From Desulfobacteraceae bacterium (GTDB lineage Bacteria > Desulfobacterota > DSM-4660 > Desulfatiglandales > Desulfatiglandaceae), in the NCBI GenBank assembly GCA_030613055.1, contig JAUWMR010000044.1, positions 1 through 36,090 on the forward strand: a stretch of 36,090 nucleotides of DNA, given 5' to 3'. Both the position numbers and the translations under genes were made by a program. The first letter of the stretch is position 1, and the number at the start of each line of letters is the position of its first letter. Below, piece by piece: positions 1-36,090 of this stretch. The notes beneath the pieces were generated by a model. It searched no databases. It was not told the origin of the DNA and saw only the letters and a list, made by a program, of their open reading frames with translations.

Positions 1-14
1 GGGAAGGAGCCTCA

Positions 15-1355
15 ATGAGTTCTCATGACATGAAGAATCCGAATGGAGGAGTGAACATGAGGCACGTCACTGAACAGCCCGACCCAAATGATCACCTTCT
101 GGAGCGGATACTTTCCAGGGAAAATATGCTTCGGGCATGGAAACGGGTGAAGGCGAATAAGGGAGCAGCTGGTGTTGATGGAATATCAATAGCCGCGGTC
201 CCTGGCTTTATCCTTGACCGATTGGAAGATATCCGTAAGTCCCTTTTAGAGGGAAGTTATCAACCCTTACCGGTCTTTCGGGTGGAAATACCCAAACCGG
301 ACGGAGGAGTCCGTCCTCTGGGAATTCCCACGGTACTTGATCGGCTGATTCAGCAGGCCATGTCCCAGGTGCTGGTTGAGATATTTGATCCGACCTTTTC
401 TGAGTTCAGCTATGGATTCAGACCTGGAAGATCGGCCCATGATGCTGTCAAAAAGGTACGAGGGTATATCCGTGAGGGATACCGTATAGCCGTGGACATG
501 GATCTGTCGAAGTTTTTCGACTCTGTGAACCATGATGTTTTAATGCATCGTGTTGCACGGCGTATCCGTGATAAGCGGGTATTGCGCCTGATCGGAAAAT
601 ATCTCCGTGCCGGGGTAAAGGTAAAAGGGCGTCTTGAGAAAACCCGAAAAGGGGTTCCCCAAGGCGGCCCGCTTTCCCCGCTGCTGGCCAATATCATGCT
701 GGATGACCTGGATAAAGAGCTTGAGAAACGTGGCCACAGGTTCGCCCGCTATGCGGACGACTTTATTATCCTGGTGAAAAGCCAAAGTGCAGGAGAGCGT
801 GTGATGAAAAGTATCAGGCGTTTTCTTAAGAAAAAGCTCAAGCTCAAGGTCAATGAAAAGAAAAGCAGGGTGGCACCGACAGATCAGTGTAGTTTCCTTG
901 GTTTTACTTTTAAGGGGACTAAAATTCGCTGGTCTGATAAGGCGTTTAAGGAGTTTAAGAGGCGAGTCCGTCGCCTGACAGGTAGGAGCTGGTTTGTCTC
1001 AATGGATTACCGCATGCGGAAGCTTAAGGAATATATCCGAGGTTGGATGAACTATTTTGGGATTTCGGAGTACTACAGGCCGATTCCAATAATAGATGCA
1101 TGGATTCGGAGGCGGATAAGAATGTGCTATTGGAAACAGTGGCGCAAAACCCGTACCAAAGTCCGTGAGCTTCTCAAACTCGGTACGCCCAAACGAGAGG
1201 CAATCCTAACGGCCCTTAGTCGTAAAGGCTACTGGCATCTTGCCCGCACCCTTGCCACTCATACCGGCATGACTATTCAATGGCTGAAAGAACAGGGTTT
1301 GGTATCTGTAAAAGAACTTTGGGTGAACATCCATTACCCAGCTACGGCCCGGTAG
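15..1355 (+). CDS. ltrA: Group II intron reverse transcriptase/maturase
   Basis: Multifunctional intron-encoded protein that helps its host RNA fold and splice and copies it into DNA during retrohoming. The RT fingers and palm cover roughly residues 30-300: the KGAAGVDG motif near 49, FSYGFRPGRSAHDA near 131, VPQGGPLSPLLANI near 214 and the catalytic YADD at 246-249. A maturase (GIIM) segment with RGWMNYFGI follows near 342-350. There is no C-terminal HNH endonuclease, as expected for class C. Two starts are possible: ATG at 15 behind AAGGAG, and ATG at 57 behind GGAGG; the conserved family region begins after both, so the first 14 residues are uncertain. The frame is intact over 446 residues, so the element could still be active if its 5' ribozyme part is complete. 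Confidence 0.95.
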   Translation: MSSHDMKNPNGGVNMRHVTEQPDPNDHLLERILSRENMLRAWKRVKANKGAAGVDGISIAAVPGFILDRLEDIRKSLLEGSYQPLPVFRVEIPKPDGGVRPLGIPTVLDRLIQQAMSQVLVEIFDPTFSEFSYGFRPGRSAHDAVKKVRGYIREGYRIAVDMDLSKFFDSVNHDVLMHRVARRIRDKRVLRLIGKYLRAGVKVKGRLEKTRKGVPQGGPLSPLLANIMLDDLDKELEKRGHRFARYADDFIILVKSQSAGERVMKSIRRFLKKKLKLKVNEKKSRVAPTDQCSFLGFTFKGTKIRWSDKAFKEFKRRVRRLTGRSWFVSMDYRMRKLKEYIRGWMNYFGISEYYRPIPIIDAWIRRRIRMCYWKQWRKTRTKVRELLKLGTPKREAILTALSRKGYWHLARTLATHTGMTIQWLKEQGLVSVKELWVNIHYPATAR

Positions 1356-1363
1356 GTTCTGTG

Positions 1364-1397
1364 AAACGCCCCGTGCGGACCCGCATGCGGGGTGTTT
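1364..1397 (+). ncRNA. Group II intron domain V
   Basis: A 34-base hairpin: AAA-C-GCCCC on the left pairs with GGGG-TG-TTT on the right, an upper TGCG/CGCA stem carries a four-base loop, and a two-base bulge (GC) sits on the right arm. This is the shape of the catalytic domain V, with a CGC triad. It begins 9 bases after the reverse transcriptase stop codon. Confidence 0.8.
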
Positions 1398-1398
1398 T

Positions 1399-1430
1399 GG
1401 GGGCTGGGGGAGAAAAACCCCCGGCTACCC
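1399..1430 (+). ncRNA. Group II intron domain VI with bulged branch-point A
   Basis: GGG(1399-1401) pairs with CCC(1428-1430), followed by GGCT/GGCT pairing with two G-T wobbles and a GGGGG/CCCCC upper stem (1406-1410 with 1418-1422). A1427 is left unpaired near the base, exactly where the lariat branch-point adenosine of domain VI is expected. Confidence 0.75.
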
Positions 1431-1432
1431 GA

Positions 1433-3232
1433 TTATGCAGATCGTCTCTTTTCAAAAAAGGTCCTGGCATTCTCCGCCAACTCCTCGTATCGGCTTTGGA
1501 GATACGCGTTATTGTGCTCCAGTCGTTCCCGTATTCTGTACAAGAAGTTGCCCCAAGAGTCGTCAACTGCCACTGGGTTACACAACTTCTCGTCCAATAG
1601 GTCCCTCAGCGATGAACCGCCCTGCAATGCTCCTTCCATGTGATCGAAGACCCCTGCATCGAAATACTGCAAGGGACGGACGTCAGCCTCATGTAAAAGG
1701 CCCTGACTATCTAGCGACCGCTTCACCTCTCTATGGATTATTGGATTCATGGGGATCTCTTCAAGTGTTAGAACAATAGGGTAATACTGTCTGATCTCCG
1801 CTGGGATAATGTTCCCTTTGTCACGCCAACCGCTCCTCAGCGCTTCAATGGTCGCCTGAATTTGCTGAGCGCCATCAATTATGATGTCATGAAGACGATC
1901 CTTGATAGCTGCTACATTGTGCCCTACTCGAGCTTCAAGACGAAACAGTGACGCCTTTATCTCTATCAAGACCACGGCATCCCCATATGAAATTAGACCA
2001 TCGCAGTACTTCCCCTTTATCTCACTACGAAGATCGTCGAAATTCAGGTACCTACCGGCAAGGTGTGGGAACACTCGGCAAAGGCACCGGTTAATGTAGT
2101 CGGCAAAGACCTCGCCCATATATGTCAGGTAACGTTGACGATCGCTGACAGGAACACTGTTGTCCAGGTAGACGTGATGAAGACCAGTGGTAAGCTTCTG
2201 CATCAGTAGCAGCAAGGAGGTCGAGTAAACTCGGTCATTAAAGCTCACTATCGGCCACTTCGCGAACGGTAAGACATCAAATGGGCGAAGCTCATCAGCA
2301 GAATACCGCTGTTCGACCGTTTCCTTGAACATACTCACATCTGTCTCACAGAGAGCATAGAAGTCTGCTTTCTCCGTATCGCTGAAGCTGAAGTTCCTGG
2401 AGAAATACGACCCTCGATTCAGGGCCATAGTGCCGCTTGAGAAGGCTTGAGCAGTGAGCGTAACCCAGTGGCTGCCGAGGGCAAATGTAGCTGCCCACAG
2501 GGCGTCTGGGTCAAGTCCAGTTATGGCCTTCAGTTGTCCCGGAAGGTCAACATAGGAACCGCAGTGACGGAGGCTCCGCTTATCAGTCAGATACAGGTCG
2601 TGGCATCGCGCGAGAGAATATGGACCCACACTTCCTGAGCTAAAAAGGCTATTCGCCAACATGTAGCTGACCCATCTGTCGAGATAGTCTGGATCATCTT
2701 CCTCCGCGATCGAGAGATCACCAGGCTCTCCCTCCGTCAGGTCGGTGACAATCAGGAACGCCTTGCCGAGTTCTATAAGATCCTCCGAGGAGTCCCTGTC
2801 GTCTATCTCCTTAATTATGAATGCGGCCTTGAGCAGATTCAGTGTCTGTTGCTCATGAAAAATCAACAATGGCGTTTTTCCCCCATCCTTCAGCATTTCC
2901 CTCTCGACGCACTTTGCAGCGTTGAGAATTCGAGTGATCTCAGCCTGCCCGAATATCCCTTGGCAAATCCGTAACTGTGTATTCGAATCCCACGGGAGCT
3001 TGGCCCCATATAAACTCGCACTGATCCGGCATGCTATGTCCACTATGCGTTCAAGCGAATATGGCGCAAGCGTTCTTTTGAGGTCTTCCCAGTCTGGCTG
3101 ACCTCCATAGACCTGACTATAGGAGAGGGTCACACCTAGAAACTCCAGAGACCCGTGTGAACTGAGCACCGACGATAGCCGAGGGTCGTATGGCAACCAA
3201 AGCATTGGTCTTGGTGGAAACAGCTTAGACAT
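1433..3232 (-). CDS. Uncharacterised protein with PD-(D/E)XK nuclease-like motif
   Basis: A 599-residue protein that I cannot assign to a named family. Near residues 372-380 it has MGEVFADYI, then CDG at 410-412 and LIEIKAS at 422-428. D411, E424 and K426 with an upstream glutamate (E374) fit the spacing of a PD-(D/E)XK nuclease core, so a restriction-like or defence-type nuclease fold is inferred; the 370 residues before it are unassigned. No signal peptide or membrane segment is seen. The ATG at 3232 follows GAAGGGG, and a good promoter lies upstream. The stop codon (1433-1435) coincides with the 3' end of the group II intron, so the original C-terminus may have been cut or replaced when the intron inserted. 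It stands alone, divergent from the peptide locus. Confidence 0.75.
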   Translation of the reverse strand: MSKLFPPRPMLWLPYDPRLSSVLSSHGSLEFLGVTLSYSQVYGGQPDWEDLKRTLAPYSLERIVDIACRISASLYGAKLPWDSNTQLRICQGIFGQAEITRILNAAKCVEREMLKDGGKTPLLIFHEQQTLNLLKAAFIIKEIDDRDSSEDLIELGKAFLIVTDLTEGEPGDLSIAEEDDPDYLDRWVSYMLANSLFSSGSVGPYSLARCHDLYLTDKRSLRHCGSYVDLPGQLKAITGLDPDALWAATFALGSHWVTLTAQAFSSGTMALNRGSYFSRNFSFSDTEKADFYALCETDVSMFKETVEQRYSADELRPFDVLPFAKWPIVSFNDRVYSTSLLLLMQKLTTGLHHVYLDNSVPVSDRQRYLTYMGEVFADYINRCLCRVFPHLAGRYLNFDDLRSEIKGKYCDGLISYGDAVVLIEIKASLFRLEARVGHNVAAIKDRLHDIIIDGAQQIQATIEALRSGWRDKGNIIPAEIRQYYPIVLTLEEIPMNPIIHREVKRSLDSQGLLHEADVRPLQYFDAGVFDHMEGALQGGSSLRDLLDEKLCNPVAVDDSWGNFLYRIRERLEHNNAYLQSRYEELAENARTFFEKRRSA

Positions 3233-3256
3233 TCAAGTCACCCCTTCAACGAGAGG

Positions 3257-3285
3257 ATTATGTCTGCATAACCATTAAGTGTAAA
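3257..3285 (-). promoter_or_regulatory. Sigma-70-like promoter for the PD-(D/E)XK-like gene
   Basis: On the minus strand a TTTACA -35 box (3280-3285) is separated by 17 bases from a CATAAT -10 box (3257-3262). The start codon is at 3232, leaving a leader of about 18 bases that contains the GAAGGGG ribosome binding site. Confidence 0.55.
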
Positions 3286-3361
3286 GAATTTATTCAATGA
3301 TATTGACTATTAGGATGTTAATTCTTGATTTATGTCTTGTGCCTATATAACATAAAAAACC

Positions 3362-3476
3362 ATGAAAAAGCAAGGAATTTATAGTCATACAAAGCCCCGA
3401 AAACTGCTGGATCAGGTGAGCGATATTATGCGTTTGAAGCATTATTCTATTCGCACCGAACGGTCTTACGGCTGCG
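3362..3476 (+). pseudogene. Truncated integron/tyrosine integrase N-terminus
   Basis: From the ATG at 3362 the first 37 codons read like the start of an integron-type tyrosine recombinase, with KLLDQVSDIMRLKHYSIRTE and then RSYG, matching the SAM-like DNA-binding N-terminus of IntI proteins. After that the frame runs on to 3646 but loses all resemblance; no catalytic R...HxxR...Y region follows here. The remnant is therefore a dead integrase start, probably left by recombination or deletion. It sits between the intron/nuclease region and the peptide locus and marks a site of past DNA exchange. Confidence 0.6.
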
Positions 3477-3571
3477 CGCTTGATGCCCCCGCAGAGCGGG
3501 ATTTCGCAAGCTCAACTCGCTCATCTCGGGCAAACTCGGCACTTGAAAAATTCAGGTATTACCTAAAATAC

Positions 3572-3600
3572 TTGACACTGCCAATAAATAGCTGCATAGT
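3572..3600 (+). promoter_or_regulatory. Probable promoter of the peptide-maturation operon
   Basis: A consensus TTGACA -35 box (3572-3577) is followed after 17 bases by CATAGT (3595-3600). The expected transcript starts near 3607 and would have a leader of about 50 bases before the ATG at 3661. It lies downstream of the integrase remnant. Confidence 0.5.
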
Positions 3601-3621
3601 CTTTACCTTATTTATATTAGT

Positions 3622-3639
3622 GGCGTTTGACCCAACGCC
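3622..3639 (+). promoter_or_regulatory. Leader hairpin just upstream of radical SAM gene 1
   Basis: GGCGTT (3622-3627) and AACGCC (3634-3639) form a perfect six-base inverted repeat with a six-base loop. It lies in the predicted leader, ten bases before the GGGGGTG ribosome binding site. It could affect translation or bind a repressor; neither is shown. Confidence 0.35.
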
Positions 3640-3660
3640 CTATTGAAATGGGGGTGTGCA

Positions 3661-4947
3661 ATGACTGCCTCGACCTACGTTGTTAAACGCAAACGAGGCC
3701 AGATGCCACTCAGGCGTGGGGCCAGGCTGCGTCTTGAACAACTCGACATCGAATTGACCGAGAGGTGCAATAACAACTGCATCCACTGCTGTATCAATCG
3801 TCCGCCGAACGATGCGTTAGCACGGTCACGCGAGATGACGACAGACCAGGTCAAGGACATTTTGCAGCAGGCCGCTGACATAGGCTGCCTGCAAGTGCGT
3901 TTCACCGGAGGCGAACCCCTCTTACGAACCGATTTTGAAGAGTTATATATTTACGGCCGTCGGCTCGGCCTGAAGGTGTTGCTCTTCACGAATGCGTGTC
4001 TCATCACGCCGGACCTGGCCGATTTGTTCGCCCGCATTCCACCACTTGTGACCATAGAGATCACTGTGTACGGGATGCACAAGGAATCCTACGAAGCGGT
4101 GACGCGCTCCAACGGTTCCTTTGAGCAATTCCGGCGCGGCTTGAATCTGTTGCTGGAACGTGACGTTCCGTTTGTTGTCAAATCAGCTATCTTACCGCAA
4201 AACAAGCATGAGATGGAGGAATTTGAAGCGTGGGCCAAGACCATTCCATGGATGACCATGCCGCCGGCCTATGTGATGTTTTTGGACCTGCGAAATCGCC
4301 GCGACGATGCCGAAAAAAACGCAACCATCGAATCGTTGCGCCTGTCGCCCCAAGAGGCGCTGGAGGTGCTCACGCGCGATGCAGCGAAATATCGTCGCGA
4401 CATGGCCGCGTTTGCGTCCAGGTTTATGACGCCACCCGATGACAGGCTGTTTAGTTGCGGCGCGGGACACGGTGTATGCATTGATGCCTATGGATACGCC
4501 CAACCGTGTATGAGCATTCGCGCACCGGAGTTGACGGTCAAACTTATCCCCAGGCCCGTCTCTGTACGAGAAGGGAAGTCGGCCTCCGCTGTTTCCACGT
4601 TAGAAAAGGGGGCAGGGCTGGGTACGTTAGCTGACGCTTTGGATCACTTCCTTCAATTCAGCAACCTGCGCGCGAATAATCCTGAATATCTGCGCCGTTG
4701 CGCGCAGTGTTTTCTGAAAGGCTTTTGCGAGCAATGCCCGGCCAAGTCCTGGATGGAGCATGGAAATTTGGACACGCCTGTCGCCTACCTATGCGAAATA
4801 GCCCACGCACAGGCACGTTACCTGGGCTGGCTGGACGGAAACGAATATGGCTGGGAAGTTACGGATTGGCGAGAAAGGATTAAAAACAGGCAGTCATGGG
4901 ACCTCGGTGAAGGCTCATCGGTGAGTAGAGCGAGTGCCTCTGGATAG
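3661..4947 (+). CDS. Radical SAM/SPASM peptide-modifying enzyme 1
   Basis: Predicted to bind a [4Fe-4S] cluster, cleave S-adenosylmethionine and install radical-based crosslinks or related changes on a ribosomal peptide. The 428-residue protein has the cluster motif CNNNCIHC (C36, C40, C43) and a GGEP SAM-binding motif at 83-86. Its C-terminal SPASM region carries C266, C273, C283, C347, C350, C356, C359 and C378, enough for auxiliary clusters. The ATG at 3661 is preferred because GGGGGTG sits 5-10 bases upstream; an in-frame TTG at 3643 would add six residues. The precursor peptide gene follows 51 bases later. It is clearly related to enzyme 2 of this locus (shared ITVYG and EVTVYG, TRSNGSF and TRKPGTF regions), but has a longer insert before the last cysteines and an extended C-terminus. 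The modification type cannot be read from sequence. Confidence 0.9.
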   Translation: MTASTYVVKRKRGQMPLRRGARLRLEQLDIELTERCNNNCIHCCINRPPNDALARSREMTTDQVKDILQQAADIGCLQVRFTGGEPLLRTDFEELYIYGRRLGLKVLLFTNACLITPDLADLFARIPPLVTIEITVYGMHKESYEAVTRSNGSFEQFRRGLNLLLERDVPFVVKSAILPQNKHEMEEFEAWAKTIPWMTMPPAYVMFLDLRNRRDDAEKNATIESLRLSPQEALEVLTRDAAKYRRDMAAFASRFMTPPDDRLFSCGAGHGVCIDAYGYAQPCMSIRAPELTVKLIPRPVSVREGKSASAVSTLEKGAGLGTLADALDHFLQFSNLRANNPEYLRRCAQCFLKGFCEQCPAKSWMEHGNLDTPVAYLCEIAHAQARYLGWLDGNEYGWEVTDWRERIKNRQSWDLGEGSSVSRASASG

Positions 4948-4998
4948 GTCCCCCATGAATGACAGAACCACACTTAACAGATTGAAAGGGAGGGTAAA

Positions 4999-5187
4999 AT
5001 GAAAAAGACTGAAAAGAAACAGTGGCACAAACCAGAGTTGATAGTTTTGACGAGAAACAAACCGGAGGAGCAGGTGCTCACTGCCTGCAAGGGATGCACC
5101 AGTCCACCGACCTCAGGACCGTCAAACGGATCATACAATTGTGTGACCGGACCAATGCCGGCATGTTATGACTGTTTCACTTCCTAA
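4999..5187 (+). CDS. Cys-rich RiPP precursor peptide
   Basis: A 62-residue peptide with a strong ribosome binding site (GGGAGGG, ATG at 4999). The first 29 residues look like a leader: charged and hydrophilic start, then KPELIVLTRNKPEEQVL, a stretch that could form the strand gripped by a PqqD-like recognition domain. From residue 29 on it is rich in Cys, Pro, Gly and Ser with five cysteines: C30 and C33 (CKGC), C48, and C56 and C59 (CYDC). Its place between a SPASM enzyme and a PqqD-like gene makes it the likely substrate, and cysteine-based thioether crosslinks are a plausible product. There is no double-glycine cleavage site. The cleavage point and final product are unknown. Confidence 0.8.
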   Translation: MKKTEKKQWHKPELIVLTRNKPEEQVLTACKGCTSPPTSGPSNGSYNCVTGPMPACYDCFTS

Positions 5188-5188
5188 T

Positions 5189-5233
5189 CCATGGTTTTTG
5201 GGTATTTTCGTGATGAACTAAGGCAAACCATGG
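5189..5233 (+). promoter_or_regulatory. Stem-loop after the precursor gene
   Basis: CCATGGTTT (5189-5197) and AAACCATGG (5225-5233) are perfect nine-base complements separated by 27 bases, starting two bases after the precursor stop codon. It lacks a following T-run, so it looks more like a processing or partial-termination element that could keep precursor mRNA in excess over the downstream enzymes than a full terminator. Confidence 0.4.
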
Positions 5234-5561
5234 GAGTGATACAGAGTAGCGGTTAGGGGATCTTGCAGCGGAGTGGCAAAGGTGTGCGTGCCTCGTGCTT
5301 AATGCGAGGGGCGGGGCGGGGTTCTTTGCCCGCCTGCCGCCAGAATATACGGTCAGGGTACCCATAATCATCGACACACCCTTGGACTGGCTCTTTCCTC
5401 CCATGTCCGAATCCATCCGTCTTGTTGCCGATAAACACAACTCCATCAGCAATATCATTGAATCGGATACCAGTCCTCCGGGACGGAAAAAGGAGAGTGA
5501 GGACTAAGTTAGGGTGAACCCTTATCGGCAAACAACACAAAGGGAACAGAAAGGAGTGGTC
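5234..5561 (+). other. Unassigned gap between precursor and PqqD-like gene
   Basis: About 330 bases separate the stem-loop from the PqqD-like gene, much more than any other gap in this locus. A + strand frame from a GTG at 5295 to 5507 could encode 70 residues, but it has no clear ribosome binding site, no cysteines and no family resemblance, so I do not call it a gene. It may be remnant DNA or a poorly conserved small protein. Confidence 0.4.
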
Positions 5562-5867
5562 ATGACAACCCATCTCGACCTGAATGCTGTCTGTGCAAGG
5601 TCTGGAGACGTGGTCGCGCGGGAAATCGAAGGTGAAATTCTTATCGTCCCGCTTGTCGCCGGTATCGGTGATGCGGAGGACGAACTGTACACGCTCAACG
5701 AGACCGGTCACGCCATCTGGCAAAAACTGGATGGGCAACGGACACTGAAGGAGGTGGCTGCATCACTCGTGGATGAATTCGACGATCCCCTCGCGGAGGT
5801 TGAAAAGGATGTTCTCGGTTTTGCGAACGAGTTGACGCGGCGTGGCATACTTGTGGCAAAGCCATAA
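5562..5867 (+). CDS. PqqD-like peptide recognition protein
   Basis: A 101-residue protein of the PqqD family, the winged-helix RiPP recognition element that binds leader peptides and hands them to radical SAM enzymes. Visible family features are LYTLNETGHAIWQKLDG (about residues 44-60), where most members have a similar N-x-T/S-g-x-x-I/L-W segment, followed by RTLKEVAASLVDEFD and a closing LxxxGIL. The ATG at 5562 follows AAGGAG with correct spacing. It is a free-standing protein here, not fused to either radical SAM enzyme, so one copy may serve both. It lies 31 bases before the next start (5900). Confidence 0.85.
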   Translation: MTTHLDLNAVCARSGDVVAREIEGEILIVPLVAGIGDAEDELYTLNETGHAIWQKLDGQRTLKEVAASLVDEFDDPLAEVEKDVLGFANELTRRGILVAKP

Positions 5868-5899
5868 TTTACCAGGAAGGACAAAAAAGGAGCAAGGAG

Positions 5900-5941
5900 A
5901 TGGACGTGAAACCTTGGTATTCTTCCTGCACCACGCCATGA
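5900..5941 (+). CDS. 13-codon upstream frame coupled to the peptidase gene
   Basis: An ATG at 5900 directly behind AAGGAGCAAGGAG opens a frame reading MDVKPWYSSCTTP and stopping at TGA 5939-5941. The stop overlaps the ATG of the peptidase-like gene (ATGA at 5938-5941). That downstream ATG has no ribosome binding site of its own, so the mini-frame most likely feeds ribosomes into it. Alternatively it marks an old frameshift. A function for the peptide itself is not claimed. Confidence 0.4.
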   Translation: MDVKPWYSSCTTP

Positions 5942-6858
5942 CGAAAGCAGCCTCTGCAAAAATCCATACCACAAAAAGCCTCGCCGGGGCTTCACTGGAG
6001 ATTGCCCGCGTGCTCGCTGACCGCGATGGTGTGACCTTTCGCGCCGACGGAACATGCATGTATCCGACCATTCGGCCAGGCGATGTGCTCCATATTCAAT
6101 CACGCACGGCGGTTGATGTCTGTGTAGGTGATATTGCCGTTTGCCGTAGGCCAAAATACCTGTTCAGCCATCGCGTCATCGCCAAAGGTTCGGAAGATGG
6201 ACGATCATACATTGTCACCTGTCCTGACCGCAGACGCAATAGAGACGATGGTCCCACCTTTGACGAAAACCTGCTGGGGGTTGTGGTCGCCATCAAGCGC
6301 AAGGGCAAATCTTTACCGCTCCAGCCGGGAACCCATCCGTGGCCAGTGCGCCGCTACTTTGCCCTGCGCCTGGCGCTGATGGAGACCAGGTTGCGGGCAC
6401 TCCTTTGGTGGTCAAGTATACTGGCGCGTGTGCAAGAAAACGCACTGTATCGACACATAGGCAGGGCCTGGCTCTTTCTGGTGCGTCCCCAAATCTCTTA
6501 CACCGTACGCGTGCCAATGCCTGCGTTAGGCGACGCTGTCTATCGCCAAATGGCGCCTGAAACCTTCAATGTACAGATGGATTGGCGTGGTCGTCCGGTG
6601 CAACGTTGGACATTGACCCTGCACTTGAATAGCGCGCCCCAACCCGCCGCATGGATGACATTCGCGCGCGGCGCAACGGATAATTGGTTGGTAGAAGAGT
6701 CATTCGTGTATGCACGCTATCGGGGTGCGGGTTTGGGTGAGATGTTGTTAGGCCAGGCCGATGCGATTCTGCTGCGGGGTCGGAACAGGAAGCAAGGAGA
6801 CCAAGGATTGGAAGAAAGCGACAAGCCGTCGCGACCTTCCATTATTTCCATGAAATAA
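5938..6858 (+). CDS. S26/S24-type peptidase-like protein with Cys for Ser, fused to a partial GNAT domain
   Basis: A 306-residue two-part protein. Residues 30-120 resemble the signal peptidase/LexA fold: GTCMYPTIRPGD (38-49) is the family box in which the catalytic serine is normal, here C40; VGDIAVCRRPKYLFSHRVIA (63-82) provides H78 where archaeal/ER-type signal peptidases have their histidine; D97 is a possible third residue. A Cys/His protease or an inactive binding module are both possible. No clear N-terminal membrane anchor is present. Residues about 250-280 (EESFVYARYRGAGLGEML) match the acetyl-CoA-binding motif A of GNAT acetyltransferases, but the protein ends soon after in a charged tail, so the GNAT fold looks truncated. 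It is translationally coupled to the 13-codon frame and lies 20 bases before radical SAM gene 2. Role inferred: leader removal, possibly plus acetylation. Confidence 0.7.
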   Translation: MTKAASAKIHTTKSLAGASLEIARVLADRDGVTFRADGTCMYPTIRPGDVLHIQSRTAVDVCVGDIAVCRRPKYLFSHRVIAKGSEDGRSYIVTCPDRRRNRDDGPTFDENLLGVVVAIKRKGKSLPLQPGTHPWPVRRYFALRLALMETRLRALLWWSSILARVQENALYRHIGRAWLFLVRPQISYTVRVPMPALGDAVYRQMAPETFNVQMDWRGRPVQRWTLTLHLNSAPQPAAWMTFARGATDNWLVEESFVYARYRGAGLGEMLLGQADAILLRGRNRKQGDQGLEESDKPSRPSIISMK

Positions 6859-6878
6859 AATCACTAAAGGTATGGTCT

Positions 6879-8000
6879 GTGCCGGAATCCATTTCGATTG
6901 AAATCCAACAGTTTCCCCTCTGGGAAAAACTCAGAGCGAAGCGCGTCCCGCTTTCCTTTGATATGGAAATTACAGCGCGGTGTAACAGCAATTGCCGCCA
7001 CTGTTACATCTGCCTGCCATCAGGCGACCGTACCGCAAAGAGGCGTGAGCTCACCATCACCGAAATCGATGATATTGCCGGACAAGCTGTAACCCTCGGT
7101 GCGGTATGGTGTCTCATCACTGGCGGCGAACCGCTCTTGCGCCCTGATTTTGGAGACATATATCTCACTCTCAAGCGCAGGGGCTTGCTTGTCTCAGTCT
7201 TTACCAACGCTACGCTCGTGAGCCAGGCACACATTGCACTTTTTAAGAAATATCCGCCGCGGGATATCGAAGTGACGGTGTATGGCGTCACGCGCGACAC
7301 TTACGAGCGCGTCACACGAAAGCCCGGCACATTCGAAAAATTCATGCGCGGGCTGAACATGCTGATGGAAAGCGGCGTGCACATCCGCCTCAAGTCAATG
7401 GTGATTCAATCTAACCTCCACGAGCACGCCGCCATTGCCGAATTTTGCCGTGCCCACACGAAGGATTATTTTCGCTTCGACCCGCAACTGCACCTGCGCT
7501 TTGACGGCGACGCCGGCCGCAACGCCAATATAAAAGCAGAACGCCTGACGCCTGAACAAATCATTGCCATTGAACAGTCCGATGAACAGCGGATGAACGC
7601 TTTTCAAAAAAACTGCGACATGCTTATCAACCAGGATTTCACCCATTTCGGCTGCAACCATCTCTTCCACTGCGGTGCCGGCAATGGCAGCTTCAATATC
7701 AGTTACGACGGCAAATTCAGACTGTGTTCATCATTGTGGGCGCCTGAAACGGTGTATGATCTGCGGCAAGGCACCCTCGCCGATGCCTGGAATCATTTCG
7801 TGCCACGGGTACGAGAGATGCGCTCGAACCGGCAAGAATTTCTTGAAACTTGCAGGGTGTGTCCGCTGGTCAATCTTTGTCTGTGGTGTCCGGCCCATGC
7901 CTATTTGGAAACCGGTGAATTGGACGGCGCCACACCCTATTTTTGCGCCGTCGCCAAAGCCAGAGCGAAAGTCCTTAGCAATGAAGAGGGCAGTGGCTAA
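6879..8000 (+). CDS. Radical SAM/SPASM peptide-modifying enzyme 2
   Basis: A 373-residue second SPASM enzyme of the locus. The SAM cluster motif is CNSNCRHC (C35, C39, C42), GGEP is at 82-85, and the SPASM part carries C259, C265, C283, C325, C328, C334, C337 and C356. It starts with GTG at 6879 behind AAAGG. It is a diverged paralogue of enzyme 1, shorter by about 55 residues, without that enzyme's inserted segment and C-terminal tail. Two such enzymes with one precursor suggest either two sequential modifications or two different bond types, but an obligate pair is also possible. Its 3' end overlaps the ABC transporter start by 20 bases. Confidence 0.9.
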   Translation: MPESISIEIQQFPLWEKLRAKRVPLSFDMEITARCNSNCRHCYICLPSGDRTAKRRELTITEIDDIAGQAVTLGAVWCLITGGEPLLRPDFGDIYLTLKRRGLLVSVFTNATLVSQAHIALFKKYPPRDIEVTVYGVTRDTYERVTRKPGTFEKFMRGLNMLMESGVHIRLKSMVIQSNLHEHAAIAEFCRAHTKDYFRFDPQLHLRFDGDAGRNANIKAERLTPEQIIAIEQSDEQRMNAFQKNCDMLINQDFTHFGCNHLFHCGAGNGSFNISYDGKFRLCSSLWAPETVYDLRQGTLADAWNHFVPRVREMRSNRQEFLETCRVCPLVNLCLWCPAHAYLETGELDGATPYFCAVAKARAKVLSNEEGSG

Positions 8001-9825
8001 GTCCGTCGGAATCCGGAGGGTACTCTTGGGTATAGGAAGACGACACAAACTGCACCTCAAAGGGGTACTTTCTTTGTTATGGAAGGCCGCCCCGGGCTGG
8101 ACCTTTCTCAGCTCAGTGCTGCTTGGGCTGCAGGCAGGGTTGCCTTTGCTGCAACTCTATCTCATGAAACTCACGGTGGATGCGGTGACAGCGGCCATCG
8201 GTGCCCCAGACAAGGGAGTCGCCATCGGCCAGGTATTGCTGCTCATCTGTTTTATGGGCGCAGCTGCTCTGGCCGCTGTTTTTCTTGCTTCTATTGCGAG
8301 GGTCGTTGGGCAGGCCCAATCTCAGGTTGTTGCCGACTACGTCCAAGATGTGATTCATACCAAGTCCGTTGCACTTGATCTGGAATATTACGAAAACTCC
8401 GGTTTCTATGACACCCTTCACCGCGCGCAGCAGGAAGCCCCCCATCGCACCACCAACATTGTGAACGGACTCGTACAGGTTGTGCAGAACTCCGTGATCC
8501 TGATAGGGATTGCGGGTCTTTTGTTTTCCTGCCACTGGGGAATTACTACGGTATTGTTTGTCTCCCTGTTACCCGCGTTTTTCTTTCGCCTAAAATTCGC
8601 GGACAAAATATACACGTGGCAGTTCCATAGGTCTACAGTGGACAGAACGACTGTCTATCTGAACTGGCTGCTCACCGGCCAGTTCTACGCCAAGGAAATC
8701 CGGCTGTTTGACCTGGGGTCCCTGTTCATACAGCGTTTTCGCAATTTGCGCCACCAGCTTCGGAAAGAGAAAATAGGTATCGCTTTCAGGTACGCCCTTA
8801 CTGAACTGGTTACCGAAACGTGCGCCGCTATCGCGATATTTGGTTCATTGGCCTTCATCGCCTATCGGACAGTGCAGGGGGCCATGACATTGGGGGACAT
8901 GGTGATGTACTATCAAGCGTTTCAGCGGGGACAGGCATATCTTCGTGACATGCTGGGCGGACTTGCGGGCCTCTATGAAGATAACCTGTTTCTTTCCAAT
9001 TTTTATGATTTCCTGGATTTGAAGTCCAAGGTCATCGAACCCCGCCTGTCTGTTCCCATTCCCAAACCCATAATAAGGGGGATTGTTTTCGACAATGTGG
9101 ATTTCCAGTACCCGACGGGCGAGGTCATGGTGCTAAAAAATATCAACCTGACCATCCGCCCCGGGCAGGTGGTGGCGCTGGTAGGGGAAAACGGGTCAGG
9201 GAAAACAACCCTGGTAAAACTGCTGTGTCGGCTGTACGACCCGACGACCGGGAGTATCACGGTGGATGGTATCGATCTGCGCCACTTTGAGACCACCGCA
9301 TTGCGCCGTGAATTCGGCATCATTTTTCAGGATTATGCTCAGTACCAGATGACTGCCAGGGAAAATATCTGGATGGGAAATATACTGTTGCAACCCGATG
9401 ACAAGAAAATAATTGAGGCAGCAAAGTACTCAGGTGCTCATGACATTCTGGAAAGACTCCCTCAAGGCTACGAAACCATGCTGGGCAAGTGGTTCGGTAA
9501 CGGGGCGGAACTAAGTATCGGTCAATGGCAAAAGGTGGCATTGGCCCGGGCTTTTCTGCGTGATGCTCAGATTATTGTCCTCGATGAGCCTACCAGCGCT
9601 ATGGATGCCAAGGCCGAACATGCCGTTTTCCAAAATTTTCGCGACCTGGCCTCCGGTCGCACGGCGATCCTAATAAGTCATCGTTTTTCTACCATCAGAA
9701 TGGCTGACAGTATATATATGCTAAAAGATGGAAGGATCATTGAAGAAGGTACACATGAAGAATTGATTCATTATGGCGGTTCATATGCCCACTTGTTTCA
9801 AATCCAATCCAAGTACTATAGGTAA
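7981..9825 (+). CDS. ABC transporter, fused permease-ATPase (peptide exporter)
   Basis: A 614-residue half-transporter: a six-helix ABC exporter membrane domain over about residues 20-330, then an ATPase with Walker A GENGSGKT (402-409), signature LSIGQ (511-515, Ile instead of Gly) and Walker B IIVLDEP (531-537), with the SHR switch histidine after it. ATG 7981 is chosen because the open frame upstream lies inside radical SAM gene 2; the start overlaps that gene, so translation is probably coupled. There is no C39 cysteine-protease domain at the N-terminus, so leader removal must be done elsewhere, which fits the peptidase-like protein of this locus. It likely exports the mature peptide as a homodimer. 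Confidence 0.9.
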   Translation: MKRAVAKSVGIRRVLLGIGRRHKLHLKGVLSLLWKAAPGWTFLSSVLLGLQAGLPLLQLYLMKLTVDAVTAAIGAPDKGVAIGQVLLLICFMGAAALAAVFLASIARVVGQAQSQVVADYVQDVIHTKSVALDLEYYENSGFYDTLHRAQQEAPHRTTNIVNGLVQVVQNSVILIGIAGLLFSCHWGITTVLFVSLLPAFFFRLKFADKIYTWQFHRSTVDRTTVYLNWLLTGQFYAKEIRLFDLGSLFIQRFRNLRHQLRKEKIGIAFRYALTELVTETCAAIAIFGSLAFIAYRTVQGAMTLGDMVMYYQAFQRGQAYLRDMLGGLAGLYEDNLFLSNFYDFLDLKSKVIEPRLSVPIPKPIIRGIVFDNVDFQYPTGEVMVLKNINLTIRPGQVVALVGENGSGKTTLVKLLCRLYDPTTGSITVDGIDLRHFETTALRREFGIIFQDYAQYQMTARENIWMGNILLQPDDKKIIEAAKYSGAHDILERLPQGYETMLGKWFGNGAELSIGQWQKVALARAFLRDAQIIVLDEPTSAMDAKAEHAVFQNFRDLASGRTAILISHRFSTIRMADSIYMLKDGRIIEEGTHEELIHYGGSYAHLFQIQSKYYR

Positions 9826-9867
9826 AACGCGACTTTTTGCGAGCTCATCAACTTTGGAGGGCCGGGG

Positions 9868-10989
9868 ATGAAATATCGTTTACTATGCGTATTGGCAGGG
9901 ATGATAGCGCTTTTTGTTTTTGCGGACAAAAGGCCCGTCATGGCAAATGATATTCCTATTGGGGAGATTAATGAAACCAGGGGGCCTGTCACAATTGTGA
10001 AAGAGGACGGCAGGGAGATAAGGGCTGAAAAGGGATCCTTTGTTTTCCCCGGTGATCAGATAACCACCGGGAAGGGGGGCATGGTATGGTTTTCCTTTCA
10101 AAATGGAGACCGATTCAGACTCTATGAAGAGGCACAGGTCTCTTTAGATGAACTTTCGTCCCCTGAAATGGATGATCATCGACCTGTCATGCGACTGGTA
10201 TTGGGCTATTTGTGGTCCAAAATAAAAAAATTAAGAGCAGGTCCGGCAAGAGCAGTTATTCATACTCCTACGGCCATTATAGGTATCAGGGGCACTGAGT
10301 TTGATACGGTAGTGTCTTTAGACGCGACCTCGGTTATCACGGTCGATGAGGGCACGGTAGAAGTGGAAGCGCAAGAAGAGAAGACAGTGATGGGCGAAGG
10401 AAAAATGATGCAGGTTGAGGTTGATAAAAAGGCGGGCCCTCCTGTGGAGGCAGTGGCAAAGGACAAGAGAGACTGGCAGGAGTGGCGGAGAAAGAGGATC
10501 AGGATGCTTTTTAAAAATCTTCCTCAAAAGGCACCGAAGTTTCGAAGACGATTTGAAAAGGGAGTAAATCGCTTTTCACGATTTACAGCAAGGGTCAGGG
10601 AAAATTCGAGACGGGTTTCAGCGAAGGTTGAGAAAATCCGTCAGGCCAGAATACACAAGGACCGTAAACAGGCCCTTCAATTAGTGAAAGAATTAAAGAT
10701 AGATTTGCAAAGATTCAAAAAAAAGGTCGCAATGTTTAGAAAGGCATTAAATCGTGTCCGTGTGATGGGCAAACTCTCCCACAGGCTGGAGATGTTTGTC
10801 GCCAATAATATGGCACGCTTCAGCGAGCGGGATTATGCCGCCATTGGTTTGCATCTCAGTGCAATCTCCGGCAAGCGGGATCAATTGAGAACCACTGCCC
10901 GTGACACTATTATGAGTATAAAAAAGACCTTTAGAGAGCTTAGACAACTGAGAGATGAGACAAGAAGAGGAAGGAGAATAAAAACATAA
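9868..10989 (+). CDS. FecR-domain exported protein with basic coiled C-terminus
   Basis: A 373-residue secreted protein. Residues 1-26 form a signal peptide (KYRLLCVLAGMIALFVFA core, probable cut after VMA). The FecR domain covers about 35-170 and shows GDQITTGKGG and the hallmark HTPTAIIGIRGTEF. From about 210 to the end it is rich in Lys and Arg with heptad-like spacing, suggesting a coiled coil or nucleic-acid/anionic-polymer binding. ATG 9868 follows GGAGGGCCGGGG. It begins 42 bases after the ABC transporter stop and could be read from the same transcript, though it more naturally pairs with the sensor gene 14 bases downstream. In Desulfobacterota such FecR proteins are often free-standing and not tied to iron uptake; no TonB receptor or sigma factor is nearby. 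Confidence 0.85.
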   Translation: MKYRLLCVLAGMIALFVFADKRPVMANDIPIGEINETRGPVTIVKEDGREIRAEKGSFVFPGDQITTGKGGMVWFSFQNGDRFRLYEEAQVSLDELSSPEMDDHRPVMRLVLGYLWSKIKKLRAGPARAVIHTPTAIIGIRGTEFDTVVSLDATSVITVDEGTVEVEAQEEKTVMGEGKMMQVEVDKKAGPPVEAVAKDKRDWQEWRRKRIRMLFKNLPQKAPKFRRRFEKGVNRFSRFTARVRENSRRVSAKVEKIRQARIHKDRKQALQLVKELKIDLQRFKKKVAMFRKALNRVRVMGKLSHRLEMFVANNMARFSERDYAAIGLHLSAISGKRDQLRTTARDTIMSIKKTFRELRQLRDETRRGRRIKT

Positions 10990-11003
10990 AAGGAGTAAAA
11001 GAT

Positions 11004-11606
11004 ATGAATGATGCGGATTTTTTGGCAAATGTTTCTTTATTCTCGCTTATGAAAAGAAATGATCTGGAGCGTATCGCAACGCTTGCACAGCGGCATTCTT
11101 TCGGTAAAGGCGATATAATTATTCATGAGGGTGATCGAGACAGGAGACTTTTTGTAATCCTTGGCGGCAAGGTAGAAGTTATTAAAAATCTGGGCAGCAA
11201 AAAGGAGACCTGTCTCGGGACCTTCGGCCCGTTGAGCTATTTTGGAGAGATGGCCCTGATTGATGACCTGGTTCGATCGGCCAGTGTTGTCGCCAAAGAG
11301 GACACGCAGATCCTGTCTTTGAATCAACTGAACCTGCGCAGGGAAATTGAAAATTATCCCCTAATATCCATTGAGCTGCTCCAGATGCTGAGCAGGCGTA
11401 TCCGTGTAATTGAAAAGACCCTGATAAACACGCTGGGCGGTATTTTACCTATTTGCGCAAATTGTAAAAAAATACGTGATAAAAACGGATCATGGATACC
11501 GATGGAAGTCTATATCTCAGACCGTTCCGAAACTGAATTTAGTCACAGTATTTGCCCTGAATGTTCAGAAAAGCTGTATCCTGAATTTACAAAAAAGTGT
11601 TCATAA
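11004..11606 (+). CDS. Cyclic-nucleotide-binding sensor with C-terminal CXXC pairs
   Basis: A 200-residue protein. Residues 10-130 are a Crp-type cyclic nucleotide-binding domain (GDIIIHEGDRDRRLFVILGGKVEV, FGEMALIDDLVRSASVVA phosphate-binding cassette). Instead of a DNA-binding helix-turn-helix, the C-terminus has two CXXC pairs, C151/C154 and C184/C187, in the pattern ICANCKKIRD...ICPECSEKLYP. This module is known at the ends of PAS and response-regulator proteins of Desulfobacterota and may bind a metal. It therefore probably signals by protein contact, not as a transcription factor. AGGAG precedes the ATG, and the FecR gene ends 14 bases upstream, so the two form an operon. Confidence 0.85.
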   Translation: MNDADFLANVSLFSLMKRNDLERIATLAQRHSFGKGDIIIHEGDRDRRLFVILGGKVEVIKNLGSKKETCLGTFGPLSYFGEMALIDDLVRSASVVAKEDTQILSLNQLNLRREIENYPLISIELLQMLSRRIRVIEKTLINTLGGILPICANCKKIRDKNGSWIPMEVYISDRSETEFSHSICPECSEKLYPEFTKKCS

Positions 11607-11768
11607 AAAACTATAAGGTCGCTGTCAACGCCGATTGAGATAGGGGAAAGCAGAATCCGTGTCCAGGTCAGCGTAGCGTATGAAATAGAATAGTTGTGAA
11701 AAACAAAAACCATTCTTCATTCTAAAAATTTTACTGAATAATTTAAGTCCCTTCTTACGTAGCGAGGA

Positions 11769-12449
11769 TCAGCCGCTTAGCTTGCTTAATAACTCTGCCG
11801 AGACCTGCTTTACACCCGGACTCCCGTCTAATTCTACGATCTTCGGCATGCCTTTTTTTGCTGAAATGTCCTTGAAAAAATTGACTGCCGCCGTTGTCCC
11901 GGTTTCGGTGTCATAGTAAATGCTGTGGCGCTGATCAATGGCCTCCTCATCTTGGTCATCGGACCGGATCTTCAGTTCTCCGCCGCAGACCCTGCATTTG
12001 TCCCCATCCGGTTTGATGGCATCTATGTAGATATTATTGGGGTGGTTGTTGTCATTGACGCAAAGGCGTCGTCCCATGATTCTATTTTTGGCTATTTGCC
12101 TGTCAAGGACCATGTCAATCACTATATCAACGGCAATTCCTTCCTTTTCAAGGGCCTTGTCTAATTCCTGTGCCTGGGTTAGATTCCGGGGAAAACCGTC
12201 TAAAAGCCAGCCGTTTTTGCAGTCATCTCCTTTAAGACGATCAAGAATCATGGGAATGGTAATGCTGTCAGGAACAAGTTCACCCCTGTCAATGTAACCC
12301 TTGGCCGCTTTGCCTAACTCAGTTCCACCTGAAATATTTTCCCTGAAGATTACGCCTGTTTCAATGTGGGGAATATCGTACTCGTTCTTGACGATTGCGC
12401 CCTGGGTGCCTTTGCCACTTCCGTTTGGGCCAAAAAACAGTATTTTCAT
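11769..12449 (-). CDS. adk: Adenylate kinase
   Basis: Converts ATP and AMP to two ADP in the cytoplasm. The 226-residue protein starts with the P-loop GPNGSGKGT (residues 7-15), has the AMP-binding ETGVIFRENI and DGFPRN segments, and a long LID. In the LID the usual CxxC...CxxC zinc site is altered: C134 with a nearby His, then CRVC, with a longer insert than usual (NNIYIDAIKPDGD). This may still hold zinc through C-H-C-C. It is the last gene of a minus-strand run, 330 bases after the putative homoserine kinase gene, separated by repeats. Confidence 0.93.
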   Translation of the reverse strand: MKILFFGPNGSGKGTQGAIVKNEYDIPHIETGVIFRENISGGTELGKAAKGYIDRGELVPDSITIPMILDRLKGDDCKNGWLLDGFPRNLTQAQELDKALEKEGIAVDIVIDMVLDRQIAKNRIMGRRLCVNDNNHPNNIYIDAIKPDGDKCRVCGGELKIRSDDQDEEAIDQRHSIYYDTETGTTAAVNFFKDISAKKGMPKIVELDGSPGVKQVSAELLSKLSG

Positions 12450-12479
12450 GCTTTAATCTCCTGTAACTGCTCAGCTATT

Positions 12480-12740
12480 TAGGTTGAAGACTGAAGGCTG
12501 AAGGTCCCGCGGAACGCGGGATTAGTAAAGGCCTGAATTACAGATAAGGACTAAGTGCTGAGGACTGAGGACTAAGCCTGCCCGCCGCCCTGCCCCGATA
12601 GCGGGATCCTCCATAGGCGGATAAATCTACGCTTCACTCCGACAGGCGGGGGCTAAGCTTTTTTCTCAATCCTCAGTCCTTTCACCTCAGTCCTGATACC
12701 TTCTACCTTCAGTCTAAATACCTTCAGCCTGACTACGTGA
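12480..12740. repeat. Tandem-word inverted repeat block, locus 1
   Basis: This gap (12450-12779) is almost filled by a large imperfect palindrome. The left part repeats CTGAAGG and GACTGAGGACTA words (12486-12505, 12548-12578) and the right part carries their complements CCTCAGTCCT and CCTTCAGTC/CCTTCAGCC (12669-12734). The centre holds a GCCTGCCCGCC and GGCGGGGGC pair. I see no gene in it. Folded as RNA or cruciform it would give nested stems and could act as a transcript end or stabiliser between adk and its upstream neighbour. Confidence 0.6.
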
Positions 12741-12779
12741 GTAGTCAAAATATTTTAAAAGCAAAACCATGTCAAGGTA

Positions 12780-14000
12780 TTAGGGCTGGCCTAAAAAAAC
12801 GGGCATCAAATCATGGCCCTTCTCAAATATGAGCCCGGATTTTCGGGCGTTTTTCTCCGTGAACCCGGGGCCGTCGCACTCCGAGGCAAGCTCCTCTTTA
12901 GTGGCCCAGGCGAATGGGGCGGGCTCGCTTGTATGAGTCCTTTTCACAATGGGCGTAAAATGGTCGCTGGCCACAATAACCCGATAGTCCTTAAAATCCC
13001 TTAGCCCCTCAAGTACTGTGCCCACTACTTTTTCGTCAAAATTCTCGATAGCCTCTATTTTTTCCTCATAATTCCCGTTGTGTCCGGCCTCATCCGGCGC
13101 CTCCACATGAAGAAAAATAAAATCAAGGTCCTTAAGCGCGGCAACCGCGCCATCTGCCTTTCCAATATAATTTGTATCCAGATAGCCTGTAGCCCCTTCC
13201 ACGTGTATGGGTGTGAATCCGGCATAGACGCCAATACCCTTTATAAGATCTACGGCAGAAATAACGCCCCCCTTAATGCCAAATTTATCGGCAAAAAGAG
13301 GGATACTCGGGGCCTTTCCCTGGCCCCATAACCAGATGGAGTTGGCCTCTTTTAACCCCTGCTTCTTTCTCTTTGTATTAACCGGATGGTCTTTTAAAAC
13401 AGGCCAGGAAGAATGGATAAGCCCCGGGATAGGATTGTCTCCGGCATGATCCAGATACGGAGTCATATTTTGATCCAGCACATCATGGGGCGGTATTGTC
13501 TCTGCTTTCTCAGGCCCATGGTCCCATACGAGAAGGTGCCGGTATGCCACACCAGGATAGATCTTCACCCCGGATATTCTGATTTCCTTTTTCAGGGTCT
13601 CCACAATGGGCCGTGCCTCTTTTGTTGTGATATCACCTGAACTGTGGCTTATCATTAAAATCTCCTGATCCGACTTCCGATCCAGGGTGACCAGGTTCAT
13701 CCGAAAGGCAACCTCTTCAGGCTTCAGTCTTACACCCATGCTGGCTGCCTCAAATGGGGCACGTCCGGTAAGATACATCCCCGGGTTATATCCAAGCAGT
13801 GAGAGATTTGCGGCGTCGCTTCCCGGTTCCATACCTTTTGGAATTGTTCTCACGCATCCTATCCGGCAGGCGGCGATTCGGTCCATATTAGGAGTTTGAG
13901 CGACCTCAAGCGGTGTTTTATTCCCTAACTCCCTGAGTGGGTAGTCGGCCATGCCGTCACCAACCAGAAAAACATATTTTGTTGTATTCAGATTGCTCAT
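12780..14000 (-). CDS. Archaeal-type phosphoglycerate mutase family / proposed homoserine kinase
   Basis: A 406-residue metalloenzyme of the alkaline-phosphatase superfamily, in the cofactor-independent phosphoglycerate mutase (ApgM) group. Visible are the N-terminal metal ligand region VFLVGDGMAD, the phosphoryl-acceptor loop GSDAANLSLLGYNP (S62 region), HVEAPDEAGHNG and the ASDHFTP metal ligands near the C-terminus. Members in this subgroup have been proposed to be homoserine kinases replacing ThrB. Here the gene follows hom by only 44 bases on the same strand, which favours the homoserine kinase role in threonine synthesis over glycolysis. The start at 14000 (ATG) is reasonable, though no strong ribosome binding site is obvious. 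Family call is secure; substrate is inferred. Confidence 0.88.
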   Translation of the reverse strand: MSNLNTTKYVFLVGDGMADYPLRELGNKTPLEVAQTPNMDRIAACRIGCVRTIPKGMEPGSDAANLSLLGYNPGMYLTGRAPFEAASMGVRLKPEEVAFRMNLVTLDRKSDQEILMISHSSGDITTKEARPIVETLKKEIRISGVKIYPGVAYRHLLVWDHGPEKAETIPPHDVLDQNMTPYLDHAGDNPIPGLIHSSWPVLKDHPVNTKRKKQGLKEANSIWLWGQGKAPSIPLFADKFGIKGGVISAVDLIKGIGVYAGFTPIHVEGATGYLDTNYIGKADGAVAALKDLDFIFLHVEAPDEAGHNGNYEEKIEAIENFDEKVVGTVLEGLRDFKDYRVIVASDHFTPIVKRTHTSEPAPFAWATKEELASECDGPGFTEKNARKSGLIFEKGHDLMPVFLGQP

Positions 14001-14044
14001 TGTAAAGTGCCTAATCCCGCCAAGGCGGGACTAAAGTGAAAAGA
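14001..14044 (-). other. Intra-operon hairpin between hom and the kinase-like gene
   Basis: The 44-base gap contains TCCCGCC-AA-GGCGGGA, a perfect seven-base stem, flanked by the words AAAGTGCCTAA and CTAAAGTG that also appear in the repeat block near 34000. There is no T-run, so it is not a clear terminator; it may set the relative mRNA level of the two genes. Confidence 0.4.
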
Positions 14045-15349
14045 TTACCGGGCTTCCACCCTGATTATCATGGTCTTATCTGTCAGGACATCCAGGTTGT
14101 CTATCAAAGAAATGGCCTTTCGAACGTTCTCTTCCCGTGCTTCATGGGTCAGCATGACAATGGGCACGGAGCCTTTTACTTCTCTGCCCTCCTGAATCAC
14201 GGATGAGATACTGATATTGTGTTCGCCTAAGATGCCCGCAATCTTTGAAAGAACGCCGGGCCTGTCCAGGGCAGAAAACCTGAAATAATAGGCGCACGTC
14301 AATTCATGTATTGGCTCAATAGAAATTTGTTTCTGCGGTGGATGGAAATGGCCAAGAGGGGGCACAGGGCCTTTCAGGCCTAATCTGATCTGCCGTGCCA
14401 GGTCCATAATATCCGATACCACGGCACTGCCGGTAGGCCTTCTGCCCGCGCCTAATCCGTAATAAAGATTCGGCCCTACAAAATTGCCCTCAATATAAAT
14501 GGCATTGTACACCTCGTTGACATTGGCCAGGATATGGTCTTTGGGAATCATGGTGGGGTGAACCCTTGCCTCCACCCTGTCTCCTGAATTTCTGGCTATG
14601 GCTAACAGCTTGATGCTGTAACCGAAGTCGCCCGCGATACGGATGTCATCAGGGGTGAGGGCATCGATACCTTCTTTATAAATATCCTTAAAAGAGACTG
14701 GGGACCCGAAAGCTATGGATATAAGGATGGCCAGTTTATGGGCCGCATCCGTCCCGTCTACATCCAGGGTCGGGGGATCTTCGGCAAAGCCCATATTCAC
14801 GGCCTCCTGGACTACCGCGTTGTATGGAAGCCCGTCACGGGTCATTTTAGTCAGAATATAGTTGGAAGTGCCGTTTAGAATTCCCATGATGGTTTGAATT
14901 CGATTCGCGGCAAGCCCACCCCGCAGGGCGCCAATGATAGGGATACCGCCTGCCACGCTCGCCTCAAAGCCCAGGTTGACCCCATGCTTTTCGGCGGCCC
15001 TGTATATGTCATGGCCGTATTCAGCTATCAATGCCTTGTTGGCGGTGACCACATGCTTTCCCTTTTCCATGGCCGCAAGGATATACTCCCTGGCCTTTTC
15101 AAGCCCGCCGATGAGCTCAACAACCACGTCAACTTCCGGGTCGTTAATCACTTCCATGGCATCAACTGTCAAAAGGTCACGGCTTACGGGGATCCCCCTG
15201 TCTGATTCAATATCAAGGTCGGCTATTTTTTTAACAATTATATCCATACCAACCCGATCAGAAATGAGCTTACGGTTTTCAGTGAGTACCTCAAATGTTC
15301 CGGCGCCCACCGTTCCAAATCCGATGATACCTATGTTGATTTGTTTCAT
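14045..15349 (-). CDS. hom: Homoserine dehydrogenase
   Basis: Reduces aspartate semialdehyde to homoserine with NAD(P)H, the branch step to threonine and methionine. The 434-residue form begins KQINIGIIGFGTVGAGTF with the Rossmann dinucleotide loop, carries the GGIPIIGALRGGLAANRI and GILNGTSNYILTKM catalytic regions, and ends with an ACT domain from about 345 (RPGVLSKIAGILGEHNISI) expected to sense threonine. The ATG at 15349 is preferred over an upstream in-frame ATG at 15376 because GGGAGAGG sits just before it and the family starts here. It is followed by the proposed homoserine kinase; alaC lies upstream beyond a repeat-filled gap. Confidence 0.95.
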   Translation of the reverse strand: MKQINIGIIGFGTVGAGTFEVLTENRKLISDRVGMDIIVKKIADLDIESDRGIPVSRDLLTVDAMEVINDPEVDVVVELIGGLEKAREYILAAMEKGKHVVTANKALIAEYGHDIYRAAEKHGVNLGFEASVAGGIPIIGALRGGLAANRIQTIMGILNGTSNYILTKMTRDGLPYNAVVQEAVNMGFAEDPPTLDVDGTDAAHKLAILISIAFGSPVSFKDIYKEGIDALTPDDIRIAGDFGYSIKLLAIARNSGDRVEARVHPTMIPKDHILANVNEVYNAIYIEGNFVGPNLYYGLGAGRRPTGSAVVSDIMDLARQIRLGLKGPVPPLGHFHPPQKQISIEPIHELTCAYYFRFSALDRPGVLSKIAGILGEHNISISSVIQEGREVKGSVPIVMLTHEAREENVRKAISLIDNLDVLTDKTMIIRVEAR

Positions 15350-15369
15350 GGTTACCTCTCCCATGTGAT

Positions 15370-15642
15370 TGGCCACAGACCCACACAGACAGGCACGGAC
15401 AAATCATATATCCCTCACTTTTTTTCGCGAAAGGTCTGTGTTTGTCTATGTGCGTCCGTGGCCAAATTATCCAGCGCGGCGGTTACAGAATAAATCTTTT
15501 TATTTCAGCTTTTGGATGCTTAAAATTTACCAGAAATCCGGCCCCGAGCACACGATTTACCTCGAAGATTGCGCCTCTAATTATGTAAGTCAGTTCATTG
15601 AGATCCATTTATGTCTGTGTCTCTCTGTGTGGGTCTGTGGCT
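15370..15642. repeat. Tandem-word inverted repeat block, locus 2
   Basis: The hom-alaC gap (15350-15720) holds the arm GGCCACAGACCCACACAG (15371-15388 and on to 15400) and two inverted copies: an imperfect one at 15433-15463 and a closer one at 15611-15642 ending GGGTCTGTGGCT. The first pair makes a stem of about 30 bases with a loop of about 35. The third copy can compete for the same arm. The sequence between (15464-15605) shows nothing recognisable. Confidence 0.6.
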
Positions 15643-15665
15643 AATAATTAGAGCCTCTTTGGCCT

Positions 15666-15721
15666 AAGGCACAAGGCACAAGGTAAGATTTCCTTGCGCC
15701 CTGCGCCCTTTGCCTTGCGCC
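15666..15721. repeat. Tandem-word inverted repeat block, locus 3
   Basis: AAGGCACAAGGCACAAGG (15666-15683) on the left faces CCTTGCGCCCTGCGCCC plus TTTGCCTTGCGCC (15692-15721) on the right, giving a G-T-tolerant stem-loop that ends exactly at the alaC stop codon. On the minus strand it directly follows the alaC reading frame. Confidence 0.55.
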
Positions 15722-16887
15722 TATAATACTTGCCTGATTCCCCTGATGGCCTGTTTGGTGCGGTGCGGGTTTTCCACCAGGGCGAAACGGACGTAATCGT
15801 CTCCATACTGCCCGAACCCGATCCCGGGAGAAACCGCTACCTTGGCCTTTTCAATAAGCATCTTTGAAAATTCCAAAGAGCCTATCTTTCTGTATTTTTC
15901 AGGGATCCTGGCCCAGACAAACATGGTTCCTTTGGGTTTCTCTATTTCCCAGCCGATACGGTTTAACCCATCAATCAGCACATCACGCCGCTCCCTGTAA
16001 ATATCCACAATCTCTTTTACGCAATCATACGAACCGTTGAGGGCAATAATGGAGGCGATCTGGATGGGCTGAAACATTCCATAATCCAGATAGCTTTTAA
16101 TCCTGCGGAGTGCTGCTACCATGATCGGATTTCCCACACAGAATCCGACTCTCCATCCCGGCATGGAATAACTTTTGGAAAGACTGAAAAATTCCACACC
16201 GATATCCTTGGCACCCGGGACCTGAAGGAAACTGGGGGGCTTGTAGCCGTCAAATACCAGATCCGCGTATGCGAAATCGTGGATAACCATAATTTCATGT
16301 TCGGTACAGAAATCCACGATTTTTTTAAAAAATTCTATATCCACAACAGCCGTTGTTGGATTATGGGGATAGGAAATAATAAGCATCTTTGGGTTGGGCC
16401 AGGTCTGCTTTGTGGCGGTCAGCAAATCCTCAAAGAAATCCCTGTCCGGACCGATGGGTATACTTCTTAAGTCACCGCCAGCAATGATCACTGAGTAAGG
16501 ATGTATGGGATATGTGGGGTTTGGGGCAAAGACCACGTCCCCCGGGCTGATCGTCGCAAGGACTAAATGCGCAAGCCCTTCCTTGGCGCCGATGGTGGCA
16601 ATCGCCTCCTCATCAGGGTCAAGTTCAACGTCGAAACGCCGTTTGTACCAGTCACATATTGCATGTCTCAACATGGTGATACCCTTGGATGCGGAGTACC
16701 TGTGGTTGTGGCCTTTCTGTGCAGCTTCGACCAGCTTATCAATAATATGCTGAGGCGTGGGAATATCAGGGTTGCCCATCCCCAGATCTATGATATCCTC
16801 TCCCCTGTGCCTTGCATCCATTTTGATATTGTCCACTGTGGAAAAGACATAAGGGGGTAAACGATTCATTCTCCTGAAGTCTTGCAT
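15721..16887 (-). CDS. alaC: Glutamate-pyruvate aminotransferase (AlaC type)
   Basis: PLP enzyme making alanine from pyruvate and glutamate. The 388-residue sequence follows E. coli AlaC closely from [12 protein letters not shown] through [59 protein letters not shown] and the PLP-lysine motif [15 protein letters not shown] to the end [33 protein letters not shown]. It is slightly shorter at the C-terminus. It has the expected ATG behind GGAGATT and lies 62 bases downstream of recG. Its placement before hom and the kinase suggests a small amino-acid cluster, though co-transcription through the repeats is unproven. Confidence 0.9.
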
Positions 16888-16949
16888 GGTCTAAATCTCC
16901 TTTTCTGGAAACATACATATCACCGCCCGGGGAAAAATCAAAGCCTAAG

Positions 16950-19067
16950 TTAGAGATCCAGCATGTTTGGTGACTCGGCCTGAACAATGTTCCCTAACAG
17001 TTGATTTTCAGGAAGCGAAAGCCCGGGATCGGAGGAAAGCACCTTCTCAGCTTCTCTTTTTGCAGCAATTAGAAGCTCCGGCTCCCTGAACATTTCTTCA
17101 AAATCCATCTCCCCGGGTCCTGCCTGACGGACACCTATAAGCTCTCCCTGGCCGCGCATTTCCAAGTCCTTTTGTGCAATTTCAAAGCCATCATTGGTTT
17201 CAACCAACACCTTCAACCTCGAAAGGGTATCCTCGGGGAGTTTATCAGACGACATAAGCAGACAGATGCCTCTCTTGCTCCCTCTGCCAACACGACCTCT
17301 CAATTGGTGCAACTGTGATAACCCGAATCGTTCAGGGTGTTCAATTACAATAACCGTGGCCCCGGGGGCATGAACCCCAACCTCAATGACGGTCGTTCCC
17401 ACCAGGAGATCTATCCTGCCCTCGCGGAAGGTATCCATAATCCGGTCCTTTTCATCGGGAGAAAGGCGACCATGTATCAAGCCCACACGAAAGCGGGGCG
17501 AAAAGAGTTTTTTCAGCCCCGAGTACATTTCAAGGGCATTTTTGAGGTCCATATCCTCCGATCCTTCTATTACAGGACATATAACCAGTGCCTGTTGACC
17601 GGCGGACATTTTCTGCTTTACTGTTTCATAGACCTCCCTCTTCTGGCTATCATCCATAAGACGGGTTATGACGGGTTGATGGCCTGCCGGATATTCCTTG
17701 ATAACAGAGATATCCATATCAGCATAGACGGTCATGGCGAGGGTCCTGGGGATGGGCGTGGCCGTCATGATAAGGAGATGGGGATTTACACCTTTTTTGT
17801 CTAATAAGGCACGCTGTCTGACCCCGAACCGGTGCTGTTCATCAATTACTGCAAGGCCCAACCTGGAAAAGGAAAGGCCTCCCTGGATAAGAGCCTGGGT
17901 CCCGATGATAAGATTGTCGTCTCCATTCTTGATTTTTTTATAGGCATTGATGCGATCAGATTTTTTAAGTGCCCCGGTTAAAAGGACAGGACGGATCCCC
18001 ATGCTTTGGGATAGACTTAAAAAATACTCATAATGCTGTTGAGCCAAAACTTGGGTAGGGACCATTACCGCAACCTGGTAGTTGTTATGAATCGTGATAT
18101 ATGATGCCACTGCCGCAATCAGAGTCTTGCCGCACCCCACATCTCCCTGGAGGAGGCGACTCATGGGCCTGCCGCTTTTGAGGTCTTTAACGATTTCTTT
18201 TACAGACTTTACCTGATCCTGGGTCAGGGAAAAAGGGAAAAAATTTCTAAAACTTGAGAACAGGTCTTCAGGGATCGATAAAATCATGCCTGTCCTCTTA
18301 TAACGCAACCTTCTCCTGAACGTAATATTCAGCATCATGCGAAAAAAACAATCAAAGAGAAGCCTTTTGTGGTACTGGGTTTTTTGCTGATTAAGCAGAT
18401 CAATGGACAATCCTTCCGGAGGAAAATGGACGTACCTGATGCTCTCTCCAAGTCCCGGTAAGCCCATGTCACGGGTTATGTCCCCGGGAATCTCATCAAG
18501 CAGCCTTTCATGATAAAGATCAAGGGCCTGTTTGACGGCAGACCTTAGAATCCGTACTGAAATACCCTCTACTGCCGGGTAAACCGGATAAAAGCCCAAA
18601 CGAGAGTTTTTCTTTTCATGGTCCATAAGGATAATATCGGGGTGGGACATCTGGTTTCTTCCCTTGTTATTCCGGACACGACCATAGGCCAAAATCTCCA
18701 GGCCCTGTCGTGCAAAGCTGCTAAGGTGAACCTTCCTGTAGTGAAACCATAGAAGCTCCAGGCGGCCCGTTTCATCCTGAATCACAATCCTGAATAATCG
18801 CTTTCTACTGCGGAGAAATTTTTCTTCCCTTCCCGATACTACCTTCCCCCTCACCAATGCTGACAGCCCATCTTCGGTTTTATTGATGGGCCGGATATGT
18901 CTTCTGTCTTCATAACGGACAGGCATGAAAAAAAGGAGGTCCAGGATCGTGCTAAGCCCCTTTCTGGCAAGAAGTTCTGCCCTTTTGGGCCCGATCCCTT
19001 TTAAAGAGGCAATGGAACGATTTAGTTCCGGAATCTGTTTGTGAGCGCTGGAATGTGGTATAATCAT
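16950..19067 (-). CDS. recG: ATP-dependent DNA helicase RecG
   Basis: Rewinds and regresses stalled replication forks and processes Holliday junctions. The 705-residue protein starts with a helix-hairpin-like SLKGIGPKRAELLARKGL, then the wedge/OB domain (about 65-170), Walker A GDVGCGKT near 310, the DEQHRFG box, TATPIPRTLAMT, and C-terminal helicase motifs TTVIEVGVHAPGA and QLRGRVGRG. Length is close to the usual 690-700 residues, so the sequence is complete. The ribosome binding site before the ATG at 19067 is weak. It heads the minus-strand run and diverges from purM across 191 bases. Confidence 0.97.
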   Translation of the reverse strand: MIIPHSSAHKQIPELNRSIASLKGIGPKRAELLARKGLSTILDLLFFMPVRYEDRRHIRPINKTEDGLSALVRGKVVSGREEKFLRSRKRLFRIVIQDETGRLELLWFHYRKVHLSSFARQGLEILAYGRVRNNKGRNQMSHPDIILMDHEKKNSRLGFYPVYPAVEGISVRILRSAVKQALDLYHERLLDEIPGDITRDMGLPGLGESIRYVHFPPEGLSIDLLNQQKTQYHKRLLFDCFFRMMLNITFRRRLRYKRTGMILSIPEDLFSSFRNFFPFSLTQDQVKSVKEIVKDLKSGRPMSRLLQGDVGCGKTLIAAVASYITIHNNYQVAVMVPTQVLAQQHYEYFLSLSQSMGIRPVLLTGALKKSDRINAYKKIKNGDDNLIIGTQALIQGGLSFSRLGLAVIDEQHRFGVRQRALLDKKGVNPHLLIMTATPIPRTLAMTVYADMDISVIKEYPAGHQPVITRLMDDSQKREVYETVKQKMSAGQQALVICPVIEGSEDMDLKNALEMYSGLKKLFSPRFRVGLIHGRLSPDEKDRIMDTFREGRIDLLVGTTVIEVGVHAPGATVIVIEHPERFGLSQLHQLRGRVGRGSKRGICLLMSSDKLPEDTLSRLKVLVETNDGFEIAQKDLEMRGQGELIGVRQAGPGEMDFEEMFREPELLIAAKREAEKVLSSDPGLSLPENQLLGNIVQAESPNMLDL

Positions 19068-19156
19068 TTAAATCCATTAACAAATAATGGTTTTGCTGAC
19101 AAGACAAATGATTTGACAATAAACCCTGTAGGTAATAAAAAATATAAGTAACCAAA

Positions 19157-19225
19157 CAGGTTCAAAGTTCCCGCTGAAAGCGGGATGCAAGTGTTGTTTA
19201 CTGAACCCTAAACCGTGAACTGTTA
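19157..19225. repeat. Tandem-word inverted repeat block, locus 4
   Basis: GGTTCAAAGTTC (19159-19170) faces GAACCCTAAACCGTGAAC (19203-19220), and an inner CCCGCTGAAAGCGGG hairpin (19170-19184) lies between. It sits in the purM leader, about 35 bases before the start codon. Confidence 0.5.
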
Positions 19226-19258
19226 AGAAATCTGGCAGCTATGAATGGAGCTTGAGTA

Positions 19259-20314
19259 ATGGGCAAGAAAAAGAAACAGAATACATATGCCGAAGCAGGT
19301 GTGGACATTGACGCTGGCAACAAACTGGTTGAAATCATAAGACCGATTGTGAGCAAGACATTCAAGCCGGGCGTCATCACAGACATAGGGGGATTTGCAG
19401 GGCTTTTTTCCCTGAAAGTCGACAATATCAAAAATCCCGTGCTTGTGAGTTCTACCGATGGTGTTGGAACAAAGCTTAAACTTGCGTTTATGTTAGACAA
19501 ACATGATACGGTCGGTATTGATCTTGTTGCCATGTGCGTGAATGACATTATGGTCCAGGGTGCTGTCCCGCTTTTCTTCCTGGATTATATTTCCATGGGA
19601 AAGTTGGATGTAAACAGGGCGCGGGATATTGTTACGGGTATTGCCGAGGGTTGCAAGCAAGCGGATTGCTCCCTTATTGGTGGGGAAACCGCTGAAATGC
19701 CCGGTTTCTACGGTGAAGGCGAATATGATCTTGCCGGCTTTGTGGTAGGGCTGGCCGATAATGAAGATCTCCTGGATGGTTCCGAGATTGCCGTTGGCCA
19801 GCAGCTTATCGGCATGGCCTCAAGCGGTCTCCACAGCAACGGCTATTCCCTGGTTCGTAAAATCTTTTTCGAAGGGCTTAAGATGTCCGTTAATGATTAT
19901 ATTGAGGATTTCGGCAGGACCCTTGGGGAAGAATTGTTAGAACCAACACGCATATACGCAAAGCCAATCAGTAATATTAGACGTGATTTTCGCATATATG
20001 GTATCTCACACCTCACCGGTGGCGGCATTATTGACAATATTCCTCGAATGCTCCCAAAGGTCTGCAAGACAGTGATCCATAGATCGAGCTGGACCGTGCC
20101 GCCAATATTCTCATACCTTCAGAAGGCAGGCGATATCTCTGACAGGGAAATGATGCGGACTTTTAACAATGGCATCGGCCTGGTGATTGCAGTAAGCGAA
20201 AATGAGACAGGCGAGGTGCTTTCAAGGCTGAATGCCATGGGAGAAACTGCATTTCATATCGGCTCGGTGGAATCGAGGACTGATGATGAGGAGGCTGTCC
20301 AATTTGCAGACTGA
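19259..20314 (+). CDS. purM: Phosphoribosylformylglycinamidine cyclo-ligase
   Basis: AIR synthetase of purine synthesis, closing the imidazole ring of FGAM with ATP. The 351-residue protein shows the family segments TYAEAGVDIDAGNKLVE, STDGVGTKLKLAF, GIDLVAMCVNDIMVQGA, PLFFLDYISMGKL, GGETAEMPGFY, SSGLHSNGYSLVR, HLTGGGIIDNIPRMLP and FNNGIGLVI. Complete relative to the usual 345 residues, with a Lys-rich N-terminal start (GKKKKQN). It overlaps the start of the DUF523 gene, indicating coupling. Confidence 0.97.
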   Translation: MGKKKKQNTYAEAGVDIDAGNKLVEIIRPIVSKTFKPGVITDIGGFAGLFSLKVDNIKNPVLVSSTDGVGTKLKLAFMLDKHDTVGIDLVAMCVNDIMVQGAVPLFFLDYISMGKLDVNRARDIVTGIAEGCKQADCSLIGGETAEMPGFYGEGEYDLAGFVVGLADNEDLLDGSEIAVGQQLIGMASSGLHSNGYSLVRKIFFEGLKMSVNDYIEDFGRTLGEELLEPTRIYAKPISNIRRDFRIYGISHLTGGGIIDNIPRMLPKVCKTVIHRSSWTVPPIFSYLQKAGDISDREMMRTFNNGIGLVIAVSENETGEVLSRLNAMGETAFHIGSVESRTDDEEAVQFAD

Positions 20315-20831
20315 AGGCCCTTTGTTGCAAAAAAAATCTCCGGTCTTGATTAGCGCCTGCCTCCTTGGAATCCGTTGCAGATATGATGGTCAGAATAAAC
20401 CCTGTTCAAATTTAATAGATTTTGCAGCAACTATCCCTTTCATCCCTTTCTGTCCGGAACAGATGGGAGGGCTTCCCACCCCCAGGCCTCCTGCTAATAT
20501 TATAGGAGGCGACGGAAGAGATATCCTTTCAGGCAACGCAAGGATCGTTGATGTTAAGGGAAAAGATGTGACAGAGGCATTCAAGAGGGGAGCGCATGAG
20601 GCATTGAAATTGGCCGGATTGAGCGGGGTTTCCATTGCAGTCATGAAAGAAGGGAGCCCTTCCTGCGGGCTTAAAACATCCTATTGCGAAAAACCGTCAG
20701 GCTATGGCATCGGCATTACGGCCGCACTTTTTGAGTCACACGGTATTAATATGATTGAAGTGGGATCTAATGATACCTTTCCCACTCGCAGTTTTCTGGA
20801 ATTGGTTGAACGTAACACTTTAGCCCTTTGA
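20304..20831 (+). CDS. DUF523 family protein
   Basis: A cytoplasmic family of unknown function. The 175-residue form shows its signature: LISACLLGIRCRYDG near the start, CPEQMGGLPTPRPPANIIGGDG, then VMKEGSPSCGLK with the conserved SPSCG cysteine. The TTG at 20304 is chosen because GAGGAGG lies nine bases upstream and the conserved region begins soon after; in-frame ATGs at 20283/20286 would add six or seven residues but lack that site. The start lies within the end of purM, so the two are probably co-translated. Confidence 0.85.
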   Translation: MQTEGPLLQKKSPVLISACLLGIRCRYDGQNKPCSNLIDFAATIPFIPFCPEQMGGLPTPRPPANIIGGDGRDILSGNARIVDVKGKDVTEAFKRGAHEALKLAGLSGVSIAVMKEGSPSCGLKTSYCEKPSGYGIGITAALFESHGINMIEVGSNDTFPTRSFLELVERNTLAL

Positions 20832-20959
20832 AAACAGTACCGGGACACGGGGATCTCTTTTTTCAAAGAGCTAAACTATTACGGTTGAACGAGTTTCTTC
20901 TGATGTTTCGTAGTAAAATCCCTTTTTGAATCCGGCCTGCCCGGGTTATGGAGTGACAT

Positions 20960-21271
20960 ATGTTCGGTCTTGGTCCCACAGAATTGATTATTATCGCTGT
21001 TATTATCCTGCTCTTGTTCGGTGCTAAAAGGATCCCTGAAATAGGCAAAGGCATAGGCGGCGCTATCAGGGAATTTAAAAAGGTCAAAAAAGAAATCAGC
21101 AAGGAACCCGATGATAACAATCGGGGAAGCAACAATGCCTCCGCGAAAGACGCCTCTTCTTCAGACTTAGAGGCAAAGGTTGTTGAAAAGGTGCTGGAAC
21201 AGGTACCGGAAGTCAAAAAAGCCGTGGAGATCACAAAAAAGGCGGAAAAGGTTAAAGAATTCATAAAATAA
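20960..21271 (+). CDS. tatA: Twin-arginine translocase subunit TatA
   Basis: Pore-forming subunit of the Tat system that exports folded proteins. The 103-residue protein has the short N-terminal membrane helix (GPTELIIIAVIILLLFGAKRIPEIGKGIG), the FG-A-K-x-P-E hinge and an amphipathic helix GIGGAIREFKKVKKEI, then an acidic/lysine-rich tail (about 45-103) that is longer than the minimum. A GGAGTGA ribosome binding site precedes the ATG at 20960. No tatC is in the window. It lies 19 bases before the large membrane protein gene, so the two form an operon. Confidence 0.95.
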   Translation: MFGLGPTELIIIAVIILLLFGAKRIPEIGKGIGGAIREFKKVKKEISKEPDDNNRGSNNASAKDASSSDLEAKVVEKVLEQVPEVKKAVEITKKAEKVKEFIK

Positions 21272-21290
21272 ATATATAAAAGGGAAAAAA

Positions 21291-24200
21291 ATGAAGATTC
21301 GAGCACTGGTTTTTCTCCTGTTTTATTTCATAATCGCAGTCGCAGCCCAGGCCGCACCTCTTCCAGATACGGATACCATACCGTCATCCCTTGATCCTTG
21401 GAAACCCTGGGTCCTTCACGGCATGGAGGACCGGTTCTGTCCAACTTCCTATAATAATGGAGACGAATACCTGTGCATCTGGCCCTCACGCCTGAAGCTG
21501 GATCTTGACAGGAATGGAGGCAGGTTCATCCAGCACTGGCTCGTTTTTACAAAGTGCTGGGTTCCACTGCCGGGCGGGCAGGAGATGTGGCCCCGTGATG
21601 TCAGGGTAGATGGAAAGGCCGTACCTGTCGTTGGAAAAAGAAAGATACCCTCTGTTCACATGGCTCCGGGAGAACACCTGATTGAAGGCCGTTTCGTATG
21701 GGGTGAAATGCCTGAATTGCTTCACGTCTCTGACGCGAGCGGCCTGGTTAGCCTTTCCATAAACGGCAAATCCGTGGATTTTCCCCTGCTTGACAGACAA
21801 GGACGTCTGTGGCTGCAAAAACGAAAAGAGATTCCTGCCAGGGAAGAACGGGTAGAAGTGAAGATCTATCGTTTACTGAACGATATTATTCCCATGAGGG
21901 TCACAAACTATTTTAAGATTAATATTTCCGGGCAGGCCAGAGAAATCAAATTAAAGGGTGTACTTCTTAAGGATTTTGTTCCTCTGAGCATTAAGAGTCC
22001 CCTTCCGGCCAGGCTGGGAGCAAAAGGTGAATTGATAATCCAGGCGCGTCCAGGCCGCTGGGAAATCCGCGTCCTGACACGGTCACAAGGGCCGGTAAAT
22101 AAGATCGTGCCTTCGGAAATGCCCTATGGGCAAGAGATATGGACCTTCCAGTCACAGAATCACCTCCGAATGGTAAGGATAAAGGGAGTTGTCTCTATTG
22201 ATCCCAATCAGACAGACACCCCTCGGGCATGGAAACGATTCCCAACATTCGTTATCAAGTCAGGCGATGAAATGATATTTGAGGAAGTACGCAGGGGTGA
22301 TCCTGACCCTGCACCTGACCAGATCAACCTAGTAAGGACATGGTGGCTTGATTTTAATGGAAAAGGCCTGACTATCCAGGACAGGATTAATGGGACCATG
22401 AGCCGGCAGTGGTATCTGGCAATGAATCCTCCAGGCATCTTAGGGCGGGTTTCTGTTGACGGAACTGATCAGTTAATAACCAGCCAGGGGAAGGACAAAA
22501 AGCCCGGTGTAGAACTCCGCAGGGGACTGCTTGATCTTACGGCCGATTCCAGGTTTGAGGTCTCGGCAAAAAACATCCCGGCCGTGGGGTGGGATCATGA
22601 TTTTCAGTCCGTATCAGGTCGCTTCAATCTGCCCCCCGGCTGGCGTCTACTCACAGCCAAAGGTGTGGATGTGATGCCCGGCACATGGTTTGAGCGGTGG
22701 ACACTGCTGGACCTTTTTTTAGTCCTGATCATATCTTTAGCCGTGTTCAAACTCTGGAACTGGCGCTGGGGCGTCCTGGCCTTGGTGACTGTCGCCCTGA
22801 CTTATCATGAACCCGGATCTCCCCGCCTTGTGTGGCTGCACCTGTTGGCGGCATCTGCACTTTTACGATTTCTCCCTGAGGGCTGGTTTAAAAAACTTAT
22901 AAGCCTATGGCGATTAGGTTCTATTGTGATCTTACTGGTCCTGGCCATCCCCTTTATGGTTCAGCAGGTCCGTTGGGGTATCTATCCCCAACTGGAACCC
23001 GTCAGACCAGGTGTATGGTTGGCAGGCAAAAAGGCCATGGATACCACTGTCCAAAGGCTTGAGGGGAGCAAAAGACGCCCCGTCATGAAAAAGCCTAAGA
23101 GGGCCTCGCCAGGTATCAGGTCCTATGCAAGGTCGAAGGTGGTGCAGGAAAGTCTTGATTACTCTCAGAAGCAGGCCGTTTTGATTCAAGACCCCAATGC
23201 GTTGATCCAGACAGGTCCCGGATTGCCCGATTGGAAATGGCGTTCCTATAACATGAAATGGAACGGGCCTGTAAACAGGGATCAGCAGATTCGCCTGTGG
23301 CTGTTGTCTCCTTCCGTCAATCTTGTGTTCGCCTTTATCCGCGTCCTTCTGCTGGCATGTCTGATCTTCAGCCTCATGGACTTCCGAAAATGGAAGATGC
23401 CGGTTGGCAACTTCACCTTTGTGGCAATCGTTCTATGCGCGCTGCTTTTTCCGGGGACAGCCGCTGGAAAGACAGAAGGCGCAGGCTATCCTCCACCTGA
23501 ACTATTGAAGCAACTTAAGGAACGACTCTTGAAAAAGCCGGATTGCCTTCCGGTATGCGCGGAAAGTCCTCAAATGAAATTAATAGTAGATGCTGACACC
23601 CTGTGTATTCGTTTGAAGATTCATGCCGCAACAGAAACCGCAATCCCTTTGCCGGGCGCCCTTGATTTCTGGCGGCCAGAGCAGGTACTGCTTGATTCAC
23701 GGCCCGCTAAGGGACTTTCCAGGGACAGGGACGGGTCATTAATGATCCTGATCCCGGAAGGTATCCACGCCATCACCCTGACAGGGAGAATACCACCTGG
23801 TAATGACTTTCAAATCTCGCTGCCAGTAAAGCCGTACAGGGTGATCATTGAAAGCAAAGGTTGGGACGTGCAGGGGGTTGATAAGGATGGCCGGGTCCAG
23901 GCAAGCATAAAATTTACACGGCAGGAGAAAAAAGATACAAAACTCCCTGTCAAAACTGCCATAACACTTCCGCCATTTCTTCACATTGAACGGGTTTTGT
24001 CTTTAGGATTGGACTGGCAGGTCCGGACAACGGTCAGGCGGATGTCACCGCTGGGGACACCTATCGTGGTTTCAGTGCCGCTGATTGCCGGTGAATCCGT
24101 TACAACGGGAGGTATCACTGTTGAAAATGGCAGGGCCCTTGTCCACATACGTCCAAAAGCACGGGAGATCAGGTGGAATTCAACCCTGGAACCAAACAGT

Positions 24201-25373
24201 GTTATCCGGCTTAAGGCACCACAATCTGTTCCATGGACAGAGACCTGGACGTTAGATGCGAGCCCAATATGGCACTGTGAACTCACGGGGATTCCGGTTA
24301 TACATCATCAGGATCAATCAGGTCGCTGGAGACCACAATGGAAGCCCTGGCCGGGTGAGCAGGTGACCATCCATATGCTACGACCAAAGGCGATTCCCGG
24401 ACAAACACTGACTATTGACAAAACCAGGTTAACTCTTGAGCCCGGTCAGCGTTTCGACAAGGCAGCCCTTTCGCTGAAGATGCGAAGCAGCCGGGGAGGG
24501 CAGCACAAAATAACCCTGCCCGAGGGCGCTAAACTTCAACTTGTCAGGATTATGGGGAAAACGCAACCTATCAAAGAACAACTAAGGGAAGTAATTATAC
24601 CCTTGCGCCCGGGTAACCAGACGGTTGATGTGGAATGGCACCAGAGATCGGATTCTTCTCTTTTGACAAGGTCTCCGCATGTGGGCATAGGCGAACAGGC
24701 CGTGAATGGCGACGTGATCTTTCAAATGCCAAAGAATCGCTGGATTCTAATGACGGCCGGGCCCCGTCTGGGGCCCGCCGTCCTGTTCTGGAGTTATTTT
24801 GTGGTTATCATTCTTGCGGCACTTGGTCTGGGCAGAGTGCCATGGACGCCTCTTAAGACCAGGCACTGGCTCTTGTTAGGTCTGGGACTGACACAGGTCC
24901 ACCCCCTGGTGTCCATCATGATTGTCGGATGGTTGCTTGCACTTGGCCTGCGCCAGAAGTATCCGTCTCAAGGCGGCTGGTTTTCGTTTAACATGAGCCA
25001 GATTATCCTTGTGGTCTGGACCATTGCCGCCCTGATCGGACTATACGTATCCATTAATAAAGGCCTTCTGGGCATTCCCAACATGCAGATCTCCGGCAAT
25101 GGATCATCCGCCTTCTGGCTGCACTGGACCCAGGACCGCATAGGACCCACTATGCCCCAGCCATGGGTCCTGACCCTGCCCCTGTTTGTGTTCCGTATCA
25201 TTATGCTCTTCTGGGCCTTATGGCTTGCGCATTCTCTACTGAAATGGCTACGCTGGGGCTGGCAGTGTTTCAATGAAGGGGGATTATGGAAAAAAATTGT
25301 TTTGCGTAAAAAGAAAAAGGAGGGAACAGATATTGCAGGACCCGAGGCCGCTTCACCAGGTGAATCAACTTAA
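21291..25373 (+). CDS. Large uncharacterised membrane protein (1360 aa)
   Basis: I do not recognise a named family. It has a signal peptide (residues 1-22, ending AAQAAP), a long beta-rich extracytoplasmic part (about 23-470), three membrane helices (about 472-570), a soluble stretch with basic residues, two more helices (about 675-725), a second beta-rich part (about 735-1150) and four C-terminal helices (about 1160-1340), ending in a short basic tail. The two halves look built alike (beta domain then helix bundle), hinting at an internal duplication. It is rich in Trp and Pro (for example LDPWKPWVLHGMEDRF). Its ATG follows AAGGGAAAAAA, 19 bases after tatA. A role in envelope biogenesis is only a guess. 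Confidence 0.8.
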   Translation: MKIRALVFLLFYFIIAVAAQAAPLPDTDTIPSSLDPWKPWVLHGMEDRFCPTSYNNGDEYLCIWPSRLKLDLDRNGGRFIQHWLVFTKCWVPLPGGQEMWPRDVRVDGKAVPVVGKRKIPSVHMAPGEHLIEGRFVWGEMPELLHVSDASGLVSLSINGKSVDFPLLDRQGRLWLQKRKEIPAREERVEVKIYRLLNDIIPMRVTNYFKINISGQAREIKLKGVLLKDFVPLSIKSPLPARLGAKGELIIQARPGRWEIRVLTRSQGPVNKIVPSEMPYGQEIWTFQSQNHLRMVRIKGVVSIDPNQTDTPRAWKRFPTFVIKSGDEMIFEEVRRGDPDPAPDQINLVRTWWLDFNGKGLTIQDRINGTMSRQWYLAMNPPGILGRVSVDGTDQLITSQGKDKKPGVELRRGLLDLTADSRFEVSAKNIPAVGWDHDFQSVSGRFNLPPGWRLLTAKGVDVMPGTWFERWTLLDLFLVLIISLAVFKLWNWRWGVLALVTVALTYHEPGSPRLVWLHLLAASALLRFLPEGWFKKLISLWRLGSIVILLVLAIPFMVQQVRWGIYPQLEPVRPGVWLAGKKAMDTTVQRLEGSKRRPVMKKPKRASPGIRSYARSKVVQESLDYSQKQAVLIQDPNALIQTGPGLPDWKWRSYNMKWNGPVNRDQQIRLWLLSPSVNLVFAFIRVLLLACLIFSLMDFRKWKMPVGNFTFVAIVLCALLFPGTAAGKTEGAGYPPPELLKQLKERLLKKPDCLPVCAESPQMKLIVDADTLCIRLKIHAATETAIPLPGALDFWRPEQVLLDSRPAKGLSRDRDGSLMILIPEGIHAITLTGRIPPGNDFQISLPVKPYRVIIESKGWDVQGVDKDGRVQASIKFTRQEKKDTKLPVKTAITLPPFLHIERVLSLGLDWQVRTTVRRMSPLGTPIVVSVPLIAGESVTTGGITVENGRALVHIRPKAREIRWNSTLEPNSVIRLKAPQSVPWTETWTLDASPIWHCELTGIPVIHHQDQSGRWRPQWKPWPGEQVTIHMLRPKAIPGQTLTIDKTRLTLEPGQRFDKAALSLKMRSSRGGQHKITLPEGAKLQLVRIMGKTQPIKEQLREVIIPLRPGNQTVDVEWHQRSDSSLLTRSPHVGIGEQAVNGDVIFQMPKNRWILMTAGPRLGPAVLFWSYFVVIILAALGLGRVPWTPLKTRHWLLLGLGLTQVHPLVSIMIVGWLLALGLRQKYPSQGGWFSFNMSQIILVVWTIAALIGLYVSINKGLLGIPNMQISGNGSSAFWLHWTQDRIGPTMPQPWVLTLPLFVFRIIMLFWALWLAHSLLKWLRWGWQCFNEGGLWKKIVLRKKKKEGTDIAGPEAASPGEST

Positions 25374-25395
25374 GTAAAAGCCCCCTTCACGCGCA

Positions 25396-25863
25396 TCATC
25401 TATGACGGTGAAAGGAACCATAGATCTTATAGGGATTTCTTTTGAGGTCTTTGTAATTGGCCAGGGCAAGGTAAAAGGCGCCAACCGCAAGTTCCGCGCA
25501 GTGGTAGTTCTCTTCTGGTAATGTTTCCAGGTAATAAATTATATCTTCGGGGGTTATTTCCCATGCCTCATCAATGCTTTTGCCTTCTGACAGCTCTGCA
25601 ATTGTATTGGCGCAGGCATTGGTGCTCACGCAGCCGTCCGTATCAAAGGAGACCAAGGTAATACGATCACCGCGGACGGTCAAAAACATTTCCACGGTAT
25701 CACCGCATTCCCCTGTATGCTTCCCGTATCCGTCGGGCCTTTCTATGTTTTCACGCCTGTCAGTACGAAACGCCATCTCTAAATAACGTAGAGAATGGTC
25801 CTGCCAGAAATCAAACTTTTTTTGGCCCGCGCCCTGTACTTGTTTTAACCTGTCTTCTTTCAA
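25396..25863 (-). CDS. NifU/IscU-type iron-sulfur cluster scaffold
   Basis: Single-domain scaffold of about 155 residues that would assemble Fe-S clusters and pass them on. The three cluster-ligand cysteines are visible in family context: HTGECGDTVEM, DTDGCVSTNACANT and NYHCAELAVGA. There is no C-terminal NifU-type domain and no cysteine desulfurase neighbour. The TTG at 25863 is preferred because AAGGAAGG lies just upstream; another TTG at 25881 would add six residues. It converges with the large membrane protein gene, with 22 bases between stops. Confidence 0.85.
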   Translation of the reverse strand: MKEDRLKQVQGAGQKKFDFWQDHSLRYLEMAFRTDRRENIERPDGYGKHTGECGDTVEMFLTVRGDRITLVSFDTDGCVSTNACANTIAELSEGKSIDEAWEITPEDIIYYLETLPEENYHCAELAVGAFYLALANYKDLKRNPYKIYGSFHRHR

Positions 25864-26295
25864 ACTGCCTTCCTTTCTCAATCACAGCCAGTCAAGTACC
25901 ACTCGCAAAGCGGATGGCTTGATATGTCATGCCCCCGTAGAGCTTGCCCCAGCGAAGGGAGGGGATAGCACGAGGCTTGAAAATTCGAGTCAAACCCTCT
26001 GTAATGTTCGGAGAATATTGAAAACAGGGTTTTGTGTCAAGAGGTGATAAGTGATCATTTTCCTGCTACACTTGATGAACTCGTAAAAAGTCAGAAAACA
26101 ACCTTTTTCGTCATTCCCGCGAAGGCGGGAATCCAGGAAAATCAACCACTTGTGGACTCCCGCCCCTCCCTTCGATGGGGCAAGCTCTTCGCGGGAGTGA
26201 CGGCCATGGAGACTTTTTACGACACCGTCAAACTTGAATGCTCAAAAAAAAGGATTATTTTTCTTAGAGAAAAAATTCATTAAGGGAGCAATACC
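25864..26295. other. Repeat-rich gap between Fe-S scaffold and radical SAM genes
   Basis: No gene is supported. The gap holds a 26-base arm (25939-25964) that is the inverted complement, with one mismatch, of 26163-26188, and MITE-like copy A (26074-26237). The remaining AT-rich part before 26296 includes the AAGGGAG ribosome binding site of the next gene. Confidence 0.6.
26074..26237. repeat. MITE-like element, copy A
   Basis: Left end TTGATGAACTCGTAAAAAGTC-like (from 26073) and right end GACTTTTTACGACACCGTCAA (26211-26231) form terminal inverted repeats. The inside is itself palindromic, with TCATTCCCGCGAAGGCGGGA on the left and a TTCGCGGGAGTGACGG arm on the right. No coding capacity. Confidence 0.65.
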
Positions 26296-27354
26296 ATGTA
26301 TGAGCAGGGACCGATCAGGCCTCCCAGTGAGGCATCCAGTTTATTAGTACGTGTGACGAGGAATTGTCCGTGGAACAGATGTCTTATGTGTCCGGCATAC
26401 AAAGGTACGACTTTTTCCAAAAGGACAGTTGATGAGGTCAAAAGCGATATTGATGTGATGGCAAAGGAGCATGGCCCGTATTTTGACAGGATCACATCTG
26501 CATTTTTACAGGACGCCGATACACTGATTATCCCGGCCGGGGAGTTATTGGAAATCATTAAGTACGTCAAAATGAAATTCCCCAATATTACCAGGATAAC
26601 GACCTATGCCCGCGCAAAGAGCATGAAGAAAAAAAGTGTTGATTCGTATAAGGCGCTCAAGCAGGCGGGTTTGACAAGGATCCATACAGGCATGGAAAGC
26701 GGTTCGGCCAGGGTGCTTAAAATGATAAAGAAAGGATCAACTCCTGAGGACATTGTAACCGGAGGTCTGCGGGTTATGGAGGCAGGTATTTCCCTTTCAG
26801 AATACATCATGCCGGGCGTTGGGGGAAAACCCTTGAGCGAAGAACATGCCCTTGAGACTGCCAGACTGCTCAATATTATCAGGCCGGACTATATCAGGGT
26901 GCGTACGTTTGCCATGCACCCGAAATCGCCCATGCAAAAGATGGTTAAGGAGGGGGCCTTTATTCCCATGAATGATGAGGAAATCGTGGCTGAGATACGG
27001 TTGCTGGTTTCCAACCTTGATGAAATGCACTCTCATTTCCGGTGTGGTGATTTCAGTCTAAACCTTTTAATGGGGGTTGACGGTTATCTTGACAGCCAGA
27101 AAGATGACATGTTGCAAGAGCTTGACTCGTATCTTTCTTTAACCAAAAGACAGAAACAGGCATATTCGCTTTTGCATCGCTCCGGCCACTACTTTCATAG
27201 ACCCATTGACCTGGTCAATGACAAGAAGGTGCTGGATCAGGTATCAAATGATATTGAAAGACTGGAGAAAGGCGCTGAAGACGGGTTTGACAAGTACATA
27301 CACGAACTGATGTCCTATCAATTGCCACAACCACAAACCGACGACTGGACATAG
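26296..27354 (+). CDS. Radical SAM protein with CX4CX2C cluster motif
   Basis: A 352-residue Elp3/HemN-like radical SAM protein of unknown substrate. The cluster motif reads NCPWNRCLMC, with C24, C29 and C32, giving CX4CX2C where most radical SAM proteins have CX3CX2C. Further features are DADTLIIP near 76, TYARAKSM, a GMESGS motif near 141 (SAM-binding strand typical of the Elp3/MiaB class) and RTFAMHPKSPM. No B12-binding or SPASM domain is attached. AAGGGAG precedes the ATG at 26296. It stands between repeat elements with no operon partner closer than 380 bases. Confidence 0.85.
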   Translation: MYEQGPIRPPSEASSLLVRVTRNCPWNRCLMCPAYKGTTFSKRTVDEVKSDIDVMAKEHGPYFDRITSAFLQDADTLIIPAGELLEIIKYVKMKFPNITRITTYARAKSMKKKSVDSYKALKQAGLTRIHTGMESGSARVLKMIKKGSTPEDIVTGGLRVMEAGISLSEYIMPGVGGKPLSEEHALETARLLNIIRPDYIRVRTFAMHPKSPMQKMVKEGAFIPMNDEEIVAEIRLLVSNLDEMHSHFRCGDFSLNLLMGVDGYLDSQKDDMLQELDSYLSLTKRQKQAYSLLHRSGHYFHRPIDLVNDKKVLDQVSNDIERLEKGAEDGFDKYIHELMSYQLPQPQTDDWT

Positions 27355-27735
27355 TCATCGTTTTGTGCCCCGCACAACCACAAAACTTCCTTTGCCATAA
27401 CCGGGCGTAAGCGGTTCATCTTCTTTTGTCTCAGACAGTCTTTAAAAATAAAAATACTCTCGTAAAAAGTCGAAAAGTACGTCATTGCGAGCCCCGCATC
27501 AAGTGCGGGATAAACTCCGCGAAGCAATCTCATTGGCTGTAACAGCTTGAAATCAGGAGATTGCTTCTTCGCTTCGCTTCTCGCAATGACAGGCGAACTG
27601 AATTTTTATGAAGCCGTCAATTTTGATTTTAAGGAAATTCTTAAAAAACCGGTAATAAAGTGGTATCATCGTACCGAAAGCGTGAGAGAGAAAAATCTCC
27701 GATTGTCATAAAACTTAAGACAAGGAGGACGCATC
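27355..27735. other. Gap with MITE-like copy B
   Basis: No gene is supported. The middle (27459-27625) is MITE-like copy B; the last 110 bases are AT-rich and should contain the promoter of the aminotransferase gene, but I see no clear boxes. Confidence 0.5.
27459..27625. repeat. MITE-like element, copy B
   Basis: Left end CTCGTAAAAAGTC (27459-27471); right end is degenerate (AATTTTTATGAAGCCGTCAA, 27601-27620). Inside, GTCATTGCGAG (27482 on) pairs with CTCGCAATGAC near 27580, and GAAGCAATCTC pairs with GAGATTGCTTC, a long internal hairpin different from that of copies A and C. Confidence 0.6.
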
Positions 27736-28896
27736 ATGCAAACCGCAAGAAGACTGGAAAAATTTAGTGCATATACCGGCCCTGCTATGAACCAGAAAAT
27801 AGAGCTTATGAGGGCTGAGGGGAGGGACATAATAAACCTCGGCCTTGGCGATCCGGACGTAACCCTGCCGGAACACCAGTTAAAGGCACTTGTTGAGGCG
27901 GTATCCGATCCGGCCAACCATCACTATCCATCTGCCTATTCGATAAAACCACTTTATCAAGCCATAGCTGATTGGTACAAGCGCCGCCACGCTGTGGATC
28001 TGGATCCTGAAGCAGAGGTGCTTTATTGCCTCGGTGCCGCAGAAGGGCTTTTTCAACTCAACAACTGTCTTCTGGATCCCGGCGACATTGCCCTGGTTCC
28101 TGATCCTGCTTACCCTTCCTATGAGGCGGGAGTGAGAATTGCGGGAGGAAAGGTTGAACTATATCCTCTCCTGGAGGAAAAAAATTTCCTGCCCGATGTT
28201 TCCGCCATACCGTCTGACATTGCGAAACTGGCAAAGATGATCTGGATCAATTTTCCCAACAACCCAACAACGGCAATAGCAGGGGATGAATTCTTCCTGA
28301 TGCTGATTGACTGGGCGAAACAATATGGTGTGGCGGTGATCAGTGATAATCCATACATGGATGTATGCTTTGACGGCTATAAGCCGCATAGCTTTCTCAA
28401 GTATCCAGGGTCAAAGGAGGTTGGAGTCGAACTCAATTCCATGTCAAAATCCTTTAACTGCTGTGGCTGGCGCGTTGGAATGCTTTCGGGGAACAGGGAT
28501 ATTATCAGTGGTATGGCTAAAATAAAATCCCAGTCAGACAGGGGGCTCTATTATCCCCTTCAGGTGGCGGCCATAGCCGCTCTTACCGGACCTGTTGACT
28601 GGATGGAAGAGCGGAACAGGATGTACGCTGAAAGGCGGGATGTGGTCGTCAGTGCCTGGCATAAAATGGGCCTTGAGATGATGACTCCTAAGGCAACTTT
28701 TTACTGCTGGGGTAAAATCCCCGATAAGTATACCTCAAAAGAATTTAGTTTTGCGTTTCTTGAAGAGGGTGACGTGTGGATGATTCCCGGTTCAGCCTAT
28801 GGAAAAAGGGGAGAGGGATATGTGCGCATCTCATGTGCCCAGCCTGCAGAACGCATTGCCGAGGCCATGGAGCGGATGCAAAGATTCATCTCGTAA
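27736..28896 (+). CDS. Class I/II aminotransferase, LL-diaminopimelate aminotransferase-like
   Basis: A 386-residue PLP enzyme. It has INLGLGDPDVTLPEH, HHYPSAYSIKPLYQAIADWYKRRH, the PLP-contact LVPDPAYPSYEAG, NFPNNPTTA, and the PLP-lysine motif NSMSKSFNCCGWRVGM. These fit the DapL group that converts tetrahydrodipicolinate straight to LL-diaminopimelate for lysine and peptidoglycan, but related enzymes use other amino acids, so the substrate is not certain. It is only distantly like the AlaC protein of this window. Ribosome binding site AAGGAGG is 8 bases before ATG 27736. The cupin gene follows after 27 bases. Confidence 0.82.
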   Translation: MQTARRLEKFSAYTGPAMNQKIELMRAEGRDIINLGLGDPDVTLPEHQLKALVEAVSDPANHHYPSAYSIKPLYQAIADWYKRRHAVDLDPEAEVLYCLGAAEGLFQLNNCLLDPGDIALVPDPAYPSYEAGVRIAGGKVELYPLLEEKNFLPDVSAIPSDIAKLAKMIWINFPNNPTTAIAGDEFFLMLIDWAKQYGVAVISDNPYMDVCFDGYKPHSFLKYPGSKEVGVELNSMSKSFNCCGWRVGMLSGNRDIISGMAKIKSQSDRGLYYPLQVAAIAALTGPVDWMEERNRMYAERRDVVVSAWHKMGLEMMTPKATFYCWGKIPDKYTSKEFSFAFLEEGDVWMIPGSAYGKRGEGYVRISCAQPAERIAEAMERMQRFIS

Positions 28897-28923
28897 CATT
28901 GATTTAAACAAGGAGATATTGCC

Positions 28924-29274
28924 ATGAAAATAGTTAGCCTGGATGAGCTCGAAAAGACAAAGCCGGACATGGAGGGCGCAAAAGGTATTTACAAGCAGGT
29001 TCCTATCTCAAAGGATGACGGCTCGCCCATGTTTTCATTTCGCGTTTTCACCATTGAAGGGGATGGTCACAGCCCCTATCATTCACATCCCTTTGAGCAT
29101 ATCAACTATGTGATTGAAGGCCATGGTGCCATTGTCTCAGAAACAGGGGAAGAACATGAGATAAAAAAGGGCGATTTTGCCCTGGTCCTTCCCAATGAAA
29201 AACACCAGTACAGGAACAGGTCGGCAAGCGAGCCGTTTATCATGATTTGCGGGGTTCCAAAAGGATACGAATAA
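28924..29274 (+). CDS. Small cupin-domain protein
   Basis: A 116-residue single cupin barrel. Motif 1 is HSPYHSHPFEHINYVIEGHG, with H54, H56 and the E/H ligands of a metal site, and motif 2 is KKGDFALVLPNEKHQYRN with its histidine. Such proteins may be isomerases, dioxygenases or sensors; none can be chosen here. AAGGAG precedes the ATG at 28924. It probably shares a transcript with the DapL-like gene. Confidence 0.85.
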   Translation: MKIVSLDELEKTKPDMEGAKGIYKQVPISKDDGSPMFSFRVFTIEGDGHSPYHSHPFEHINYVIEGHGAIVSETGEEHEIKKGDFALVLPNEKHQYRNRSASEPFIMICGVPKGYE

Positions 29275-29294
29275 CATGGGTATTTTGCGATGTT

Positions 29295-29789
29295 TTAATC
29301 AGTTTTTGGCTTAAGAGTCATCTCTCCGGAGGACTTAAATGGAATAGCCGACGGCATCATCATTGAGTTGCCTCCCAGACGGAGCCGTCCATTAAGTCCG
29401 TACTTCAACTTCTCCTTGCCATGCAAAGACAGAACTCCTCTAGCCATGCCCAAGACCGACGAATACACGGTAATTGGGAGGATATCCGTCCCAAAGGGAG
29501 GTATTTTTTTCTCAATATTTGACACGCCTGACGCAAATCGTTTTCCATTCAGCTCGAGGTCGCAATTTAATCCTTTTATCTCAAGAGGAATGTCATTGGT
29601 GTTAATTACGCGAAGTTCTATTTGAAAAATTGCCTCAAAGGCCTTTATTTCCTGCACCTGAATGTTTGCGATGTTGATGCGAGGGGGTTCCAGGCGTGTT
29701 CCAAAGCCTGCGCATCCCGATAAACTCATAATTACGATTGATAAAAATACAAATTTGCATGCGTGTTGTGTTATTTGAAAATGCCTCAT
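29295..29789 (-). CDS. LEA/WHy-domain lipoprotein
   Basis: A 164-residue lipoprotein. The signal region FVFLSIVIMSLSGCAG has a lipobox (LSGC, lipidated Cys near residue 26). The rest resembles the LEA14/WHy type-2 immunoglobulin-like fold: PRINIANIQVQEI, an IELRVINTNDIPLEIKGLNCDLELNG core and a closing strand set. Likely anchored to the envelope, with a stress-related or structural role. ATG 29789 is chosen because GGGAGGTT precedes it; the open frame upstream to 29945 is repeat sequence (see 29830-29880). It converges with the cupin gene, 20 bases between stops. Confidence 0.8.
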   Translation of the reverse strand: MRHFQITQHACKFVFLSIVIMSLSGCAGFGTRLEPPRINIANIQVQEIKAFEAIFQIELRVINTNDIPLEIKGLNCDLELNGKRFASGVSNIEKKIPPFGTDILPITVYSSVLGMARGVLSLHGKEKLKYGLNGRLRLGGNSMMMPSAIPFKSSGEMTLKPKTD

Positions 29790-29829
29790 TTTAACCTCCC
29801 TCACCCGATGTTCTGTAAATATCATAGCT

Positions 29830-29880
29830 TTTATTTCGATTTTAAAACCATGTCCTCCCCCGCATAGCGGGATCTTCGAT
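29830..29880. repeat. Repeat family 2, copy 1
   Basis: TTTATTTCGATTTTAAAACC followed by ATGTCCT and CCCGCATAGCGGGATCTTCGA. The same 50-base segment recurs at 33887-33937 almost unchanged. The hairpin CCCGC-ATA-GCGGG is inside. The shared peptide that minus-strand translation gives at both places is an artefact of this repeat. Confidence 0.6.
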
Positions 29881-30052
29881 AGGCGTGGATTCTTTACTGT
29901 GTTTGAAACGAGCAATGATACCATTTCTTTCGTTTCGAAGCTCACGGTCGGTCATTTCAGAAAAGGCATCATTGCTCGTTCATGTAAGTTTAAGCTCGTT
30001 TCAAATGGATAACATATTGATAAATATAATGTTTTTATTTAGATATATAGAT

Positions 30053-30142
30053 TTGATGAACTCGTAAAAAGTCGTTTTAACGCCTGGATACCCGCTTTCG
30101 CGGGTATGACGGCCATGGAGACTTTTTTACGAGACCATTAAA
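30053..30142. repeat. MITE-like element, copy C
   Basis: The shortest copy, about 90 bases: left end TTGATGAACTCGTAAAAAGTC-like (30053-30073), an inner ATACCCGC-TTTC-GCGGGTAT hairpin, then GGCCATGGAGAC and TTTTTTACGAGACC (30110-30136). The segment GACGGCCATGGAGACTTTTT is shared with copy A. Confidence 0.65.
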
Positions 30143-30154
30143 ATATCGCCACGG

Positions 30155-30186
30155 AAAAAAAGAGGGCTTGCAGCCCTCTTTTTTCA
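30155..30186 (-). terminator. Rho-independent terminator of tRNA-His
   Basis: AAAAAAGAGGGCT-TGC-AGCCCTCTTTTTT is a perfect GC-rich stem with A-tract and T-tract on its two sides. It lies 13 bases past the 3' end of the minus-strand tRNA. It could work in both directions, but the + side has no gene ending nearby. Confidence 0.8.
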
Positions 30187-30198
30187 AAAACCATATAA

Positions 30199-30275
30199 TG
30201 GGGTGAGTGAAGGGATTTGAACCCTCGACAACTGGGGCCACAACCCAGTGCTCTACCACCTGAGCTACACCCACC
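30199..30275 (-). tRNA. tRNA-His (GTG)
   Basis: The minus strand folds as a complete cloverleaf: acceptor GTGGGTG with CACTCAC, D arm GCTCAGGTGGTAGAGC, anticodon stem ACTGG/CCAGT with loop GTTGTGGCC carrying anticodon GTG, T arm AGGG-TTCAAAT-CCCT. The extra G at position -1 (30275) faces the discriminator C, the hallmark of bacterial tRNA-His, and CCA is encoded (30199-30201). Confidence 0.97.
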
Positions 30276-30284
30276 ATAATTTTA

Positions 30285-30314
30285 TGTATATCATAACTTT
30301 CAGGATCTTTGCAA
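30285..30314 (-). promoter_or_regulatory. Probable tRNA-His promoter
   Basis: On the minus strand TTGCAA (30309-30314) and TATACA (30285-30290) are separated by 18 bases, with the tRNA 5' end 10 bases further on. A second -10-like TATGAT overlaps it but would be too close. Confidence 0.45.
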
Positions 30315-30367
30315 GCTCATTTGTTTCCCATGTCTTACACTCTTTAGAAAAGGGGAAAGGTTGAAAT

Positions 30368-30390
30368 GCCCCTATTTAAAGGGGCTTTTT
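30368..30390 (+). terminator. Orphan terminator-like hairpin
   Basis: GCCCC-TATTTAAA-GGGGC followed by TTTTT reads as an intrinsic terminator on the + strand. No + strand gene ends here (the last is the cupin at 29274), so it may end a small unannotated RNA beginning near 30290. Confidence 0.45.
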
Positions 30391-30631
30391 ACACTAAACC
30401 AATGGTTTAAATTGCACTCCATGGGCACTAACCGTTTGACGTTACAGAAAATTTTGCATATTATAACCCTAATTGAGCGAAAGCTCAATCGTGGTAGCGA
30501 CCAGCGATCAGCCTTAAGCATAAGAAATTTAAGAAAGATTTTTTTATTTCATTTATGGCAGTATTATAAATGTTACGACATTCTCTTTTTTAAAACAGTT
30601 GTTTTCACACTAATGTTATGTCATCTAAGTA

Positions 30632-30740
30632 ATGTCGTAAAAATGGCTGTCATTCCCGCGGAAGCGGGAATCCAGAAGAACTGAAGTAGCCCAAAATACT
30701 GGATTCCCGCCTTCGCGGGAATGACGAGTGCCTGATACGA
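30632..30740. repeat. MITE-like element, degenerate copy E
   Basis: TCGTAAAAA (30632 on) is followed by TCATTCCCGCGGAAGCGGGA (30651 on) and, after about 25 bases, by the inverted arm CTGGATTCCCGCCTTCGCGG (30699 on) ending GGAATGA. The core is the same as in copy A; the right terminal repeat is not recognisable. Confidence 0.5.
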
Positions 30741-30791
30741 TATTTCAGGCATGACACGACACTAATATGCGATGAGCTATAACGATTAACA

Positions 30792-30817
30792 CCCAATCAA
30801 TTTTTTGCTCGATTGGG
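30792..30817 (+). promoter_or_regulatory. Leader hairpin before selA
   Basis: CCCAATC and GATTGGG form a perfect seven-base stem with a T-rich 12-base loop, about 15 bases before the AGGAGA ribosome binding site of selA. It could be regulatory; no known leader class is recognised. Confidence 0.3.
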
Positions 30818-30848
30818 GTAATAGCATTGTACAGGAGAATTTCTGATA

Positions 30849-32267
30849 ATGACCAACAAAAATAAATTGCTGTTTGCGAAAATACCTTCTGTTGACCGGT
30901 TATTGATGACCCAGGTTTTAGAAGAAGTTTTAGCCTCATACCCCAGACCCTTGGCATTGACGGCCATAAACCAGGTTTTAGATGGTCTGCGGGAAAAAAT
31001 AAAAAGGGGCGAGATCACAGAAGAGGAACCGGAGTTGATCATTGAATCGGTTTCAAATCAGGTTGCTAAGGAAGTGGAGTTGATATCCGCGCCAAGCCTG
31101 AGGCCGCTGATAAATGCGACCGGTATCGTTGTTCATACTAATTTAGGGCGGTCAATCCTGGCTGAGAAGGCCCTCGAGAAATTCAGGCCTATTGGCGGCG
31201 GATACAGCAACCTGGAATACAATCTTGACCAGGGAAAGAGGGGAAGCCGTTATACACATGTGGAGGGTATCTTAAAGGAGTTGACTTCCGCAGAGGCAGC
31301 CATGGTGGTCAATAACAATGCTGCTGCTGTTCTTATCTCACTTGAGACCCTGGCAAAAGGGCGCGAGGTCGTTGTATCCCGTGGGCAACTCGTGGAAATA
31401 GGCGGTTCTTTCCGCATTCCGGCCGTGATGAGCAAGAGCGGGGCAAAAATGGTGGAAGTTGGAACTACCAACAAGACACATCTCTGGGATTATGAGGAGG
31501 TTATCGGCCCTGATACCGCCCTTTTATTAAAAGTCCATACAAGCAATTATCAGATAGTGGGCTTTACCGAAGAGGTGCCTTTGACCGAGCTTGTAAAGCT
31601 GGGCAGACGATACGGAATCCCCGTCATGGAGGATCTGGGCAGCGGCTGCTTCGTGGATTTTTCCAAATACGGTGTGCTCAAGGAACCCCCTGTACAAGAG
31701 GCTATCGCCCAGGGCGCAGACCTTGTTACGTTCAGCGGGGACAAGCTGTTGGGAGGCCCGCAGAACGGCATAATTTTAGGGAGAAAAGATATTATTGAGG
31801 CAATTAAAAAGAATCCATTAAACAGGGCACTCAGGATCGATAAGCTGACGCTTCTGGCCTTAGAGGAGACATTGAGGCTGTATCGCGATGAAAGTGTAGC
31901 TATAAAAGAGATCCCTACCCTCAGGATGATACTCCAGCCCTACAGGTCTTTAAATAAAAAGGCGGAACGGCTCCTCAAATTGATAGGAGTAGTAACCACG
32001 AAAAATTTTTCTGTTGAACTGATAGATGGTAATTCCAGACCAGGAGGAGGCGCCTTGCCTCTTTCAGAATTGCCAAGTCGTTTGCTATGCCTGGTACCGC
32101 AAAAGACGTCTTCAAAATCAATGGAAAGGTGGCTCAGGGCCAATGATCCTCCGGTGATTACCAGAGTCGAAAATGATAGGGTTCTGCTTGATGTCAGAAC
32201 CATACAGGAAAGAGAACTGAAGACAGTAGCAGAGGCGGTGAAGGGCCTTGCCGAAATCATTATCTAA
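30849..32267 (+). CDS. selA: L-seryl-tRNA(Sec) selenium transferase
   Basis: Converts Ser-tRNA(Sec) to selenocysteinyl-tRNA(Sec) with selenophosphate, using PLP in a large ring-shaped oligomer. The 472-residue protein has the N-terminal tRNA-binding region (IPSVDRLL), NATGIVVHTNLGRS, VVNNNAAAVLISL, EDLGSGCFVDF, and the PLP-lysine motif FSGDKLLGGPQNGII with K299. Length matches the family (about 460). ATG 30849 follows AGGAGAA. Neither selB, selD nor selC is in the window, so selA is apart from the rest of the system here. It shows that the organism makes selenoproteins. Confidence 0.96.
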   Translation: MTNKNKLLFAKIPSVDRLLMTQVLEEVLASYPRPLALTAINQVLDGLREKIKRGEITEEEPELIIESVSNQVAKEVELISAPSLRPLINATGIVVHTNLGRSILAEKALEKFRPIGGGYSNLEYNLDQGKRGSRYTHVEGILKELTSAEAAMVVNNNAAAVLISLETLAKGREVVVSRGQLVEIGGSFRIPAVMSKSGAKMVEVGTTNKTHLWDYEEVIGPDTALLLKVHTSNYQIVGFTEEVPLTELVKLGRRYGIPVMEDLGSGCFVDFSKYGVLKEPPVQEAIAQGADLVTFSGDKLLGGPQNGIILGRKDIIEAIKKNPLNRALRIDKLTLLALEETLRLYRDESVAIKEIPTLRMILQPYRSLNKKAERLLKLIGVVTTKNFSVELIDGNSRPGGGALPLSELPSRLLCLVPQKTSSKSMERWLRANDPPVITRVENDRVLLDVRTIQERELKTVAEAVKGLAEIII

Positions 32268-32297
32268 AACCCTACAGTTTGGCTCTAATAAATAAAA

Positions 32298-32328
32298 AGG
32301 CGGGAGCCCGTTAATAGGGCGCCCGCCC
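32298..32328 (-). terminator. Terminator between selA and the HU gene
   Basis: GGCGGG-AGCCC and GGGCG-CCCGCC form a strong stem with a seven-base loop. On the minus strand it is followed by TTTTTATTTATT, so it ends the HU transcript; on the + side it lies 30 bases after the selA stop and may also slow that transcript. Confidence 0.7.
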
Positions 32329-32389
32329 GAGTATTTTCCAGCAAGTTTACAGAGATATTTGTAACTTTCTTTTGCAATTCGAGGGAGAA

Positions 32390-32659
32390 CTACAGCTTTT
32401 CTTTTAGTGCCTTTCCGGCCCTAAACCTTACCACCTTGCTTGCTTTGATATTAATCACCTCTCCGGTCTGGGGGTTTCTGCCTTTTCTCGCTTTCCTCTT
32501 CGAGACTATAAATGACCCGAATCCTGCCAGGGCCAGGCCCCCTTCTTTCTTCAAAGTCTTTTTGGCAATATCAATGAATGCGTTAAGAGCATTTTCAGCA
32601 TCAGCCTTGGTTAATTGACTCTTCTTTGCTATCTCAGCAACTAATTCAGATTTGGTCAT
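32390..32659 (-). CDS. HU-family DNA-binding protein
   Basis: Small histone-like protein that bends and compacts DNA as a dimer. The 89-residue sequence has the two helices MTKSELVAEIAKKSQLTKADAE, the GFGSF turn (residues 46-50) and the DNA-binding arm RKGRNPQTGEVINI with its RNPxT proline. AGGGGAGGA precedes the ATG. Single gene with its own terminator. Confidence 0.95.
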   Translation of the reverse strand: MTKSELVAEIAKKSQLTKADAENALNAFIDIAKKTLKKEGGLALAGFGSFIVSKRKARKGRNPQTGEVINIKASKVVRFRAGKALKEKL

Positions 32660-33029
32660 GATGTCCTCCCCTTAGAAATTTGTTTAATTGATTGGCCCGT
32701 TATTTTTGCCTTAGCAAGATCAATACCTCTTTTTCCCTCCTTTCATAATAACATTCTTACATTTTCACTGCATTTAGAAGACCATTCCTAAAAATAAATT
32801 TACATAAAAACCCTTAGGAAGCGATAAGGTTGATAGCTTTTAACATACGAAATATACATTTTCAATAAAAAACAAAAGAAAAATGAAAATAGGCCGGAAA
32901 AAATAAATTGGATGTCCGGGTATCTTTTTGGTTTCGTATGTCTCGCGTGTAAAGTTGACAAATGTCTTTAAAAGCTATACTTTTTGTTTAAACACAAATC
33001 AATTCATATTCTGGAATGAGGAATCCTGA
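32660..33029. other. AT-rich divergent gap between HU and gmhA
   Basis: No gene is supported. The stretch is unusually A/T rich (about 32740-32930) and contains the leader regions of the two divergent genes. A promoter candidate for gmhA is listed separately; nothing else stands out. Confidence 0.5.
32955..32981 (+). promoter_or_regulatory. Candidate gmhA promoter
   Basis: TTGACA (32955-32960) and TATACT (32976-32981) match the sigma-70 consensus well but are only 15 bases apart, two short of ideal. The start codon follows about 50 bases later. Confidence 0.45.
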
Positions 33030-33617
33030 TTGGAAAAGATTATTAAAGAGATCCTTTCTGATAGCTTGAAGGTAAAAAAGGCCTTTATACTTGAAAATAT
33101 CTCCAATCTGGTGCTTTTGGCCGAGAAGATTGCACTGGCCTTTACCGCCGACCGGAAGCTGTTGCTCTGTGGAAATGGTGGCAGCGCTGCAGATGCCCAG
33201 CATATTGCTGCGGAATTTATTAACCAATATTCCCTTAAGCGACCTCCTCTTCCTGCCATTGCTCTCACAACGGATAGTTCCGTGATTACCAGTATTGGAA
33301 ACGATTATTCTTTTGAGGATGTTTTTTCAAAGCAGGTAAAAGCCCTCGGAATGGAAGGGGATGTTCTTTTGGCAATCAGTACCAGCGGAAACTCTAAGAA
33401 TATCCTATCGGCTGTCAAGGATGCGCGTGTGCTGGGGATTTACGCTGCAGGTCTTACGGGGAATGATGGCGGGAAATTGGCAAGCCTTGTGGATCTGGCC
33501 CTTGTAGTAAAGAGCAACGAAACGCCCAGGATTCAGGAGGCGCATATTTTAGCCGGTCACATCCTGTGTCATCTGGTAGATTACATCCTATTCCAGAAGC
33601 ATATATCGGATGAATAG
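33030..33617 (+). CDS. gmhA: Sedoheptulose 7-phosphate isomerase
   Basis: First step of heptose synthesis for lipopolysaccharide: sedoheptulose 7-phosphate to D-glycero-manno-heptose 7-phosphate. The 195-residue SIS-fold protein has LLLCGNGGSAADAQHIAAEF, SSVITSIGNDYSFEDVFS, LLAISTSGNSKNIL and a C-terminal IQEAHILAGHILCHLVD with the metal/active-site His and Glu. It starts with TTG at 33030 after GAGGA. It supports a Gram-negative outer membrane. No other heptose gene is near. Confidence 0.93.
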   Translation: MEKIIKEILSDSLKVKKAFILENISNLVLLAEKIALAFTADRKLLLCGNGGSAADAQHIAAEFINQYSLKRPPLPAIALTTDSSVITSIGNDYSFEDVFSKQVKALGMEGDVLLAISTSGNSKNILSAVKDARVLGIYAAGLTGNDGGKLASLVDLALVVKSNETPRIQEAHILAGHILCHLVDYILFQKHISDE

Positions 33618-33643
33618 GTCGCTGTAAGTTTACCGCACTTATA

Positions 33644-33808
33644 TTTGATGATCTCGTAAAAAGTCATCACATCAGACGGCACAGTAAAAAGCGCCAAGAT
33701 CAAGGCGCGCGAATCTTTAGGAATGAGGCGTACTTAAAGGTACGCCGCAATGACTAAAGATGAAGCGCAACGCGGAGATTGGACTGTTTACGAAGCCGTC
33801 AAATTTAA
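33644..33808. repeat. MITE-like element, copy D
   Basis: Left end TTGATGATCTCGTAAAAAGTC-like (33644-33664) and right end GACTGTTTACGAAGCCGTCAA (33782-33802) form terminal inverted repeats. The inside differs from other copies: AAGGCGCGCGAATCTTTAG and TAAAGATGAAGCGCAACG, with a GGCGTACTTAAAGGTACGCC hairpin at its centre (33727-33746). Confidence 0.65.
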
Positions 33809-33886
33809 GGTGCAGGAATAATGGTATGGTTGGATGACAGGCCTGATCCGGATTTCGCCTTGCGCCTTGCACCTAAAGCCTTGATA

Positions 33887-33965
33887 TTTATTTCGATTTT
33901 AAAACCATGTCCTTCCCCGCATAGCGGGATCTTCGATGGGCATGTCGAAGATCCCGCTACGCGGG
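33887..33965. repeat. Repeat family 2, copy 2, with long palindrome
   Basis: The 50 bases 33887-33937 repeat 29830-29880. Here an inverted arm follows at once: CCGCATAGCGGGATCTTCGA (33918-33937) and TCGAAGATCCCGCTACGCGG (33946-33965) form a 20-base stem with one mismatch and an eight-base loop. Confidence 0.65.
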
Positions 33966-34000
33966 GGTCAGAGCCAATCGGCTCTGCCTTTAATATGCAC

Positions 34001-34200
34001 AAGTGCCTAAAGTGATCTAAAGTGCCTAAAATGCCTAAAGTTAATGAATTCTGCTATTTTAAAAAAAATTACTCTATGACACCAATTAGCCGACAAAAGG
34101 GGGCAAACCCTTGAGGCGTTGTTTTATGAATAGCACGCCGAAGGCGTACCACAACTTTAGGCACTTCAAACTTTAGGCATTTTAGGCACTTTTTTATTCA
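34001..34200. repeat. Tandem-word inverted repeat block, locus 5
   Basis: Left words AAGTGCCTAAAGTGATCTAA then AGTGCCTAAAATGCCTAAAG (34001-34042). Positions 34019-34042 and 34169-34192 are perfect 24-base inverted complements; a second right-hand word (CAACTTTAGGCACTT) precedes at 34152-34166. The 126 bases between the arms include a GGCGT...ACGCC pair. The word GTGCCTAA also occurs at 14003-14013. Confidence 0.7.
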
Positions 34201-34347
34201 TAGCGCTTTAACCCCTTCCAGGGGCAAATCAAGGCCACGTCCTCTGGGCGTGGATTCTTTACTATAAACTCATTATTCCAATCCCGCTAAAGACGGGATC
34301 TTCGACTTTCCAATTGGGGCGAAGCCCCTAAGCTCTTATGAGGTCCT

Positions 34348-35298
34348 ATGGCAAAATTGACACCAATTTCCCTGGAAAAAGTACAATCCTATCCCCTGGC
34401 AGAAAGGGTAAGCAAGGTGAGGATCGAGGATTTTGGCAGGCCATGGAAGCCCGGGGAATCCCTGAGCAGATGGCTGAAATCGCTGCCGGATATTCTCGCC
34501 GGAAAAGATTTTTCCGAGATTGTGGAGAATATAGTACGGGCTTCAGCCGAAAAGAAGACTATTATTTTAGGCATGGGTGCCCATGCCATAAAGGTTGGAC
34601 TTAATCCTATTATTTTGGATCTTCTGGATCGTAAGATTTTAAGCGGGATTGCCATGAATGGCGCGGGTATTATACATGATGCGGAAGTGGCCATGGTCGG
34701 TAAAACATCTGAGGATGTGGCTGCGGAAATCGGAAAAGGGAGGTTTGGAATGGCCAATGAGACCGGAAAATTTCTTAATAGAGCCATTTCAGAAGGAGCC
34801 GGACACGGCATAGGTATCGGGGAATCGACGGGTGCCATGTTGGTTCAAGAGGATTTCCCCTATAATAAATACAGCATTCTGGCCCGGGCCTACGAGCTTG
34901 ATATCCCGGTTACAGTTCATGTAGCCATTGGAACCGATATTATCCATTTCCATCCCGATGTCGACGCCGCATCCATTGGCAGTTCATCTCATCTGGATTT
35001 TCGCATATTCTCCCGTCTTGTTTCCACATTAGAGGGGGGTGTGTTTATCAATCTCGGATCCGCGGTTATCATACCGGAGGTGTTTTTAAAGGCATTGAGT
35101 CTTGCAAGGAATCTTGGTTACAAGGTAAAGAAATTTACCACGGTCAATATGGATTTTGTCCGGCAATATCGACCCATGACAAATGTGGTTCACCGTCCAA
35201 CTCAGGATGGCGGAAGTGGCTACAGTCTGGTTGGACACCATGAAATCATGTTTCCCCTGTTGGCTGCTGCGGTTATTGAAGGACTGAACCGAGTGTAG
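34348..35298 (+). CDS. Uncharacterised Rossmann-like protein, weakly deoxyhypusine-synthase-like
   Basis: A 316-residue soluble protein without signal peptide. The region KKTIILGMGAHAIKVGLNPIILDLL (about residues 69-93) and SGIAMNGAGIIHDAEVAMVG recall the NAD-binding part of deoxyhypusine synthase, where a similar Lg-xx-xxxx-GL-xxI and TTgGGixhD order occurs. The lysine-bearing active-site segment of true deoxyhypusine synthases is not seen, so a different reaction is likely. Other notable parts: EGAGHGIGIGESTG near 150, HVAIGTDIIHFHPDVD with several His/Asp that could bind metal, and RPTQDGGSGYSLVGHHEI near the end. The start follows GAGGTCCT, a modest site. It is followed 57 bases later by the FmdB-type gene. 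Confidence 0.75.
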   Translation: MAKLTPISLEKVQSYPLAERVSKVRIEDFGRPWKPGESLSRWLKSLPDILAGKDFSEIVENIVRASAEKKTIILGMGAHAIKVGLNPIILDLLDRKILSGIAMNGAGIIHDAEVAMVGKTSEDVAAEIGKGRFGMANETGKFLNRAISEGAGHGIGIGESTGAMLVQEDFPYNKYSILARAYELDIPVTVHVAIGTDIIHFHPDVDAASIGSSSHLDFRIFSRLVSTLEGGVFINLGSAVIIPEVFLKALSLARNLGYKVKKFTTVNMDFVRQYRPMTNVVHRPTQDGGSGYSLVGHHEIMFPLLAAAVIEGLNRV

Positions 35299-35355
35299 CC
35301 TTTTATAAAATATTTTTCTTATGACCTATAGGTCAATATTAGAAGAGAGAAAGAT

Positions 35356-35574
35356 ATGCCCATTTATGAATATAGATGTCTAAAGTGTAAAAAAAACTTT
35401 GAGGCCCTCGTTTTTGGCAGTAATAAAGATGTAGCCTGCCCGCATTGCAAAGGAAATAAACTGGAACGTCTCATGTCGTCCTGCAGTTTTAAGAGCGGAG
35501 GAAATTTTACGCCCGCTTCGGGATCATCCGCGTGTTCTTCCTGTACAAGTACTGATTGCAGTAGTTGCCATTAG
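35356..35574 (+). CDS. FmdB-type zinc-ribbon protein
   Basis: A 72-residue protein. It opens MPIYEYRCLKCKKNFEAL and continues ACPHCKGNKLERLMS, giving the four zinc cysteines C8, C11, C28 and C31 of the FmdB/CxxC zinc-ribbon family. The tail is a Ser/Cys-rich run (SACSSCTSTDCSSCH) seen in many anaerobe members. AGAGAGAAAG precedes the ATG. Function unknown; possibly regulatory. Lies 46 bases before ispF. Confidence 0.92.
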   Translation: MPIYEYRCLKCKKNFEALVFGSNKDVACPHCKGNKLERLMSSCSFKSGGNFTPASGSSACSSCTSTDCSSCH

Positions 35575-35620
35575 GTCATTGACAGGATATCCTGTTAATC
35601 TTGTCAAGAAAGGAATCGTT

Positions 35621-36090
35621 TTGTTTCGGATCGGTTTTGGATATGATGCTCATCGCCTAATTGAAGGCAGGCTATTAATTCTTGGGGGTGTTGAGATTAC
35701 TTACGAATTTGGACTGGAGGGTCATTCTGATGCAGATGTCCTTACCCACGCGATTATCGATGCCGTTATTGGCGCCCTTGGGATGGGTGATATAGGCCAG
35801 CACTTTCCAGATACAGATCCCGCATATAAAGATGCGTCCAGTTTTTTAATGCTAAGGAAGGCAATGGAGTGGGCTAAGCGGGATGGTTTTCGATTGAACA
35901 ACCTCGATGCCACGATCGTAGCGCAAAGTCCAAAGATGGCGTCTTTTTTGCCGGCAATGCAGGAAAAACTGGCCGAGGTACTTGAGGGGCCAGTAAGTCA
36001 TGTCAATATTAAGGCCACTACTACCGAACGAATGGGTTTTTGCGGTCGTCGGGAGGGGATAGAGGCCTTTGCTGTAGTCAGTCTTGTAGA
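35621..36090 (+). CDS. ispF: 2-C-methyl-D-erythritol 2,4-cyclodiphosphate synthase (3' end cut by window)
   Basis: Fifth step of the MEP isoprenoid pathway, forming the cyclic diphosphate. The 156 visible codons cover almost the whole enzyme (about 158-160 residues). Zinc ligands are in GYDAHRL (D9, H11) and H43 of GHSDADVLTHAI; HFPDTDPAYKDASS and TTTERMGFCGRREGIEAFAV are family segments near the middle and end. It starts with TTG at 35621 behind AAAGGA. The frame is still open at the window edge. Confidence 0.95.
   Translation, partial: MFRIGFGYDAHRLIEGRLLILGGVEITYEFGLEGHSDADVLTHAIIDAVIGALGMGDIGQHFPDTDPAYKDASSFLMLRKAMEWAKRDGFRLNNLDATIVAQSPKMASFLPAMQEKLAEVLEGPVSHVNIKATTTERMGFCGRREGIEAFAVVSLV

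Follow-up and report, generated by a model that had tools for sequence, protein, structure and literature searches.

A candidate RiPP locus with two SPASM radical SAM enzymes and a signal-peptidase-like protein in a Desulfobacteraceae bacterium

Background

What is made by a cluster that places two radical SAM/SPASM enzymes, a short Cys-rich peptide and a PqqD-type protein on one strand of a Desulfobacteraceae genome? We analysed this cluster in the whole stretch of 36,090 nucleotides of contig JAUWMR010000044.1 (the window) and in related loci of other genomes, with gene content, co-conservation, motifs, catalytic residues, predicted folds and purifying selection as direct observations. An earlier note on this DNA had read it as a RiPP system, and this reading is strongly supported by a precursor, a recognition protein, two SPASM enzymes, a separate peptidase and an exporter without a C39 domain. 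We put a probability of roughly 0.8 on the locus being a RiPP pathway that is guided by a PqqD-type RiPP recognition element (RRE), uses two radical SAM enzymes, a peptidase and an exporter, and belongs to a family of which we found no description.

Organisation of the locus

The ORF list of the window gives six genes spanning positions 3661-9825, all on the + strand, in agreement with the earlier note. The features are as follows.

3572..3600, + strand: promoter-like site TTGACA-17-CATAGT upstream of the operon (a weak candidate)
3661 (ATG)..4947, + strand: rSAM1, radical SAM/SPASM peptide-modifying enzyme, 428 aa (Radical_SAM 86.7 bits)
4999..5187, + strand: precursor peptide, 62 aa with 5 Cys (80 distinct relatives from 58 loci)
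5562..5867, + strand: PqqD-type discrete RRE, 101 aa (PF05402 59 bits, E 5.7e-16)
5938..6858, + strand: archaeal/ER-type signal-peptidase-like leader peptidase with a diverged GNAT-like C-terminal domain, 306 aa (TIGR02228 34.6 bits, below cut-off; triad; predicted fold)
6879..8000, + strand: rSAM2, second radical SAM/SPASM enzyme, 373 aa (Radical_SAM 78.3 and SPASM 22.4 bits)
7981..9825, + strand: MsbA-like ABC exporter without C39 peptidase domain (TIGR02203 292.7 bits, below cut-off; ABC_tran 120.9 bits)

The genes are separated, in order, by 51, 374, 70 and 20 nt, followed by an overlap of 20 nt. The short gaps claimed previously are thus found for most of the genes and not between the precursor and PqqD genes, where the 374 nt hold no recognisable gene and, tested as a repeat element, are present in a single copy in the genome. 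A search for Rfam RNAs across the cluster gave none. The promoter had been called a consensus one; it does match 10 of 12 consensus positions, but sites of this quality occur in the region about as often as chance would give (9 found against 5.6 +/- 2.4 expected). Upstream of the cluster there are a reverse transcriptase gene and an ORF on the minus strand. Downstream, at 9868-11606, are FecR-domain and cyclic-nucleotide-binding proteins, which are not among the families recurring across related loci.

Comparison of the window cluster with its closest relatives gave dN/dS values of 0.10-0.16, indicating purifying selection; the values are rough because synonymous sites are near saturation.

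Related loci

Related loci were collected through rSAM2, and the rSAM2 counts in this set are therefore given by construction. They are found in dozens of bacteria and archaea from many phyla, the hosts being mostly uncultured anaerobes (syntrophs, methanogens, Aminicenantes, Omnitrophota). The gene order rSAM1, PqqD, S26, rSAM2 is kept in 47 of the 59 complete loci. Among the 38 well-flanked loci, all have the PqqD-type protein, 36 have both radical SAM enzymes and 18 have a related exporter.

The earlier note had held that its reading would be contradicted if the two enzymes were never found together with similar precursors. Besides the 36 well-flanked loci, a survey of 395 genomes of the phylum speaks to this point: rSAM1 is present in nine of them, and since all nine also carry an rSAM2 orthologue no more than about 4 kb away, the reading withstood its own test (hypergeometric P about 1e-16 for co-occurrence).

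Most related loci have a third SPASM enzyme (rSAM3) with a fused HPr-kinase-like domain; an NTP_transf_5 protein is encoded in some of them as well. Of the 38 well-flanked relatives, 32 have an HprK-like kinase, and among named strains at least Desulfobotulus alkaliphilus ASO4-4 (locus L079) has the form with the kinase. The kinase domain of the relatives is predicted to fold like an HPr kinase (Z 12.3 over 129 residues), and 53 of 65 matches carry the His/Lys/Asp-Asp motif, whose residues are reported to be essential in lasso kinases (PMC9266682). No HPr-kinase match was found in the source genome (95.6% complete), which has either lost the kinase or never had one. The same kinase-less set of six genes, in the same order, occurs in three other genomes (L019, L020, L086).

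The precursor peptide

The short precursor, with a conserved leader and a variable core, is encoded beside modifying enzymes and a recognition element, as is expected of a RiPP. In the window it is arranged as W9-x-K-P-E-L ... PEE-x-VL-x-x-C30-K, the first part reading W9-H-K-P12, followed by a Cys-rich core and a C-terminal Ser62. It has one copy in the source genome, and we regard it as a real gene because BLAST finds its relatives in dozens of loci, with E values as low as 1e-27. No model in NCBIfam, Pfam or PHROGs matched it at cut-off, and a plasmid search gave no match.

The 80 precursors give the leader consensus WxxPELxVLxRxxPEExVLxxCK, with VLxxCK at the junction; the 100% conservation of the leader W and P follows in part from the motif by which the precursors were collected. 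The spacing from W to Cys is 21 in 75 of the 80. Identity is 52% in the leader part and 28% in the rest, against 24% in shuffled sequences. The core after CK is hypervariable and Cys-rich, with four Cys in most cores, and a locus can have up to five different precursors. The last residue is Ser in 88% and Thr in 6% (together 94%), whereas 11% of other small ORFs end in Ser. As the window precursor keeps this Ser with no kinase found in the genome, the residue may serve something other than phosphorylation. We found no recognisable cleavage site in the precursor and no double Gly.

The enzymes

All 44 rSAM1 and all 69 rSAM2 sequences keep the three radical SAM Cys and the seven SPASM Cys (100% conservation); rSAM1 has no Pfam SPASM match. 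Tree support for the clades is 100 for rSAM1, 98 for core rSAM2 and 100 for rSAM3. rSAM1 and rSAM2 are ancient paralogues that have been conserved separately, which makes the proposed division of tasks between them plausible. The nearest solved structures include SkfB and PqqE. In thuricin CD, two such enzymes instead act as one complex (PMC12093266).

The window peptidase has Cys40-His78-Asp97 in place of Ser-His-Asp. In the 70 sequences compared, His and Asp are invariant (70/70 each) and the nucleophile is Ser in 60, Cys in 9 and Asn in 1; the Cys is common to the window peptidase and three close relatives. Its predicted fold resembles LepB (Z 10.0) and SEC11C (Z 8.8), with the C-terminal part resembling GNATs (Z 8.3). 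This leader peptidase is of the archaeal-type signal-peptidase kind newly described for linear polyphosphorylated peptides (LPPs), which, like the kinase-fused third SPASM enzyme of most relatives, could not be seen by the earlier note. The exporter combines an ABC_tran domain with an MsbA-type membrane part and, as had been said before, no C39 peptidase domain was found on it.

Proposed pathway

The following account of the chemical steps, their order and the biological role is inferred. The PqqD-type protein would bind the 62-aa precursor by its WxxPxL leader and present it to both SPASM enzymes. These would abstract hydrogen atoms from the Cys-rich part, about Cys30 to Ser62, where Cys sulphurs would most likely become joined to other residues; rSAM1 and rSAM2 may each form separate bonds or may work in a joint complex. 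Leader removal would then fall to the signal-peptidase-like protein, whose nucleophile in the window is a Cys, and the MsbA-like exporter would carry the product out. In most relatives the C-terminal Ser, which hardly varies, is probably phosphorylated by the kinase domain, usually fused to the third SPASM enzyme, and where present the nucleotidyltransferase-like protein may next add a sugar or a nucleotide.

Two of these steps have an experimental parallel in the LPP/paeninodin work, in which RREs were shown to bind WxxP leaders and an RRE-assisted SpI-like peptidase to cleave the leader (PMC13381572).

Comparison with known systems

For the six genes no NCBIfam model reached its cut-off, those of the curated RiPP systems included, and the open-licence literature gave no paper on the precursor motif or on a system of radical SAM with HPr kinase or PF14907.

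The LPPs (Popov et al. 2026, PMC13381572) share with this locus a discrete RRE, an MsbA-like exporter, an archaeal-type signal-peptidase leader peptidase with a nucleophile-His-Asp arrangement, and a conserved leader with a variable core behind it; with most relatives they share the HprK-like kinase, often with an NTP-transferase. However, LPPs are linear and restricted to Bacillota, whereas the present family is found in bacteria and archaea. Their leader reads YxxPxVLxHQxIxFETxxS, while here it is WxxPELxVLxR and not of the YxxP type. They are phosphorylated on core Ser3, in contrast to the Cys-rich core and C-terminal Ser found here, and the paper mentions no radical SAM enzyme, where our loci have two or three SPASM enzymes. 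The LPP peptidase uses Ser-His-Asp, and the window peptidase has Cys in the Ser place while sharing His, Asp and the family resemblance. LPP clusters include the HprK-like kinase, for which the genome of the window gave no match. A link to surface polysaccharide, as reported for LPPs, is only a hint, because the recurrence of glycosyltransferases (5) and Wzz (4) among 110 flank proteins is thin.

Lasso peptides of the paeninodin/pseudomycoidin type (PadeK, PsmK, PsmN) likewise have a WxxP leader, a discrete PqqD-type RRE and a C-terminal Ser, and their HPr-kinase-like enzyme and nucleotidyltransferase are matched in most or some relatives. The window precursor has a weak leader match to NF033524 (E 0.036). 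Unlike these systems, which use a lasso cyclase and a B2 peptidase, the locus has SPASM enzymes and a different leader peptidase; no macrolactam cyclase or B2 peptidase was found among the proteins scanned in the cluster and directly beside it.

The SynChlorMet cassette (TIGR04248-TIGR04252) was our first suspect. It has two SPASM enzymes, a PqqD-type protein and an overlapping host range, and its ScmC is distantly related to the kinase of the relatives (42.7 bits). It was rejected on scores, with 62-86 bits against a cut-off of 400 for ScmE/ScmF, 32.8 against 100 for ScmD, and for ScmA no match to the window peptide and 11.7 against 35 for one relative. Furthermore, it is a separate neighbour in the Methanothrix locus L040, where an ScmE-like gene (362 bits) adjoins the cluster. 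The open-licence literature on SynChlorMet gave no paper on a system like the present one. The GeoRSP models also stayed under cut-off (radical SAM 46.9/400, PqqD 27.4/100).

Alternative explanations

The locus could be a sactipeptide or ranthipeptide cluster of known type, with both SPASM enzymes making Cys-to-carbon thioethers as in thuricin CD and ruminococcin C, a view which overlaps with ours on chemistry and differs by filing the locus under a known class. Those systems also combine two SPASM enzymes with Cys-rich precursors; the full auxiliary-cluster Cys sets, the two-enzyme precedent (PMC12093266) and the presence of SkfB and PqqE among the nearest structures fit well. However, all such maturase models are far under cut-off (StsB 80.6/625, AlbA 54.5/850, PapB 46-48/340). 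Thuricin CD has its RRE domains within the enzymes, and neither system is known to have a signal-peptidase-type leader peptidase or a kinase; the discrete RRE, this peptidase and the kinase partners are traits of the LPP/paeninodin group and not of known sactipeptides. We consider this assignment possible, though not favoured.

Among the characterised SPASM enzymes with Cys-rich peptide substrates, the majority introduce cross-links. This makes it rather unlikely that the two enzymes introduce point changes (epimerisation, hydroxylation, methylation or similar) while the Cys residues are held in disulfides, even though the four Cys of most cores could form two disulfides and peptide-acting radical SAM enzymes catalyse varied reactions (PMC8326336).

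A decaying remnant, in which the kinase was lost in the lineage of the window and the remainder makes no product, would account for the kinase-free genome, the 374-nt gap and the upstream reverse transcriptase gene and minus-strand ORF. It is improbable, as L019, L020 and L086 keep the same kinase-less set in the same order, the active-site residues are all intact and dN/dS is low (0.10-0.16).

A cofactor pathway in PQQ or mycofactocin style, with the peptide as mere scaffold for a small redox molecule, is likewise improbable: PqqD, PqqE-like SPASM enzymes and the distribution in anaerobes would suit it, but a scaffold should be constant, not hypervariable after CK with up to five different precursors per locus, and the models are under cut-off (PqqE 74/381, PqqD 41.5/46, mycofactocin maturase 75.5/265).

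Implications

Returning to the RiPP pathway, a more specific proposal is evenly balanced between right and wrong in our judgement: a bacterial and archaeal RiPP family in which two or three dedicated SPASM enzymes cross-link the peptide, a fused kinase (poly)phosphorylates the C-terminal Ser, a sugar or nucleotide is sometimes added, and the leader is removed by an SPase-type peptidase, with Cys-His-Asp in the clade of the window. With the kinase and the NTP_transf_5 protein, the related loci carry the equipment of paeninodin lasso peptides and LPPs, radical SAM enzymes replacing the lasso cyclase. If true, the proposal would bring radical SAM peptide chemistry and this newly found machinery into one pathway, and would join two chemistries so far separate, cross-linking by radical SAM enzymes and the (poly)phosphorylation of a Ser at the C-terminus. 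Two features lend themselves to direct tests: the fusion of radical SAM enzyme and kinase, and the exchange of Ser for Cys in a signal-peptidase fold. With their fixed leader and free core, the 80 precursors form a large natural set for studying how a single substrate is shared among two or three SPASM enzymes, in host groups, mostly uncultured anaerobes, whose peptide products have so far been almost unknown.

The six-gene cluster

The locus lies on contig C73 of a 4.26-Mb genome (completeness 95.6%). It is most likely a RiPP pathway guided by a RiPP recognition element (RRE), here a discrete PqqD-type protein, and its chemistry is inferred throughout.

Genes of the cluster
3661-4947 (+), rSAM1, SPASM radical SAM enzyme (Pfam Radical_SAM, 86.7 bits)
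4999-5187 (+), precursor peptide, 62 aa
5562-5867 (+), PqqD-type protein (Pfam PqqD, 59 bits)
5938-6858 (+), signal-peptidase-like protein
6879-8000 (+), rSAM2 (Pfam Radical_SAM, 78.3 bits, and SPASM)
7981-9825 (+), ABC exporter (Pfam ABC_tran)

No C39 domain was found by Pfam in the cluster proteins, and for all six proteins every NCBIfam model stayed below its cut-off. The consensus promoter named in the earlier note scores near chance level for this region. The gap between precursor and PqqD genes (5188-5561, 374 nt, single-copy in the window's genome) holds no recognisable gene and is shorter in the relatives L019, L020 and L086.

Other genes on the window

The 599-aa protein at 1433-3232 (-) is weakly similar to the anti-phage protein GapS1 (46.4 bits, cut-off 320), with no match in Pfam, PADLOC or PHROGs. 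A reverse transcriptase that seems to be of the group II intron kind is found at the contig edge (15-1355, +); no intron RNA was detected for it by Rfam. The start of a short ORF at 3362-3646 (+) resembles, by eye only, a tyrosine integrase N-terminus and then breaks off, possibly a mobile-element remnant adjoining the cluster. Further along the contig are another radical SAM protein (26296-27354, +) and a selenocysteine synthase, SelA (30849-32267, +); nothing seen connects either of them with the peptide cluster.

Recurrence in other genomes

rSAM1 and rSAM2 were each queried separately against 395 genomes of the phylum, using E <= 1e-60 as threshold for rSAM1. The enzyme pair proposed in the earlier note does recur: rSAM1 was present in nine genomes, and in all nine an rSAM2 orthologue lay about 4 kb or less away on that contig (hypergeometric P ~1e-16 over the 395 genomes). 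rSAM2 orthologues of at least 55% identity were found in 11 of the 395.

Scanning GTDB genomes for rSAM2 yielded 75 loci, all collected loci being retrieved via this enzyme. Among the 38 loci having enough flank, PqqD and the signal-peptidase-like protein were always present, together with rSAM1 (36), a recognisable precursor (32, where the missing ones may reflect a detection limit), an HPr-kinase-like domain (32), a third SPASM enzyme, rSAM3 (28), a related exporter (18) and an NTP_transf_5 protein (15). The gene order rSAM1, PqqD, peptidase, rSAM2 was kept in 47 of 59 complete loci.

The hosts nearest to the window are Syntrophaceae/Smithellaceae, and further hosts include Chlorobiaceae, Acidobacteria, Aminicenantes, Chloroflexi, Omnitrophota, Actinomycetota, WOR-3, one planctomycete and methanogenic archaea. 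Individual host assignments are soft, because bins may contain misplaced contigs; the broad spread taken as a whole is not. One Chlorobiaceae locus (L046) carries rSAM1, rSAM2 and the kinase in two copies each, plus two precursors. A named strain, Desulfobotulus alkaliphilus (L079), has a kinase-containing cluster and would be an obvious choice for isolating the product.

Precursor peptides

The window peptide on its own, used as a BLAST query, was enough to find relatives in most loci, and a profile search gave 80 distinct precursors from 58 loci. They share the leader K-K-x-W-x-K/T-P-E/Q-L-x-V-L-x-R/K-x-x-P-E-E-x-V-L-x-x-C-K, with a W-to-Cys spacing of 21 in 75 of 80, followed by about 35 hypervariable residues (28% identity versus 24% when shuffled). 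Mostly there are four Cys, counting that of CK, and the last usually stands six residues before the end. The C-terminus is Ser in 88% and Thr in 6% of the 80 precursors, whereas 11% of the other small ORFs of the same loci end in Ser. That the leader W and P reach 100% is partly due to the motif by which the precursors were collected; the C-terminal Ser is free of this bias. The window peptide, the sole copy in its genome, matches this pattern (W9, P12, Cys30-Lys31, five Cys, Ser62).

Two precursors (L016:9041-9214, -; L017:11640-11804, +) have YxxP replacing WxxP and keep VLxxCK and the terminal Ser. Their clusters hold one SPASM enzyme, kinase, peptidase, PqqD and NTP_transf_5, and rSAM1 is absent; the family is therefore wider than the two-enzyme form.

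Radical SAM enzymes and peptidase

In a tree of 74 sequences, rSAM1, the core rSAM2 group and rSAM3 had supports of 100, 98 and 100. The tree thus separates them as old paralogues staying together within one cluster, which argues for distinct, non-redundant roles. The three radical SAM Cys and seven SPASM Cys were kept in every member examined. For all five larger genes, dN/dS between the window and its nearest relatives was 0.10-0.16, in comparisons where synonymous sites are nearly saturated.

Signal peptidases of the archaeal/ER type align with the protein at 5938-6858 (TIGR02228, 34.6 bits; SEC11A/C by profile search). The predicted structure of this protein (mean pLDDT 80.6) matched E. 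coli LepB (Z 10.0, rmsd 3.1, 99 residues) and SEC11C (Z 8.8). The C-terminal half matched GNAT acetyltransferases (Z ~8), in agreement with relatives bearing a clear GNAT domain there. The triad His and Asp were kept in 70/70 such proteins, and the nucleophile was Ser in 60 and Cys in 9, including the window. The Cys form makes one clade of nine loci, from bacteria and one archaeon (support 94 with the nucleophile column masked, on few columns). A signal-peptidase-type enzyme is proven as RRE-assisted leader peptidase in linear polyphosphorylated peptides, LPPs (PMC13381572).

Kinase of the relatives

Most relatives have a domain with the HPr kinase fold, either as a fusion with the third SPASM enzyme or as a separate protein. 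Its model (pLDDT 93) matched HPr kinase 1kkl (Z 12.3, rmsd 2.8, 129 residues) and, about equally, PEPCK. In paeninodin systems the kinase phosphorylates the precursor at its C-terminal Ser; by analogy, the near-invariant C-terminal Ser would be the natural target of the kinase in the relatives. The His, Lys and Asp-Asp motif reported as essential in paeninodin-type kinases (PMC9266682) is found in 53 of 65 kinase matches, the remainder being partly fragments. A Ser/Thr end was seen in 65/66 precursors whose fetched locus includes a kinase and in 11/14 of those whose locus does not (Fisher P 0.016), an association that is weak because the precursors are related. No HPr-kinase-like kinase was found in the window's genome (95.6% complete) or in the loci fetched for its three nearest relatives.

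Comparison with known systems

The known systems related in kind fall on two sides: LPPs and paeninodin lasso peptides, with the same chassis and no radical SAM enzymes, and the SynChlorMet cassette together with sactipeptides made by two enzymes, for example thuricin CD (PMC12093266). Membership was tested for these four, and each fails on at least one defining feature. In the open-licence literature we found no paper on this chassis combined with radical SAM enzymes. In a Methanothrix bin, a SynChlorMet-like cassette (L040:542-2285, -; ScmE 362 bits) stands only a few kb away from a cluster of this family; two RRE-dependent systems are neighbours there, as reported for LPP and paeninodin in Bacillota.

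Proposed pathway

The two SPASM enzymes would modify the Cys-rich core, the signal-peptidase-type enzyme in its Cys form would remove the leader, and the MsbA-like pump would export the product. Across the wider family, the C-terminus may be acted on by a kinase, in some members joined by a nucleotidyltransferase. Candidate roles of the product are antagonism, signalling or a surface function. Cores this variable, and loci with several precursors, make a product under diversifying pressure a likelier reading than a cofactor.
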